From Rhodococcus sp. Leaf247 (GTDB taxonomy: Bacteria > Actinomycetota > Actinomycetes > Mycobacteriales > Mycobacteriaceae), in contig NZ_LMRP01000001.1 in assembly GCF_001426185.1 (NCBI RefSeq), forward strand, positions 124,483-188,482: a stretch of 64,000 bases of DNA. Direction: 5' to 3'. Shown piece by piece: positions 1-64,000 of the stretch (position 1 is the first letter of the stretch; every line of letters starts with the position of its first letter). The translations under genes were made by a program, and so were the position numbers. The notes under the pieces were generated by a model. That model made no database searches. It worked only from the letters and a program-made list of their open reading frames with translations, and was not told the origin of the DNA.

Positions 1-2904
1 GGTGGCGCCGAAGCGGCGCTCGACCCACGCGTGGAAAGCCGTACCGCGCCGGGCCAACGGATTGGGCGGATACGGGACGGGACGACGGAGCGTGGACGCG
101 AGGGCATCGGGGTCCGCCACCAAGTTCACCACCTGGCTGACCGACATCGTGCTCGGAACGACCACGTCGGTACCCGGACGGGTCACCGCCGACCGCTCCG
201 CGAGCAACAACTCCAGATCGTGCGCCCATCCGTCCGGATCGTCGGAAGTCGCCGACTCGTCCTGCGCCTCGACACGCGTCCGCCCGGCGGCATCGTCCGC
301 CAACGCGTCGCGGACGGCGCGGACCCCGGCATCCACATCGGCTCGGCGTGCGCCGAGTGGATCAGCCGGCCACAGTGACACCGATCGCACTGCTGCATAG
401 GGGTTCTCGGCGCTGTCCTCCGGCGCGGGCTGCCACTCGTCGATCCGACCGACGGCGTCCCCGGCAACGGTCGCGTGCAACTCCATGAAGAAGTCCGACG
501 GCCCCTTGGGCGAGGACGCGCCGGGTGTCCAATGATGCGCCGACACCAGGAGCACGCGCTCGGTCCGGGTGAGAGCGACGTAGAAGAGCCTGCGGTCCTC
601 CTCGAGACGTCGGCGTGCGAGAGCCGCCTTGTGGTCGGTGATCGCGGTGTCGATGTCGCCTCGATGGGTCACGTCACCGAGGTCGAGCACGGGGACTCCC
701 CCGGTGTCGTCGCCCGGGATCGCCCGATCCCCGCGCAGCGACGGCGGCAGCTCGGCGACCGATCCCAACCACGACGCGGATGCTCGGGTCGACGGGAACA
801 CGGTCTCCGCGACGTGCGGGACCGCGACGATCTCCCACTCGAGCCCCTTCGCGGCATGGACCGTGAGCACCTGCACGCGATGAGGGTCGACGTCCACCTC
901 GCCGGGAGCGAGCCCGTCCTCGACGGTGTCCGCGGCCGACAGGAAAGTCAGGAGGCCGGTGAGAGTGGCCGTCTGCTGATCGCTGTACTCGGCCACCACG
1001 TCGGCGAACGCATCGAGGTGTTCACGACCACCCGCATCACCGGACCGCCGCCGCGCCCCCGCCTCGACTCCGATGCCCAGTACGCGCTCGACGTCGGCCA
1101 CGAGGTCCGGGAGTGGTTGGCCCAGGCGGGCTCTCAGCGCATGGAGCTCGCCTCCGAGTGCCGAGATGCGAGAGAAGCCAGCCGTCGAGTACCGCGACGC
1201 GTCGCCCGGATCCGCGATGGCGTCCACGAGGCCCGACTGCTCGGAACGCTCACCGGGCATTCCGTCCTCGAGAGCGCGCCCGAGTTCGTCGGCGTCCGTG
1301 ACGGCACCGGTGCGGCCGCGTCCGGTATGCGCGGCGATCTCACGGGCCCGGCGCCACAACGCGCGCAGATCCGCTGCACCCAACTGCCACCTCGAACCGG
1401 TGAGGATGCGCATGGCCGCGCTGCCGGCCAGCGGGTCACTGACCAGCCGCAACATCGCGACGAGGTCGGAGACCTCCGGAGTGCGCAGCAACCCCCCGAG
1501 TCCGACGACCTCGACGGGCAGTCCCGCTCGCCGCAACATCTCCGCCATCGGTCCGGAGTCTGCGTTGCGCCGCACCAACACCGCGGTGGTCGGCGGTGTG
1601 ACGCCGGCGTCTCGTGCGAGGCGATACTGCTCGACGATCGTCTCGGTGATCCAGTGCCGCTCGTCGTCGATCGTCTCCGTGAGCGCCAGGCGGACATCGC
1701 CCGCGCCGGCGCCCGGCCGCGCGCGCAGTTCGTCCACCGCGACACCTCGCATACGCAGCGGGGCGGCGACGGCGTTGGCGAGTGCCAGCGCCTCCGGCGG
1801 GTTGCGCCAACTCGTGGACAGCTGCGCGATCTCCGCCGGACGCCGCGCGGTGCGAGGAAAGTCGTGTGCGAACCTCGGCAGATTGGCGGCGGACGCACCA
1901 CGCCAGCCGTAGATGGACTGCATCGGATCACCCACCGCCGTCACTGTCAGCGACGGATCCTTCGCGCCGCCGAACAGCGAGGACAGCAGGACGCGCTGAG
2001 CGTGGCCGGTGTCCTGGTACTCGTCCAGCAGAACGAGGCGGCAGCGAGAGCGTTCGTCGCGCCCGACGTCGGGATGGTCCGCCGCCACCCGCGCAGCGAG
2101 CGACATCTGGCGGCCGAAGTCGAGGAGACCGTCTCGCGTCATGACCTCGTGGAGTCGAACGACCAACGGCAGCAGGGCTATCCGGTCCTCCTGGACGGCC
2201 AGGACGTTCAGGAGCTCCTTCTTCGGTCCCCCCTGTTTCTGCCCGGGACCGGGCGGAAGATGGTGGACGAGCTTCTCGAACTCGGTGTGCGCTTCGAGGA
2301 GGTCGGACGGCTCGACCAGGTGCTCCGCCAGTTGCCCGGACAGAGCCAGAACGGATTCGGTGATCGACGCCGGAGTCCGGTCGAGCGGAATGTCACCGTC
2401 CCAGCCGGCGACGACGCGATGCGCCAACTGCCACAGTTCCGTCTCGGAGACCAGAGTGGTGGACGGTTCCAGCGGCAGAACCATCCCGTGGCGGTCGAGA
2501 AGCCTGCCCGCGTACGAGTGATAGGTGCTCACCTCGGGCTCGCCCGAGGTGACGGTACGGCGAAGCTCTCCCGACGGGTCCAGTCGACGGATCAGATCCG
2601 ATCCCGCGAGTCTCGCGAGCCGCTGCCTGATCCGGGACGTCAGTTGCTGCGCAGCCTTGCGCGTGAAGGTCAGCCCCAGCACCTCCTCCGGACGGACCAG
2701 GCCGTTGGCGACCATCCAGACCACCCGCGCAGCCATCGTCTCCGTCTTGCCGGCACCCGCGCCGGCCACCACGAGCAGTGGACCGCGAGGAGCGGCGATG
2801 ATGCTCGACTGCTCGTCCGTCGGCCGATTCTGACCCAGCGCGAACGCCAGCTCCGCCGGGCTGACACGAGCCCCGTCGGCATCGTCGATCGTCGTCGTAC
2901 TCAC
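1..2904 (-). CDS. adnB: AdnB, motor-nuclease subunit of the AdnAB DNA end-resection complex (3' part cut by window edge)
   Basis: UvrD/RecB-type helicase-nuclease, one half of the heterodimeric AdnAB machine that resects double-strand breaks in actinobacteria. Read right to left; 968 codons are visible and the C-terminus lies beyond position 1. Seen: P-loop GAGAGKT at residues 48-54, motif II DEYQD near 294-298, GDPMQSIYGWRGA (motif III), a VHAAKGLEW segment (motif V) and YVALTRT (motif VI), so this motor looks fully competent. Only the beginning of the C-terminal RecB-like nuclease domain is inside the window. The GTG start at 2904 overlaps the adnA stop (GTGA), implying translational coupling; a GGAGGG lies immediately upstream, unusually close. 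Orthologue by order of M. tuberculosis Rv3201c. The naming of A and B follows gene order and the intact motor here. Confidence 0.9.
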   Translation of the reverse strand, partial: MSTTTIDDADGARVSPAELAFALGQNRPTDEQSSIIAAPRGPLLVVAGAGAGKTETMAARVVWMVANGLVRPEEVLGLTFTRKAAQQLTSRIRQRLARLAGSDLIRRLDPSGELRRTVTSGEPEVSTYHSYAGRLLDRHGMVLPLEPSTTLVSETELWQLAHRVVAGWDGDIPLDRTPASITESVLALSGQLAEHLVEPSDLLEAHTEFEKLVHHLPPGPGQKQGGPKKELLNVLAVQEDRIALLPLVVRLHEVMTRDGLLDFGRQMSLAARVAADHPDVGRDERSRCRLVLLDEYQDTGHAQRVLLSSLFGGAKDPSLTVTAVGDPMQSIYGWRGASAANLPRFAHDFPRTARRPAEIAQLSTSWRNPPEALALANAVAAPLRMRGVAVDELRARPGAGAGDVRLALTETIDDERHWITETIVEQYRLARDAGVTPPTTAVLVRRNADSGPMAEMLRRAGLPVEVVGLGGLLRTPEVSDLVAMLRLVSDPLAGSAAMRILTGSRWQLGAADLRALWRRAREIAAHTGRGRTGAVTDADELGRALEDGMPGERSEQSGLVDAIADPGDASRYSTAGFSRISALGGELHALRARLGQPLPDLVADVERVLGIGVEAGARRRSGDAGGREHLDAFADVVAEYSDQQTATLTGLLTFLSAADTVEDGLAPGEVDVDPHRVQVLTVHAAKGLEWEIVAVPHVAETVFPSTRASASWLGSVAELPPSLRGDRAIPGDDTGGVPVLDLGDVTHRGDIDTAITDHKAALARRRLEEDRRLFYVALTRTERVLLVSAHHWTPGASSPKGPSDFFMELHATVAGDAVGRIDEWQPAPEDSAENPYAAVRSVSLWPADPLGARRADVDAGVRAVRDALADDAAGRTRVEAQDESATSDDPDGWAHDLELLLAERSAVTRPGTDVVVPSTMSVSQVVNLVADPDALASTLRRPVPYPPNPLARRGTAFHAWVERRFGAT

Positions 2905-5900
2905 CCCTCCGTGACCTGCCGTCCCTTGTCCTGAGCCGGACACGACGACGCTATCGGGCAGTGCCGACATCCGTCGTTCACGCGAGCCTCGAAGACCGGC
3001 CCACGGGTCGCGCGAGCAGCGTCGACCACCACGTCACGCCACTGCTCGAGCGTCTCGCCCGACAACGGCGGCTGCGTCCGCTGCGTGGCTCCGGTGCTGC
3101 GGTGCCCCTTCGCGACGTACACCAGGCGACCACCACCGGGATCGCCCGCCGGTTCGCCCTCGACCGCACCCGCGGCCAGCGCGATCTGGTACGTGGCCAG
3201 CTGCGCATGGTCCGCGGTCGCCGCGGCGGAGGCGGGATTCTTCCCCGTCTTCACGTCGATCACGACCGCTCGGCCGTCGGGATCGCGTTCGAGCCGATCG
3301 ATGCGGCCGCGCAGATGAACGGACGGCTCGTCCGGCGTCCGGGGCGGGAGGATGCCGTCGACCGGCACCTCGACTCCGACGGCGGTCAGCTCTCCGCGAG
3401 ATCGACTCATCCATTCCTGGAACGTATCGATCATCGTGGCCGTACGCGCCAATTCCTTGCGGGAGAACCAGGAAGACCCCAGATCGACTGCCACCCATGC
3501 CTTCTCGAGCTCGCGTCGCACCTCGACGGGAGGCACGCGACCGGCAACGGCCTGCACCAACGTGTGCACCAAGGTTCCGGTGACGGCGTGCACGGTGTCA
3601 CCGTCGGTACCGCCACTGCGCTCGAGCGCCCACCGCAGGGGGCATGCCGTCAGCACCTCGACCGTCGACGGTGACAGCGACACGGGCCCGTCCTCCGGAT
3701 CCCACAACGCCTCGTCGGTGCTGATACCGGACACCCCGTACCACTCGTCCGGGTGTGCTCCCCGAACTCCTTCCCGCGCCAGTCGCGCGAGGTGGCTCGC
3801 CGCCCTGGCGTGTCTGGCCGGATCCGCCTCGGCGACACCCTGATCACACACCACGGATCGCAGCTCGGCCACCAGCGCGGGCAACGCGAGGACACGGCCC
3901 TGCGGTGCCTCCGCAGGCACCTCGTCCGACGACGGGTCACCCACGGAGTGACGCGCGAGACCCGATGCCAGCACCTCGTCCACGAAGCGAGAGCGCACGG
4001 CGTCGGAACCGCCCGTCACCGAATCCACCGCCGTGACCAGGAGGGACGACCGGGCCCGACTGCACGCCACGAGGAACAGACGCCGCTCCTCCGCGAGCAG
4101 CGGCGCGGTGCGGGAGACCCGGTCCTCCAGGTCACGCCCACCGTCCGAGATCCCTGCCGCGAGATCGACCAGAGCCTCGACTCCGAGGAGCGATCCACGT
4201 GGCCGCAGGGCGGGCCAGAGCCCTTCCTGGACACCGGCCACTGCCACGACATCCCATTGACGACCGACGGCCGCGTGTGCGCTGATCACCCGCACGGCGT
4301 CCGGAGTCACCGCCTCCCGACGCCCGTCTCCGACAGGTATCTCCTGGTCCGTCACGTGGTCGACGAAACCCTCCAGGGTTCCGCGCGGAAGCGAATCCAC
4401 GTACGACGCCGCCGCGTCGAACAGCGCGACGACGCTGTCCAGGTCGCGGTCCGCCTGGACTCCCAGCGGTCCACCACGCGCCGACGAGGCAACCCACCGA
4501 CGTTCCAATGTCGTTGCGCGCCATCCCGCCCACAGAGCCTCCTCGACGCGCCGACCCGACGCGCCGACGGCCGCCGCGGTGGCGGAGACGACCGCCCGCA
4601 CCCGTCGGAGCGGGGCACTCTCGACATCGGAGAGCCGACCGACGATCTCGTCGACCGAGTCACCGATCACGGCGGCGCGCAGCAGTGTCGACGAATCCCG
4701 ATCGCCACCCTCGCCGACGTCGCCGCGTCGGAGACCGCGGCGCAGCCGACGGACCGCCAGCGGATCCGCAGCGCCGATGGGACCTTCCACCAATGCGAGC
4801 GCCGCGTCCTCGGAGAACACCGTCTGCGACCTCTCCGGAGCACAGCGCGACGCGGCGACAGCGCGCATCACCAGCAGCAACGCTGCGGCGCCGCGCTGGC
4901 GATGAAGAGGCAGCGCCGTCGCGGACGACACGACGGGGACGCCCGCCGCGTGCAGGGCTCGGCGGAGCGGTGGCAGCGAGCGAGGAACCGATCGGACGAC
5001 CACGGCCATGTCCGACCACGCCACGCCGTCCGCGAGATGGGCGCGGCGGAACGTGTCCGCGATAGCGACGGCTTCCTTCGCCGTCGACGACGCCACCACG
5101 ACTCGAACAGGTGGCACCGCTCGTGTCACGACGTCGCTGTCCGTGCCGTCCCCCTGCGGTTCGTCCCGATACGCCCCCGCGACTCGATGACCGACGCGTC
5201 CCGGAAGCATCGAGGCGACGGCGCTTGCGACCGAGCCGACGGCAGCCGACGCACGATGGTTGTGCGACAGAACGACTCGCCGAGCTCCCATCCGGTCGTC
5301 CAGATCTGCCAGGAACCGCGCGTCCGCACCGCGGAACGAGAACACCGCTTGATCGGGGTCACCCGCGACGACGGTCGACGACGCGCCCGCGGCCAACAGC
5401 CGGATCAGCTGTGCCGCCTGAGGATCGAGGTGCTGGGCATCGTCGACCAAAACGTGCCGTATGCGAGTGCGTTCCCGCACCAACAGATCCGGATCGGTCG
5501 CGAACGCGGTGAGCGCCGCGCCGACCAGTTCCGCAGCGTCGAGGCCCGGCGCCGTGGCCTCCGGCGTCTCCACGCCGACGGAGCCGCGCAGGAGCATGGC
5601 CTGCTCGTACTGGGCCGCGAACTTGCCGGCCGCGACCCACTCCGGACGTGCATGCTTGCGTCCCCATGCCACCAGGTCCTCGGGGCCGAGCCCCCGCTCG
5701 GCGGCGCGCAGGATCAGGTCGCGCAACTCGGACGCGAATCCGACCAGGCCCAGGGCCGGCCGCACACGTTCGGGCCACCGAGACGCGCCGTCCTCGACCT
5801 CGCCGCGCAGCATCTCGCGGATGACCGAGTCCTGATCGGCGTTGGTGAGCAGCCGAGGCGGCGGATTGCCGTATCCGGACGCCTGCAACCGGAGCACCGC

Positions 5901-6278
5901 GAAGGCGTAGGAATGCACGGTCCGGACCAACGGCTCGCGGGTCGCGCGCGGTGCGGAGTCCGCCCCCAGGAGACCTGCCGTGATCTGCTCCCGCATGTCC
6001 ACCGCGGCCTGCCGCGAATGAGTCAGCACCAGCACGGACTCGGGATCACTACCCGCCGCCGTCATACGTGCCACCGCGACATCGGCGATCAGAGAAGTCT
6101 TGCCGGTTCCGGGACCACCGAGAACCTGCCACGGCCTGCCGTCTCCTGCCCCGAACAACGGCGAGCAGTCCTCGGGCCACCGACGGGGCGCCTCACGGTG
6201 CGAGGACCGCCGCACCAGCCGTATACCGCCACCGGCCGTAGCGGACGTCACCGCCCTGTCCGTCCCGACCTTGTCCAT
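2901..6278 (-). CDS. adnA: AdnA, helicase-nuclease subunit with C-terminal Fe-S nuclease domain
   Basis: 1125-residue UvrD-like protein, partner of AdnB, encoded first in the pair. Seen: P-loop GGPGTGKT at residues 54-61; motif II reads DDAQH rather than the canonical DExQD, so the motor looks degenerate, which fits the weak ATPase reported for mycobacterial AdnA. QAVFSFRGADARF matches motif III. The C-terminal third has the PD-(D/E)XK nuclease signature VVIDVKTGK with RGRIDRLE upstream. One cysteine in TACPLRWALE and three in CRHCPIASSC near the end form the four-cysteine Fe-S staple seen in AddB/Cas4-type nucleases. The ATG start at 6278 faces the divergent lipV with a 67-bp gap. Length agrees with the family (about 1050-1100 residues). 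Confidence 0.9.
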   Translation of the reverse strand: MDKVGTDRAVTSATAGGGIRLVRRSSHREAPRRWPEDCSPLFGAGDGRPWQVLGGPGTGKTSLIADVAVARMTAAGSDPESVLVLTHSRQAAVDMREQITAGLLGADSAPRATREPLVRTVHSYAFAVLRLQASGYGNPPPRLLTNADQDSVIREMLRGEVEDGASRWPERVRPALGLVGFASELRDLILRAAERGLGPEDLVAWGRKHARPEWVAAGKFAAQYEQAMLLRGSVGVETPEATAPGLDAAELVGAALTAFATDPDLLVRERTRIRHVLVDDAQHLDPQAAQLIRLLAAGASSTVVAGDPDQAVFSFRGADARFLADLDDRMGARRVVLSHNHRASAAVGSVASAVASMLPGRVGHRVAGAYRDEPQGDGTDSDVVTRAVPPVRVVVASSTAKEAVAIADTFRRAHLADGVAWSDMAVVVRSVPRSLPPLRRALHAAGVPVVSSATALPLHRQRGAAALLLVMRAVAASRCAPERSQTVFSEDAALALVEGPIGAADPLAVRRLRRGLRRGDVGEGGDRDSSTLLRAAVIGDSVDEIVGRLSDVESAPLRRVRAVVSATAAAVGASGRRVEEALWAGWRATTLERRWVASSARGGPLGVQADRDLDSVVALFDAAASYVDSLPRGTLEGFVDHVTDQEIPVGDGRREAVTPDAVRVISAHAAVGRQWDVVAVAGVQEGLWPALRPRGSLLGVEALVDLAAGISDGGRDLEDRVSRTAPLLAEERRLFLVACSRARSSLLVTAVDSVTGGSDAVRSRFVDEVLASGLARHSVGDPSSDEVPAEAPQGRVLALPALVAELRSVVCDQGVAEADPARHARAASHLARLAREGVRGAHPDEWYGVSGISTDEALWDPEDGPVSLSPSTVEVLTACPLRWALERSGGTDGDTVHAVTGTLVHTLVQAVAGRVPPVEVRRELEKAWVAVDLGSSWFSRKELARTATMIDTFQEWMSRSRGELTAVGVEVPVDGILPPRTPDEPSVHLRGRIDRLERDPDGRAVVIDVKTGKNPASAAATADHAQLATYQIALAAGAVEGEPAGDPGGGRLVYVAKGHRSTGATQRTQPPLSGETLEQWRDVVVDAARATRGPVFEARVNDGCRHCPIASSCPAQDKGRQVTEG

Positions 6279-6345
6279 GAGCGCATTGCATCATGGACCT
6301 ACGACACCCGGCCCGACCCCGCCACGACCACCGACCGGAGGCCTG

Positions 6346-7164
6346 ATGACCACCACCGAGCCCGACGATCCGACCACCGACGTCCACGTGTTCGGGCCGT
6401 CCGACGGTCCGGTCGTGCTGGCCGTCCACGGCATGACCGGACACGGACGGCGATGGAGGCCGTGGAGCGAACACCTTCCGCATGCCCGCATCGTCGCCCC
6501 CGACCTGATCGGACACGGCCACGCCGACTGGACTCCCCCGTGGTCGATCGAACGGCAGGTCGAGCGGCTCGCGTCCGTGGTGCGACAGAACACCGACAGT
6601 CCCGCCGTCGTCGTGGGCCATTCCTACGGCGCGGCCCTGGCGATCCACCTGGCGCGCGCGGAGCCGACGCTGGTCGCCGGACTGGTGCTGCTCGATCCGG
6701 CGATCGGTCTGCCCGCCCGCACGATGCTCGAGGTGGCGGAGTCGACGGTGATGTACGACGACTACACGGACGAGGACGAAGCACGGTCGGAGAAGATCCA
6801 CGGCGCCTGGTCCGACGTGGACCCGGCCCTGGTGGAGGAGGAACTGGCAGTGCATCTCGTCGACGCCGGGAACGGGCGGGTGCGGTGGCGGACGTCGACG
6901 GCGGCGATCGTGGCATCCTGGGGCGAGTTGGCCAGGCCGTTCGTCCTGCCGCCTCCCGACATCCCGGTGGTCGTGGTGCGGGCATCGAGGGTCGATCCGC
7001 CGTACGCGTCGCAGGAGTTCCGCGACGCCCTCACCGCGTCGTCGACGTCCGCCGAGCTCCTGGACTTCGACTGCGACCATATGGTTCCGCAGGCGAAGGG
7101 GCCGGAATCGGCCGCGCTGGTCGAGAAGATGCTCCGCACGATCGCCGATTCCTCGCGTCCATGA
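6346..7164 (+). CDS. lipV: alpha/beta-hydrolase, LipV-like
   Basis: 272-residue serine hydrolase of the alpha/beta fold. Seen: oxyanion segment HGMTGHG (residues 28-34), nucleophile elbow GHSYG with Ser93, and a late DCDHMVP giving the catalytic His245. No signal peptide, so probably cytosolic. The start at 6346 is chosen because GGAGG lies 4 bases upstream (6337-6341) and because the longer reading frame would run into adnA. It sits where M. tuberculosis has lipV (Rv3203, described as an esterase/lipase); the natural substrate here is unknown. Its TGA stop overlaps the ATG of the next gene (ATGA at 7161-7164), so the two are co-translated. Confidence 0.88.
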   Translation: MTTTEPDDPTTDVHVFGPSDGPVVLAVHGMTGHGRRWRPWSEHLPHARIVAPDLIGHGHADWTPPWSIERQVERLASVVRQNTDSPAVVVGHSYGAALAIHLARAEPTLVAGLVLLDPAIGLPARTMLEVAESTVMYDDYTDEDEARSEKIHGAWSDVDPALVEEELAVHLVDAGNGRVRWRTSTAAIVASWGELARPFVLPPPDIPVVVVRASRVDPPYASQEFRDALTASSTSAELLDFDCDHMVPQAKGPESAALVEKMLRTIADSSRP

Positions 7165-7499
7165 GCCGCATCACGGACGAACAGGTCGAAGCGGTGCGCG
7201 GTGTCGTCGCCGCCATCCCCGTCGGTCGTGTGAGCACCTACGGCGACATCGCGCATGCCGTCGGCCTGCCGAGCCCTCGCATCGTCGCGTGGATCATGCG
7301 GACCGACTCGTCGGACCTCCCGTGGCACCGGGTCATCCGGGCCGACGGTCGACCGGCGCCACACCTGGCGACTCGACAGCTCGCGGCATTGGCCGACGAC
7401 GGTGTGTCCGCTGTCGACGGCCGTGTGTCGTTGGCGTCCGTGCGTCACAGACCGGACCCGCCGGCGCAGGCCGACCTGCTAGACGACGGCCTCGGGTAG
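7161..7499 (+). CDS. alkyltransferase-like (ATL) DNA-binding protein
   Basis: 112-residue protein of the O6-alkylguanine-DNA alkyltransferase C-terminal fold. The usual active-site PCHRV is PWHRV here (Trp at residue 55), the hallmark of ATL proteins. These bind O6-alkylguanine, cannot remove the alkyl group, and hand the lesion to nucleotide excision repair. RVSTYGDIA is the usual helix-turn-helix region. Counterpart of Rv3204 in the same position. It overlaps lipV by 4 bases, and its last 21 bases overlap the 3' end of the convergent MocR-type gene. The function is inferred from family knowledge; the missing cysteine is directly visible. Confidence 0.88.
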   Translation: MSRITDEQVEAVRGVVAAIPVGRVSTYGDIAHAVGLPSPRIVAWIMRTDSSDLPWHRVIRADGRPAPHLATRQLAALADDGVSAVDGRVSLASVRHRPDPPAQADLLDDGLG

Positions 7500-8957
7500 G
7501 GCATGCGACGGCACGCTCTCGCGCGGCCCGGTATCGCGGCCGTGGCCGACCAGTTCCGCGAGGACGGCGACAGCGTCGTCGATCTCACCGGGACTGCGGG
7601 AGAACGGGATTCGTTGGTTCTCGTCGAAGGCGTAGCCGGTCCCGAAGCGGGATCCGGGTGCCAGCAACAATCCTCGTCCGCGTGCGGACTCGACCAGATC
7701 TGTCGACCGTAGCCCCTCCGGCAACGTGCACCACAGCGACAACCCGCCGCGAGGTCGATGGAAGGTCCATCCGGGAAGCGATCGAGTCACGGCCGCCATC
7801 GCCGCGTCCCGGCTGCGTCGTAGTTGCTCGCGACGATGCGCCACGACGGCATCGTGCTCCCCCATCAGCTCGATCGCCGTGTACTGGTCCATCATCGACA
7901 CCGACAGTTGACGCCTGGCGTAGGTGGCCGCCACTCGCGACAGGTGTGCGGGATCGGCTCGGAGCCATCCGACCCGCAGCCCACCCCACACGGTCTTGGA
8001 CATGGATCCGACCGTGATGCACGCCCGGTCCGGTAGCGGTGCTCCGAACGGCTCGATGTCGTCGTCACCGTCGAGGTTCAGATCGACCGAGACCTCGTCG
8101 ACCAGTGTCACGACGCCGTGGCGGTGCAACGTCGCGGCGAGTCGGCGTCGAGCGTCCTGCGGCATCACCGATCCGGACGGGTTCGAATTATCCGGCATGA
8201 GATACGCCAGAACGGGATCGTGTTGTCGGGCAAGCTTGTCGGCCGCCTCGACGAAGCTGTCGGGATCGGCCGGGTCGATCGGTACGGGAACACACTTGCC
8301 TCCCCGTGACCGCACCATGTCGATCACCCCCGGATAGGTGGGATGTTCCGTCAGCACCCGGTTGCCAGGCTCGACGAACGTCTCGAGCACGACGTGCAGC
8401 GCGTCGCTGGCGCCGGCGGTGATCAGGATCTGCTCGGCGGTCGTCGGCAGTCCGCGGCGGGTATATCGTCGCGCGACGGCCTCTCGCAGACGGCCCACCC
8501 CTGCGGGTACGTATCCCACGTGCACCGCGAACGTTCCCAGCGCGCGGGCGGCAGCCTCGTAGGCCGGTGCCAGCAGAGCCGAGGCCGGCGGCGCCGCGTT
8601 GACGAATTCGAGGACTCCCGGCTGCGTTCCTCGCAGGATTCCGCCCCACGGCTGGGAGTCACTGCGGGGGACGACGAAGGTTCCGGCGCCGTGGACAGAC
8701 ACGGCCACCCCGTGCTCGCGCAGTTCGCGGTAGGCCGACGCGACCGTGACACGGGAGATGCCGAGCACGGAGGCGAGCACCCGCTCCGACGGCAGACGTG
8801 CATCGGACGGCACCATCCCCTCCTCGACGAGTCGGTGCAGTTCCTGCGCCAGGCCGAGGTACATCGACGTGGAGTCGGCGACCACGGCGCTCATGTCGAT
8901 GGCCGATGCGAGCGCTCGCGCGGAAACGCTGTCGCGGAGACGGGAGGGAGTCGTCAT
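7479..8957 (-). CDS. MocR/PdxR-type regulator (GntR wing-helix fused to PLP aminotransferase fold)
   Basis: 492 residues. The N-terminal GntR winged helix (about residues 30-100, with RLPSERVLASVLGISRVTV as recognition region) is fused to an aminotransferase class I/II domain (about 115-480). The PLP lysine lies in VGSMSKTVWGG (Lys321), and DNSNPSG and LVDEVSVDL are cofactor-contact motifs. Such proteins sense pyridoxal phosphate or amino acids. The start at 8957 is chosen because the winged helix follows at the usual distance; a longer frame upstream has no domain. A perfect inverted repeat lies at 8974-8996, just upstream, and is probably its operator. The divergent neighbour is the MobA-MoeA gene, a possible target. 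The regulated pathway cannot be read from the sequence. Confidence 0.85.
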   Translation of the reverse strand: MTTPSRLRDSVSARALASAIDMSAVVADSTSMYLGLAQELHRLVEEGMVPSDARLPSERVLASVLGISRVTVASAYRELREHGVAVSVHGAGTFVVPRSDSQPWGGILRGTQPGVLEFVNAAPPASALLAPAYEAAARALGTFAVHVGYVPAGVGRLREAVARRYTRRGLPTTAEQILITAGASDALHVVLETFVEPGNRVLTEHPTYPGVIDMVRSRGGKCVPVPIDPADPDSFVEAADKLARQHDPVLAYLMPDNSNPSGSVMPQDARRRLAATLHRHGVVTLVDEVSVDLNLDGDDDIEPFGAPLPDRACITVGSMSKTVWGGLRVGWLRADPAHLSRVAATYARRQLSVSMMDQYTAIELMGEHDAVVAHRREQLRRSRDAAMAAVTRSLPGWTFHRPRGGLSLWCTLPEGLRSTDLVESARGRGLLLAPGSRFGTGYAFDENQRIPFSRSPGEIDDAVAVLAELVGHGRDTGPRESVPSHALPEAVV

Positions 8958-8973
8958 CCATCCACTATTGCAC

Positions 8974-8996
8974 AGTCCACTGGCATCGAGTGGACT
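8974..8996. promoter_or_regulatory. candidate MocR operator
   Basis: Perfect 8-bp inverted repeat AGTCCACT / AGTGGACT with a 7-base spacer, located 17-39 bases upstream of the MocR-type start codon. A further TCCACT half-site lies at 8961-8966 in direct orientation. Direct plus inverted half-sites next to the regulator's own start are typical of MocR autoregulation. The role is inferred. Confidence 0.5.
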
Positions 8997-9032
8997 GCTC
9001 CATCGGCCCGAAACGGCGGCCACACTACGTCC

Positions 9033-9146
9033 ATGATCATCATTGGAGTGCTCGCGACCGTGTCCCTTCTCAGCCTCGGCTTCGGCGCGGCAGCCGTCGT
9101 CGGCGGTGGCCGCTGCGCGTCGTCCGGTCCCCCTCGCAGTCGCTAG
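9033..9146 (+). CDS. possible 37-residue single-span membrane peptide
   Basis: Short frame in the gap between the MocR-type gene and mobA-moeA. It starts with MIIIGVLATVSLLSLGFG, a hydrophobic stretch of about 24 residues, then a short Arg/Ser/Pro tail, ending 9 bases before the MobA-MoeA start. There is no clear ribosome-binding site and no recognised homologue. It could equally be the untranslated leader of the next gene. Confidence 0.25.
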   Translation: MIIIGVLATVSLLSLGFGAAAVVGGGRCASSGPPRSR

Positions 9147-9155
9147 AGTGAGAGA

Positions 9156-10940
9156 ATGTCGGGGCGCGCTGTGCGAATGGAGGCGCTGATCCTGGCCGGG
9201 GGACGCAGTTCTCGCATGCAGGGGACGGACAAACCGTCGGCAGTGGTGGACGGCATGTCGTTGGTCGATCGTGTCGTCGAGGCAGCCTCGTTCTGCGACA
9301 CCGTGGTCGTCGTCGGCCCGTCGGACGCGGCCCCTCCCCGTGGACGACCATCCGTGCTGCATGCGCGTGAGGACCCGCCGTTCGGTGGGCCGGTGTCCGC
9401 GATCGGTGCGGGACTCACTGCCGCACAGGCCGATACGAGCGACAGCACCGATATCGTCCTGGTTCTGTCGGCGGATCTCCCCTACGTGAGCGGAAGAGAA
9501 CTCCGGGAACTCGTTCACGCGCTCGAGCAGGACTTCTCCCTCGACGCCGTGTTCGGTGTGGACTCGTCGGACCGCGTGCAGTACCTGGTCGGCGCCTGGC
9601 GACGCGGCGCTCTCGAACGTGGCGTCGCAACCGCCCTGAGGTCGAGCCCTCCCGGAGACGGCCGCGGTCCGTCACTTCGCCGCGTACTCCCCGACGCGGT
9701 GACGACGATGCACCTCGCCGGCATCGACGACGTGGATACGCCGGACGAGTTGGCGGACGCACGCGGAGCGTCGGTGCGGCCCACCGTTGCACGAGCTCGC
9801 TTCCTGCTGGATCGGCGGGTTCGCCCGCTCCCTCCGCGTACGGTCCGGCCGGCCGAGAGCCTCGGCGGAACGCTCGCCGCACCGATGATCGCGGCCGAAC
9901 CATTCCCCGCGTTCGTGACATCGGCGATGGACGGCTACGCGGTGACCGGAGACGGGCCGTGGCGCCTCGACGACGCCGTCGTCGTGGCGGGAGACACCGC
10001 GACCGTCGCCCTCGCAGCGGGACATGCGGTCCGGATAGCCACCGGCGCAGCAGTTCCCGTCGGCGCGTCGGTCCTTCGGGACGAGTTCGCGCGGACCGAC
10101 ACCGCCGGCGTGCTCCATCGCCGTGACGACGCACCGGTGCGCGACGACGCCCGCCGGATCGCGGAGGACTGGGATGTCGGCACCGCACTGGCACCCGTGG
10201 GCACCGCGGTGTCCCCCGCCGTGCTGTCGGCTGCTCTGTCCGCGGGAGTAGCTCATGTGTCGGTGCGACCGGCGCCGACGGTGCGACTGGTCATCACCGG
10301 CGACGAGATAGGCGACGATCCGCATCCCGTCGCAGGCCGCATCCGCGACACCATCGGTCCCGTCATGCCGATCTATCTCCGCTGGTGCGGCTTCTCGGTG
10401 ACCGAGGTCGTGCACTGCGAGGACACCGCGGCCGCCTTCGACGACGCGGTCGCGGGAACGGGATCACCCCCGCCCGACGTGGTGGTCGTCATCGGAGCGA
10501 CGGGTGGGGGCGCCGCAGATCGCCTGTCCGACGCCCTCGTTCGAGCACGCGGGCGCAGAATCGTCGACGGATTGGCGTGCCGTCCGGGAGGGTCGGCATC
10601 GGTCAGCGTGCTGCCCGACGATCGGATCGTCGTCGGCGTGCCCGGCAATCCCTACGCCGCCGTCAGCACCGTCTGCCTTCTCGGGCCGGCGCTGGCCTGC
10701 GCGCTGACCGGACGGCCTGCACCGCAGCCGGTGACGGCGGAGCTCGCTGCGGACGTGACACCTGCCACCGTGACTCGCGTTCTTCCGGCCACCTACCTCG
10801 GGGGCGGCACCTGGGCGTGCCAGGACTCGGTCCGCACCGCGCACCTGGCCGCGCTGATCGGCCGGGACGGTCTGGCCGTGATCACTCCGGAGTGGAGTCC
10901 GGGCGACCGGGTCGAGATCGTGTCGCTCCCGCAGAGATAG
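9156..10940 (+). CDS. MobA-MoeA fusion: molybdenum cofactor guanylyltransferase / molybdopterin molybdotransferase
   Basis: 594 residues combining two late steps of molybdenum cofactor synthesis. Residues 1 to about 200 are MobA-like: LILAGGRSSRM (nucleotide-binding loop, 11-21), DPPFGGP and SADLPY. Residues about 210-594 are MoeA-like, with SAMDGYAV at 256-263, GDEIGDDP, GATGGG and VPGNPYAAV. MoeA inserts molybdenum into adenylylated molybdopterin; MobA attaches GMP to make the bis-MGD used by nitrate reductase. The start at 9156 follows GAGAGA; an internal ATG at 9177 lacks a binding site. It converges on sirB, overlapping its 3' end by 59 bases. The fusion places cofactor maturation beside the molybdoenzyme NasA. 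Confidence 0.88.
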   Translation: MSGRAVRMEALILAGGRSSRMQGTDKPSAVVDGMSLVDRVVEAASFCDTVVVVGPSDAAPPRGRPSVLHAREDPPFGGPVSAIGAGLTAAQADTSDSTDIVLVLSADLPYVSGRELRELVHALEQDFSLDAVFGVDSSDRVQYLVGAWRRGALERGVATALRSSPPGDGRGPSLRRVLPDAVTTMHLAGIDDVDTPDELADARGASVRPTVARARFLLDRRVRPLPPRTVRPAESLGGTLAAPMIAAEPFPAFVTSAMDGYAVTGDGPWRLDDAVVVAGDTATVALAAGHAVRIATGAAVPVGASVLRDEFARTDTAGVLHRRDDAPVRDDARRIAEDWDVGTALAPVGTAVSPAVLSAALSAGVAHVSVRPAPTVRLVITGDEIGDDPHPVAGRIRDTIGPVMPIYLRWCGFSVTEVVHCEDTAAAFDDAVAGTGSPPPDVVVVIGATGGGAADRLSDALVRARGRRIVDGLACRPGGSASVSVLPDDRIVVGVPGNPYAAVSTVCLLGPALACALTGRPAPQPVTAELAADVTPATVTRVLPATYLGGGTWACQDSVRTAHLAALIGRDGLAVITPEWSPGDRVEIVSLPQR

Positions 10941-11613
10941 CGTCGACACCTGCCCGGTACCGCTGCACGATCAGATCGACCACGCCGTCGGCAATTCCCA
11001 GGGGGTCGGTCACGCCGTCCGCACCGACAGCGAGCAATCGCGTGTGAAAGAGCCCCGGCGCCAGGAGGTACGACGCGACGAAGACCTTGCCCTCACCCGA
11101 TTCCCGCAGCGAGGCAACGACATCGGCCGCTCGGGGTTCGCCGGTGGCCACGTACGCGACCGTCACCTCGGACGACGTGACATCGGCGAGTTGAGCTGCG
11201 GCGGTATGGACATCGTCCAACGCGCGAACGTCGGAGGATCCCGCTGCCGCGAAGACCACGCGGTCTCCGGGCTGCCAGCCGACGTCGACGAGTCGAGCGC
11301 GCAGCACATGTGCCAGACCCGTGTCGGGGCCGAGCGCGCGCGTCACGTGGACGTCGCCGTGCCCACTCTCGCTGATCTCACGCGGGACATCGGAGTGCAC
11401 GTGGTAGCCCGACGCCAGGAATGCGGGAACCACGACGACAGGATCGTCGAGATCGCGCAACACCTCGGAGGGTGTCGGGCCGAGGACGTCGACGAAGGCC
11501 ACGCGGACCGGACCGACGAACGGCGCGACGGCGTCGGCCAGGGCAGCGATCACCTCGACACCAGCGGGGTTACGCGTGCCGTGCGCCACCAGCAGAAGGC
11601 GGGGATCGGTCAC
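10882..11613 (-). CDS. sirB: sirohydrochlorin chelatase-like protein (CbiX/SirB family)
   Basis: 243 residues. The N-terminal LLLVAHGTRN (His11) and later GYHVHSDVP are the conserved histidine motifs of class II chelatases; a second half repeats the fold. It probably inserts iron into sirohydrochlorin to give siroheme, the NirB cofactor. The GTG start at 11613 overlaps the upstream TGA (GTGA), with GGGAG about 8 bases upstream. It is the last gene of the nitrate operon; the 3' end overlaps convergent mobA-moeA by 59 bases. The same pairing, CbiX-like Rv0259c beside HemD-like Rv0260c and narK3, occurs in M. tuberculosis. Cobaltochelatase activity cannot be excluded. Confidence 0.8.
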   Translation of the reverse strand: MTDPRLLLVAHGTRNPAGVEVIAALADAVAPFVGPVRVAFVDVLGPTPSEVLRDLDDPVVVVPAFLASGYHVHSDVPREISESGHGDVHVTRALGPDTGLAHVLRARLVDVGWQPGDRVVFAAAGSSDVRALDDVHTAAAQLADVTSSEVTVAYVATGEPRAADVVASLRESGEGKVFVASYLLAPGLFHTRLLAVGADGVTDPLGIADGVVDLIVQRYRAGVDAISAGATRSRPGRPDSTPE

Positions 11614-12788
11614 GACATCGCTCCCGACCCGGCAGTCACCAGTTCGTCGGCACCGGCTTCGACGGCCAACCGGTATCCCCGTTTGACGACGGTCTGGATC
11701 GCCTTGGGCGCGCCGAGCGAGGACCGGAGCCTGGCCATCGCGGTTTCGACGGCATGGGTGTCCCCCCCGCCCCCGGGCAACGCGGCCAGTAAGTCTTCCC
11801 GTGAGACGACATTGCCGGGACGACGTGCGAGCGTCTTCAGCAACGCCATGCCCGCCGGCGACAGGGCCTTCGGAACACCGTCGACCACGACGCAGGCACC
11901 GAGGACACGCAACTGGTGCCCACCGGCGTGGACGATGCCGGCGCGGCGAGGAAGTTCGTCGGCGACATGCCGTGCGAGCGCTCCGACCCGCGAACGCGCC
12001 GGAGCCGTCGTCGGGACGTTCAGGACGTCGAGAGGAGCCGAGGTCACCGGTCCGACGCACACGGCCAGGACGCGGTCGCGGAAAGACTGCAGCATCGGCT
12101 CGAGCACACCGTTCTCCTTGGCGCGCATCAGCATCGAGGCCACCGCGGGTGCACTGGTGAACGTGACCGCGTCCAGATCACCGCACAGAACGGCCTCGAT
12201 CATGCGGTCCATCGGCGCCGGATCGTCCGGCTGGACCCACCGGTAGACGGGGACGGGAATCACCGTGGCGCCCGCGTCGCGGAGCACCTCGCAGAAATCC
12301 GGAACCGGTTCCCACTCGGTCGTCGCGCCGTGCAGCTGGACGGCGATACGAACCCCGTCCACACCCTCGGCGAGAAGATGGTCGAGTACCTCTGCCGACG
12401 ATTCCGACTCCGGAGACCACTCTTCGCGGAGACCGGCAGCGCGGATGGCGCCCTTCGCCTTGGGACCGCGGGCAAGGATGCGCGTGCGCTCGAGCGCCGA
12501 CGACAACGCCTCGGCGTTGCCCCAGCCGTCGGCGGCTTCCATCCACCCTCGGAAACCGATCCCCGTCGTGGCGACCGTGATGTCAGGCGGAGAGTCGACG
12601 ATCTCCCGCGTCCTGCGACCGAGTTCCGCGTCGTCGGACAGCGGGATGATCCTGATGGCGGGCGCGTGCACGACGGTGGCCCCGCGGCGGGTCAGCAACG
12701 TGGCCAGTTCGTCGGCACGGCGCGCAGCCGTGATGCCCACCGTGAAACCTGCCAGTGGGACATCCGACGAGGTCGGCTGTTCGATCAC
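11610..12788 (-). CDS. nnaR: NnaR-type nitrate/nitrite assimilation regulator (HemD-like domain plus winged helix)
   Basis: 392 residues. Residues 1 to about 270 resemble uroporphyrinogen-III synthase (VGITAARRADELATLL, TTGIGFRGW, TFTSAPAV). Residues about 285-375 form an OmpR-type DNA-binding domain (LSPAGMALLKTLARRPGNVV, then AVETAMARLRSSLG and VKRGYRL). This architecture is that of NnaR, described in Streptomyces and mycobacteria as a co-activator with GlnR of nitrite/nitrate genes. Whether the HemD half is still catalytic is unclear. The GTG start at 12788 overlaps the nirD stop (GTGA), and its own stop overlaps the sirB start. It could instead be annotated simply as uroporphyrinogen-III synthase; the DNA-binding domain and operon argue for a regulator. 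Confidence 0.82.
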   Translation of the reverse strand: MIEQPTSSDVPLAGFTVGITAARRADELATLLTRRGATVVHAPAIRIIPLSDDAELGRRTREIVDSPPDITVATTGIGFRGWMEAADGWGNAEALSSALERTRILARGPKAKGAIRAAGLREEWSPESESSAEVLDHLLAEGVDGVRIAVQLHGATTEWEPVPDFCEVLRDAGATVIPVPVYRWVQPDDPAPMDRMIEAVLCGDLDAVTFTSAPAVASMLMRAKENGVLEPMLQSFRDRVLAVCVGPVTSAPLDVLNVPTTAPARSRVGALARHVADELPRRAGIVHAGGHQLRVLGACVVVDGVPKALSPAGMALLKTLARRPGNVVSREDLLAALPGGGGDTHAVETAMARLRSSLGAPKAIQTVVKRGYRLAVEAGADELVTAGSGAMS

Positions 12789-13231
12789 GGCGATGTCGTC
12801 TCCGTTCCACTGTCCAGTGCACCGGGTCCGCGCGAGGTCGAGCGCGGATTCGCCGACACGGCGATCAGATCATCGGCCACCGTGACGTCGTACGTCGCGA
12901 GCGACGTGGTCTCGTCGTCCAGGCATGTGCCGGTTACCAGCGAGAATACCTGCTTGAGCAACGGCGATGCCACCGTCGGCTCGCCCGCACGGTCCCCGAC
13001 GAGCCCGCGAGAGATGACGGCAGCGTGCGCGAAGGGGTCGATGTTGCTCACTGCGAACAGTGCATCGTCGCTCGTACGGAACAACGCCACCTGCGCTCCG
13101 CCGGGCAACAGGACCGCCACACCGCGGCCCGGAGTCAACGCGGACAGACGGGTGGCGGTGACCCACTCGCCGTCGGCGAGGTCGTGTCGTACATCGTGCG
13201 TGTGCCGTGGTGCCGAGTCGATGACAGTCAT
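12785..13231 (-). CDS. nirD: nitrite reductase small subunit NirD
   Basis: 148-residue Rieske-fold protein, small subunit of the NADH-dependent assimilatory nitrite reductase. It lacks the CxH...CxxH iron-sulfur ligands (the first site reads NIDPFAHA), as is usual for NirD, so it is structural. The start at 13231 has GGAGG 6-7 bases upstream. It follows nirB after 92 bases, the only sizeable gap in the operon, and overlaps nnaR by 4 bases. Confidence 0.9.
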   Translation of the reverse strand: MTVIDSAPRHTHDVRHDLADGEWVTATRLSALTPGRGVAVLLPGGAQVALFRTSDDALFAVSNIDPFAHAAVISRGLVGDRAGEPTVASPLLKQVFSLVTGTCLDDETTSLATYDVTVADDLIAVSANPRSTSRGPGALDSGTETTSP

Positions 13232-13323
13232 GGTGTCCTCCCTGCGGACAGTTGTACGGGTCTGGTGTTACTCGTCCGTTACGTGCGTATTTCGGGTCTT
13301 CGCGCGACATGAGTCCAGCTCTG

Positions 13324-15831
13324 TCACCCCACCGGGATCGACGGCATTCCCATCAGAACGGGGACCTTGCGCTCGCCGGACTCGTCGAACGCCACGGTCG
13401 GATCTGCCTCGTCGGGCGCGTTGACGAAGGACACGAAGCGCGCCAGCTTCGCCTCGTCCTCGAGCACACCCTTCCATTCGTCCTGGTAGCCCTCGACGTG
13501 AGCAGCCATCGCCGCCTCGAGATCGGCCGCGATCCCCAGGCTGTCCTCGCACACGACGGCGCGCAGGTGGTCGAGACCGCCGTCGAGGCTCTCGACCCAC
13601 GGCGCGGTGCGCTGCAAACGGTCGGCGGTGCGCACGTAGAACATGAGGTAGCGGTCGATGTACTGCACCAGCGTCGTGTCGTCGAGACCGGACGCGAGAA
13701 GCTGCGCGTGCTTCGGTGACTGCCCGCCGTTGCCTCCGACGTAGAGGTTCCATCCACTCTCGGTGGCGATGATGCCGACGTCCTTGCCGCGCGCCTCCGC
13801 ACATTCGCGCGCACAGCCCGACACCCCGAACTTGATCTTGTGCGGCGACCGCAGACCGCGGTACCGCTTCTCCAGATCGACGGCCATGCCCACCGAGTCC
13901 TGGACGCCGTAACGGCACCAGGTGGAGCCGACGCAGCTCTTCACCGTGCGCAGCGACTTCCCGTACGCCTGGCCGGATTCCATGCCGGCGTCGACGAGTC
14001 GCTTCCAGATGGCGGGGAGTTGCTCGACGCGAGCACCGAACATGTCGATGCGCTGGCCGCCCGTCACCTTGGTGTACAGCCCGAAGTCGCGAGCCACCTC
14101 ACCGATGACGATGAGTTGCTCCGGTGTGCACTCACCACCCGGCATGCGGGGGACGACGGAGTAGGTGCCGTTCTTCTGGATGTTCGCGAGGAAGTGATCG
14201 TTGGTGTCCTGGAGCGCGACCTGCTCGCCGTCGAGAATGTGGTCGGAGGACGTGGATGCCAGGATCGAGGCGACGACGGGCTTGCAGATGTCGCAGCCGG
14301 CCCCGCGTCCGTGGGCCGCGACGAGACCGGAGAACGTCCGGATCCCGGTGGCGGCCACGATCTCGAACAGCTCGCTCCGCGACTGGGAGAAGTGCTCGCA
14401 CAGCGCTTTCGACATCACGACACCGGACGCCGCCAGCAACTGCTTGATGGTCGGAAGGCACCCGCCACACGTGGTTCCCGCGTTGGTGCAGGATTTCACC
14501 GACGCGATGTCGCAGGCACCGGCAGCGATGGCCGAGCAGATCGTGCCCTTGTCGACCGCGTTGCACGAGCACACCTCGGCATCGTCGGGAAGTGCTCCGG
14601 CGCCGAGCTTCTCGCCTGTCGGGGAGATCAGGGCAGCCGGATCGCCGGGCAGTTCGCGGCCCACGAGCGGGCGGAGGGTGGCGTACGCGGAGGCGTCGCC
14701 GATCAGAATGCCGCCGAGCAGGGTCCTCGCGTCGTCGGACAGCACCAGCTTGGCGTAGGTGCCTTTCGCGGCGTCGTTCAGCACGACTTCGAGCGCGCCC
14801 TCGGTGGCACCGAGCGCGTCGCCGAAGCTGGCGACGTCGACACCGAGCAGCTTGAGCTTGGTCGACAGGTCGGCGCCGGGGAATTCGGCGGTCCCGCCGA
14901 CGAGGCGGTCGGCGACCACCTCGGCCGTCGAGTAGCCGGGGGCCACCAATCCGTAGCACCGGCCTTCGACGGCGGCGCACTCGCCGATGGCGTAGATGTC
15001 CGGATCTTCGGTGCGGCAGCCGATATCGGTCAGGATGCCGCCGCGTTCACCGACAGGCAGGCCGCTGGTGCGGGCCAGCGCGTCCTGCGGCCGGACGCCG
15101 GCGGAGAACACCAGCAGCGACGCGTCGATGACGGTTCCGTCGGCGAGCGTCACATCGATGCCGCGGCCGTTGTCGGCGATCGCGGAGGTGCCGACACCGG
15201 CGTGCACCGTGACCCCGAGGTCGGTCACGAGACGCTTCAGTAGCGCGCCGCCGCCCTCGTCGACCTGCAGCGGCATGAGTCGCGGGGCGAACTCGACGAC
15301 GTGTGGTGTCATGCCCATCTGCTTCAGCGCATTGGCGGCTTCCAGACCGAGGAGCCCACCGCCGACGACCACGCCGACCGCGCCGGGACCTGCGACATCC
15401 GCGCAGGCGCGAATGCGATCGAGGTCCTCGATGGTCCGGTAGACGAAGCATCTGTCCAGGTCGTGGCCGGGAATCGGCGGCACGAAGGGGTAGGACCCGG
15501 TGGCCATGATCAGGGCGTCGTACGAGACGGCCTCACCGTCGGCGGTGGTGACGATCTTCGACGCGCGGTCGATCTCGGCGGCCCGCACTCCCGTACGGAG
15601 GGTGACCGCGGGGTCGCCGACGTAGTCGTTGCCCGCCAGCGCCAGTTCCTTGTGGTCCCAGGCTCCGACGTAGGACGACAGTCCGACTCGGTCGTACGCG
15701 GGGAGCGCTTCTTCGCACAGCACCGTGATCGACCACTCGCCGGCGGTGTCGCGGGCGCGCAGCGCTTCGACGAACCGGTGGCCGACCATGCCGTGTCCCA
15801 CGACGACTGCTGTGCGGGTGGGGTCGGTCAT
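13324..15831 (-). CDS. nirB: nitrite reductase large subunit NirB
   Basis: 835-residue siroheme enzyme reducing nitrite to ammonium with NADH. Domains in order: FAD/NADH-binding pyridine-nucleotide oxidoreductase (about 1-390), BFD-like [2Fe-2S] domain starting CSCNAVDKGTICSAI with a second cysteine pair CGGC, the ferredoxin-like half domains, and the siroheme/[4Fe-4S] domain with Cys633, Cys639, Cys673 and Cys677 (CVGSTWC and CAREC). The start at 15831 is preceded by GAGGAG; the longer upstream frame is the shadow of nasB. ATGA overlap with nasB. Length is normal for NirB. Confidence 0.95.
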   Translation of the reverse strand: MTDPTRTAVVVGHGMVGHRFVEALRARDTAGEWSITVLCEEALPAYDRVGLSSYVGAWDHKELALAGNDYVGDPAVTLRTGVRAAEIDRASKIVTTADGEAVSYDALIMATGSYPFVPPIPGHDLDRCFVYRTIEDLDRIRACADVAGPGAVGVVVGGGLLGLEAANALKQMGMTPHVVEFAPRLMPLQVDEGGGALLKRLVTDLGVTVHAGVGTSAIADNGRGIDVTLADGTVIDASLLVFSAGVRPQDALARTSGLPVGERGGILTDIGCRTEDPDIYAIGECAAVEGRCYGLVAPGYSTAEVVADRLVGGTAEFPGADLSTKLKLLGVDVASFGDALGATEGALEVVLNDAAKGTYAKLVLSDDARTLLGGILIGDASAYATLRPLVGRELPGDPAALISPTGEKLGAGALPDDAEVCSCNAVDKGTICSAIAAGACDIASVKSCTNAGTTCGGCLPTIKQLLAASGVVMSKALCEHFSQSRSELFEIVAATGIRTFSGLVAAHGRGAGCDICKPVVASILASTSSDHILDGEQVALQDTNDHFLANIQKNGTYSVVPRMPGGECTPEQLIVIGEVARDFGLYTKVTGGQRIDMFGARVEQLPAIWKRLVDAGMESGQAYGKSLRTVKSCVGSTWCRYGVQDSVGMAVDLEKRYRGLRSPHKIKFGVSGCARECAEARGKDVGIIATESGWNLYVGGNGGQSPKHAQLLASGLDDTTLVQYIDRYLMFYVRTADRLQRTAPWVESLDGGLDHLRAVVCEDSLGIAADLEAAMAAHVEGYQDEWKGVLEDEAKLARFVSFVNAPDEADPTVAFDESGERKVPVLMGMPSIPVG

Positions 15832-17354
15832 GACGATCTCCTCGAGGTAGCGGTAACGGTGTCGCGGTGGATGTCCTGCGGGGTCGGGGTGTCGGGCGGA
15901 TCGGCACGGTGGAGCCACTCGCACAGCCCGTCGACGACGCCGACGCAGCTGCCGCAGCCCGTGGTGGCCCGGGTCTTGTCGGCCATCGCCTCGGGGGTGT
16001 GCGCGCCGCCCCGCCAGGCGCCGACCAGTTGCTTCTTGGTGACGGTGTTGCAGCGACAGACGACCGCGCTGTCCGGCATCGTCGACGGGTTCGCGCTCTC
16101 GGTCGGGCCGCCGACGAGATGCCCCAGCAGGAGCGTCATCCGGTCGACCGGCACGAGCGAGCCACCGTCGAAGTACTGGCTGAGCGTGCCGACCACCTCG
16201 GGGTTGCCGAGCATCACGGCTCCGACCAGCCGGTCCTTGCGGACGACGACCTTGGCGTATCGGCCTCGCGTCGGGTCGCTCATGACGAGCACCTCGGACT
16301 CGAGGTCGTTCGGGTCGATGTCGATCTCGCCCATCGACGCCAGGTCGACGTCGTGGGCTTTGAGCCGCGTGATCTGAGCTGTGCCGTCGTACGTGGTGTT
16401 CGCGCCCGTGCCGCACAGCTGGTCGGCGACGACACCGGCCATCTCCCATGCGGGCTGGACGAGTCCGTACACCTCGCCGCGATGCTGGGCGCATTCTCCG
16501 ATGGCGCGGATATGCGGGTCCGAGGTGCGCAGGTCGTCGTCGACGACGACGGCTCGGTCGACGAGAAGTCCTGCGGTCCGGGCCAACTCGACGTTCGGAC
16601 GGATACCGGCGGCGACGACCACGAGATCGGCGGGGAGCGCGCTGCCGTCCGACAGCACCAGTTCACGAGTCCCGTCGGGTGCGGTCCGAACGGACTCCGC
16701 GCGCGCATTCAGTGCGACGTCCATGCCGAGTTCGCGGAGCACGCGAGTCAGGACGGCTCCGCCTCCGGCGTCCATCTGCTTCTCCATCGGGTAGCTGCGC
16801 GGATGGACGATGGTGACGTGGGAACCGCGCATCAGCGCTCCGCGAGCCGCTTCGATGCCGAGCAATCCGGCGCCGATCACGACGACGCGCGACCCCGGCC
16901 CCGTACCGGCGGTGATGGTGTCGCAGTCGGCGAGTGTGCGGAAGGCGACGATGCCGTCGGAGGGGGCGCCGTTCTCGTCCGTCATGCCCGGTGCCGGAGG
17001 CAGAAACGACCGCGAGCCGGTGGCGAGCACCAAGGTGTCGTACGTGTCGGTGCCCCCGTCGGAACGGGTGAGCGTCCGCGTCGCAGGGTCCACGGACGTG
17101 ACCGCGACACCGATGTGCGTCTCCAGACCGTTCCGCTCGCACCAGTTCTCCGGTTTGATCCGAGTATCCCCCGGGGTCAGATGGCCGGCGACGACGTTGG
17201 AGAGCAGGATCCGGTTGTAGGCAGCATGATTCTCGTCGCCGTAGACCACCACCTGCACCCGCTCCGCCGTCGGGTCACGTCGGTGGATCTCCTCCTGGAG
17301 TCGGGCACCGGCAAGTCCGTTCCCGACGACGACCACGCGGTGGATCTCGCTCAT
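15828..17354 (-). CDS. nasB: assimilatory nitrate reductase electron-transfer subunit (FAD/NAD(P), BFD domain)
   Basis: 508 residues. The N-terminal VVVVGNGLAGARL is an FAD-binding loop; ATGSRSFLPP and a second GxGxxG around VVVIGAGLLGIEAA bind FAD/NAD. The C-terminal BFD-like [2Fe-2S] motif is CRCNTVTKK then CGSC. It resembles the first third of NirB, but gene order (between nasA and nirB, ATGA overlaps on both sides) and size fit the NADH-oxidising subunit that feeds electrons to NasA. The symbols nasB and nasC are used inconsistently for this family. Confidence 0.82.
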   Translation of the reverse strand: MSEIHRVVVVGNGLAGARLQEEIHRRDPTAERVQVVVYGDENHAAYNRILLSNVVAGHLTPGDTRIKPENWCERNGLETHIGVAVTSVDPATRTLTRSDGGTDTYDTLVLATGSRSFLPPAPGMTDENGAPSDGIVAFRTLADCDTITAGTGPGSRVVVIGAGLLGIEAARGALMRGSHVTIVHPRSYPMEKQMDAGGGAVLTRVLRELGMDVALNARAESVRTAPDGTRELVLSDGSALPADLVVVAAGIRPNVELARTAGLLVDRAVVVDDDLRTSDPHIRAIGECAQHRGEVYGLVQPAWEMAGVVADQLCGTGANTTYDGTAQITRLKAHDVDLASMGEIDIDPNDLESEVLVMSDPTRGRYAKVVVRKDRLVGAVMLGNPEVVGTLSQYFDGGSLVPVDRMTLLLGHLVGGPTESANPSTMPDSAVVCRCNTVTKKQLVGAWRGGAHTPEAMADKTRATTGCGSCVGVVDGLCEWLHRADPPDTPTPQDIHRDTVTATSRRSS

Positions 17355-19510
17355 GCGGGAGTCCCCGTCCGCGTCGAGACCGGTGCGAGGCGTACGGCGC
17401 AGACCTTGAACTCGGGCATCCGGCTGGTCGGATCCAGAGCCGGGTTGGTGACGAGGTTGGCACGGGCGTCGTCGGCGAAGTGGAACGGCAGGAACACCGT
17501 GTCCAGACGCATCGACGCGTCACAGACGACCCGCGCGATCACCGTTCCGCGTCGGGAGACCACGTCGGCGTCGTCGCCCGCGGCGAGGCCCGCTCGCATC
17601 GCGGTGTCGGGGTGGATCTGGACGAACATCGGTCCGGCCGCGTCGGACAAGGACGGCACGCGGCGCGTCTGCGCCCCCGATTGGTAATGCGTCAGCACCC
17701 GTCCGGTGGTGGCCAGCAAGGGATACTCGGCATCGGTGGGCTCCGCCGGTCCGATGTGGTCGACTGAGACGAATCGTGCTCGGCCGGAGGGTGTCTCGAA
17801 GCGGTCGAGGAACAGCCTCGGGGTGCCCCGGTGCGAGATCGACGTCACGGGCCAGTGCAAGGCCTCCCCTGCGTCGAGGCGGTCGTAGGTCACTCCGGAG
17901 TAGTCGGCGAGACCGCCCTCCGACGCCAGCCGCAACTCGTCGAACACGACGCGTGGGTCACGAGGGAAGCGTTCGGGCGGCTGGCCCAGCCGTTCGGCCA
18001 GATCGGCGAGAATGTCGAGTTCACCGCGAGCTCCCTCGGGCGCGTCCATGGCTTTGCGACGCCGCAGGATCCGCCCCTCGAGCGACGTCATGGTGCCTTC
18101 TTCCTCCGCCCACTGCAGCGTGGGAAGAACGACGTCGGCCATCCTCGCGGTCTCGGACAGGACGAAGTCGGTGACGACGAGCATCTCGAGCGATGCGAGT
18201 CGGTCCACGATGTGGCCGGCGCGCGGCGCGGACACGGCGATGTTCGAGCCGTGGACCATCAGCGCCCGTGGTCCACCCGGTCGTCCGAGCGCGTCGAGCA
18301 GCTCGTAGGCGCTCAGCCCGGCGCCGGGGAGCTCGGACTCGTCGATTCCCCACACCGACGCGATGTGGTGCCGTGCAGCGGGATCGGAGATCTTGCGGTA
18401 TCCGGGAAGTTGGTCGGCCTTCTGTCCGTGCTCGCGGCCGCCCTGCCCGTTGCCCTGACCGGTGATGCATCCGTACCCGGTGCCGCGCCGACCGCACAGG
18501 CCGAGCGTGAGTGCGAGACCGATGACCGCGGAGACGGTGTCCGTTCCCGATGCGTGCTGCTCGGCGCCTCGCGCAGTGAGGATGTACGCGCCGGTGCCGT
18601 TGTCGCGCGAGGCGGCCAGCAGCCGGACGGTCTCGCGAAGTCGACCGACCGGCACGCCCGTGACGCGCTCGGTACGCTCCGGCCACCATGCGGCCGCCGC
18701 GGTCCAGAACTCGTCGAAACCTTCGGTGCGAGAGTCGATGTAGTCCCGGTCGGCATACCCTTCGACCACTGCGAGATGGATCAGACCCAGCGCCAGCGCG
18801 AGATCCGTTCCGGGAGCGAGCTGAAGATGCACGCCCCCTGCCGACAGTGCCCGGTCCACGGTGGCGGTGCGCCGGGGGTCGGCGACGATCAGCCCACCGG
18901 CGTCGGCGGCTGTCCGCAGGTGTTGCACGAACGGCGGCATCGTCTCCGCGACGTTGCCACCCAGTACCAGGACGGCGCGCGCGGATCCGATATCGGCGAG
19001 CGGGAACGGAAGGCCCCGGTCGAGTCCGAACGACTTGTTGCCGGCTGCCGCTGCCGAGGACATGCAGAACCGGCCGTTGTAGTCGATGTTCGAGGTACCG
19101 AGAGCGACGCGGGCGAATTTGCCGAGCATGTAGGACTTCTCGTTGGTCAGTCCCCCGGCGCCGAAGATACCGACGGCATCGGCGCCGTGGTCGCGTCGGA
19201 TGCGCCGCACCGTGTCGGCGATCAGGTCGAGGGCGCGGTCCCAGGTCGTCGGGACCAACTCACCGTCCTGCCGCACGAGCGGTGTGGTGAGGCGTCCGGG
19301 AACACGGAGCACCTCGGCGGCGGTCCACCCCTTCTGGCACAGGCCGCCCTTGTTGGTGGGGAACTGTCGGGCCTCGATGCCCGCCTCCGCTGCATCCGAG
19401 CCGGTGACGGTCATCGCGCACTGCAGTCCGCAGTACGGGCAGTGGGTCGCCGTTCCTGCGTGAGCGGTCGTGCCCAAGACGGACGACGGAACGGATGCAG
19501 CGACGGTCAT
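17351..19510 (-). CDS. nasA: assimilatory nitrate reductase catalytic subunit (molybdopterin, Fe-S)
   Basis: 719-residue bis-MGD oxidoreductase reducing nitrate to nitrite in the cytoplasm. The N-terminal [4Fe-4S] ligands are Cys24, Cys27, Cys31 and Cys58 (HCPYCGLQC...LCQKGW). It continues through GRFCMSSAAAA, ITGQGNGQGGREHGQKADQ and VHGSNIAVS to a C-terminal molybdopterin dinucleotide-binding domain (TTGRVLTHYQSG). There is no C-terminal BFD domain; that function sits in the separate nasB gene. The start at 19510 overlaps the narK stop (ATGA); only a weak binding site is visible, consistent with coupling. The longer frame to 20221 is a shadow of narK. No signal peptide or Tat motif, so assimilatory rather than periplasmic. 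Confidence 0.92.
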   Translation of the reverse strand: MTVAASVPSSVLGTTAHAGTATHCPYCGLQCAMTVTGSDAAEAGIEARQFPTNKGGLCQKGWTAAEVLRVPGRLTTPLVRQDGELVPTTWDRALDLIADTVRRIRRDHGADAVGIFGAGGLTNEKSYMLGKFARVALGTSNIDYNGRFCMSSAAAAGNKSFGLDRGLPFPLADIGSARAVLVLGGNVAETMPPFVQHLRTAADAGGLIVADPRRTATVDRALSAGGVHLQLAPGTDLALALGLIHLAVVEGYADRDYIDSRTEGFDEFWTAAAAWWPERTERVTGVPVGRLRETVRLLAASRDNGTGAYILTARGAEQHASGTDTVSAVIGLALTLGLCGRRGTGYGCITGQGNGQGGREHGQKADQLPGYRKISDPAARHHIASVWGIDESELPGAGLSAYELLDALGRPGGPRALMVHGSNIAVSAPRAGHIVDRLASLEMLVVTDFVLSETARMADVVLPTLQWAEEEGTMTSLEGRILRRRKAMDAPEGARGELDILADLAERLGQPPERFPRDPRVVFDELRLASEGGLADYSGVTYDRLDAGEALHWPVTSISHRGTPRLFLDRFETPSGRARFVSVDHIGPAEPTDAEYPLLATTGRVLTHYQSGAQTRRVPSLSDAAGPMFVQIHPDTAMRAGLAAGDDADVVSRRGTVIARVVCDASMRLDTVFLPFHFADDARANLVTNPALDPTSRMPEFKVCAVRLAPVSTRTGTPA

Positions 19511-20970
19511 ACGGTGATCACGCTCGCTGCCTCGGACGTCGAGCTCTTGCGGAGGTAGACGGCCCACGTGGCCGCTGCGCAGAGGACGTAGAAGATCAGG
19601 AAGACCCAGAAGGCGGACGTCGCGGACTTGGCCGTACCGGAGTACGAGGCGCGGAGAACCAGGTTGATGGCTACGCCGCCGAGTGCGCCGATGGCGCCGG
19701 CGATGCCGATGAGCGCGCCGGACATACGGCGCGACCAGGCAGCCTGCTCGTCGCTCGACATGCCGACCAGTTCGGTGGACTTCGCCGCGAAGATCGCCGG
19801 GATCATCTTGTAGACGGATCCGTTGCCCAGGCCCGACAGGACGAACAGCAGGATGAAGCCGATGACGTAGAAGATCATCATCGAGCCGGTCGCAGCTCCC
19901 GCCGTCGAGTCGTCGGACATCGACGTGGCCACCAGGATTCCGGCGGAGAAGATCATGGCGACGAAGGTGTACATCGTGATCCGCCCGCCGCCGACACGGT
20001 CGGCGAACTTGCCGCCGATGGGCCGCGAGAGGGATCCGAGCAACGGTCCGATGAAGGCGATCTGCGCGGCGTGCAGCGACGCCTGCGCCTGCATCGCCGG
20101 GGTGACCGCTCCCCCGTCGGCGAGGCCGGCCAGGAAGTTGATCTGCAGGATCTGTCCGAACGCGAAGCTGTACCCGATGAACGACCCGAACGTACCGATG
20201 TAGAGGAAGGCGATCCACCACGAGTCCGAGAAGCGGAGGACGTCGATCATGGAGCGCCCGTTGGTCTTCTGGTTGTCGAGGTTGTCCATGTACAGCGCGG
20301 CACCCACCGCGGCCAGGGCGATGAAGACGAGGTAGACGGCGCAGACGATCTCGGGTGCGGTGTTGCCGACCGTGGCGATGACGAGCAGGCCGATCAGCTG
20401 GATGACAGGGACGCCGATGTTGCCGCCGCCCGCGTTCAGGCCGAGGGCCCAGCCCTTCTCACGCTGCGGGTAGAACGCGTTGATGTTCGTCATCGACGAC
20501 GCGAAGTTGCCTCCGCCCAGTCCAGCGAACGCCGCCACGATCAGATACGTCGTGTACGAGGCCGGGTTCATCATGAAGTACAAGGTCAGCACCGTCGGGA
20601 TCAATAGCACCAGGGCGCTGAAGATCGTCCAGTTGCGTCCGCCGAACTTGGCCGTGGCGAAGGTGTACGGGATGCGCAGGATCGCGCCCACCAGGGTCGG
20701 GACGGCCACGAGGAAGAATTTGCCCGCGGGGTCGATCCCGTACTGAGCCATCGGCATGAAGAGGACCATGACCGACCAGATGGACCAGATCGAGAAGCCG
20801 ACATGCTCGGCGACGACGGACCAGAGGAGATTGCGCTTGGCGATCTGCTTGCCGCCGGCCTCCCAGGCCTCGACGTCCTCGGCGTCCCAGTTCGAGATGT
20901 GGTGCCGACGAACCTCTGTGGCGGTACCGGTGGGCGCCGCGGCAGCGCCGGTGTCCGACAAGCTGGTCAC
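19507..20970 (-). CDS. narK: nitrate/nitrite transporter NarK family (MFS)
   Basis: 487-residue MFS protein with about 12 membrane segments. The NarK signatures are GLGGGNFASSMTNINAFYP and GLNAGGGNIGVPVIQL, with a second G-rich signature GLGNGSVYKMIP. It should import nitrate (or exchange nitrate/nitrite). First gene of the operon: the GTG start at 20970 has AGGAGG about 7 bases upstream. The upstream gap to 21112 carries a candidate GlnR-type element. It overlaps nasA by 4 bases. Confidence 0.92.
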   Translation of the reverse strand: MTSLSDTGAAAAPTGTATEVRRHHISNWDAEDVEAWEAGGKQIAKRNLLWSVVAEHVGFSIWSIWSVMVLFMPMAQYGIDPAGKFFLVAVPTLVGAILRIPYTFATAKFGGRNWTIFSALVLLIPTVLTLYFMMNPASYTTYLIVAAFAGLGGGNFASSMTNINAFYPQREKGWALGLNAGGGNIGVPVIQLIGLLVIATVGNTAPEIVCAVYLVFIALAAVGAALYMDNLDNQKTNGRSMIDVLRFSDSWWIAFLYIGTFGSFIGYSFAFGQILQINFLAGLADGGAVTPAMQAQASLHAAQIAFIGPLLGSLSRPIGGKFADRVGGGRITMYTFVAMIFSAGILVATSMSDDSTAGAATGSMMIFYVIGFILLFVLSGLGNGSVYKMIPAIFAAKSTELVGMSSDEQAAWSRRMSGALIGIAGAIGALGGVAINLVLRASYSGTAKSATSAFWVFLIFYVLCAAATWAVYLRKSSTSEAASVITV

Positions 20971-21037
20971 GAGTGGCCTCCTGATCTGTGGGGAAGCCCA
21001 AAGATAGGAAAACCATGTTGCGGCGGCGCTGCACGGC

Positions 21038-21075
21038 GTGACCCGTGCGTGAACTTGACCTCACGGCCGTGTTTC
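21038..21075. promoter_or_regulatory. candidate GlnR-type binding region upstream of narK
   Basis: Four pentamers spaced exactly 11 bases apart (plus-strand reading): GTGAC, GTGAA, CTCAC, GTTTC, each separated by 6 bases. The first and last fit the GlnR half-sites GTnAC and GaAAC in one or other orientation; the middle two fit poorly. It lies 68-105 bases upstream of the narK start, where an activator would bind. GlnR control of nitrate genes is established in actinobacteria; binding here is inference. Confidence 0.35.
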
Positions 21076-21112
21076 GCCGGTGGTGAGGGCCGCGGGAGCT
21101 ACCCGGCCGGGG

Positions 21113-22405
21113 TCACGCGGCGACGACGTCCTCGAGCATGCGCGGCCGGCACGCCGCCTTGGCGGCGACGAGGAGCACGACGACACCACCGCTGAGGAAG
21201 GCGAAGGACCACTCCCAGCCGCCCGAAAGCTCGTGCAGCACACCGAAGAGGATGGGACCGGCGCACGCGATGATGTAGCCGGCGCCCTGCGTGAAGCCCG
21301 ACAACGACGCGGACCCGGCAGCCGTACGTGTCCTCAGATTGATGAGGGTCAGCGACATCGGGAAGGTGATGGGTCCTGCGCCGAGCAGGATGACCCACAG
21401 CACCGTTCCGCTCGACGGCGACCACAGCAGGCCGGCGAAACCGGCGATGTAGAGCACCGCGCACCCGATGACGATGGGGTACGGATCGATCATCCTGCTC
21501 GTCAGCGACGGCGCGATCAGCGACCCCGTCAGCCCGACGGCCGCGAACACGCCGAGCGACGCACCTGCGGCACCCTCCCCGATTCCCGCCTCGACGAGCA
21601 GCGACGGCAGCCAGGTCAGCATCGAGTACGTGACCATCGAGGTCATGGCGAACATGCCCGCCATCCCCCAGCCCAGCGATGTCTTCCAGACAGGGATCGA
21701 TGCCGCCACGGGCAGCGCAGGTTCGGGTGTGGCGGGCTCCGGGCTTGCCGACGTCTCGGTCGGAGCTGCCGCTGCCGCCCGCGCGGTGCTCGTCCGCCGC
21801 GTCAGCACGACCGCCGTCCACGGCACGACCGCCGCCACGGCCGCCAGGCCCCACATCGCGAGCGACCAGCGCCACCCCAGAGCATCGGCCACCGGAACGG
21901 CGGTGAGGGTCGGAACGATGGTGCCCAACTGCAGGAGGCAGATGTAGACCGTGCTCATCATGGCCAGGCGATCCGAGAAGTATCGCTTGACCAGCGGAGG
22001 AATCACCACGTTGCCGACACCCATGCCGGCGAGGGCGACCGCGGAGAGCAGAAGGAGCGACCCGTACCCCGGCGCGAAGGAGCGCGCGAAGATGCCGATC
22101 GCCGTCAGGGCCGCCGCGGCGAGCGCAGTCCGCTCGAGCCCCAGGCGCGAGGTGACGACAGGGGTCGCCACACCGAAGACGGCGAACATCAGGGTCGGCA
22201 GCATGCCGAGGACGCCGATCGCGCCGGCACCGAAGCCGAGATCGTCGCCGATGCGCGGGAACAGCGGCGAGACGGACGTGACCGCGGCGCGGAGGGTGAA
22301 CGCGGACAGGATGATCGCGGCGAACACCAGGAGCCGCCCCTGCAGGGTGGACCGCGTCCGGGACACGGCGGTAGTAGGCGCGGCAGCTGTCATGCGGGAA
22401 ATCAT
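21113..22405 (-). CDS. MFS transporter, CynX/NimT-like
   Basis: 430 residues with about 12 hydrophobic segments, split by a polar Ala/Pro/Glu-rich loop (around residues 205-235). The SRLGLERTALAA, FAVFGVATPVV and GAGYIIACAGPILFG regions resemble CynX/YeaN-type transporters, whose substrates include cyanate and 2-nitroimidazole; the substrate here cannot be told. Two possible starts, 22405 and 22393; neither has a strong binding site. It ends 142 bases upstream of narK and may be transcribed separately. The divergent FadR-type regulator, 75 bases away, is the likely controller. Confidence 0.8.
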   Translation of the reverse strand: MISRMTAAAPTTAVSRTRSTLQGRLLVFAAIILSAFTLRAAVTSVSPLFPRIGDDLGFGAGAIGVLGMLPTLMFAVFGVATPVVTSRLGLERTALAAAALTAIGIFARSFAPGYGSLLLLSAVALAGMGVGNVVIPPLVKRYFSDRLAMMSTVYICLLQLGTIVPTLTAVPVADALGWRWSLAMWGLAAVAAVVPWTAVVLTRRTSTARAAAAAPTETSASPEPATPEPALPVAASIPVWKTSLGWGMAGMFAMTSMVTYSMLTWLPSLLVEAGIGEGAAGASLGVFAAVGLTGSLIAPSLTSRMIDPYPIVIGCAVLYIAGFAGLLWSPSSGTVLWVILLGAGPITFPMSLTLINLRTRTAAGSASLSGFTQGAGYIIACAGPILFGVLHELSGGWEWSFAFLSGGVVVLLVAAKAACRPRMLEDVVAA

Positions 22406-22447
22406 AGGATGATCCGACTACTCGTGGCAAAGGCTCTACCATGGGAC

Positions 22448-22459
22448 CGGTCACGACCG
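22448..22459. promoter_or_regulatory. candidate operator of the FadR-type regulator
   Basis: Inverted repeat CGGTC-AC-GACCG in the 75-bp gap between the divergent transporter and regulator, 21 bases upstream of the regulator GTG. GGTC..GACC cores are common for FadR-subfamily GntR proteins. The role is inferred from position and shape. Confidence 0.4.
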
Positions 22460-22480
22460 TCCCCCACAGGAAGAACCGAC

Positions 22481-23146
22481 GTGCAACCTGTTCGACGACA
22501 GAGCCTGATCGGCCAGGTCACCGACCAGCTCCGCGGCGAGATCGAGTCCGGGAACTGGCCCGTCGGCGCCAGGATTCCCACCGAGCCCGAACTCACCGAA
22601 CTCACCGGGACCGGGCGCAACACTGTCCGCGAGGCCGTCCAGGCCTTGGTTCACGCCGGGATGCTGGAGAGGCGACAGGGCTCCGGAACCTACGTCACCG
22701 CATCCTCCGACGTCCCGTCCGCCATGGGGAAGTACTTTTCCTCGGCGCGGCGACGCGACGTGTTCGAATTGCGCCGGGCTCTGGACACCACCGCCGCGAC
22801 GCTGGCGGCCGAGCGGCGCACGGACGACGACGTCCGGATTCTCCATGACACGCTGGCCCGCCGCACGCAGTTGTGGGACGTCGACCGTACGCAGGCTCTG
22901 CATCTCGACGTCGCACTTCACCGCGCCATCGTCGCCGCGAGCCACAACAGCATCTACCTCGAGGTCTACGACTTCCTGTTGCCGAGCATCGAGGAGACCA
23001 TCGTCGACCACAGCGCCGGCTCCGATCGCGCCTTCCACGACGAGCACGCGGCACTGGTCCACGCGGTCGTGGCCGGCGACGCCGATGCAGCGGCCACCGC
23101 CGCGCGATGCTTCTTCACGGTGCTGGCCGCCGACGGCGCCGACTGA
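22481..23146 (+). CDS. GntR-family regulator, FadR (FCD) subfamily
   Basis: 221 residues. The N-terminal winged helix contains RIPTEPELTELTGTGRNTVREAVQALVHAGMLERRQGSGTYV-type residues (about 25-70). The C-terminal all-helical FCD ligand domain (about 85-215) has RRALDTTAATLAAERR, DVALHRAI and FHDEHAALVHAV, whose Asp/His residues usually bind a metal and a carboxylate effector. The GTG start at 22481 has AGGAAG 8 bases upstream; the much longer open frame upstream is antisense to the transporter. It probably represses the divergent MFS gene. The effector is unknown. Confidence 0.85.
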   Translation: MQPVRRQSLIGQVTDQLRGEIESGNWPVGARIPTEPELTELTGTGRNTVREAVQALVHAGMLERRQGSGTYVTASSDVPSAMGKYFSSARRRDVFELRRALDTTAATLAAERRTDDDVRILHDTLARRTQLWDVDRTQALHLDVALHRAIVAASHNSIYLEVYDFLLPSIEETIVDHSAGSDRAFHDEHAALVHAVVAGDADAAATAARCFFTVLAADGAD

Positions 23147-23163
23147 TCGGAGCCGTCCCGCGA

Positions 23164-24018
23164 CTACAGGATGAGTCGGATCAGGTCCGCCGTCCGCGCC
23201 AGGCCGGGGAACGCCTCCGCGGTGGATCGTGGGTGCAGAGCGTGCACGGCGAGCCGGAACATGACGGCGCGCAACAACATCTGTGGCCATTCCGGCATAT
23301 CGTCCCACCGGCCGATCAGTCCGTCGTCCGCGCCGCCCCACGACAATGCGTCGACGACGACGACCGCGGCAGCCCAGGACGCGGGACGCCAGTACGGGGT
23401 GATATCGGTGATCCCCGGCGCCTGGACGCCGTCGAACAGGACCGTGCCGAACAGATCACCGTGCACGAGCTGGTCGGGGGACTCGACGGGTCGACGCAGC
23501 GTCGCCAACTGGCCGATGATCTCGATGCTGCGGAGTCCGTCCGGCGAGGTCGGTTCGATCGCTCCTCCGGCGCGCGCCGAGCGGAACGGGACCGTCTCCC
23601 ACGCCGCGCGGTCGGCGGCGGCGAACACGTCGACGTCCGTCCAGGGCGCAACCGGAGTCTGGGTCAGGAACCGAGGCTTCTCGAGCTGGGACGTCGCGAC
23701 GTGCAACCGGGTCGCCAGGGACACCACCTCGTCGTGGCGTGGTTCGGGGACCCCCTCGATGTAGGTGTCCGCGCGCCACCCCGACACGACGTACCTGCCG
23801 TCGGTCGAGCGGACCGGGTGCGCCAGCCGAACACCTTCCACCGCAAGGGTTTCGCGGACCTTCGCCGACCACGCACCGCGGGCGTGGTCGGCCACCGGCG
23901 AGAGCACCACGTCACCGAGGCGCCATCCTCCGTCCCAGTCCGCACCGAGTGCCACCGGCGACACATCGCGCAGGCCGAACGTTCCGATGACGTGCTGGGG
24001 AGGTTCCGCCGAAGTCAT
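23164..24018 (-). CDS. conserved actinobacterial protein, Rv3205c-like (TIGR02569 type)
   Basis: 284 residues, no signal or membrane segment. It has aminoglycoside-phosphotransferase-like features: an LVHGDLFGTVLFD segment resembling the catalytic loop HGDxxxxN but lacking its Asn, and ITDITPYWRPASW in place of the metal-binding DxD region. It may be a degenerate kinase fold. The start at 24018 is chosen over the longer frame to 24099 because the conserved region begins with HVIGTFGL. It lies directly downstream of moeZ, as Rv3205c does. Function unknown. Confidence 0.75.
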   Translation of the reverse strand: MTSAEPPQHVIGTFGLRDVSPVALGADWDGGWRLGDVVLSPVADHARGAWSAKVRETLAVEGVRLAHPVRSTDGRYVVSGWRADTYIEGVPEPRHDEVVSLATRLHVATSQLEKPRFLTQTPVAPWTDVDVFAAADRAAWETVPFRSARAGGAIEPTSPDGLRSIEIIGQLATLRRPVESPDQLVHGDLFGTVLFDGVQAPGITDITPYWRPASWAAAVVVVDALSWGGADDGLIGRWDDMPEWPQMLLRAVMFRLAVHALHPRSTAEAFPGLARTADLIRLIL

Positions 24019-24099
24019 GACGGCCACCGTACCGCCGTCGGCGGGTCGGTTTCTCTCCCCGCCGAGCGTGTCCGCCCGGTGTTCGGCACGTCCGAGCAT

Positions 24100-25296
24100 T
24101 CAGTACGTCGGGAGCGACGGATCCACGTCGCGTGTCCATGCCTCGATGCCGCCGCGCAGATGGTGCACATCGGTCATGCCTGCCGCGCGCAGTGCGACCA
24201 ATGCCTCCGCGGACCGAATGCCGGTCTTGCAGTAGAGGACGACCGGTCGATCCTGTGGGAGCGACGTCATCGCATCGCCGCGCAGGATGTCGGCGAGCGG
24301 GATCAGCGACGCGCCGTCGAGATGGACGATGTCCCACTCGACCGGGTCACGGACATCGATCAGGGAGACGGGGCCGGAGCCGTCGAGCAGCGCACGGACC
24401 TGCACAGGATCGAGATCGCCGTCGACGGACACCACCGCCGGGGCGGGGCTGATCACGCCGCAGGAGACCTCGTAGTCGGACTCCACCGCGGTGACGGGCA
24501 CGCGGGACGGATCACGCCGCAGCGTCACGGTGCGGAAGGTCATCGTGCGGGCGTCGTAGATCAGGAGACGACCGAGCAGCGTGTCCCCCATGCCCGTGAC
24601 CAGTTTGACGGCCTCCGTCGCCATGATCGATCCGACCACGCCGCACAGGACGCCCAACACACCCGCTTCCGAACACGACGGCACCGTCCCCGGCTCGGGG
24701 GGATCCGGATACAGGTCCCGGTAGTCCACCCCCATCCCGCCGGGAGCGGCGTCCCAGAAGACGGAGATCTGCCCGTCGAAGCGGTAGATCGACCCCCACA
24801 CGTACGGCACGCCGGCCACGGCGGCGGCATCGTTCACCAGGTACCGCGTCGCGAAGTTGTCGGTGCCGTCGACCACGAGGTCGTACTGCCGGAAGATGTT
24901 GACCGCGTTGCGCGGTTCGAGTCTGACCTGATGCATCCGCACTTCGATCGTCGAATCCACCGCGGCGATGGACTCGCGGGCGCTCTGGGCCTTGGACCGC
25001 CCGATGTCCGCTTCGCCGTGGATGATCTGGCGCTGCAGGTTGGACGCATCCACCTCGTCGAATTCGACGATCCCCAGCGTGCCGACACCCGCGGACGCGA
25101 GGTAGAGCAGGACCGGGGAGCCGAGCCCGCCGGCGCCGACCACGAGGATCCGAGCGTTCCTCAGGCGGCGCTGTCCGAGGACACCCACGTCGGGGAGCAG
25201 GAGGTGACGGCTGTAGCGGGCCACCTGCTCACGGGAGAGCTCCGGTCCCGGATCGACCAGCGGGGCGAGCTCGCGGGGACGTGACGGCACGGTCAC
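24100..25296 (-). CDS. moeZ: MoeZ, adenylyltransferase/sulfurtransferase (ThiF/MoeB domain plus rhodanese)
   Basis: 398 residues. The N-terminal E1-like domain has a nucleotide-binding loop VVGAGGLGS (about 52-60), DEVDASNLQRQ and the TVPSCSEAGVLG cysteine region. The C-terminal rhodanese domain (about 300-395) has the active cysteine in LYCKTGIRSAE. It activates small sulfur-carrier proteins (MoaD/ThiS/CysO type), feeding molybdopterin and thiocarboxylate-dependent cysteine synthesis. The GTG start at 25296 overlaps the protease stop (GTGA). Its closeness to the nitrate island is probably incidental, since moeZ belongs to the conserved block. Confidence 0.93.
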   Translation of the reverse strand: MTVPSRPRELAPLVDPGPELSREQVARYSRHLLLPDVGVLGQRRLRNARILVVGAGGLGSPVLLYLASAGVGTLGIVEFDEVDASNLQRQIIHGEADIGRSKAQSARESIAAVDSTIEVRMHQVRLEPRNAVNIFRQYDLVVDGTDNFATRYLVNDAAAVAGVPYVWGSIYRFDGQISVFWDAAPGGMGVDYRDLYPDPPEPGTVPSCSEAGVLGVLCGVVGSIMATEAVKLVTGMGDTLLGRLLIYDARTMTFRTVTLRRDPSRVPVTAVESDYEVSCGVISPAPAVVSVDGDLDPVQVRALLDGSGPVSLIDVRDPVEWDIVHLDGASLIPLADILRGDAMTSLPQDRPVVLYCKTGIRSAEALVALRAAGMTDVHHLRGGIEAWTRDVDPSLPTY

Positions 25297-26306
25297 GCCC
25301 TCGGATAGGGCCACGGGTTGAAGCGACAGGTCTTGCCGTCCATCGGAACCACACCTTCGGGGTCGAGCACGGCGATGTCGTCGTTCGCCGTTCCGAACGT
25401 CTGCTGCATCATGATCGGCGCCAGACCGCCGTCCGTCTCGCACGGTTGGTGGGCCTGGTAGCCGATGGCGTGGCCGACTTCGTGGTTGATCTGGTACTGC
25501 CGGTAGGACCCGATGTCGCCTTGGAACGCCACCGCGCCGCGCACCCAGCGCGGCTCGTTGAGCACCACGCGTCCGATGCCGGGGTTGTAGCAGGACACCT
25601 CGAGCTGGATGTCGTACCCGCACGCGTCGCGGATGGTCAGCTGCGAGGTCAGGGACACGCGGAAATCGGGATCACCGGTGTCGACGCGTCGGAACGCGAA
25701 CCGCTGGTCGTTGGTCCAGCTCTTGGGGTTGCCCAGGGTCTGATCGACCAGGCGGCCGAACGACTCGTCCCCGCCGAAGCCTGTCGTGTCGACGCCGTCC
25801 TCGATCTCCACGGAGTACGTGAACGTCCGCTCCGTGCCCTGACCCACCTGATCGGTGGTTCCCGGCACCACACGCCACGTCCCCGCTCCCTGCACCGCGA
25901 ACTGGCCACCGTCCGGGAGCTGGCCGGACGGCACGGTCTCGGCGAAGTTGCCGTCCGCGGCGGGCGGTACGCCGATCACGCCGGTGCCGTCCGAGGTGTT
26001 GCTCAGAGCGGGGAACCCGGGAGCGGAATCGGTGGAGATCGCGGTGCCGGGATCGCGGATCGCATCGACGACGACCAGGATCGTGACCACCGCCAGGACG
26101 GGAATCGCGTACGCGCGCCATCCGTACGTGGCGGTGAAGCGGCCGAGGCGACTGCGCTTGCGCGCACTGCGCTCCGGCCGCGCGGGGCGCTGCCGGGACG
26201 GGTCCACAGCGGTGGGATCCCACTGCGCCCGCAACGGCTGATGCGACCGTCGGGCGCGGTCGTCACGCGCCTCGGACTCTCGCTGCGGCTGCCGTCGGTC
26301 GTTCAC
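25293..26306 (-). CDS. membrane-anchored DUF3152 zinc protease-like protein
   Basis: 337 residues. A basic, polar N-terminus (1-62) is followed by one membrane segment (about 64-82), then an extracellular domain. NHEVGHAIGYQAH (His275, Glu276, His279, possible third ligand His286) is a zinc-protease signature. Cysteines at 229, 239, 289 and near the end could form disulfides. Orthologue of Rv3207c by position. GTG start at 26306; it is divergent from the TetR gene with a gap of about 150 bp and coupled to moeZ by a 4-base overlap. The substrate is unknown. Confidence 0.85.
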   Translation of the reverse strand: MNDRRQPQRESEARDDRARRSHQPLRAQWDPTAVDPSRQRPARPERSARKRSRLGRFTATYGWRAYAIPVLAVVTILVVVDAIRDPGTAISTDSAPGFPALSNTSDGTGVIGVPPAADGNFAETVPSGQLPDGGQFAVQGAGTWRVVPGTTDQVGQGTERTFTYSVEIEDGVDTTGFGGDESFGRLVDQTLGNPKSWTNDQRFAFRRVDTGDPDFRVSLTSQLTIRDACGYDIQLEVSCYNPGIGRVVLNEPRWVRGAVAFQGDIGSYRQYQINHEVGHAIGYQAHQPCETDGGLAPIMMQQTFGTANDDIAVLDPEGVVPMDGKTCRFNPWPYPRA

Positions 26307-26394
26307 GGATCCAGGTTCTCACACGCGTCTGCGGCCCTGGCTCGGCGCGCCGGGGTATCGTCGTCACGATCTGCAGTACGACATGCCGCGTTAA

Positions 26395-27156
<762 letters not shown>

Positions 27157-27174
27157 CCCGTAGCCGGATACGCC

Positions 27175-27206
27175 GACGGCCCCGCACTCGCGAGTGCGGG
27201 GCCGTC
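27175..27206. terminator. hairpin terminator between TetR gene and DUF3107 gene
   Basis: A 32-base perfect palindrome (GACGGCCCCGCACTCG and its complement) with essentially no loop, lying between two converging genes. There is no T-run, so it probably acts on both transcripts as a GC-rich actinobacterial terminator. Confidence 0.75.
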
Positions 27207-27225
27207 CGTGCGTGAACGAGTGGCG

Positions 27226-27459
27226 TCAGGCGCGACCGGACGACGCGAATCCGACGCGTCGACTGTCGGACGGGCCGATCTCGACGTACGCCAGCTTCCC
27301 GGCGGGAACCAGGAACTTGCGTCCCTTCTCGTCCACCAGGGACAGAACACCCTCACCGCCGAACGCTGCGGACACGAGCGACTCGACTTCCTCGGGAGTC
27401 TGCGCGCTGTTGACCACCAGTTCCCGTGGGCTGTCCGAAATTCCGATCTTGACCTCCAC
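27226..27459 (-). CDS. DUF3107 protein, TB9.4-like
   Basis: 77 residues, ATP-binding-like small actinobacterial family known in M. tuberculosis as TB9.4 (Rv3208A). Seen: MEVKIGISDSPRELVVNS, VDEKGRKFLVPAGKLAYVEIG. GTG start at 27459. It lies in the same place as Rv3208A, convergent with the TetR gene. Function unknown. Confidence 0.85.
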   Translation of the reverse strand: MEVKIGISDSPRELVVNSAQTPEEVESLVSAAFGGEGVLSLVDEKGRKFLVPAGKLAYVEIGPSDSRRVGFASSGRA

Positions 27460-27567
27460 GGTCGACCTCCGAAAACGTTGTCACGAACCTGCTGTCCGTT
27501 CCAGGCTAGTGCAGCACCGGCGGCCGGGGAGGCCGCGGCACACACGCCCACAGCGAACAGCGATGTG

Positions 27568-28287
27568 TCAGACGAGTCCGAGCGTCGCCATCCGCTCGGA
27601 GTGACGGATCTGCATGCGATCGAAGAGCGCGACGATGCCGTTGAAGTCGCCGGACGCCGTCATGACCAGCTCGGTCAGTTCCTCGCGCTGCGCCAGCACG
27701 AACTGCGCCTGCGTGATGGCCTCCCCCAGAAGCCTTCTGCCCCACAACATCAACCGATCCTTGTCGGCCGAGCTGGCTGCCACCCGCGCCAACACCTCGG
27801 TGACGACGAATTCGGAGTGGCCCGTCTCGGCGAGCACGTCACGAACCGTCGAGGCGACGTCGGACGGCAGGCTGTGCGCGATCTCGCGATAGAAGTCCGC
27901 TGCCAGACCGTCGGCGACGTAGGTCTTGACCAGGACCTCCATCCACGTCGAGGGCAGAGTCGACGCGTGATAGGCGTCGAGCGCGGCGGAGAACGGTTCG
28001 GTGACGGAGAGGACGTCGCGTCCCCGCTCGCGCAGCGCGGCCTCGAGCACCTCGAAGTGGTTCATCTCCGCGGCCGCCATGCTCGCCATCGCGATGCGGT
28101 CACCCAGTGTCGGCGCCATCCGGGCGTCGTCGACGAGACGGTAGAAGGCGGAGATCTCACCGTAGGCGAGGACGCCGAGAAGACTCACGATTCCGGGGTG
28201 GTCGGGGGGCACCGTGGTCGACGGATCGCCGGACAGCGCCGGGGCCGCCTCGGGGGTGGGGGACGGACGATCCGAGTTCACTGACAT
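27568..28287 (-). CDS. ferritin-like protein, MiaE-type fold (Rv3210c-like)
   Basis: 239 residues. A Pro/Ser-rich start is followed by an all-helical bundle with likely di-iron ligands: GEISAFYRL, AEMNHFEVLEAALRERG (ExxH), then FYREIA and ETGHSEFVV (ExxH). This spacing fits ferritin-like tRNA-hydroxylase (MiaE-type) proteins, but the substrate is not established. The start at 28287 is inferred from the position before the conserved region; a longer frame to 28641 overlaps the rhlE leader. Counterpart of Rv3210c. Confidence 0.75.
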   Translation of the reverse strand: MSVNSDRPSPTPEAAPALSGDPSTTVPPDHPGIVSLLGVLAYGEISAFYRLVDDARMAPTLGDRIAMASMAAAEMNHFEVLEAALRERGRDVLSVTEPFSAALDAYHASTLPSTWMEVLVKTYVADGLAADFYREIAHSLPSDVASTVRDVLAETGHSEFVVTEVLARVAASSADKDRLMLWGRRLLGEAITQAQFVLAQREELTELVMTASGDFNGIVALFDRMQIRHSERMATLGLV

Positions 28288-28676
28288 GACTGCCGAGACT
28301 ACCGTCGTCGACGCATCCACGGGCGTCCGCGACGGGCCTGCGCAGAGACGATCCGAGCGCTCGGTGCCCGACCAGGTAGAATGGCCCGAGAGCTCGCTTG
28401 TCGAGGCCGATTCCGGCCCGACTCGTGGCGACGGTCGTTCGTCGCCACAGCCGCCTTCGATTCGCGGCAGCGTGCTCATGACATTGTGCGCGCACCTGAT
28501 TCGTGTCTGCCGCCGATCGTGTCGCCGCATCGCCGGCCGACGCAGGCGGCAGCCTGACGGCGAATTCGAGGGCATCGGCCGTCGATCGGCCTGGCCCTCG
28601 TCGTGCGTGCGAGGCAACGGATACGAGAAAGGCCGAAACACTGAGCAAGATCACTGTCGACCATGAAGACGACGCC
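28288..28676. other. 389-bp rhlE leader and divergent promoter region
   Basis: No supported protein gene. TAGAAT at 28377-28382 is a good -10 hexamer reading towards rhlE, which would give a leader of nearly 290 bases. A 9-bp inverted repeat (GTGGCGACG at 28425-28433, CGTCGCCAC at 28440-28448, 6-base loop) lies inside it. A frame at 28478-28666 could encode a 62-residue Cys/Arg-rich leader peptide beginning MTLCAHLIRVCRR and ending 10 bases before the rhlE GTG; it lacks a clear binding site. Also contains the promoter of the ferritin-like gene. Confidence 0.45.
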
Positions 28677-30287
28677 GTGGCAGAGACCACCGTGTCGGCG
28701 ATCCTGGACACGACCCACACTCCCCCGACCTTCGCCGAGCTGGGCGTCCACCCCGAGATCGTGCGGGGTCTGAACGACATCGGCATCGAGCGCACCTTCG
28801 CCATCCAGGAGCTGACTCTTCCCCTGGCCCTGGCCGGCGACGACCTCATCGGTCAGGCGCGCACCGGTATGGGCAAGACCTTCGGCTTCGGCGTGCCGCT
28901 GCTGCACCGCCTGGCGACGGGTCCGGCCGACGGTTCGGGCACCACGACCCTCGACGGCACGCCGCGCGCGCTGGTCATCGTCCCCACCCGCGAACTCTGC
29001 GTGCAGGTCACCTCCGACCTCGAGAACGCCTCCAAGCATCTGCACTCGGCCAACGGTCGCGTGAAGGTCATGTCGATCTACGGCGGACGTCCGTACGAAG
29101 CACAGATCGCCACGCTGCAGTCCGGCGTCGACGTCGTCGTCGGCACGCCCGGCCGCCTGCTCGACCTGGCCAAGCAGGGCCACCTCGTCCTCGGCAAGGT
29201 CGGCGTCCTCGTCCTCGACGAAGCCGACGAGATGCTCGACCTGGGCTTCCTGCCGGACATCGAGCGTCTGATGAGCATGGTGCCGGACAAGCGTCAGACG
29301 ATGCTGTTCTCCGCGACGATGCCGGGCCCGATCATCACCCTGGCTCGCACCTTCCTGACGCAGCCCACCCACATCCGGGCCGAGGAAGCAGAGTCCTCCG
29401 CGATCCACGAGCGCACCGCTCAGCACGTCTACCGTGCGCATGCGCTGGACAAGGCCGAGATGGTCGCCCGTGTCCTGCAGGCCGACGGCCGCGGCGCGAC
29501 GATGATCTTCACCCGGACCAAGCGCACCGCCCAGAAGGTCGCCGACGATCTCGCCGAGCGTGGTTTCGCGGTGGGAGCCGTTCACGGTGACCTGGGACAG
29601 GTGGCGCGTGAGAAGTCGCTGAACTCGTTCCGCAACGGCAAGATCGACGTCCTCGTCGCCACCGACGTCGCGGCGCGCGGCATCGACATCGACGACGTCA
29701 CACACGTCATCAACTACCAGTGCCCGGAGGACGAGAAGACCTACGTCCACCGCATCGGTCGTACGGGCCGCGCCGGTCGCACGGGTATCGCCGTCACGCT
29801 GGTCGACTGGGACGACATTCCTCGCTGGCAGCTGATCGACAAGGCCCTCGGCCTCGACATGCCCGATCCGGTCGAGACGTACTCGAGCTCGGATCACCTG
29901 TACTCGGAGCTGAGTATCCCCCGCGGCACCACGGGCAGCATCGCGAAGCCGAAGAAGGCCCCCGCCGCGTCGTCCGACAACGGCGCGTCGCCGACCGTCG
30001 AGTCCGGTGGCACCTCGGACGGTTCCGGGTCGACCTCGTCGTCTCGCCGTGACCGTTCGCGTCGTCGCACCCGCGGCGGCACCGCGGACGCCTCCACCTC
30101 GGCGTCGGCAACGTCGGACAGCACGTCGGCAGCGCCGAAGACCGGTCCCGACGCCTCGGACGGATCCGCCCCGTCGGACCGGCCTCGTCGTCGCCGCCGT
30201 CGCCGCTCGTCTGCCGGCTCCGCTGCGCACGCGTCGGATGCAGGCTCGTCGGCACAGGCGTCGTCGTCCGCGTCGGCCACCGACTGA
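28677..30287 (+). CDS. rhlE: DEAD-box ATP-dependent RNA helicase RhlE
   Basis: 536 residues. All core motifs are present: Q motif FAIQELTLPLA, motif I ARTGMGKT (61-68), PTREL, TPGRLL, DEAD (181-184), SAT, ATDVAARGID, HRIGRTGRAG. From about residue 425 the tail is low-complexity, Ser/Thr/Ala-rich with Arg clusters ([23 protein letters not shown]), likely an unstructured RNA-binding region. The start is uncertain: GTG 28677 gives the family length; CTG 28641 preceded by GAAAGG is an alternative; the frame is open to 28503. It follows a long structured leader. Counterpart of Rv3211; 13 bases before the next gene. Confidence 0.9.
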   Translation: MAETTVSAILDTTHTPPTFAELGVHPEIVRGLNDIGIERTFAIQELTLPLALAGDDLIGQARTGMGKTFGFGVPLLHRLATGPADGSGTTTLDGTPRALVIVPTRELCVQVTSDLENASKHLHSANGRVKVMSIYGGRPYEAQIATLQSGVDVVVGTPGRLLDLAKQGHLVLGKVGVLVLDEADEMLDLGFLPDIERLMSMVPDKRQTMLFSATMPGPIITLARTFLTQPTHIRAEEAESSAIHERTAQHVYRAHALDKAEMVARVLQADGRGATMIFTRTKRTAQKVADDLAERGFAVGAVHGDLGQVAREKSLNSFRNGKIDVLVATDVAARGIDIDDVTHVINYQCPEDEKTYVHRIGRTGRAGRTGIAVTLVDWDDIPRWQLIDKALGLDMPDPVETYSSSDHLYSELSIPRGTTGSIAKPKKAPAASSDNGASPTVESGGTSDGSGSTSSSRRDRSRRRTRGGTADASTSASATSDSTSAAPKTGPDASDGSAPSDRPRRRRRRRSSAGSAAHASDAGSSAQASSSASATD

Positions 30288-30300
30288 TTCTCCACCCCAC

Positions 30301-31533
30301 GTGCTCGCTCCTGAACGGCGTTCCCGCGCCGACGTGATCGCCGCTGCGGTCATCCTGGTCGTCGTGGTGCTCGTCGCCACGGTGATCTGGGCTCGCAGCG
30401 ATGCACGGGGAACCACGTCCGATGTGGCCGACAGCCCGCTCGCCCCACCGGCGTCGGCGCTGTCGGTCCCGGACTCGCTGTCCGAACTCTGGCGGTCGTC
30501 CGACGCAGGCCCGGGTGCGCCCGTCACCGCGGGTGGCGCCGTCGTCGTCACCGACGACCACTCCGTGCGCGGACTGGACCCTGCGACGGGCACGCAGTCG
30601 TGGGCCTACACGCGTGACGTCGAGCTGTGCTCGGTCGTCAGCGCCTGGGACGCCGCGGTGTCGGTGTTCCGGGACGACCGCGGGTGCGGCCAGGTGACCG
30701 AACTCGACGGGTCGACCGGGGCCCGCGAGGACCAGCGCACCAACGACGCCGACGATCCCGTGCGGTTGTCCTTCGACGGCACCTACGTGACCGAGCTGGG
30801 CTCCACTCGGCTCGAGGTGTGGCGTTCGGATCTGGTGCGCACCCTCGAGTACGGCCGGGTCGACGCTCCCGTCAATCCTCGCGACCAGCCGCGCGTCGGG
30901 TGCACGCTGGTCTCCAGCGCGTCCGCGAGCACCCGGATGGCCGTCCTCGAACGGTGCCCCGGTGAGAAGGGGCTGCGTCTGACGTCGATGAATCCTGCGC
31001 CGAAGGACAGCACCGTCCCCGACGTGTACGGGTCCACGATTCTCGCCGACGTTCCCGACGACGCCTCGACCGCCCGCGTCCTCGCGGTGGTGGGTGACCG
31101 GCTGGCCGTGTACCTGCCGGCGTCCGGTGCGGAGGTCGCACGCGTCGCCCTGTTCGACGGATCGGCCAACTTCACGTCCGCGCAGGCGGTCTCCGTCCCG
31201 GTCACCACACCGTCGGACGCCACCGTCTCGTCCGACGTCGTCCGCACCGGCTCGGTGATCTCGTGGTGGACCGGCGATTCGACCGTCGGTTTCACCCAGA
31301 CGGATCTCACGCAACGATGGAGCATCGCGGGAACCCTCGGTGCGGGCGCCGTCATGGCCGGGCAGCTTCTCGTCCCGGTGCCGGGTGGGCTCGCCGTGGT
31401 CGATCCCGCCACCGGTGTCGCGTCACGCACTCTCGCGGTGGACCGAGCCGACTACACCGGTCCGGTGGCGATCTCCGTCGTCGGCACGCGGGTGTTCGAG
31501 CATCGCGGCTCCGAGACGGTCGCGCTCGGCTGA
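30301..31533 (+). CDS. membrane-anchored beta-propeller-like protein, Rv3212-like
   Basis: 410 residues. One N-terminal membrane segment (about 11-30, AAAVILVVVVLVATVIW), then an extracellular part with repeats resembling PQQ/WD propeller blades (VRGLDPATGTQSWAYTRD, LAVVDPATGVASRTLAVD). GTG start at 30301, 13 bases after rhlE, so probably co-transcribed. It ends 4 bases before the convergent ParA-like gene. No function is known for Rv3212. Confidence 0.8.
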   Translation: MLAPERRSRADVIAAAVILVVVVLVATVIWARSDARGTTSDVADSPLAPPASALSVPDSLSELWRSSDAGPGAPVTAGGAVVVTDDHSVRGLDPATGTQSWAYTRDVELCSVVSAWDAAVSVFRDDRGCGQVTELDGSTGAREDQRTNDADDPVRLSFDGTYVTELGSTRLEVWRSDLVRTLEYGRVDAPVNPRDQPRVGCTLVSSASASTRMAVLERCPGEKGLRLTSMNPAPKDSTVPDVYGSTILADVPDDASTARVLAVVGDRLAVYLPASGAEVARVALFDGSANFTSAQAVSVPVTTPSDATVSSDVVRTGSVISWWTGDSTVGFTQTDLTQRWSIAGTLGAGAVMAGQLLVPVPGGLAVVDPATGVASRTLAVDRADYTGPVAISVVGTRVFEHRGSETVALG

Positions 31534-31537
31534 CCTG

Positions 31538-32332
31538 TCACTCGTCGGCGACGTACGTCCGCAGCGCCGCACCGTCGGACCAGTGGGCAGCAAGATTGTC
31601 CGCGAGCTCCCGGTACGCCTGTGCGCCTTTGTTCTTGCGTCCTGCGATGACGGACGTGCCGGATGCGGACGCCTCGGCGAAGCGCACGGTCCGTGGGATG
31701 GGCGGGGCCAGGACCGGGATGTCGTACCGCCCGGAGACATCGGCGAGGACGTCCCTGCTGTGTGTCGTCCGAGCGTCGTAGAGCGTCGCGAGCGCTCCCA
31801 GCAGGGTCAGATCGGGGTTGGTGATCTGCTGCACCTCGCTGACCGTACGCAGCAACTGGCCCACACCGCGGTGTGCCAACGTCTCGCATTGCAACGGGAT
31901 CAGTACGCTCGACGCGGCAGTCAACCCGTTGAGAGTCAACACTCCCAGCGACGGCGGGCAGTCGAGCACGACGACGTCGTAGTTCTCGAGCACCGGAGCC
32001 AGTGCCCGCTTCAGCGTGTACTCCCGACCGGGCCGCATCAGCAGCAGAGCCTCGGCGCCGGCCAGGTCGATCGTCGCCGGCAGTAGGTCGACGCCCTCGT
32101 CGGTGCTCAGAATCGCCTCGGTCACCGAGCTACCGGCGGTCAGCACCTCGTGGACCGAGGATTCGAGCTTGTCCGGGTTGTGGCCCAACGAGAACGTGAG
32201 GCTGCCCTGCGGGTCGAGATCGACCACGAGTACTCGTCGGCCCAGAGCGACGAGTGCCGCTCCCAGCGATGCCACGGTGGTCGTCTTGGCGACGCCACCC
32301 TTCTGATTGGCCACTGCCAGGATCGTCGTCAC
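31538..32332 (-). CDS. ParA/Soj-like ATPase
   Basis: 264 residues. The deviant Walker A KGGVAKTTT (11-19), VDLDPQGSLTFSLG and DCPPSLGVLTLN identify a ParA/MinD-type ATPase. No parB is nearby, so it is an orphan like Rv3213c and may position some other cargo. GTG start at 32332; the 96-bp gap to the exporter shows no clear element. Confidence 0.88.
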   Translation of the reverse strand: MTTILAVANQKGGVAKTTTVASLGAALVALGRRVLVVDLDPQGSLTFSLGHNPDKLESSVHEVLTAGSSVTEAILSTDEGVDLLPATIDLAGAEALLLMRPGREYTLKRALAPVLENYDVVVLDCPPSLGVLTLNGLTAASSVLIPLQCETLAHRGVGQLLRTVSEVQQITNPDLTLLGALATLYDARTTHSRDVLADVSGRYDIPVLAPPIPRTVRFAEASASGTSVIAGRKNKGAQAYRELADNLAAHWSDGAALRTYVADE

Positions 32333-32428
32333 CCCACGATCTTGGCATCACCGGGTGGTTCGAGCGACGTTCGGCCCGGCGTGGCGTGATGCCGCACCGG
32401 GCCGAACCTCGTGCACGAGGGTGCCGAA

Positions 32429-33982
32429 TCAGTGCAGCATCGCTCCGCGAGCGGCCTTGTCTCCGCTGGCTACGGCCTGGAACTTCTTGCGCGGCAACAT
32501 CAGAGCCGGGATGAACGTGAACGCCACGATGATGGTGGCCACCAGGAACGTCCCACCGAACGCGTCGGCTGCCTGCGCCAGTCCGGTGTCGACCGCGCCC
32601 GGCGGAAGCTGGGCCGCGATGGCCGGATCGCTCTGCGCGGCAATGGCCGGACCGGCCGCTGCGCGATCGAGGAGCTGATTGGTCAGGACGACGGAGATGA
32701 CAGCGGTACCGATCGACCCGGCCGACTGCTGGATGATGTTCATCAGCGACGACCCACGAGCGACGGACGCGTCGTCGAGCGTCTGCAGCGCAGCGGTCAT
32801 GATCGGCATCATCGTCGCGCCGAGACCGAGGCCCATGACGAACAGTGCGCCGAGCAGCACCACGTAGGACGTCGAGGCGCCCACCTGCGTGAAGACGGCC
32901 ATGCCCGCGGTCACGAACACCATGCCGGCGACGACGATCTTGCCGGGTCCGATCTTGTCGGCGAGCTGACCGGCGATCGGCATGGAGACCATGGCGCCCA
33001 AGCCCTGCGGGGCGAGGAGAAGCCCGGCCATCAGCGTGGTCTCGCCGCGAACCTGCAGGAAGTAGCTGGGGAAGATCAGTCCGGCGCCGAAGAATGCGAT
33101 CGCGAACAGGCTCATGGCGATGACGGCGACGCTCAGATGCCGGTTGGCGAAGAGCCTCAGATCGATCAGCGGGTGCTCGGTGCGCAGGGCGTGCCGCACG
33201 AAGAGAGCCACCAGGAGCAGGCCCACGGCCGCCGAGACCAACACGCGCGCCGACATCACGGTTCCGGACTCGGGAATTGACGACACCCCGAACAAGAACA
33301 GCGCGAGACCCGGCGAGAGCAGCAGCATTCCGGTGAAGTCGAAGGACTGGGACGGCTCGGGAGCATCCTTGGGCAGGATCTTCCACGCTGCCACCAGGGC
33401 GATCGCGCCGATCGGGACGTTGATCAGGAAGATCCAGTGCCAGCTCGCGGCGTCGATGAGCCATCCGCCGAGGATCGGTCCGGCGATGGGACCCAGAAGC
33501 ATGGGAACGCCGAGCACGGCCATGACGCGGCCGATCCGCTCGGGCCCTGCCGCGCGGGTCAGGATCGTCATACCCAGGGGCATCAGCATGCCGCCACCGA
33601 AGCCCTGGAGCACGCGGAACACGATCAGCGAGGTGATGTCCCACGCGATGCTGCACAGCATCGACCCGGCGACGAACAGCACCAGCGCGAGGATGTAGAG
33701 CCGCTTGGTGCCGAAGCGATCGGCCGCCCACCCGGTCAGAGGAATGACCGTGGCCAGCGCCAGCGTGTAGCCGGTCATCGTCCACGCAACGTTGGCGTAG
33801 GACGTCTGGAACTCGAAGGCGAACGTGGGCAGAGCGACGCTCACGACGGTGACGTCGAGGATGGACATGATCGCGCCGATGACGATGACGGCGGCGATCT
33901 TCAGGACGGCGGCGTCCAGACCGTTCTCCGCTACCGCGGGACCGTCCGGCGTCGGTGACGGTTCTGTGCTCTGGCTACTCAT
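32429..33982 (-). CDS. DHA2-family MFS multidrug exporter (EmrB/QacA type)
   Basis: 517 residues with 14 predicted membrane segments. Motif D-like LDVTVVSVALPTF is in the first segment, WTMTGYTLALATVIPLTGWAADRFGTKRLY is motif A, and RVLQGFGGGMLMPLGMTIL and GPILGGWLID are motifs B and C. Start at 33982 with GGGAGA 6 bases upstream. It is not part of the M. tuberculosis order at this point, so it is a lineage-specific insertion. Substrates unknown. The 200-bp gap to gpm2 must carry both promoters. Confidence 0.88.
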   Translation of the reverse strand: MSSQSTEPSPTPDGPAVAENGLDAAVLKIAAVIVIGAIMSILDVTVVSVALPTFAFEFQTSYANVAWTMTGYTLALATVIPLTGWAADRFGTKRLYILALVLFVAGSMLCSIAWDITSLIVFRVLQGFGGGMLMPLGMTILTRAAGPERIGRVMAVLGVPMLLGPIAGPILGGWLIDAASWHWIFLINVPIGAIALVAAWKILPKDAPEPSQSFDFTGMLLLSPGLALFLFGVSSIPESGTVMSARVLVSAAVGLLLVALFVRHALRTEHPLIDLRLFANRHLSVAVIAMSLFAIAFFGAGLIFPSYFLQVRGETTLMAGLLLAPQGLGAMVSMPIAGQLADKIGPGKIVVAGMVFVTAGMAVFTQVGASTSYVVLLGALFVMGLGLGATMMPIMTAALQTLDDASVARGSSLMNIIQQSAGSIGTAVISVVLTNQLLDRAAAGPAIAAQSDPAIAAQLPPGAVDTGLAQAADAFGGTFLVATIIVAFTFIPALMLPRKKFQAVASGDKAARGAMLH

Positions 33983-34182
33983 GCGATGTCTCCCGGTAGT
34001 GCTTCGTCGAACGCGGTCGCGGCGCCGGTTCGGCCGGTCCGCTCGGTCCGGTGCACGCAGGACTCGCCGCGCGCGTGACGAAACGGACCAGAGAAGTAAA
34101 CACCCCGGGCGAACCCGACCACCAGTCGTTTCCGGGAGACCTCGGTCACCGGCCGGCGCACCGGGCAGAGCATGATTCGTCC

Positions 34183-34857
34183 ATGGCTGCCACAGCGGGA
34201 CCGGACTCACCGTCACCCAGGACCACACCCACCGAAGGTTCCGTGCCGGAGGCCTCCGGCACGCGGCAGCGGACGCAGGCGCGACTCGTTCTCCTGCGCC
34301 ACGGACAGACGGAATGGGCAGCGAGCGGGCGTCACACGGGGTCGACGGACATCCCGCTCACGGCTCTGGGCGAGGATCAGGCTCGATCGGCCGGATCACG
34401 CATCGCCGCGCTCGGCCTGCACCGACCGTTGGTGGTCAGCAGCCCTCGCTCGCGCGCGCAGCGGACGGCGGAACTCGCCGGGCTCTCGGTCGACCGTGAA
34501 TGGGACGCGCTGGTGGAATGGGACTACGGCGACTACGAGGGGCTGACCACACCCCAGATCAGGGAGACCACGCCGCACTGGACGGTGTGGACCCATCCGT
34601 GTCCCGGCGGCGAGACGATCGACGCGGTGTCGGCGCGAGCCGATCTGGTGCTGTCCGTCGTGGTTCCCACGCTCGCCGACCGGGACGTCGTCCTCGTCGG
34701 ACACGGCCATTTCTCCCGCGCGGTGATCGCCCGGTGGATAGAGCAACCGGTGACCGAGGGGAAGCGTTTCGCCATGGCGCCGGCGGGGTTCAGCGTCCTC
34801 GGCTACGAACACGAGTTCCGGCAGGTGCACACGCACAACGTCGACGCCGGCAGCTGA
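34183..34857 (+). CDS. gpm2: phosphoglycerate mutase-family acid phosphatase, Gpm2-like (Rv3214)
   Basis: 224 residues of the histidine phosphatase superfamily: LVLLRHGQTEW with the phospho-His at 40, SSPRSRAQRTAEL, EWDYGDYEG and VGHGHFSRAV (second His). Rv3214 was shown to be an acid phosphatase rather than a true mutase, so a phosphatase role is likelier. The start at 34183 is chosen because the upstream frame overlaps the exporter promoter; the first 30 residues are not conserved. Confidence 0.82.
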   Translation: MAATAGPDSPSPRTTPTEGSVPEASGTRQRTQARLVLLRHGQTEWAASGRHTGSTDIPLTALGEDQARSAGSRIAALGLHRPLVVSSPRSRAQRTAELAGLSVDREWDALVEWDYGDYEGLTTPQIRETTPHWTVWTHPCPGGETIDAVSARADLVLSVVVPTLADRDVVLVGHGHFSRAVIARWIEQPVTEGKRFAMAPAGFSVLGYEHEFRQVHTHNVDAGS

Positions 34858-34877
34858 CACGGCGCACTCGTTCTCGC

Positions 34878-35294
34878 TCAGTCGTCGGTGTCGACGTACT
34901 CGTCGGCCAACCACCGTGTCGCCGGTCCGCTGAACAGGCACCCGAGAACGGTCAGCACGACGATTCCGAGGAGCGTCCCGAGGACGGGCCTGTCCGAATC
35001 CGTCAACAGCGACCAGACGACCGGCAGCAGCAGGAGCTGCGAGACGATGGCGATCGCGCGGCCCCACCGGTGACCGAGCACCAGCGCGACTCCCCCGGTG
35101 GTCACCGCGGCTCCGAGCGCGGCGAACCAGATGGCACTACCGAAGCCGTTGACGACGCTTTCGTCGGCGCCCGCGACACCACGAACGAGCAGCACGACGG
35201 CCACGACCACGGCGATGGCGCCCTGGACGGACACCAACAGACCGGCGACGCGGATCGGTGCCGGTACTCCGGATTCGGGTAGCGAAAGACGCAC
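34878..35294 (-). CDS. small four-span membrane protein, Rv3217c-like
   Basis: 138 residues with four hydrophobic stretches (about 16-39, 50-71, 76-95, 104-122) and an acidic tail. Same position and size as Rv3217c. GTG start at 35294; convergent with gpm2 (20-bp gap) and divergent from the lipid kinase. Function unknown. Confidence 0.75.
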   Translation of the reverse strand: MRLSLPESGVPAPIRVAGLLVSVQGAIAVVVAVVLLVRGVAGADESVVNGFGSAIWFAALGAAVTTGGVALVLGHRWGRAIAIVSQLLLLPVVWSLLTDSDRPVLGTLLGIVVLTVLGCLFSGPATRWLADEYVDTDD

Positions 35295-35355
35295 CAGGCC
35301 ACCCTAGAGCACACCCGTTCGACGTCGACAGCGTCGAGCCGTCCGTTCCCGCGTC

Positions 35356-35361
35356 TAGTCT
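35356..35361 (+). promoter_or_regulatory. -10 element for leaderless transcription of the lipid kinase
   Basis: TAGTCT fits the actinobacterial -10 (TANNNT) and ends 8 bases before the GTG of the next gene. No ribosome-binding site is seen, so transcription would start at or next to the GTG. Confidence 0.45.
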
Positions 35362-35369
35362 GGACGATC

Positions 35370-36329
35370 GTGCGAGCCATCCTGATCGTCAACCCCAACG
35401 CCACCTCCACCACCGCAGCAGGCCGCGACCTGGTCGCGCACGCCCTGTCGAGCAGGGTCTCGCTCAGCGTGCTGCACACGACCCATCGCGGTCACGCCAG
35501 CGAGGTCGCCACCGAGGCACGTCGTTCCGGGATCGATCTGGTGATCGTCCACGGCGGCGACGGGACGGTCAACGAAGTCGTCAACGGCCTGCTCGGCACC
35601 CCGGCGCCCACCTCCATGCAGTCGGTGACCGTGGGTCCGGTGCCGCTGCTCGCCGTGGTTCCCGGCGGGTCGGCGAACGTCTTCGCCCGGTCGCTGGGCA
35701 TCTCCAAGGACCCGGTCGAGGCCACGAATCAACTGATCGACCTGATCGAGTCGGGCACCCATCGCCGGATCGGACTGGGCCACTGCGACAAGCGCTGGTT
35801 CACCTTCAACGCGGGGCTCGGGCTCGACGCCGATGTGTGCGAGGCGATCGACGACGGGCGCACGAGCGGCGACGTCGTGACGCCGGCGCGCTACGTGCGG
35901 ACCGCACTTCGGACATTCTTCCGTCGCAAGAGACGCGACCCGGTCTTGACCGTGGAAACGGATACAGGAGTCGTCTCGGACGGTGTGCATTACGCCTTCG
36001 TCTCCAACTCGGACCCGTGGACATTCCTCGAGGATCGGCCCGTTCATACCAATCCGGACACCACCTTCGACGGCGGTCTCGGTGTATTCGCGATGCGGTC
36101 GACAAAAGTGGTCACATCGCTGCGAGTGGTCGCGAAGATGCTGTCGGCGTCCTCCGACCCGCGATCACCGGCCCTCCTCCGGGAGGACGACGTGGCGTGG
36201 GTCCGCGTACGGTGCTCCGAACCCACCGGTCTGCAAGTGGACGGGGACTACCTGGGGGAACGCACCGACGTCCTCTTCGCCTCGGCACCGGATGCGCTCG
36301 ACGTGGTGGCTCCCGCAGGACCCGTGTGA
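35370..36329 (+). CDS. diacylglycerol/lipid kinase family protein, Rv3218-like
   Basis: 319 residues. It has the NPNATS phosphate-binding turn at the start, the GGDGTVNEVV signature (62-71) and PGGSANVFARSLG, defining the DAGK catalytic domain. The C-terminal domain contains VSNSDPWTFLEDRPV and DGGLGVFAMR; LQVDGDYLGE closes the active site. It probably phosphorylates a membrane lipid. GTG start, likely leaderless. Confidence 0.86.
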   Translation: MRAILIVNPNATSTTAAGRDLVAHALSSRVSLSVLHTTHRGHASEVATEARRSGIDLVIVHGGDGTVNEVVNGLLGTPAPTSMQSVTVGPVPLLAVVPGGSANVFARSLGISKDPVEATNQLIDLIESGTHRRIGLGHCDKRWFTFNAGLGLDADVCEAIDDGRTSGDVVTPARYVRTALRTFFRRKRRDPVLTVETDTGVVSDGVHYAFVSNSDPWTFLEDRPVHTNPDTTFDGGLGVFAMRSTKVVTSLRVVAKMLSASSDPRSPALLREDDVAWVRVRCSEPTGLQVDGDYLGERTDVLFASAPDALDVVAPAGPV

Positions 36330-36453
36330 CACCCGTCCGCGAAAGTGTGTTTCACGTCTCTGGCGGCGGGTACCAGAAAGTGGTACAGGATCCAAATCGG
36401 TTCCAGTGAGCTTGACCACCCCGCCCGTGTTATCTCTTGACTTTCCGTTGGTT

Positions 36454-36469
36454 CGTGAAAGCATTCACA
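36454..36469. promoter_or_regulatory. CRP-type (cAMP receptor protein) site upstream of whiB1
   Basis: CGTGA-AAGCAT-TCACA, one base from the perfect TGTGA-N6-TCACA palindrome, about 126-141 bases upstream of whiB1. In M. tuberculosis whiB1 is controlled by the CRP protein Rv3676 through sites of this type, so conservation of that control is likely. Confidence 0.65.
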
Positions 36470-36594
36470 AGTAACAGTGCGGAAACAATGATTGCCGCGC
36501 ACACGAACTGCACCACAACAAGCTCACGGACCGGGTCCACATCCGGCGTGAACGATTCGACAGCGCCCACGTGCGCTCAGTAAGGAGTAAGAGG

Positions 36595-36849
36595 ATGGAT
36601 TGGCGCCATAAGGCTATCTGTCGCGACGAGGATCCGGAACTGTTCTTCCCGGTGGGAAACAGCGGCCCGGCCCTTGCACAGATCGCCGATGCCAAGGTGG
36701 TGTGCAACCGGTGCCCCGTCACCGCGGATTGCCTCACCTGGGCTCTCGAATCAGGCCAGGACGCAGGAGTCTGGGGCGGGATGAGCGAGGACGAGCGTCG
36801 TGCTCTGAAGCGTCGTAACGCACGGACGCGCGCACGCTCCGCTGTCTGA
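36595..36849 (+). CDS. whiB1: WhiB1, [4Fe-4S] nitric-oxide-responsive regulator
   Basis: 84 residues, the same length as M. tuberculosis WhiB1. Four cluster ligands: Cys9, Cys37, Cys40 and Cys46 (CNRCPVTADC). GVWGGM is the sigma-factor-contact turn, and the Arg/Lys-rich tail KRRNARTRARS binds DNA. The start at 36595 has a strong AAGGAG 9 bases upstream; the longer frame to 36571 has none. A 265-bp upstream region carries a CRP-type site; an intrinsic terminator follows. Likely essential, as in mycobacteria. Confidence 0.96.
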   Translation: MDWRHKAICRDEDPELFFPVGNSGPALAQIADAKVVCNRCPVTADCLTWALESGQDAGVWGGMSEDERRALKRRNARTRARSAV

Positions 36850-36872
36850 TTCATAGTTCGACAGACGCACGC

Positions 36873-36905
36873 AGGCCCGGCACCCACGAGGTGCCGGGCC
36901 TTTTG
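36873..36905 (+). terminator. intrinsic terminator of whiB1
   Basis: Perfect 12-bp stem (AGGCCCGGCACC / GGTGCCGGGCCT) with loop CACGA followed by a TTTTG run, 24 bases after the whiB1 stop. The best classical terminator in the window; it may also stop pdtaS transcripts from the other side. Confidence 0.88.
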
Positions 36906-36920
36906 TGTGTCCGGGGACCG

Positions 36921-38417
36921 TCAGGAACGGCGTTCGCGGCGACCGAGGGGCACCTGCAACATCGCATCGGTACCACCACCGGGTGCCGGCACCACGGTGA
37001 TCGTGCCCTTCAGTTCGACCGCCACCAAGGTCGAGACGATCTGCAGGCCGAGTCGACCGGACGACGACGGGTCGAAACCGTCCGGCACACCCTTCCCGTC
37101 GTCGCGCACCACGACGTCCAGAGTGCGAGACGACCGGGTCGACCGGATGGTCACGCACCCTGTCGATCCGGGATCGAATCCGTGTTCCAGCGAGTTCTGC
37201 ACGAGCTCGGTCAACACCATGACCAGCGGAGTCGCACGCTCGGCAGGAAAAACGCCCAGGCTTCCCTCTCTCCGCACGGTCACATCGGCGGACAGAGACC
37301 CGACATCGACCATGACCGGCACCAGACGATCCACCACCTCGTCGAGATCGACGACCTCGTCCACCGCGTTCGACAGCACGTCGTGCACCAGCGCGATCGA
37401 GGTGACGCGGCGTACCGATTCTGTCAACGCGACCTTGGCCTCGTCGTTCTCCGTTCGGCGAGCCTGCAACCGCAGCAGAGCGGCGACAGTCTGCAGATTG
37501 TTCTTCACCCGGTGGTGGATCTCGCGAATGGTCGCATCCTTGCTCAGCAGCGCGCGGTCCCGTCGCTTCACTTCCGTCACGTCACGCACCAACACCAGGG
37601 CACCGACGGACCTCCCGGCAGGTTGTAACGCCAACGTCCGCATCAGCACGGTCGCACCGCGAGCGTCGACCTCCATGCGTCGTCCACCGGACGCCGTGAC
37701 CGCGTCCGCGATGGTGGACGCGATCTCCTCGGCGTCGAAAGGATCCGTCACCAGAGCACGGGTGGATGCGGCGAGATCGTGCCCCGGGAGGTCGGCTGTC
37801 AATCCCATCCGGTGGTAGGCGGACACGGCGTTGGGGCTCGCGTAGGTGACGATGCCGGCCGTGTCGAGTCGGATGAAACCGTCGCCGACACGCGGACTCG
37901 AGTTGACGTCGGTCTTCTCCGACGGGGTGGGGAACGACCCCTCGGCGATCATGTCGCACAGATGGTGAGCGCAGTCGCGGTACGCCGCCTCCAGCAGGCT
38001 GGGAGGCCTCCGCGACACCGGGGCCGAATCGCGGGTCAGGACGGCGACGACACGGCCGGCCACCCGCACCGGGACCGCGTCGTGAGGCGGGCTGTGCTGA
38101 TCCTGCCGACGGCCGCCCCCACGCACGATGGAGTCGGTCCGCAGGCATTCGTCGACCTCGGGATGTTCCGTCTCACCGACGACCGCGCCGACCTTGTCCA
38201 CCGGGATGTACGTCGGGGCGGTCGTGGGTCGGCACTGTGCGACACACAGAATCACCGGTGCGCGACCGTCGGATCGATCCGACGGCACCCACAGCAACAG
38301 GTCGGCGAACGAGGTGTCCGCGAGAAGTTGCCATTCCCCCACTACTCGCTGCAGATGATCGACGGCCTCGCCGGGGAGCTCGGTGTGATCGGCGAGCATC
38401 TCCGACAGGGTGGACAC
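36921..38417 (-). CDS. pdtaS: PdtaS-type cytosolic sensor histidine kinase
   Basis: 498 residues, no membrane segment. Order: GAF-like N-terminus (about 5-155), PAS domain (about 180-285), HisKA_2 segment REIHHRVKNNLQTVAALLRLQ (phospho-acceptor His near 301-302), then the ATPase domain with ELVQNSLEHGF (N box), VVRDDGKGVPDGF and GRLGLQIV. In mycobacteria PdtaS phosphorylates the ANTAR-type RNA-binding regulator PdtaR, not seen in this window. GTG start at 38417. Orthologue of Rv3220c. Confidence 0.93.
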   Translation of the reverse strand: MSTLSEMLADHTELPGEAVDHLQRVVGEWQLLADTSFADLLLWVPSDRSDGRAPVILCVAQCRPTTAPTYIPVDKVGAVVGETEHPEVDECLRTDSIVRGGGRRQDQHSPPHDAVPVRVAGRVVAVLTRDSAPVSRRPPSLLEAAYRDCAHHLCDMIAEGSFPTPSEKTDVNSSPRVGDGFIRLDTAGIVTYASPNAVSAYHRMGLTADLPGHDLAASTRALVTDPFDAEEIASTIADAVTASGGRRMEVDARGATVLMRTLALQPAGRSVGALVLVRDVTEVKRRDRALLSKDATIREIHHRVKNNLQTVAALLRLQARRTENDEAKVALTESVRRVTSIALVHDVLSNAVDEVVDLDEVVDRLVPVMVDVGSLSADVTVRREGSLGVFPAERATPLVMVLTELVQNSLEHGFDPGSTGCVTIRSTRSSRTLDVVVRDDGKGVPDGFDPSSSGRLGLQIVSTLVAVELKGTITVVPAPGGGTDAMLQVPLGRRERRS

Positions 38418-38436
38418 GGCGGTAGCTCGCTACGAC

Positions 38437-38652
38437 TCAGGAGATGACGGCGATCAGATCGCCCTGCTGGATCACGTCGCCCACGGAGACGTCGATCGAC
38501 GTGATCACCCCGGCCGATTCGGCCAGGACGGGGATCTCCATCTTCATCGACTCGAGGACCACGACGGCATCCCCCTCGTTCACGTGGTCGCCCTCGGCCA
38601 CCACGACCTGGAACACCGTCGACACCATCTCTGCCCGCACGTCCTCGGCCAT
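38437..38652 (-). CDS. biotinylated protein TB7.3 (biotin/lipoyl carrier domain)
   Basis: 71 residues, identical in length to mycobacterial TB7.3 (Rv3221c). A single biotinyl domain with acceptor Lys37 in VLESMKMEIPV. The start at 38652 has AGAGGGGG about 6 bases upstream; the frame is open further but the family begins here. A free-standing carrier; its partner carboxylase is not nearby. Confidence 0.93.
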   Translation of the reverse strand: MAEDVRAEMVSTVFQVVVAEGDHVNEGDAVVVLESMKMEIPVLAESAGVITSIDVSVGDVIQQGDLIAVIS

Positions 38653-38776
38653 CACGATCCCCCTCTGCGCTCGCACGCGTCGGCCGCAACCGACGCCGAC
38701 CCGCGCTCGTGCACGGCCGCTGGACATACAGCCAACCACACGTGAGAAACTGGGTGGAACAGGAAGGAGATCAACC

Positions 38777-38851
38777 ATGGGCAAGCGAGGACGTAAGAAG
38801 CGCAGTCGTAAGGGAAACAAGGCCAACCACGGCAAGCGTCCCAACGCCTGA
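38777..38851 (+). CDS. ribosomal protein bL37
   Basis: A 24-residue, extremely basic peptide, MGKRGRKKRSRKGNKANH then GKRPNA. It matches the actinobacteria-specific large-subunit protein bL37 found in the M. smegmatis ribosome structure. A strong AGGAAGGAG lies 6-7 bases before the ATG. Divergent from TB7.3 and followed by a large hairpin terminator. Easily missed because of size. Confidence 0.92.
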   Translation: MGKRGRKKRSRKGNKANHGKRPNA

Positions 38852-38867
38852 CGGCGAGTGACCGAAC

Positions 38868-38908
38868 ACGACGAGGGCCGAATCGCAGTGCGATTCGGCC
38901 CTCGTCGT
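38868..38908. terminator. bidirectional hairpin terminator between bL37 and rshA
   Basis: Perfect 19-bp stem (38868-38886 and 38890-38908, GC-rich, containing GAGGGCCGAATCGC) with a 3-base loop AGT. It sits between converging genes, so it probably ends both. Confidence 0.8.
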
Positions 38909-38928
38909 GTCTGTGGTCGGACGGTGCG

Positions 38929-39198
38929 TCAGTCCTCCGTGGAGATGGTGACGGATCGTCGGATCTCGAGCGTCAGACGCTCTCGAAGACCGTCCGGTGC
39001 GCGCTCTCCGCCGCACTTCCGGTTGATCATCGACTTGATCTTCTCCTCGATGCCGTACTGGGCGAGGCATGATCCGCAGCTGTCCAGGTGGTGCTGAACA
39101 CGCAGACGGCTGGCCTCGTCGCACTCGTTGTCCAGCAGAGTCCACACGTCGGCGATGACCGCCGAGCAGTCCAGATCCTCGAACTGATCCCCACTCAT
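38929..39198 (-). CDS. rshA: RshA, zinc-binding redox anti-sigma factor for SigH
   Basis: 89 residues. ZAS motif HHLDSCGSC gives His37, Cys41 and Cys44, plus Cys11, Cys26 and Cys62. Oxidation of the cysteine pair releases SigH under thiol or heat stress. Overlaps sigH by 4 bases (ATGA), ensuring balanced synthesis. Counterpart of Rv3221A. Confidence 0.92.
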
Positions 39199-39887
39199 CG
39201 CACGACCTCCTCGGTGGCGACGGCCGACCGGTTGAAGCCGCGATCACGCGCGACCTCCGCCAGCTCACCGCGCAGTTGCTTGCGTCCGCGGTGCAACCGC
39301 GACATGACAGTGCCGATGGGAGTGCCCATGATCTCGGCGATCTCCTTGTACGGGAACCCCTCGACATCCGCGTAGTACACGGCCATCCGGAATTCCTCCG
39401 GGAGTGCTTGCAGAGCAGCCTTGATGTCGTCGTCCGGCAGAGCGTCCAGCGCCTCGACCTCGGCCGAGCGCAGACCGGTCGACGTGTGCTCCGCCGTAGC
39501 GGCGAGCTGCCAGTCGGTGATCTCGTCGGTGGGGTACTGCGCCGGCTGCCGCTGCTTCTTGCGGTACGAGTTGATGTAGGTGTTGGTGAGGATGCGGTAG
39601 AGCCACGCCTTGAGGTTGGTGCCCTCGCGGAAGCTCTTGAACGCCGTGTACGCCTTGACGTAGGTCTCCTGTACCAGGTCCTCGGCGTCGGACGGGTTGC
39701 GTGTCATACGCAGCGCGGCGCCGTAGAGCTGGTCCAGCATCGGGAGCGCGTCGCGCTCGAACCGTGCCGTCAGGTCCGCGGCGTTCTCGCGCGAACGGAT
39801 CCCGTCCTCGGTCTCGAGGATGGCCGGATCCACCGCACCTGTCGTGGTGCCGGTCGTGGGGTGTTCGGAGTGTGGCTGATCGGTCAC
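39195..39887 (-). CDS. sigH: ECF sigma factor SigH
   Basis: 230 residues. Region 2: [27 protein letters not shown] and [21 protein letters not shown]. Region 4: [45 protein letters not shown]. The GTG start at 39887 has GAGAGGGG about 7 bases upstream; the frame remains open to 40346 without conserved sequence. Controls the thioredoxin/heat/oxidative stress regulon in relatives. No convincing SigH-type promoter (GGAA...GTT) was found upstream. Confidence 0.92.
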
Positions 39888-40268
39888 GCTGGCCCCTCTC
39901 GTGTCCCGTCCACGGACGGTGGCGACAGCGGCAGGTGAACCGTCGTCGGACGTCCACTTTACCGGTGGGATGATCACCACATTCGTCAGCACCGTCGAGT
40001 GACTCTCGACCCCCGGGCGCACGGGTGCAACGACGTTCACACGTCCTCCTCGCTCGACCGACGGCGTTCTCGTCCTGCCGTCCTCGTCTCCCCTGCAACC
40101 ACGGCCTGCTCCGTCCTGTTCCCGGCGCCGCGCCGTCCCCCTGCACTCCCCTCGCGCACTCCCCCCGCGAGTACGTCCAGAATGCTGTGGACACGCCGCG
40201 TGCGGACGACACTTCGGACGTACTCGCGGGGGATGGCCGGGCGGCAGGGCAGGAAAGGAATCGGCGAC
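39888..40268. other. 381-bp intergenic region between sigH and ybaK
   Basis: No supported gene; frames crossing it are extensions of sigH or ybaK. It must hold both divergent promoters, though no clear -35/-10 pair was seen. Its main feature is a perfect 17-bp inverted repeat (separate entry) close to ybaK. The stretch 40080-40160 is very C-rich. Confidence 0.6.
40162..40232. repeat. perfect 17-bp inverted repeat upstream of ybaK
   Basis: CCCCCGCGAGTACGTCC at 40162-40178 and its exact complement GGACGTACTCGCGGGGG at 40216-40232, separated by 37 bases that contain a smaller CACG/CGTG hairpin. It ends 36 bases before the ybaK start. No T-run follows. It may be a structured leader, an operator pair, or the remains of a small mobile element. 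Confidence 0.85.
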
Positions 40269-40763
40269 GTGGCAGGTACGGCGACACCGGCAACGACAGC
40301 ACTCACGACACTCGGGATCGAATTCGTCGTGCACACCTACACCCACGACCGCGGGTCCACCGCGTACGGCGACGAGGCCGTGGACGCTCTGTCGGCCCGG
40401 TTCGACCTCACCGCCGACCAGGTCTTCAAGACGTTGGTTGTCGCTGCCGGACCGTCGTTGGCCGTCGCAGTGGTGCCGGTGCCGAGCATGCTCGCGCCCA
40501 AGGCCGTCGCCGCCGCGCTGGGGTGGAGCAAGGTGGCCATGGCCGACCCTGTCGCCGTGCGTCGATCGACCGGGTACGTCCTCGGCGGTGTGTCACCACT
40601 GGGCCAGAAATCGGCGCTTCCGACCGTCGTGGACGCCTCCGCACTGGCCCATCCCCGAGTGTTCTGCAGTGGTGGCCGCCGCGGCCTGGAGATCGAACTC
40701 TCTCCCGAGGATCTGATCAGGGCGACCGGGGCCACTGTCGCGGACATCCGCCGACACGGGTGA
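40269..40763 (+). CDS. ybaK: YbaK-type Cys-tRNA(Pro) deacylase
   Basis: 164 residues. YbaK/ProX fold with DQVFKTLVV containing the conserved Lys54, [15 protein letters not shown], and [13 protein letters not shown] (the GGxSPxG motif). It hydrolyses mis-charged Cys-tRNA(Pro). The GTG start at 40269 has AAAGGA about 9 bases upstream; ATG 40233 is an alternative. It lies 15 bases before aroA, probably in the same transcript. Confidence 0.88.
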
Positions 40764-40778
40764 TGAGAGACTGAGCAC

Positions 40779-42062
40779 GTGACGCCCTGGACTGCCCCGA
40801 CCTCGCCCCACCCCGTTCGAGCGACCGTGGCGCTGCCGGGCTCGAAGTCGATCACCAACCGCGCGTTCGTCCTCGCAGCGCTGGCGAGCGGTCCGTCCAC
40901 CGTCACCGGTGCACTGCGCAGCCGGGACACAGACCTCATGATCGAGGCACTCCGCACTCTCGGCACCACCGTCGAACCCACCGGCGACGACGGCACGACG
41001 GTGCTGGTCTCCCCCGGTCCACGCCGCGGCGGCGACGTCGATTGCGGCCTGGCCGGCACCGTCATGCGGTTCGTCCCCCCGCTCGCGGCGCTGTCCGTCG
41101 GCCGATCACGCTTCGACGGTGATGCGCACGCGCGCACCCGCCCGCAACAGACCATTCTCGATGCCCTGCGCGCTGTCGGAGTCGCTGTGGACGGCGATCG
41201 GCTCCCGTTCGTCGTGGACGGGACCGGGTCGGTCCGCGGAGGAACCGTCCAGCTCGACGCGTCGGGCTCCTCCCAGTTCGTCTCGGGTCTCCTGCTCTCG
41301 GCTGCACAGTTCGACGAGGGGCTCACCATCGAGCACATCGGCGCGCCGGTGCCGTCCATGCCGCACATCGACATGACCGTCGAGATGCTGCGCGAGAGCG
41401 GCATCCGTGTCGACACTCCGGCAGACAGCGGTGTCGCGAACACCTGGCGTGTGTATCCGGGAGTCGTCGCACCGGTCGACCGCGCGATCGAGCCCGATCT
41501 GTCGAACGCGACGCCGTTCCTGGCCGCCGCCGCGGTGACCGGTGGAGAGGTCCGCATCCCGCGGTGGCCGGCGCGCACCACGCAACCCGGGGACGCGTTC
41601 CGCCACATCCTGTCCGAGATGGGAGCCGAGGTGACCTTGACGGACACCGCTCTGACCGCGCGGGGACCGGCGTCCCTGCGAGGCATCGACGTCGACCTTC
41701 ACGACATCGGCGAGCTCACCCCGACCGTCGCCGCGATGGCTGCGCTCGCCGACTCGCCGTCGCGTCTGCGCGGCATCGCGCACCTGCGTGGTCACGAGAC
41801 GGACCGTCTGGCCGCACTCACCGCGGAACTGGGGTCACTCGGATGCGGCATCTCCGAAACCGACGACGGGCTCCGGATCGACCCGGCGCCGATGCGAGGC
41901 GGCCCGTGGCGTGCGTACGCCGATCACCGCATGGCGACGGCTGGAGCGGTAGTGGGTCTCGCCGTGGAGGGGATCACGGTGGACGACATCGATTCCACCG
42001 CCAAGACACTCCCCGACTTCGCCGGTCTGTGGGACGCCATGCTGACGGGTGATGCCCGCTGA
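40779..42062 (+). CDS. aroA: 3-phosphoshikimate 1-carboxyvinyltransferase (EPSP synthase)
   Basis: 427 residues, sixth step of the shikimate pathway. [18 protein letters not shown] (from residue 19) binds the substrate phosphate; AGTVMRF replaces the commoner [42 protein letters not shown] and YADHRMA are the remaining signatures. GTG start at 40779. rsgA follows after 8 bases. Confidence 0.95.
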
Positions 42063-42070
42063 TCCGCCGG

Positions 42071-43048
42071 GTGTACGACGAGTCCGACGTCCGCGTCCGG
42101 CCCGGTAAGGGCACTCGTCCACGCACCAAGACCCGCCCCACGCACGCCGACGCGTCCGACGCCATGGTGGTCTCCGTGGACCGCGGTCGGTGGGGCTGCG
42201 TCATCGACAACGATCCCGACCGGCTCGTCGTCGCGATGCGAGCCCGCGAGCTGGGCAGGACGCCGATCGTGGTCGGGGACGCCGTCGGTGTCGTCGGCGA
42301 CGTATCCGGCCGCGTCGACGCTCTGGCGCGCATCGTCCGGGTCGACGAACGCCGGACGGTGTTGCGGCGCACCGCCGACGACACGGACCCGTACGAGAGA
42401 GTGGTCGTCGCCAACGCCGATCAGCTTCTCATCGTCGTCGCGCTCGCGGACCCCCCGCCGCGCTCGGGTTTCGTCGAACGGGCGATGGTGGCGGCGTTCG
42501 TCGGCGGACTACGCCCCGTCCTGTGCCTGACGAAGGACGATCTCGCGCCGTCTGAGGAGTTCTCCGCGGTCTTCGCGGATCTGGATGTGCCGGTGGTGCT
42601 GGTCGGTCGTGATCGTCCCCTGGACGACCTGCTCGCCATGATCGGCGGGAACATGTCCGCGCTGATCGGCCATTCCGGCGTCGGCAAGTCGACGCTGGTC
42701 AACCGACTGGTACCGGAGGCGCATCGTGCGGTGGGCATCGTCTCGGGAGTCGGAAAAGGTCGACACACGTCGACTCAGTCCGTCTCGCTGCACCTTCCGG
42801 GCGGCGGCTGGGTGATCGACACGCCCGGCATCCGGTCCTTCGGGCTCGCCCACATCTCCCCGGAGGACGTGGTCGCGGCATTCTCGGACCTGGCCGAATC
42901 CATCGAGGACTGCCCACGCGGCTGCACCCACCTCGGCCCGCCCGCAGACCCGGAGTGCGCACTCGATGCCCTGACAGGACAGCAGGCGAACCGCGTCGCC
43001 GCGGTCCGCCTGCTGTTGGTTGCCGTGATGTCGAACGACTCCTACTGA
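42071..43048 (+). CDS. rsgA: RsgA, ribosome small-subunit maturation GTPase
   Basis: 325 residues. OB-fold N-terminus with RVRPGKGTRPRTKTRP, then a circularly permuted GTPase: CLTKDD (G4), GHSGVGKST (200-208, G1), DTPGIRSFG (G3), and a zinc knuckle CPRGCTH...C at the end. Assists 30S assembly. GTG start at 42071. Counterpart of Rv3228; convergent with desA3 (19-bp gap). Confidence 0.93.
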   Translation: MYDESDVRVRPGKGTRPRTKTRPTHADASDAMVVSVDRGRWGCVIDNDPDRLVVAMRARELGRTPIVVGDAVGVVGDVSGRVDALARIVRVDERRTVLRRTADDTDPYERVVVANADQLLIVVALADPPPRSGFVERAMVAAFVGGLRPVLCLTKDDLAPSEEFSAVFADLDVPVVLVGRDRPLDDLLAMIGGNMSALIGHSGVGKSTLVNRLVPEAHRAVGIVSGVGKGRHTSTQSVSLHLPGGGWVIDTPGIRSFGLAHISPEDVVAAFSDLAESIEDCPRGCTHLGPPADPECALDALTGQQANRVAAVRLLLVAVMSNDSY

Positions 43049-43067
43049 CGGAGCCCCTCTCGAACTA

Positions 43068-44318
43068 TCAGCGGGCGAACATCTTTCGGAGGCCCTTGCC
43101 GCCCTTGCCCTGCTTGATCGCACTCAGCAGACCGGAACGACGCCCGGTCACCGGGTCGACCGTCGAGGTGACGTTGCCACCGAACTTACGTTCCGACGCC
43201 GTCTCCGGCGCGTCGTCGGCCGTGGCCTTGAGGTACTTGTCCGGAAGCGACAGCTTCGCGATGGTGCGCCAGGACTTGCCGTACTGCGCCAGGAAAGGCC
43301 CTGTCGTGTAGGGCAAGTCGTACTTCTCGCAGAGTTCCCGCACCCGCACGCTGATGGCAGCGAGACGGTTGCTGGGCAGATCGGGGAACACGTGGTGCTC
43401 GATCTGGTAGCAGAGGTTGCCCGACATGAAGGCCATGGTCGGTCCGGCGTGGAAGTTGGCGCTGCCCAACATCTGACGGAGGTACCACTGTCCCTGCGTC
43501 TCGTCCTGCAGATCGTGGCGGGTGAACTTCTCCGCACCGTCCGGGAAGTGTCCGCAGAAGATGACGGCATTGGTCCAGATGTTGCGGATGACGTTCGCCA
43601 TGATGTTGGCGGTCAACGTCTTCCGGTAGGACGCGGCCGGTGACAGCGAGGTGATCGCCGGTGTGATCGCGTAGTCCTTGAGCATCTGCCGGCCGACCTT
43701 CTCGCCGACCTCACGCAGCTTGCGCTGCGTCTCTTCCTTGGGCACACGGCCTTTCACGGCCTTGCCCAGTTCGAGGTGCTGCACGGCGACGCCGTACTCG
43801 AACAGGAGCATCAGCAGCGTGTTGTAGACGAGGTTGCCGGCGTTGAACGGGACCCACTTGCGGTCACGCGTCACGCGGATGAGGCCGTAGCCCACGTCGT
43901 CATCCATGCCCAGCACGTTGGTGTACTTGTGATGGATGTAGTTGTGGGTCTGCTTCCAGTGCTCGGACGGACCGGTGTTGTCCCACTCCCACGAGGTCGA
44001 GTGGATCTCCGGATCGTTCATCCAGTCCCACTGACCGTGCATGACGTTGTGGCCGAGCTCCATGTTCTCGACGATCTTGGAGACTCCGAGCATCGCGCTG
44101 CCGGCCCACCAGGCCACGCGGTTGTTGCTCGCGAGCATGGTCGTGCGGCCGACGGCTTCGAGGGTGCGCTGGAAGCGGATGGTGTTGCGGATGTACCGCG
44201 CATCCTTCTCGCCGCGCGACTCCTCGATCTCGCGCCGCAGCGCGTCGAGTTCATGACCCAGCGCCTCGACGTCGGCCTCTGTGAGGTGGGCATATTCCTT
44301 GACATCGGAAATGGCCAT
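43068..44318 (-). CDS. desA3: DesA3-type membrane acyl-CoA delta-9 desaturase (copy 1)
   Basis: 416 residues. Three histidine boxes for the di-iron site: GHNVMH (His90, His94), HNYIHH (His125, His129, His130) and QIEHH. Membrane stretches surround the boxes (WWAGSAMLGV, LVYNTLLMLLFEYGV, TANIMANVIRNIW). It makes oleate from stearoyl-CoA. Start at 44318 with GAGGAG upstream. The electron donor is probably the Rv3230c-like reductase at 45786-46946. The 80-bp upstream gap carries direct repeats that overlap the end of the second desaturase gene. Confidence 0.93.
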   Translation of the reverse strand: MAISDVKEYAHLTEADVEALGHELDALRREIEESRGEKDARYIRNTIRFQRTLEAVGRTTMLASNNRVAWWAGSAMLGVSKIVENMELGHNVMHGQWDWMNDPEIHSTSWEWDNTGPSEHWKQTHNYIHHKYTNVLGMDDDVGYGLIRVTRDRKWVPFNAGNLVYNTLLMLLFEYGVAVQHLELGKAVKGRVPKEETQRKLREVGEKVGRQMLKDYAITPAITSLSPAASYRKTLTANIMANVIRNIWTNAVIFCGHFPDGAEKFTRHDLQDETQGQWYLRQMLGSANFHAGPTMAFMSGNLCYQIEHHVFPDLPSNRLAAISVRVRELCEKYDLPYTTGPFLAQYGKSWRTIAKLSLPDKYLKATADDAPETASERKFGGNVTSTVDPVTGRRSGLLSAIKQGKGGKGLRKMFAR

Positions 44319-44382
44319 GCAGATGACTCCTCGGCAGGTGGTCGATGCCCGTGCGGGCCTGACCGTTGTTACCTTACCGGAA

Positions 44383-44405
44383 GTTACGCATCCGTAGGTT
44401 ACGCA
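44383..44405. promoter_or_regulatory. direct repeats upstream of desA3, candidate regulator site
   Basis: GTTACGCA occurs at 44383-44390 and again at 44398-44405, a 15-base period; a further GTTAC lies at 44368-44372, also 15 bases away. The last copy includes the TAA stop of the upstream desaturase. Three copies on one face of the helix (about 1.5 turns apart) suggest protein binding. Confidence 0.5.
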
Positions 44406-45664
44406 CTCGTATCTGTGACTCGCTTCACTGCCTGGCGTGCTTCGAGCCGCGCTTCGTGCAGCGCGGAGCGCAATCCACGCTTGCGTCCGGTCACGGAATC
44501 GAACCGGACCCGGTCGACGACCGACGAGCCGTCACCCTGGAATCGGCGCTCCGAGCTGGTCTCCGGCGCATCGTCCGACGTGCGTCGGAGCAGCTGGTCC
44601 GGAAGCGACAGCTTGAAGATGGTGCGCAGCGCCTTCCAGTACTGGGTGGCGAGGTGTCCCGTGGTGTACGGCAGGTCGTACTTGTCGCACAGCGCCCGCA
44701 CCCGCACCGAGACCTCGGCGTACCGGTTGCTGGGCAGGTCGGGGAACAGGTGATGTTCGATCTGGTAGCAGAGGTTGCCGCTCATGAACGCCATGGTCGG
44801 GCCCGCCGTGAAGTTGGCGCTGCCCAGCATCTGGCGCAGGTACCACTCCTCGTGAGTCTCCGTCTCGAACTGGCCCATCGTGAACTTCTCCGCGCCGTCC
44901 GGGAAGTGACCGCAGAAAATCACCGCGTAGGCCCAGAGATTGCGGACGACGTTCGCCGTCAGATTCGCGCCGAGCGCACGTCGCCACGCCGGCCCGGCGA
45001 GCAGCGGGAAGAACACGAAGTCCTTGCCGACCTGCGACGCGACCTTGCGCGCGAACTCCTTGTTGGGCTCCGAGAGCAGCTGCGTCGCGGGTACGCCGGC
45101 CTCGAGCTTCGCGGCATCGAGATCGTGCAGCGCGATCCCCCACTCGAACGTGAGTGCCAGCACCAGGTTGCCCAACGGCTGGAACAGATTGCGCGGCTTC
45201 CACTTCTCGTCGCGCGTCATCCGCAGGATCCCGAAGCCCACATCGTGGTCCATGCCGACGATGTTGGTGTACGTGTGGTGCGAGTAGTTGTGGGCGCGCT
45301 TCCAGTGCGCGGACGGACCTGTCTGGTCCCACTCCCACGACGTGGAATGGATCTCCGGGTCGTTCATCCAGTCCCACTGGCCGTGGGACACGTTGTGGCC
45401 CAGTTCCATGTTCTCGATGATCTTGCTGGCAGCCAACAGGCCGGCTCCGACGAGGGAGGCGGAGCGCCACTTCGAGCCCATGATCGCCAGACGTCCGCCG
45501 ACCTCGAGGGCACGCTGCAGCGCGATGGTCCGCCGGATGTACTCCGCGTCCTTGCGGCCGCGGCTCTCCTCGACGTCCCGACGGATGGAGTCGAGCTCTC
45601 GGCCGAGGGACTCGATGTCCTCGTCGGTCAGGTGTGCGAATTCCAAGATGTCCGTGATGGCCAT
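44399..45664 (-). CDS. DesA3-type membrane acyl-CoA desaturase (copy 2)
   Basis: 421 residues, clearly paralogous to its neighbour along the whole length (same NMELGHNV-HGQWDWMNDPEI stretch, same QIEHH and SDDAPETSSERR end). Boxes: GHNVSH, HNYSHH, QIEHH, all intact. It differs in the middle loop (PLGNLVLALTFEWG, VPATQLLSEPNKEFA), so the substrate chain length may differ. Start at 45664. M. tuberculosis has one gene here, so this is a tandem duplication. Confidence 0.92.
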   Translation of the reverse strand: MAITDILEFAHLTDEDIESLGRELDSIRRDVEESRGRKDAEYIRRTIALQRALEVGGRLAIMGSKWRSASLVGAGLLAASKIIENMELGHNVSHGQWDWMNDPEIHSTSWEWDQTGPSAHWKRAHNYSHHTYTNIVGMDHDVGFGILRMTRDEKWKPRNLFQPLGNLVLALTFEWGIALHDLDAAKLEAGVPATQLLSEPNKEFARKVASQVGKDFVFFPLLAGPAWRRALGANLTANVVRNLWAYAVIFCGHFPDGAEKFTMGQFETETHEEWYLRQMLGSANFTAGPTMAFMSGNLCYQIEHHLFPDLPSNRYAEVSVRVRALCDKYDLPYTTGHLATQYWKALRTIFKLSLPDQLLRRTSDDAPETSSERRFQGDGSSVVDRVRFDSVTGRKRGLRSALHEARLEARQAVKRVTDTSA

Positions 45665-45785
45665 ACTGGTCTACTCCCCAAATAGGCGTGTGCCCATGCC
45701 GCACGCCGAGCAGTTCCGGCGGGGCAGGCATTTCGACAATAGCGGAACAGCCTGTGAAGCCGGTGAGTACGCCGAGCGGCCCCGA

Positions 45786-46946
45786 TCACATTTCCAGCGT
45801 GCAATCCCCCGCCGCCGCGGAGATGCATGTCTGGATCCGCTCGCCGTGCGAATGTTCCTTACCCGACCTCAGATCGCGGACGTGTCCGTCGGTGAGCGAG
45901 ACGACGCACGTCTGGCAGATGCCCATGCGGCAGCCGAAAGGCATTCGCACCCCGGCCTTCTCACCGGCTTCGAGCAACGTGGTCGCCCCGTCGACCGCTA
46001 CCGAACGGTCGGACACCGAGAACGTGACGGTTCCTCCCTCGGTGGACGCACCGGTACGCACGATCTCGAACCGCTCGGTATGCAGATTGTCCGCGATGCC
46101 GGCGTTCTTCCACACGTTCTCGACGTCGTCGAGCATCGCGGCCGGGCCGCACGCCCACGTCTGGCGCTCACGCCAGTCCGGGTAGTGCTCGTCGAGAGAG
46201 GTGAGATCGAACTTCCCGTCCGAGCGGGTCAGCTGGATGTGGGACGTCACCGAGTCGTACTTCGCATCCAGAGCCGCCAGCTCCGATGCGAACATGACGT
46301 CGTCCGCAGTCGGCGCAGAGTGCACGTGAACGACGTCCGGCATGGTCCCGCGCGAGTCGAGGCTGCGCAGCATGCCGATGATCGGCGTGATCCCGCTACC
46401 CGCGGTGACGAACAGGAGCTTGCGAGGCGGGGGCTCCGGGAGCGCGAAGTTGCCCTTCGGCGCGGCCAGTCTGACGATGGTTCCCGATGGCACGCCGCCG
46501 ACGAGGTGCGAGGACAGGAAGCCCTCGGGCATCGCCTTCACCGCGATGGAGATCTGCTTGTCGTTCCAGTCCGGAGCGGACGTCAACGAGTACGACCTCC
46601 AGTGCCAGCGACCGTCCACGTGCAGGCCGATGCCGATGTACTGGCCGGGCTTGTAGTCGAAGTCGAAGCCCCACCCGGGCTTGATGACGATGGTGGCGGA
46701 GTCGCCCGTGACCTTCTCGATCCGCACGATGCGTCCGCGCAGCTCGCGCGCCGACCACAGTGGGTTCGCCAGATGCAGGTAGTCGTCGGGAATGAGGGGC
46801 GTCGTGATGCGAGCGACCGCACCGCGCACGACGTTGAGCGACGGGCGCCGCGGCGACGACACGGAGGCGGCCGGCGCCTCCAGCCATTCCTTGACGCTCT
46901 TGCCCCTGAAGTTCTTCGCACTGAACTTCTTCGCATCGAAAGCCAT
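45786..46946 (-). CDS. flavin/[2Fe-2S] oxidoreductase, desaturase electron donor (Rv3230c-like)
   Basis: 386 residues. An FNR-type FAD domain ([10 protein letters not shown]), NAD(P)H domain ([24 protein letters not shown]), and a C-terminal plant-type ferredoxin domain with CRMGICQTC and a distal Cys in IQTCIS. Rv3230c passes electrons from NADPH to DesA3, and the gene order supports the same here. Start at 46946 (MAFDAKKF); ATG 46955 would add three residues. It is co-oriented with both desaturases. Confidence 0.92.
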
Positions 46947-47034
46947 GACCCACATCCCATTCTCGAGCCGATCTCGCTGCACGGCAACCGCTTTCACCGG
47001 CGTACAGGCCTGTACGCGCAGACGGGCGGAATTA

Positions 47035-47571
47035 TCAGAGCAGTTCCAGGAGGAACGGTATCTCCTGAGGCGCGTACCAGGCGAGTTCGTGGTCCTCGAT
47101 GTCGCCGAGAACGAATTCCGCGTCGGGGTCACCGAGGTCGGCAGCATCGACCGCCGCCACCGCCGCATCGACGGCACTCTCCGCCCCGGCGAGGTCGACG
47201 TGCACGGAGGCGACCTGCGTCAACGACAACGGCTCCGGGAGTCTCACCACCGCGTCGTCGAGGTCGGGGCGCAGGGTCACCGGATCGATGTCCGCGGTGA
47301 TGACGACTCGGCGGGACATCGGAGTGGCATCGGACACCTCACCGTCCTCGGCGTCGACGTCGTCGCTGCCGGGCTCACTACCGATCAGACGGAGCGATGC
47401 GCGGGCCGCTTCCCGCAGCGCGACGTCGGCGAGTTCGTCGTCGTCACCGGCCGAGTACGCCTCGCGCAGCGCCGGGGTGACCGCGAACGCGGTGCGACTG
47501 ACGGGCGAGAACTCCCCCTCGTCGATCAACGTCTGCAACATCCGCATCGTCGCCGGAACGAACACCCTCAC
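47035..47571 (-). CDS. conserved actinobacterial protein, Rv3231c-like
   Basis: 178 residues, acidic, no membrane segment. Starts [21 protein letters not shown] and has [12 protein letters not shown] then [19 protein letters not shown] at the end. The GTG at 47571 has GAAAGAGG upstream. Conserved beside the desaturase reductase in relatives. No function is known. Confidence 0.8.
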
Positions 47572-47608
47572 GTGCGCCTCTTTCCTCGTCGTCGCCGGTC
47601 GACCGTGC

Positions 47609-49027
47609 CTACCTGACGCTCTTGCCGTCCCGCGCCGCGTCGAGCAGTTCCTCGAGCGCTTCGTGCAGCAACGTGGTGACCACGTCGATGTCGGGCATCG
47701 CCGCCCGGTCCGCGTTCACACCGTAATAGACGTTGCCGTCGTACGAGGTCAAGCCGATACTCAGGGCCTGGTTGCGTACCAGCGGGGGCACCGGATACAT
47801 CTCCAGCATCCGCGCTCCGCCCGCGTACAGCGGGAACTGCGGACCCGGCGCGTTGGTGACAATGATGTTGAACATGCGCTGGGAGAGCGACGACCCCACT
47901 CGTGCACCCATGGCATGCAGCGTGGCGGGCGCGAAGCCCGACAGAGTGATCAACGTCGACGCCGTCACCCCACGGCTCGGTCCCAGGTGGGCCTCGGTCG
48001 CGTGCGAGACGTGCGAGAGGCGCACCACCGCGTTGGGCTCCCCGACGGGAAGGTCGATCAGGAACGACTCCACCTCGTTCGGCGGAACGTCCCCCGCCTG
48101 TTCCGACGCCGCGGAGTGCACGGACAGCGGAACCATCGCGCGCACCGTCGTGTACGGGCCGATCGGCTCACCGCGGGAGAGCAACCAGTTGCGCAGCGCC
48201 CCGGACACCACGGTCAGCACCACGTCGTTGACCGTCCCGCCGAACTTGGAGCGCACCAGTCGGTAGTCGTCGAGGTCCGTCTTGGCGACGGAGTAGCGAC
48301 GGTTGCGGGAGATCGTCGTGTTGAGCGGACTGGTGGGGGCGGTCTGGGCCGCGCTCCGCACGACAGCGGCGAACTTGCCCGCCGCGCGCACGGCATCGCC
48401 CGCGGCTCGCGTCACGTCGCCGACCGCCCCTCGTACAGCCTCGATGCCTTCTCCCGGCCGCGACACGATCTCGGCGAGAGCCTGCGCGACCAGAGCCTTC
48501 TCGGACGGCTCCCGCGCGGGCATCCACAGTTCCTCGGCCATCGGTGTCGGCGCCTTGGTGGCGTCGAGAATGACCTGGCTGATCTCGAGGGCCTTGTCCC
48601 CGTCGACGATCGACGAGTGCGACTTGGTGAAGATGGCGAACCGATTACGGGCGAGGCCCTCGACGAGGTACATCTCCCACAGCGGGCGTGTGCGATCGAG
48701 GGGGCGCGACGTCAGGCGCGCGACCAGATCGTGCAGCTGTTCCGTCGAACCCGGCTTCGGAAGCGCGGACCGGCGGATGTGGTACGTGATGTCGAAGTCG
48801 CGGTCGTCGACCCAGACGGGACGCGCCAGACCGAGCGCCACCTCGCGCACCTTCTGTCGGTACCGCGGGACCAGGGCGAGCCGGCTCTCGACCAGGCTCA
48901 GCAACTCGTCGTAACTGAATCCCCCTCGCGGGAGCCGGAAGATTGCGAGCGACCCCACGTGCATCGGAGTCGTGCTGGCCTCGAGGAAGTAGAACGACGC
49001 GTCCTGAGTGGTGAGTCTGGTGGCCAA
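47609..49027 (-). CDS. WS/DGAT-type wax ester/triacylglycerol acyltransferase
   Basis: 472 residues. The N-terminal domain (about 1-270) has PMHVGSLAIF, RSALPKPGSTEQLHDLV, and the active-site region KSHSSIVDG at residues 135-143, where the canonical HHxxxDG reads HSSIVDG: the second His is Ser138. The C-terminal domain has NDVVLTVVSGALR and the NAPGPQFPLY signature. The TTG start at 49027 is supported by AGAGGGGA about 9 bases upstream. Location matches the Rv3233c/tgs3 (Rv3234c) region. The altered motif leaves activity uncertain. Confidence 0.85.
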   Translation of the reverse strand: MATRLTTQDASFYFLEASTTPMHVGSLAIFRLPRGGFSYDELLSLVESRLALVPRYRQKVREVALGLARPVWVDDRDFDITYHIRRSALPKPGSTEQLHDLVARLTSRPLDRTRPLWEMYLVEGLARNRFAIFTKSHSSIVDGDKALEISQVILDATKAPTPMAEELWMPAREPSEKALVAQALAEIVSRPGEGIEAVRGAVGDVTRAAGDAVRAAGKFAAVVRSAAQTAPTSPLNTTISRNRRYSVAKTDLDDYRLVRSKFGGTVNDVVLTVVSGALRNWLLSRGEPIGPYTTVRAMVPLSVHSAASEQAGDVPPNEVESFLIDLPVGEPNAVVRLSHVSHATEAHLGPSRGVTASTLITLSGFAPATLHAMGARVGSSLSQRMFNIIVTNAPGPQFPLYAGGARMLEMYPVPPLVRNQALSIGLTSYDGNVYYGVNADRAAMPDIDVVTTLLHEALEELLDAARDGKSVR

Positions 49028-49272
49028 CGCACGAATCCCCTCTGTTCGACTGCGACGACATCAGTCTCGCACGGCGTCGACCGTCGACACCGACCACGAT
49101 CGCCGACGTTCGTCCCGGTGTGTCGGTTCCGGCCGACAGCCGGACATTCCCCTCCGTGCAGGAACGGTCGCTGTGAGCCGTCACCGTGTTGCCGGCATAG
49201 GACCGACTCGCATTCTCTCCGTGTGAAACTCCCACCGGACGCTCACTCCGCACGCTCCGGGAAGGATCACCC

Positions 49273-49827
49273 ATGCCCTCCGATTCCGTCCACGTTCGGC
49301 GACTCCCCCGATCGGAACCACCCGCCGTCGGTGGGTACGAACACAGGTGCGCGGGGACGCGTGCCACCGCACCGACAGGCGGAGACGGAGCCGTTCGACG
49401 GTCCGGGTCCACCGTGTCGGCGCCGCGGACCGGCCCCCACTCGGGGCGCTCGAACGCGGCACGCACGACAGCACCCGGTGCGCCGCGCACGGGCGCCGCC
49501 GCACGCCACGTCGCGGACCGGACGTTGCGGCTGGCCCTCGAGGTGATCGACGGCCGGCGCCAGGCGGCATCGCTTCGCGCCGTCCTGGCTCCCTCGGTCG
49601 TCGGGCTGGTGAGAGCCCTGTCCACCGCGGCCGTACCCGGGCGATCACTGGGTGCCGCCGTGGTGCGGACAGTGCATGTACGACCGGTGGGCGACGACAC
49701 CGACGACGTCGAGATGTTCGGCACCTACACCCGCGGCAACCGAGTGTTCGCCGTCGCGGGACGGCTCACTGCTCGGCGGTCCGCGGCGACACCCGCCTGG
49801 ACGCTGACAGCCTTACGGCTGTCCTGA
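49273..49827 (+). CDS. DUF6459-type conserved protein, Rv3235-like
   Basis: 184 residues. The first about 75 residues are low-complexity and Arg/Pro/Ala-rich; the conserved part begins RTLRLALEVIDGRRQAASLRAVLAPSVVGLV and ends EMFGTYTRGNRVFAVAGRL. Start at 49273 with GGGAAGGA 6-7 bases upstream. It is convergent with secA1, 2 bases apart. Rv3235 in M. tuberculosis has the same position and composition. Function unknown. Confidence 0.78.
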   Translation: MPSDSVHVRRLPRSEPPAVGGYEHRCAGTRATAPTGGDGAVRRSGSTVSAPRTGPHSGRSNAARTTAPGAPRTGAAARHVADRTLRLALEVIDGRRQAASLRAVLAPSVVGLVRALSTAAVPGRSLGAAVVRTVHVRPVGDDTDDVEMFGTYTRGNRVFAVAGRLTARRSAATPAWTLTALRLS

Positions 49828-49829
49828 CA

Positions 49830-52730
<2,901 letters not shown>

Positions 52731-52897
52731 GGGCTATTCGTCCTCAATATCGGGTACGTGGGGCAGTGGATCCGCATCGCCGGAACTCGGACGATGCGTC
52801 TCGACGCGGGGGGCCTCGCAGTCCCCAGCGCAACCATCGTAGGCGGCGCTCCTGACAATGTGCTGTGAGGTATGGGTACGAGTCCTCGCGCGCAACA

Positions 52898-52930
52898 CAT
52901 CGGGCGCCCGCACGAAGCGAGCGCCCGATG
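52898..52930 (-). terminator. hairpin terminator downstream of hpf
   Basis: CATCGGGCGC at 52898-52907 pairs perfectly with GCGCCCGATG at 52921-52930 across a 13-base loop, 25 bases after the hpf stop. No T-run; consistent with a GC-rich terminator separating hpf from secA1. Confidence 0.6.
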
Positions 52931-52954
52931 CGACGCGGACGAACCTGCGCGGCG

Positions 52955-53752
52955 TCAGGTCAGACGGAGCAGCCCGTAATCGAATGCATGGCGGCGGTAG
53001 ACCACCGACGGCAGATCCGATTCCTTGTCGTGGAAGAGGAAGAAGTCGTGACCGACCAGTTCCATCTCGTAGAGCGCGTCGTCGACGGTCATCGGTACCG
53101 CCGAGTGCTCCTTGATGCGCACGACCGTGCCGGGACCCTCCACTGCGGGCTCGTCGGCGACGGGTGCGGAGTCGACGGGCGCCGTGTCGGCTTCCTCGAT
53201 CAACGCTGCGGTGGCCTCGGCGACGGATACCGGACGCTTCTCGCCGTAGTGCACCTTGCGGCGGTCCTTGGTACGTCGGAGGCGACTCTCGAGCTTGGTC
53301 GTGGCGGACTCGAGCGCCGCGTAGAAGCTGTCCGCGCAGGCCTCGGCGCGGACGACGGGACCCTTACCGCGCGCGGTGATCTCGACTCGCTGGCAACTCT
53401 TGGACTGTCGACGGTTGCGTTCGTGGAACAGCTCGACGTCGAACAGGTGGATGGTGGGATCGAAGCGCTCGAGACGAGCCAGCTTCTGGGAGACGTAGAG
53501 GCGGAAGTGTTCGGGGATCTCGACGTTGCGGCCCTTGACGACGACTTCGGCCGTGGGCTCGTCGCCGGCGCTGCTGTCGGTCGTGTCGATCGTCGGCGCA
53601 TCGTCGAAGTAGACGGAATCCGAAGAGGTGTCGGTGGTGTCGGTGCGGTCGGCGGCATTCTGGTCCGGGACGTTGCCGTGCGCTTCTCGTGGGTGGGCGT
53701 GCACCCGATGCGTGCTGGTGTGTGCAGTCGTCGCTGGTGACGTGGTCGTCAT
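52955..53752 (-). CDS. hpf: long-form ribosome hibernation promoting factor (HPF/RaiA)
   Basis: 265 residues. A polar Thr/Asp-rich leader (1-65), then the S30AE domain (about 68-170: VVVKGRNVEIPEHFRLYVSQKLARLERFDP), a linker, and the C-terminal dimerisation domain (VVRIKEHSAVPMTVDDALYEMELVGHDFFLFHDKE). The long form dimerises ribosomes. Start at 53752 with GGGAGG 5 bases upstream. Counterpart of Rv3241c. Confidence 0.92.
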   Translation of the reverse strand: MTTTSPATTAHTSTHRVHAHPREAHGNVPDQNAADRTDTTDTSSDSVYFDDAPTIDTTDSSAGDEPTAEVVVKGRNVEIPEHFRLYVSQKLARLERFDPTIHLFDVELFHERNRRQSKSCQRVEITARGKGPVVRAEACADSFYAALESATTKLESRLRRTKDRRKVHYGEKRPVSVAEATAALIEEADTAPVDSAPVADEPAVEGPGTVVRIKEHSAVPMTVDDALYEMELVGHDFFLFHDKESDLPSVVYRRHAFDYGLLRLT

Positions 53753-53989
53753 ACGTACCTCCCGATAAGAGGCTGCGCCGAATTGTCTTCGCGCGCAGCG
53801 GAAGAACGGTGACACCGGAGCGTGGACCGCCCGGCGCCGAGTGGTGAGGCATCACCTCCCAACCCGCATCTCGTGCTCTCGGATCGCTGCATCGAACGTG
53901 GACCTGACCGTAGTCGCTCCCCCATTGCTCTGCCACCGTTCATACGATATTCACGGCACCTTTTCAGACTCGTCGTCCGCGGCGGTCGA

Positions 53990-54691
53990 TCACCCGACGG
54001 CGGCGACGACGAGCACCGCGTCGACCCGGGCGCCGACCCGCCTCAGCGCGGCGACCGATTCCGCGGCGGTGGTACCGGTAGTCAGCACGTCGTCGACGAG
54101 AACGACCCCGGTTCGCGCCGGGTCGCCCGGCAGTGACCTCCACGCGCCGATGCGGCCACCCAGGTTCTCGGCGCGCTCCCGTGCGGACAGACCGACGGAA
54201 TCCCGGACCCGCCCGTCGACACGCAGGATCGGTGCCACCGTCACCACCTCGGGAACCAACACCGCGGCAGCGGCACGGCAGAACCGTGTCACGGGGTCAC
54301 CTCCGCGCAGACGCGCGGCACGGCGTCGTGACGGCGCCGGCACCAACGTCAGCGGGCTCAGTTCGTGCGGGTCGATCTCACCCTCCGAGCGGAGCCACCG
54401 CGTCGCCCCGGCGAGAGCAGTACCGAGCGGCTCCACCAGCGCCCGAGCGCCCTTCTCCTTGACCGCGACGACGGCGTGCCGACGGACACCGGAATACGGA
54501 CCGAGAGCCCAGCACGGCACGCCCGGGTCGACGCGAGGGTGCACGCGCACGGGCGGATGCGCCGTCGCCGCACGACAGGCGGCGCACCACCAGGTGTCGG
54601 GACGGCCGCATCCCCCGCATTCGCGTGGCAGGACCAGATCGAGCAGCGACGTCAGCACGAGGCTCACAGTGCTCCGGGGGTACGACATCAC
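53990..54691 (-). CDS. ComF-type phosphoribosyltransferase
   Basis: 233 residues. An N-terminal zinc-finger-like CGGCGRPDTWWCAAC and a C-terminal PRPP-binding loop VVLVDDVLTTGTT. Starts with a hydrophobic stretch. GTG at 54691 immediately precedes an ATG. In competent bacteria ComF helps DNA uptake; in actinobacteria the role is not established. It follows lpqB by 16 bases, so it is probably the last gene of the mtrAB-lpqB transcript. Counterpart of Rv3242c. Confidence 0.85.
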   Translation of the reverse strand: MMSYPRSTVSLVLTSLLDLVLPRECGGCGRPDTWWCAACRAATAHPPVRVHPRVDPGVPCWALGPYSGVRRHAVVAVKEKGARALVEPLGTALAGATRWLRSEGEIDPHELSPLTLVPAPSRRRAARLRGGDPVTRFCRAAAAVLVPEVVTVAPILRVDGRVRDSVGLSARERAENLGGRIGAWRSLPGDPARTGVVLVDDVLTTGTTAAESVAALRRVGARVDAVLVVAAVG

Positions 54692-54707
54692 CGCCGTGGC
54701 CGGATGC

Positions 54708-56483
54708 TCAGCCGGGCAGGACGGGCACCGACTTCGTCCCGGTCAGACCGGGAACCTCGCGCCAGTACCGATCGCTCGCGGGGTCGCTGTCGTCGATCTG
54801 GAACACCGCGCGGGAGTCGGCCACGAACGTGCTCGATGCCGACGCGTCGACCGCGACCACCGGTGCCGTGAGATTGCGGCTGGGGAGCCCGTCGAGGCGC
54901 GACCCGTCGACCGCGACCTGGACGATGGGGATGTCCGTCGCGGCGCGGGCCACCACGACGGTGTCACCGGTGCTCCAGTCGAGAGACAGTGCAGCACTGG
55001 CGAGTCCGCTGGCCACCGCCTCGGGTTCGCGCAGCGAGTAGCTGCCGTCCGCACGGCGGACGACCACCGCCACGTAGACCGCCCCGTCGACGATCATCGC
55101 GGCCCGGACACCGTCCCGCGAGAGTCGCAGCTCGGTGATCTGACCGCCGATCTCCGCGATCTCGGTGGAATCGACGTCCACCACCGACACCTGTCCCGTG
55201 GCCGGATCGCGTACCGCTCGCTTGACGACGGCTCCGTCCACGACCGCCCATACGGCGTCCTTGTCCGGACCCCAGGTGGGTCGCGTGATGGATCCGCCCT
55301 CGGCCACCGGGAACGCGTTTCCGCCGTAGGAGCCGATCAGCAGTGCATCGGGAGGTTGGGGAGCCGCGCGGCCCGTGTCGGATACCGCGGCGACCAGTGT
55401 CCCGTCGCTGGACAGAGCGATGGACCGCATGTTGTTGACGGTGCCGAAGTATCCGGGAACCGGTGTCACGCCGTCCGTTCCGATGCGGACCAGCCCCCCG
55501 TTGCGCAAGGCGTGCAGTCCCACGTCGGCTCCCGCCACCGCGAGCGGATCGAAGTCGGACACCTCCGCCGTGGTCCACCCGTCGGGGTAGGCGGGGTCGA
55601 GTGGCGCTCCGTCGACGAGAAGGACGTAGGGCCCGGACACTTCGGCTTCGGCGAGGGTCCAGATCATCTGTGCCGCCAGGAGTTCGCGGGTGGCGCGGTC
55701 CAGCGCACCTGCCCCGCGGAAGTCGATACGGACGCCGCCGAGGCCGATACCGACGGCACTGGTCCGGCCGTCGGCCTTGGTGATGGCGCCCGCAGTGGTG
55801 ACGCCGTTCAGCACGTTGCGCACGGCCGGTTCGAGCGAGAGTCGCGGTCCCGCCTGCAGCAGTGCGGTCAGAGTCTCCGTCATGCGGTCCTGCGTGGTGT
55901 TGACCCACCGCTGGTCCGGCACCAGCGACGTTCCCGTGGGATCGACGAAGTACAGGGACTTGCGCTGGTAGGAGTTGAGGAACTGGGTGCGGTCCATGAC
56001 CACGCCCGACGGCAGGTCGTCGATCCTCCACTCGCCGTCGACACGGGCCAGCGTCACCTGCGTCTCGAAGGATCCCTGTTCCGCGCGGTACTGACCGCCC
56101 TGATCCAGCTGACCCACCCGGTTGGCGCGGATCGTGTACTGGGCCGCGTCGCTCGACCGGGAATCCTCCAGCACGTCGACCTTGTCGACGACGATCGCGC
56201 TCGCACCGTCGTTCCACTCCGACGCAGCATCGGTGGTGAGGAACTGTCGCGCTCCTGCATGATCGTCCGCCGGATCGGTGCTGGCCTTGACGAAGTCCCG
56301 GACCAACAGATTGGGTTCGCGACCGGTCGCGGGAACCGGCAACTCGTCGGCGACGGGACCCCGTGCCACGGTGCCGATGGCCTGAGGCGCCGACGACGCC
56401 GGGAGCGAGGCGCAACCCGACACCAGGAGTGCCATCACGGCCGCCAGGACGAGGGCCGCGGCGGGTGCACGAGACGCCCTCAT
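54708..56483 (-). CDS. lpqB: lipoprotein LpqB, MtrB partner
   Basis: 591 residues. A signal peptide ends in lipobox LLVSGC (Cys24). The GerMN-type domain (about 195-320) is followed by a beta-propeller-like region ([28 protein letters not shown]). LpqB interacts with the extracellular part of MtrB. The start at 56483 overlaps the mtrB stop by 4 bases; the longer frame to 56660 lacks a signal peptide at its start. Confidence 0.94.
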
Positions 56484-58165
56484 GTCGTCCGCTCCCCGGC
56501 GGAGGCTCCCACGCCCGTGGGCCGCGCGGCGGGAATGGGCTGCCCCTGGGCGTAGCGCTTGGTCGTGGGTCGCAGCGGAAGTGGGCTGGACACCACCTTG
56601 CGTCCGCGGACCCGAGGAATGGTGAAGCGGAAGTACGCTCCTCGGCCGGGTTCTCCCCACGCTTCGAGCTTGCCGTCGTGCAATCGGGCGTCCTCGAGGC
56701 TGATCGCCAGTCCCAGGCCGGTGCCGCCGGACCGCCGCACGCGCGAGGGGTCGGACCGCCAGAAACGGTTGAAGACCAGCTTCTCCTCGCCCGGCCGTAA
56801 TCCGACGCCCTGGTCGCGGACGACGAACGCCACCGCGTCGTCGTCGGCCCGCAGCCGCAGTAGCACCGGCTTGCCCTCGCCGTGGTCCAGCGCGTTGGCC
56901 AGCAGGTTACGGAGGACGCGCTCGACGCGGCGTGGGTCGACCTCGGCCATGACGGCGGTGTCCGGCATGTCGATGATGACTTCCGTGCCGGTGTCCTTGG
57001 CCAGGTGGCGGACGGTCGACACCGCGGCACGCGCACACATGCGCACGTCCAACAGTTCCGACGCGAGTTCCGCGACGCCGGCGTCGTGACGGGAGATCTC
57101 GAGCAGGTCGTTGAGGAGCGTCTCGAATCGGTCGAGCTCGGCCACGAGGAGTTCGGACGACCGTTTGAGCAACGGGTCCAGACTCTCGCTCGCATCGTGG
57201 ATCAGCTCGGCCGCCATCCGGACCGTCGTCAACGGAGTGCGGAGTTCGTGCGAGACGTCGGAGGTGAACTGTCGCTGCAGGTTTCCGAACTCCTCGAGCT
57301 GCGTGATCTGTTTGGACAGGCTCTCGGCCATCTCGTTGAAGGACATGGCGAGGCGAGCGATGTCGTCCTCGCCGCGCACGGGCATCCGTTCCTTCAGCCG
57401 CCCGTCCGCGAACCGGACGGCGATGCGGGACGCCGATCTGATGGGCACCACCACCTGGCGTGCCACCAGCATCGAGATCGCGGCGAGCAACACCATCAAC
57501 GCGGCGCCGCCGAGCAGCAGTGTGCCGCGGACCAACGCGAGACTGCGGTCCTCGCCGGCGAGCGGGAACACCAGATACAGCTCCAGGGTGGACAGGTCCG
57601 ATGCGGTCGGGCTGCCCACGATCAGCGCGGGTCCGGAGTAGCCGTCCGGCTCGGACACCGTCGCGTACTGGTAGCTCACCTGCCCTGCCTGCACGAAGGA
57701 GCGCAGGGTCAGCGGGATCTGATCCGCGGGTCCGGTCGACGACTCCCCGCGGGCCCCGTCACCGGGCACGATCAGAACGGGATCGAACGTGCCGGCGGAA
57801 CTGCTGTCCGCGCCGCTCTCCGTGTCGCGGCTGGTCAGGCCGGATCGCGCCAGTTCGAGCCGGTTCGACAGCGACGTGGAGTCGTCACCCGCGAGCTGAC
57901 TCTCCACGGACCCACGCGCACGGTCGAGTTCCTTGGTGGCGGCTTCGATCTTGGTGTCCAGCAGTCGGTCGGTGATCTGACTCGTCAGGACGACACCGAG
58001 GACCGTGATGACGATCAGAGACAGCGTCAGCGTCGAGACGACGACGCGCAGCTGGAGCGAGCGACGCCATGCGTGCCCGGCAGCCGCCCACACGGACCGG
58101 GACCATCTCACCAGGGGCGAGAAGGTTCCGTTGATGCGGCGGCGGGAGCGAGAGGTGAAGATCAC
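56480..58165 (-). CDS. mtrB: MtrB, cell-envelope sensor histidine kinase
   Basis: 561 residues. Two membrane segments (about 41-62 and 212-235) enclose an extracellular sensor loop. Then HAMP, HisKA with [14 protein letters not shown] (phospho-His306), and HATPase with [27 protein letters not shown] and [13 protein letters not shown] start at 58165, 29 bases after mtrA. Works with MtrA to coordinate cell-wall hydrolysis, osmotic response and division. Confidence 0.96.
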
Positions 58166-58194
58166 CGACGCTCACGCCCCCGAACGTGCGGTGA

Positions 58195-58872
58195 TCACGG
58201 CGGGCCGGCCTTGTAGCCGACGCCGCGGACCGTCAGGACTACCTCGGGATTCTCGGGGTCGGTCTCCACCTTGGCGCGCAGGCGCTGGACGTGGACGTTG
58301 ACCAGCCGGGTATCGGCGGCATGGCGGTAACCCCACACCTGTTCGAGCAGCACCTCGCGGGTGAACACCTGACGGGGCTTGCGCGCGAGGGCGACCAGCA
58401 GGTCGAACTCGAGAGGGGTCAGCGAGATGAGGACACCGTCGCGCGTCACCTTGTGCGCCGGCACGTCGATCACGACGTCGCCGATCGACAGCAGCTCGGC
58501 CGGTTCTTCCTCGGTCCGTCGGAGCCGGGCTCGCACCCGTGCCACCAGCTCCTTCGGCTTGAAGGGCTTCATGATGTAGTCGTCCGCACCCGATTCGAGC
58601 CCGAGCACCACGTCGACCGTGTCGGTCTTCGCCGTCAGCATCACGATGGGAACGCCGGAGTCCGCGCGCAGAACCCGGCACACGTCGATGCCGTTCATGC
58701 CGGGAAGCATGAGGTCGAGCAGGACGAGATCGGGGCGGTTCTCGCGGACTGCGGCGAGTGCTTGCGTGCCGTCACCCACCACGAACGGCTCGAATCCCTC
58801 GCCCCGAAGGACGATGGTGAGCATCTCGGCCAGAGCCGTGTCGTCGTCGACAACCAGAATTCGTGGCTTCAT
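58195..58872 (-). CDS. mtrA: MtrA, OmpR-type response regulator
   Basis: 225 residues. The receiver domain with VVDDD (acid pocket) and phospho-Asp53 in LLDLMLPGMNG, Lys in PFKPKEL; the C-terminal winged helix with LTPLEFDLLVALARKPRQVFTREVLLEQVWGYRHAADTRLVNVHVQRLR. 5 bases after tmk and 29 bases before mtrB. Essential regulator in mycobacteria. Confidence 0.97.
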   Translation of the reverse strand: MKPRILVVDDDTALAEMLTIVLRGEGFEPFVVGDGTQALAAVRENRPDLVLLDLMLPGMNGIDVCRVLRADSGVPIVMLTAKTDTVDVVLGLESGADDYIMKPFKPKELVARVRARLRRTEEEPAELLSIGDVVIDVPAHKVTRDGVLISLTPLEFDLLVALARKPRQVFTREVLLEQVWGYRHAADTRLVNVHVQRLRAKVETDPENPEVVLTVRGVGYKAGPP

Positions 58873-58877
58873 GGCGA

Positions 58878-59561
58878 CTATCGTGACATCCCGTCGTACT
58901 CAGCAGTCTGATTGAGAAGGTCGGCGGCGAGTCTCGGGGTGTCGAGCGTGTCGCCGTCGGCCTGCGCGCCGTTCACGACGAACCACGGTGACACCCACGA
59001 CGCGGCCGCCAGTCCGGCGTACACGGCCGCGGTCCTCGACTGCAGACCGCTGTCGCGCTCGTACACGTCTCGCGCGCGGGACGGGTCCTGCTGCTCCCTC
59101 CCCTTCGCGCGTTCCTCCGCCACGTCGACAGGTACGTCGAGAAGTATCTGGGCGGTCGGCGTCGGCAGGAGTAACCGATCGAACTCCAGCGCCCGAACCC
59201 ATTCGACTATGTCGCCGTCGGCGTCCTGGTGCATACGAGCTGCCGAGTAGGCGGCGTTCGAGGCGACGTAGCGATCGAGCAGGACAACGTCGTGCCGGTG
59301 CAGCATCCGACGGAGGTCGGATGCTGCACCGGCACGGTCCAACGCGAAGAGGACAGCCATCGAGTTCACCCCGGCGGCGAGGTCACCGTGCTCGCCGGCC
59401 AGGGCTTCCGCAGCCAGATCGGCGTGAACGGACTCGCCGTACCGCGGGAACGCGACACGGACGGCGTCGACCCCGGCGGCCTCCCAGGTACGCGTCAGCG
59501 CCGACGACAGCGTGAATTTGCCTGCGCCGTCGACACCTTCGATCGCGATGAGTACACCCAT
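58878..59561 (-). CDS. tmk: dTMP kinase
   Basis: 227 residues. P-loop IEGVDGAGKFTL (about 7-18), FPRYG with the substrate-binding Arg, and LDRYVASNAAYSAAR. Phosphorylates dTMP in dTTP synthesis. The start at 59561 matches the family N-terminus; binding site weak. It lies upstream of mtrA in one transcript. Residues 76-91 are encoded by a perfect 21-bp inverted repeat (separate entry). Confidence 0.93.
   Translation of the reverse strand: MGVLIAIEGVDGAGKFTLSSALTRTWEAAGVDAVRVAFPRYGESVHADLAAEALAGEHGDLAAGVNSMAVLFALDRAGAASDLRRMLHRHDVVLLDRYVASNAAYSAARMHQDADGDIVEWVRALEFDRLLLPTPTAQILLDVPVDVAEERAKGREQQDPSRARDVYERDSGLQSRTAAVYAGLAAASWVSPWFVVNGAQADGDTLDTPRLAADLLNQTAEYDGMSR
59291..59336. repeat. perfect 21-bp inverted repeat inside tmk
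   Basis: Left arm 59291-59311, loop GGAG 59312-59315, right arm 59316-59336, an exact complement over all 21 bases (arm starts CGTGCCGGTGCAGC). It encodes the tmk stretch RAGAASDLRRMLHRH in the minus direction. In RNA it would form one of the most stable hairpins in the window. Confidence 0.95.
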
Positions 59562-59598
59562 CGACCCGGTTACCGCCTGTCCTGCTCGGTGAGACGAC

Positions 59599-61095
<1,497 letters not shown>

Positions 61096-61179
61096 TATGT
61101 AATGCCACTCCTGTCGGCTGGTGATCACCGTCCAGGCTATCGGCTCACCGTCCCCGGTGCGTGTGTCGGGGGTTGGCGA

Positions 61180-62340
61180 TCAGGCCGCGTCGGCCCTGGA
61201 GGGGACGGATGCCAGCAGTCTCTCCAGACCCGCTCGGTCGTGCGGACGGAGGTTCGCACGGGTGATGTCACCGTCGTAGTGCGCGAGGACGCGGGGATCC
61301 ATGACCCGCCGCCACAGCGGAGGCACCATCGCCAGCACGACCATCGTCGCGTAGCCGGCCGGGAGCTGAGGCGACTCGTCGAACGTCCGGAGCGTCTGGA
61401 AACGGCGTCCGGGATTGGCGTGATGGTCGCTGTGTCGTTGCAGGTGGTAGAGGAAGATGTTGGTGACGATACGGTCGCTGTTCCAGCTGTGCCGGGGAGC
61501 GCATCGCTCGTAGCGGCCACGTGCCGTCCGCTCCCGGAGCAGCCCGTAGTGCTCGACGTAGTTGACCGACTCGAGAGTCAGGATGCCGACGAGTCCCTGC
61601 AGCAGCAGGAACGGCACCACCGTCGGACCGAACACGGCGACCAGTGCGGCCACGAGGACGACCGACAGGGCCCAGGCGTTCAGGACGTTGTTGCGAATCG
61701 ACCACGCCCCGACGCCTTTGCGCGCGAGACGCGAGCGTTCGAGTTCCCAGGCGGACGTCACCGCACCGCTGATGCTGCGAGGGAAGAAGCGGTACAGCGA
61801 CTCGCCGAGGCGCGCGCTGGCCGGATCCTCCGGGGTGGCGACGCGGGCGTGATGGCCGCGGTTGTGCTCGACGTAGAAGTGTCCGTAGAAACTCTGAGCG
61901 AGCGCGATCTTGGCCAGGCGACGCTCCCCCGTCTCCACCCGATGCCCCAGTTCGTGGGCTGCGTTGATGCCGATGCCGGCCACCAGGCCGACGCTCACGG
62001 CGTACCCGATCTTGTCCAGAGCGGACAACGACCCGAAGGCGACGAGATAGCAGGCGACGACCAGCCCCGCGTACTGCACCGGGAGGAACATGAACGTGCA
62101 CCACCGGTAGAAACGGTCGCCCTGCATGTCGTGGACGTCCGCCTCCGGCGGGTTCGCACCGTCCTCACCACCGATGATGTCCATCACCGGGATGGCGACG
62201 AAGAACAGCATCGCCCCGCTCCACCAGAACGCGGAGATACCGGTATGCAGCACCAGTTGGGACGGAAGCAGTGCGGAAGCAGGGGCGAGCATTCCCAGTA
62301 GCCAGAGCAACTTCTTGGGATCGTGCCACCGCCGCGACAT
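61180..62340 (-). CDS. alkB: alkane 1-monooxygenase, AlkB type
   Basis: 386 residues with about 6 membrane segments. The eight-histidine di-iron motifs are intact: HELGHR, EHNRGHHA, LQRHSDHHANP, plus NYVEHYG. Start at 62340 with GAGGAG 7 bases upstream. It hydroxylates terminal carbons of medium-chain alkanes using rubredoxin, but neither rubA/rubB nor the TetR gene that follow alkB in M. tuberculosis is present: sahH lies only 84 bases downstream. No rubredoxin is fused either. The electron donor must be encoded elsewhere. Confidence 0.93.
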   Translation of the reverse strand: MSRRWHDPKKLLWLLGMLAPASALLPSQLVLHTGISAFWWSGAMLFFVAIPVMDIIGGEDGANPPEADVHDMQGDRFYRWCTFMFLPVQYAGLVVACYLVAFGSLSALDKIGYAVSVGLVAGIGINAAHELGHRVETGERRLAKIALAQSFYGHFYVEHNRGHHARVATPEDPASARLGESLYRFFPRSISGAVTSAWELERSRLARKGVGAWSIRNNVLNAWALSVVLVAALVAVFGPTVVPFLLLQGLVGILTLESVNYVEHYGLLRERTARGRYERCAPRHSWNSDRIVTNIFLYHLQRHSDHHANPGRRFQTLRTFDESPQLPAGYATMVVLAMVPPLWRRVMDPRVLAHYDGDITRANLRPHDRAGLERLLASVPSRADAA

Positions 62341-62528
62341 GCTTCACACTCCTCGACACCCGGATTCGGAACGCTTCGGGGTCGGAGGCTCGGCGCAGTC
62401 ACCGACACGAACATCGGTGCGGACCGAAACAAACCTCTCGACCTGAAACCGAGTGTAGATCAAGTTCGAGGCCGGGAGTGCAGTCTCCGTTCGTGATATC
62501 GGTTCGTAATGGGCGAGTTATTTCGTGA

Positions 62529-64000
62529 TCATCGACTGTCATCCGCGCGCTGCCGGGCTCCGAGAACGGAGTGACGACGGCTGTAGACGAAGTACACCGC
62601 GATTCCGAGCACCATCCACACGACGAACCGTAGCCACGTCTCGACCGAAAGGTTGAGCATCAGCCACAGGCACGCGAGAACCGCCAGAACAGGAACCAGG
62701 GGTACCAGCGGGACGCGGAAACCGCGCTCGAGATCCGGGCGAGTGCGCCGGAGCACGACCACGCCGATCGACACCAGGACGAACGCGAACAGAGTTCCGA
62801 TGTTGACCATCTCCTCCAGCGTCCCGATGGGGAAGAAGGCCGCGAGGATTCCCACGACGACACCGACGACGACGGTGATGCGTACCGGCGTTCCGCGCTT
62901 GCCCGTCTTCGCCAGGCGGCGCGGCATCAGGCCGTCGCGGGACATGGCGAACAGCACCCGGGACTGGCCGAGCATGAGCACCATGACGACTGTTGTCAGG
63001 CCGGCCAACGCGCCGAACGAGATGATCTTCTGCGCCCAGGTGATGCCGTTGAGTTCGAAGGCGGTGGCCAATGTGGCGCTCTCACCTGCCAACTCGGTGT
63101 AGTTGACCATTCCGGTGAGCACCAGGGTGACCGCGACGTACAGGACGGTCACGATCAGCAGTGAACCCAGAATTCCGCGGGGCAGCGCCTTCTGCGGGTT
63201 CTCGGCCTCCTCGGCCGTCGTGGCCACCACGTCGAAGCCGATGAAGGCGAAGAACACCAGACTTGCCGCTGCCAGCAGTCCGTACCACCCGAAGTTGCTG
63301 CCGCCGGCGCCGGTCAGAGCGGAGAAGAGCGACTGGGTCAGGCCCGACTCCTTCTCCGCGGGCACGGCCGGGGGAATGTACGGCGAGTAGTTCGCAGCCT
63401 TGATGTAGAAGGCACCGACCACGACGATCAGCAGCACCACCCCGACCTTGACGGCGGTGATGACCAGCGACACCCGCGAGGACAGCTTCACACCCGTCGC
63501 CAACAGGACGGTGAGCACGATGACGATGAGCAGTGCACCCCAGTCGACGTCGATCCCGCCGACCGAGACCACGGGCGACGAGGTGCCGAGCACCTCACCG
63601 AGGTAGAGGGACCATCCCTTGGCGACCACGGCCGATGCGAGGGCGAACTCGAGGATGAGGTCCCACCCGATGATCCAGGCGACGAACTCCCCGAAGGTCG
63701 CGTACGAGAAGGTGTACGCGCTACCGGCGACGGGGACCGTCGACGCGAACTCCGCGTAGCAGAGGGCAGCCAGACCGCAGGCCACCGCGGCGAACACGAA
63801 CGCGAGCGAGACCGACGGTCCCGCGACGTTGCCCGCGGTACGCGCGGTCAGCGTGAAGATGCCGGCGCCGACGGCGACCGCGACTCCGAAGACCGTCAGA
63901 TCCCAGGACGACAGACTCTTCCGGAGTTTGGTGTCCGGCTCGTCCGTGTCGCGCATCGACTGCTCGATGGACTTGGTCCTGCGAAGGCCCGTGCGACGCG
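62529..64000 (-). CDS. APC-family cationic amino-acid permease (5' end outside window)
   Basis: 490 codons visible. At least 12 hydrophobic segments; FGVAVAVGAGIFTLTART and YAEFASTVPVAGSAYTFSYATFGEFVAWIIGWDL are APC signatures. Orthologue of Rv3253c. An ATG at 63956 is open, but the frame continues upstream as RRTKSIEQSMRDTDEP, the typical N-terminus of this family, so the true start lies beyond the right edge. Adjacent alkB is separated by a 188-bp gap. Confidence 0.9.
   Translation of the reverse strand, partial: RRTGLRRTKSIEQSMRDTDEPDTKLRKSLSSWDLTVFGVAVAVGAGIFTLTARTAGNVAGPSVSLAFVFAAVACGLAALCYAEFASTVPVAGSAYTFSYATFGEFVAWIIGWDLILEFALASAVVAKGWSLYLGEVLGTSSPVVSVGGIDVDWGALLIVIVLTVLLATGVKLSSRVSLVITAVKVGVVLLIVVVGAFYIKAANYSPYIPPAVPAEKESGLTQSLFSALTGAGGSNFGWYGLLAAASLVFFAFIGFDVVATTAEEAENPQKALPRGILGSLLIVTVLYVAVTLVLTGMVNYTELAGESATLATAFELNGITWAQKIISFGALAGLTTVVMVLMLGQSRVLFAMSRDGLMPRRLAKTGKRGTPVRITVVVGVVVGILAAFFPIGTLEEMVNIGTLFAFVLVSIGVVVLRRTRPDLERGFRVPLVPLVPVLAVLACLWLMLNLSVETWLRFVVWMVLGIAVYFVYSRRHSVLGARQRADDSR

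What the first reader, a model, noticed from the sequence alone, without database searches (positions are those of the whole stretch)
59291..59336. Perfect 21-bp inverted repeat (4-base loop) within the coding sequence of tmk
Two 21-base arms match without error although they also encode protein. Such a length is very unlikely by chance and no mobile element is visible. It could be an mRNA hairpin controlling tmk-mtrA-mtrB expression, an internal attenuator, or the scar of template switching during replication.
Basis: seen in the sequence. Interest (0 to 1): 0.7.

Follow-up and report, generated by a model that had tools for sequence, protein, structure and literature searches.

The report
Hairpin mutation scar inside tmk
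A gene for making DNA building blocks carries a perfect 21-letter hairpin that five related species carry only imperfectly; it is most likely a copying-error scar rather than a gene switch.

Summary
Two perfect 21-bp arms (59291-59311, 59316-59336) with a 4-nt loop lie inside tmk (minus strand, 58878-59561), upstream of a response regulator, histidine kinase and LpqB-domain gene. Codon-level chance does not explain it: 60 protein- and codon-usage-preserving shuffles of 768 kb of this genome's predicted genes never exceeded 19 of 21 Watson-Crick pairs, and it is the longest in-gene perfect hairpin in the 864 kb sampled.

The hairpin belongs to one six-species Rhodococcoides clade. The five relatives have it imperfectly: G-U wobbles in the two nearest, mismatches in three. 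The other 31 same-genus genomes lack it. Within the clade no pair covaries. There is no T-run and no Rfam match above a curated threshold.

Best explanation: a quasi-palindrome whose 5' arm was made complementary to its 3' arm, probably by template switching (quasi-palindrome correction), a known mutation process. Another gene of this genome shows three adjacent substitutions that perfect a 15-bp palindrome. Two independent point mutations in tmk remain possible. A regulatory role is not excluded, because the stem resembles this genome's T-poor terminator-like hairpins, but nothing here favours it over descent.

The parts
59316..59336 (-). 5' arm on the coding strand (codes RAGAASD of tmk); the more variable arm, fully complementary to the 3' arm only in this genome among those compared
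59312..59315 (-). 4-nt loop (CTCC on the coding strand)
59291..59311 (-). 3' arm on the coding strand (within the codons for RRMLHRHD of tmk); identical in five of the six clade species, two differences in G034
58878..59561 (-). tmk, thymidylate kinase, 227 aa, with the hairpin at codons 76-91
   Evidence: Pfam PF02223
58195..58872 (-). response regulator gene (mtrA by gene order), 5 nt downstream of tmk
   Evidence: Pfam PF00072 and PF00486; the name mtrA rests on gene order and recall

Best explanation
It is a mutational scar. The six-species clade shares a quasi-palindrome in tmk. In the lineage of this genome the 5' arm became fully complementary to the 3' arm, most likely when a replicating DNA strand folded back (or crossed to the sister strand) and copied the other arm: template switching, also called quasi-palindrome correction. 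It persists because the changes cost the protein little and translating ribosomes can open the hairpin. Shown: the perfect palindrome, the imperfect forms in five relatives, and its absence from the other 31 same-genus genomes. Inferred: the copying mechanism, that both changes came in one event, the direction of change, and the lack of a function.
For: The five clade relatives carry the same hairpin with 3-6 non-Watson-Crick pairs of 21. Two bases occur only in this genome, A at two third positions of neighbouring Ala codons, and both complete pairs. At the locus, a third-position G shared by four relatives is A here at 26 of 470 sites (3 of 20 for GCG codons), so two independent hits are about 0.3-2%. 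In L131:7196-7225, inside another gene, three adjacent bases differ from those shared by G022, G036 and G014 and perfect a 15-bp palindrome, the pattern expected of template switching. Over 303 kb aligned with the sister G022, in-gene perfect hairpins with arms of 14 bp or more number 5 here and 0 there. Template switching is described as turning quasi-palindromes into palindromes in E. coli (PMC7202029, passages) and homogenising inverted repeats in yeast genes (PMC8604942, abstract and section 5).
Against: The two tmk changes are three bases apart, not adjacent, so independent point mutations cannot be excluded. Direction rests on comparing columns with outgroup species; an ancestor with the perfect form that decayed in the relatives costs about two more steps and GC pressure could favour it. 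Hairpins picked for being perfect here will look imperfect in relatives (ascertainment), which weakens the counts; one of the five lies in a doubtful 114-nt gene call (L167). Runs of three or more adjacent differences in inverted repeats with arms of 9 or more: 6 of 56 perfect here against 1 of 54 perfect in the sister (Fisher p 0.11) and 1 of 75 mirror-repeat controls pooled (p 0.04), only suggestive. All six species keep a very stable stem, which selection could also explain.
Confidence: 0.63

Rival explanations
1. Chance point mutations: an inherited quasi-palindrome reached perfection by two independent third-position changes to A, without template switching.
For: Site rate 26 of 470 (3 of 20 for GCG codons), so roughly 0.3-2% for this pair, and a genome holds several quasi-palindromes that could have done so: in the gene sample stems with 16 Watson-Crick pairs were as common as in the shuffles (24 against 27.1) and those with 17 about twice (8 against 4.1).
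Against: It also needs the other arm positions to stay paired; the synonymous null never reached 20 of 21; the adjacent triple change in L131 points to a correction process in this genome. It does not by itself explain how the quasi-palindrome of the clade arose.
Confidence: 0.2
2. A selected mRNA hairpin: an intragenic, T-poor terminator or attenuator that forms when ribosomes lag in tmk and lowers transcription into the downstream two-component genes.
For: In all six species the stem is far more stable than random synonymous codings of the same peptide (observed -35.7 to -46.9, null means -17.7 to -19.8 kcal/mol). Hairpins outside genes are themselves long, perfect and T-poor: 25 of 31 of 13 bp or more lie within 60 nt of a predicted stop, with 2-5 T in the next 8 nt; the tmk stem has 3. 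tmk and the response regulator gene are 5 nt apart.
Against: Among the six, 0 of 21 pairs changed on both sides and 9 of 126 cells are unpaired. Absent from the other 31 same-genus genomes. No terminator-like hit in 57800-60200. It lies in a translated frame.
Confidence: 0.12
3. A mobile or dispersed repeat, or a site for a DNA-binding protein used at several places.
For: Length and perfection alone.
Against: Neither arm occurs elsewhere in the genome with up to 3 mismatches; the arms encode tmk residues and relatives show no length change there.
Confidence: 0.02

Closest known systems
Quasi-palindrome correction by replication template switching, as studied in E. coli thyA and lacZ reporters (PMC7202029, passages)
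   Same: An imperfect inverted repeat in a bacterial gene becomes more perfect when one arm takes the complement of the other.
   Different: Inferred here from species comparison, not observed as a mutation; two non-adjacent changes in tmk.
Inverted-repeat arm homogenisation in Saccharomyces cerevisiae genes (PMC8604942, abstract and section 5)
   Same: Perfect inverted repeat in coding DNA, imperfect in relatives, changes on an arm.
   Different: Arms there were 7-16 bp and strains of one species were compared; here 21 bp and different species.
Coding palindromes of Nematomorpha mitochondria (PMC6649704, passages)
   Same: Perfect inverted repeats inside conserved coding regions; template switching suggested.
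   Different: Those are numerous and up to 142 bp per arm; here a 21-bp case in a bacterial chromosome.
T-poor terminator-like hairpins outside the genes of this genome
   Same: Stem length, perfection and lack of a T-run.
   Different: Most of those lie just after predicted stops; this one lies inside a reading frame, about 410 nt before the tmk stop.

Membership tests
Quasi-palindrome correction (template-switch) scar | Relatives hold an imperfect inverted repeat at the same place | tested here: met
   Five of five clade relatives
Quasi-palindrome correction (template-switch) scar | The new changes increase arm complementarity and lie on one arm | tested here: met
   Both bases found only in this genome are in the 5' arm and complete pairs; direction by outgroup comparison only
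Quasi-palindrome correction (template-switch) scar | The changes arose in a single event | tested here: inconclusive
   Two changes three bases apart in tmk; three adjacent changes at another gene, L131
Intrinsic terminator | GC-rich stem followed by a T-run | tested here: not met
   No terminator-like site in 57800-60200; 3 T in the 8 nt after the stem
Intrinsic terminator | Transcript 3' ends at the hairpin | not testable with these tools
   No RNA data were available
Conserved cis-regulatory RNA | Base pairs kept by compensatory change | tested here: not met
   0 of 21 pairs changed on both sides among the six sequences with the hairpin; six sequences is a small set
Conserved cis-regulatory RNA | Match to a described RNA family | tested here: not met
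   In 57800-61300 only two microRNA models, 27 and 20 bits against gathering scores of 95 and 100
Mobile or dispersed repeat | Further copies in the genome | tested here: not met
   The 21-nt arm with up to 3 mismatches occurs only as the two arms in G000

The most novel reading that the evidence does not exclude
A clade-specific, T-poor terminator hidden inside tmk and held open by translating ribosomes, so that expression of the downstream two-component system (mtrA-mtrB by gene order) falls whenever translation of tmk falters, with template switching renewing the stem's pairing in this lineage.
Probability: 0.08. Interest if true: 0.55.

Novelty: new member of a known kind. Interest (0 to 1): 0.27.

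Why it matters
It is a clear natural case, in an actinobacterial housekeeping gene, of a mutation process better known from E. coli and yeast work, and related species preserve intermediate forms of the same hairpin. If the hairpin proved to act in transcription, it would tie translation of tmk to the two-component system downstream.

Tried and rejected
Mobile element or dispersed repeat: rejected. The 687-bp tmk query found in this genome only itself and its own inverse (which scored 15 of 131 candidates), so the arm was then searched directly with up to 3 mismatches and found only twice, as the two arms. Known RNA family: two sub-threshold microRNA models only. Classical terminator: no hit. 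RNA-level selection by covariation: with G015 included the seven-sequence count looks favourable (3 pairs changed on both sides, 7 of 500 shuffles as high), but G015 does not form this hairpin, and among the six species that do there is no covariation. Papers holding all of mtrA, tmk, operon and promoter: 0.

Mishaps: alignment A1 mixed strands and was replaced by A2; a script failed on its search pattern and was rerun; a pattern found nothing in three loci and was replaced by tblastn. One search scanned 89 loci; six gave no motif hit (L022, L024, L036, L053, L087, L088). Of these the three same-genus ones were examined and lack the hairpin (46-nt folds -12.0, -22.8, -10.9); L053, L087 and L088, from other genera, were not examined further. 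G027 has a different, shorter stem within the same stretch (12 pairs, 1 mismatch); G027 and G013, outside the clade, also fold somewhat better than their synonymous nulls (1.0% and 2.4% of codings as stable).

Genes in the 864 kb sample come from a home-made codon scorer, not a published gene finder, so some 'in-gene' hairpins may be misplaced, for example L167:2171-2207 in a 114-nt gene call. The aligned blocks are those that blastn found among the stretches fetched, 303 kb, not a whole-genome comparison.

Full report
What is there. The window's minus strand carries an S-adenosylhomocysteine hydrolase gene (59599-61128), tmk (58878-59561), a response regulator (58195-58872), a histidine kinase (56480-58165) and an LpqB-domain gene (54708-56438), identified by Pfam; the names mtrA, mtrB and lpqB rest on these domains, gene order and recall. 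Inside tmk, arms 59291-59311 and 59316-59336 are perfectly complementary over 21 bp with a 4-nt loop. On the coding strand the 5' arm codes RAGAASD and the 3' arm lies in the codons for RRMLHRHD.

Is it chance? Sixty dinucleotide Markov copies of the window gave no perfect hairpin longer than 14 bp (loop up to 20); the window has one each of 22, 21 and 16. The 22- and 16-bp ones lie outside predicted genes, 19-20 nt from a predicted stop. In 864 kb of this genome (the window plus 40 stretches of contig C1; 89% in predicted genes) perfect hairpins of 13 bp or more with loops up to 12 number 6 inside genes (13, 14, 14, 15, 16 and 21 bp) and 31 outside. In 60 shuffles of synonymous codons within the sampled genes (768 kb), stems with 16, 17, 18 and 19 Watson-Crick pairs of 21 averaged 27.1, 4.1, 0.27 and 0.03, and none had 20 or 21. 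Observed were 24, 8, 1 and 0, and the tmk stem with 21. The tmk hairpin is far outside codon-usage chance, while shorter stems are at or a little above it.

Relatives. A tree from tmk and 1.5 kb on either side, without the palindrome columns, groups ((this genome,(G022,G036)),((G004,G014),G034)) and then G015, each with 100% bootstrap. Only these six of the 37 same-genus genomes have the hairpin: 28 of the other 31 were examined and the remaining three. The 3' arm is identical in five of the six; the 5' arm varies. As 46-nt RNA, G022 and G036 still pair fully through G-U wobbles (-42.1 and -40.3 kcal/mol, against -45.8 here); G004 and G014 have two unpaired positions (-34.6, -35.5); G034 is broken in the inner part (-35.8 by another pairing); G015 gives -18.6 and ten further genomes -8.1 to -19.1, with no such stem.

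Which way did it change? Against its nearest relatives G022 and G036 the 5' arm differs at three places. At two of them, third positions of neighbouring Ala codons, A occurs only in this genome: the five relatives have G at the first, and G, G, G, G and C at the second; G015 has G and T. At the third place G022 and G036 have T where this genome and the others have C, so that difference probably arose on their side. The simplest reading is that both A's are new here; both complete pairs. Across six genes of the locus (the rest of tmk included, palindrome excluded), a third-position G shared by four relatives is A here at 26 of 470 sites, and a GCG codon shared by four is GCA at 3 of 20, so two independent hits are about 0.3-2%, before allowing for the number of quasi-palindromes in a genome. 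Ancestral reconstruction was not available, so a perfect ancestor decaying in the relatives under GC pressure remains possible.

Is a correction process active? At L131:7196-7225, in the longest open frame there, this genome has a perfect 15-bp palindrome with no loop. Three adjacent bases differ from those shared by G022 (95% identical around it), G036 and G014; they complete the palindrome and change two residues. Of the other three relatives searched, G015 is too diverged to judge, G004 had no match and G034 only short matches elsewhere. Over 303 kb aligned with G022 (72 blocks, 84% identity), in-gene perfect hairpins with arms of 14 bp or more number 5 here and 0 in G022; with arms of 11 or more, 11 and 6 (mirror-repeat controls 2 and 3). 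Runs of three or more adjacent differences occur in 6 of 56 inverted repeats (arms 9 or more) perfect here and 1 of 54 perfect in G022 (Fisher p 0.11); mirror controls 1 of 30 and 0 of 45 (6 of 56 against 1 of 75, p 0.04). These counts point the same way but are small, not polarised, and carry an ascertainment bias.

Does it do something? For: all six species keep a stem much more stable than random synonymous codings of the same peptide (0 to 0.13% of 3000 codings as stable), and hairpins outside genes in this genome are themselves T-poor (25 of 31 within 60 nt of a predicted stop; 2-5 T in the next 8 nt), so lack of a T-run does not by itself exclude termination. Against: among the six there is no compensatory change and 9 of 126 cells are unpaired; the feature is confined to one clade; it lies in translated sequence; no described RNA family matches at its curated score. 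Descent from a shared quasi-palindrome, with conservation of the encoded residues, explains the retained stem without selection on RNA.

Known background. Template switching at quasi-palindromes yields more perfect palindromes in E. coli (PMC7202029: passages), homogenises inverted repeats in yeast genes (PMC8604942: abstract and section 5), is proposed for hairpins of RNA genes (PMC8794818: abstract and outline) and for coding palindromes in hairworm mitochondria (PMC6649704: passages). [quoted passage not shown] The tmk hairpin is best filed as a new example of this process; a regulatory role is unproven and could not be tested here.

Noticed in passing
L131:7196-7225: 15-bp perfect palindrome with no loop inside an open frame; three adjacent bases differ from G022, G036 and G014, perfect it and change two residues. 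The sharpest template-switch-like pattern seen.
   Followed up: partly
L168:133-178: In-gene hairpin near a predicted gene start (arms 15 bp in the strict scan); its three differences from G022 and G036 all favour pairing in this genome, by reading the alignment.
   Followed up: partly
window 38866-38910: 22-bp perfect hairpin, 1-nt loop, after a short ORF ending ...KGNKANHGKRPNA and 19 nt from a minus-strand gene end; no T-run, possibly a two-way terminator.
   Followed up: partly
window 27175-27206: 16-bp perfect palindrome with no loop, 19 nt after the stop of ORF 26437-27156.
   Followed up: partly
864 kb sample of G000: Perfect hairpins of 13 bp or more outside genes are T-poor: 25 of 31 lie within 60 nt of a predicted stop, with at most 5 T in the next 8 nt.
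   Followed up: partly
L131:7050-7400: This genome is 95% identical to G022 but 89% to G036 here, although G022 and G036 are nearly identical around tmk; possible recombination.
   Followed up: no
window 40162-40232: 35-nt inverted repeat, 77% complementary, 1 nt between the arms.
   Followed up: no
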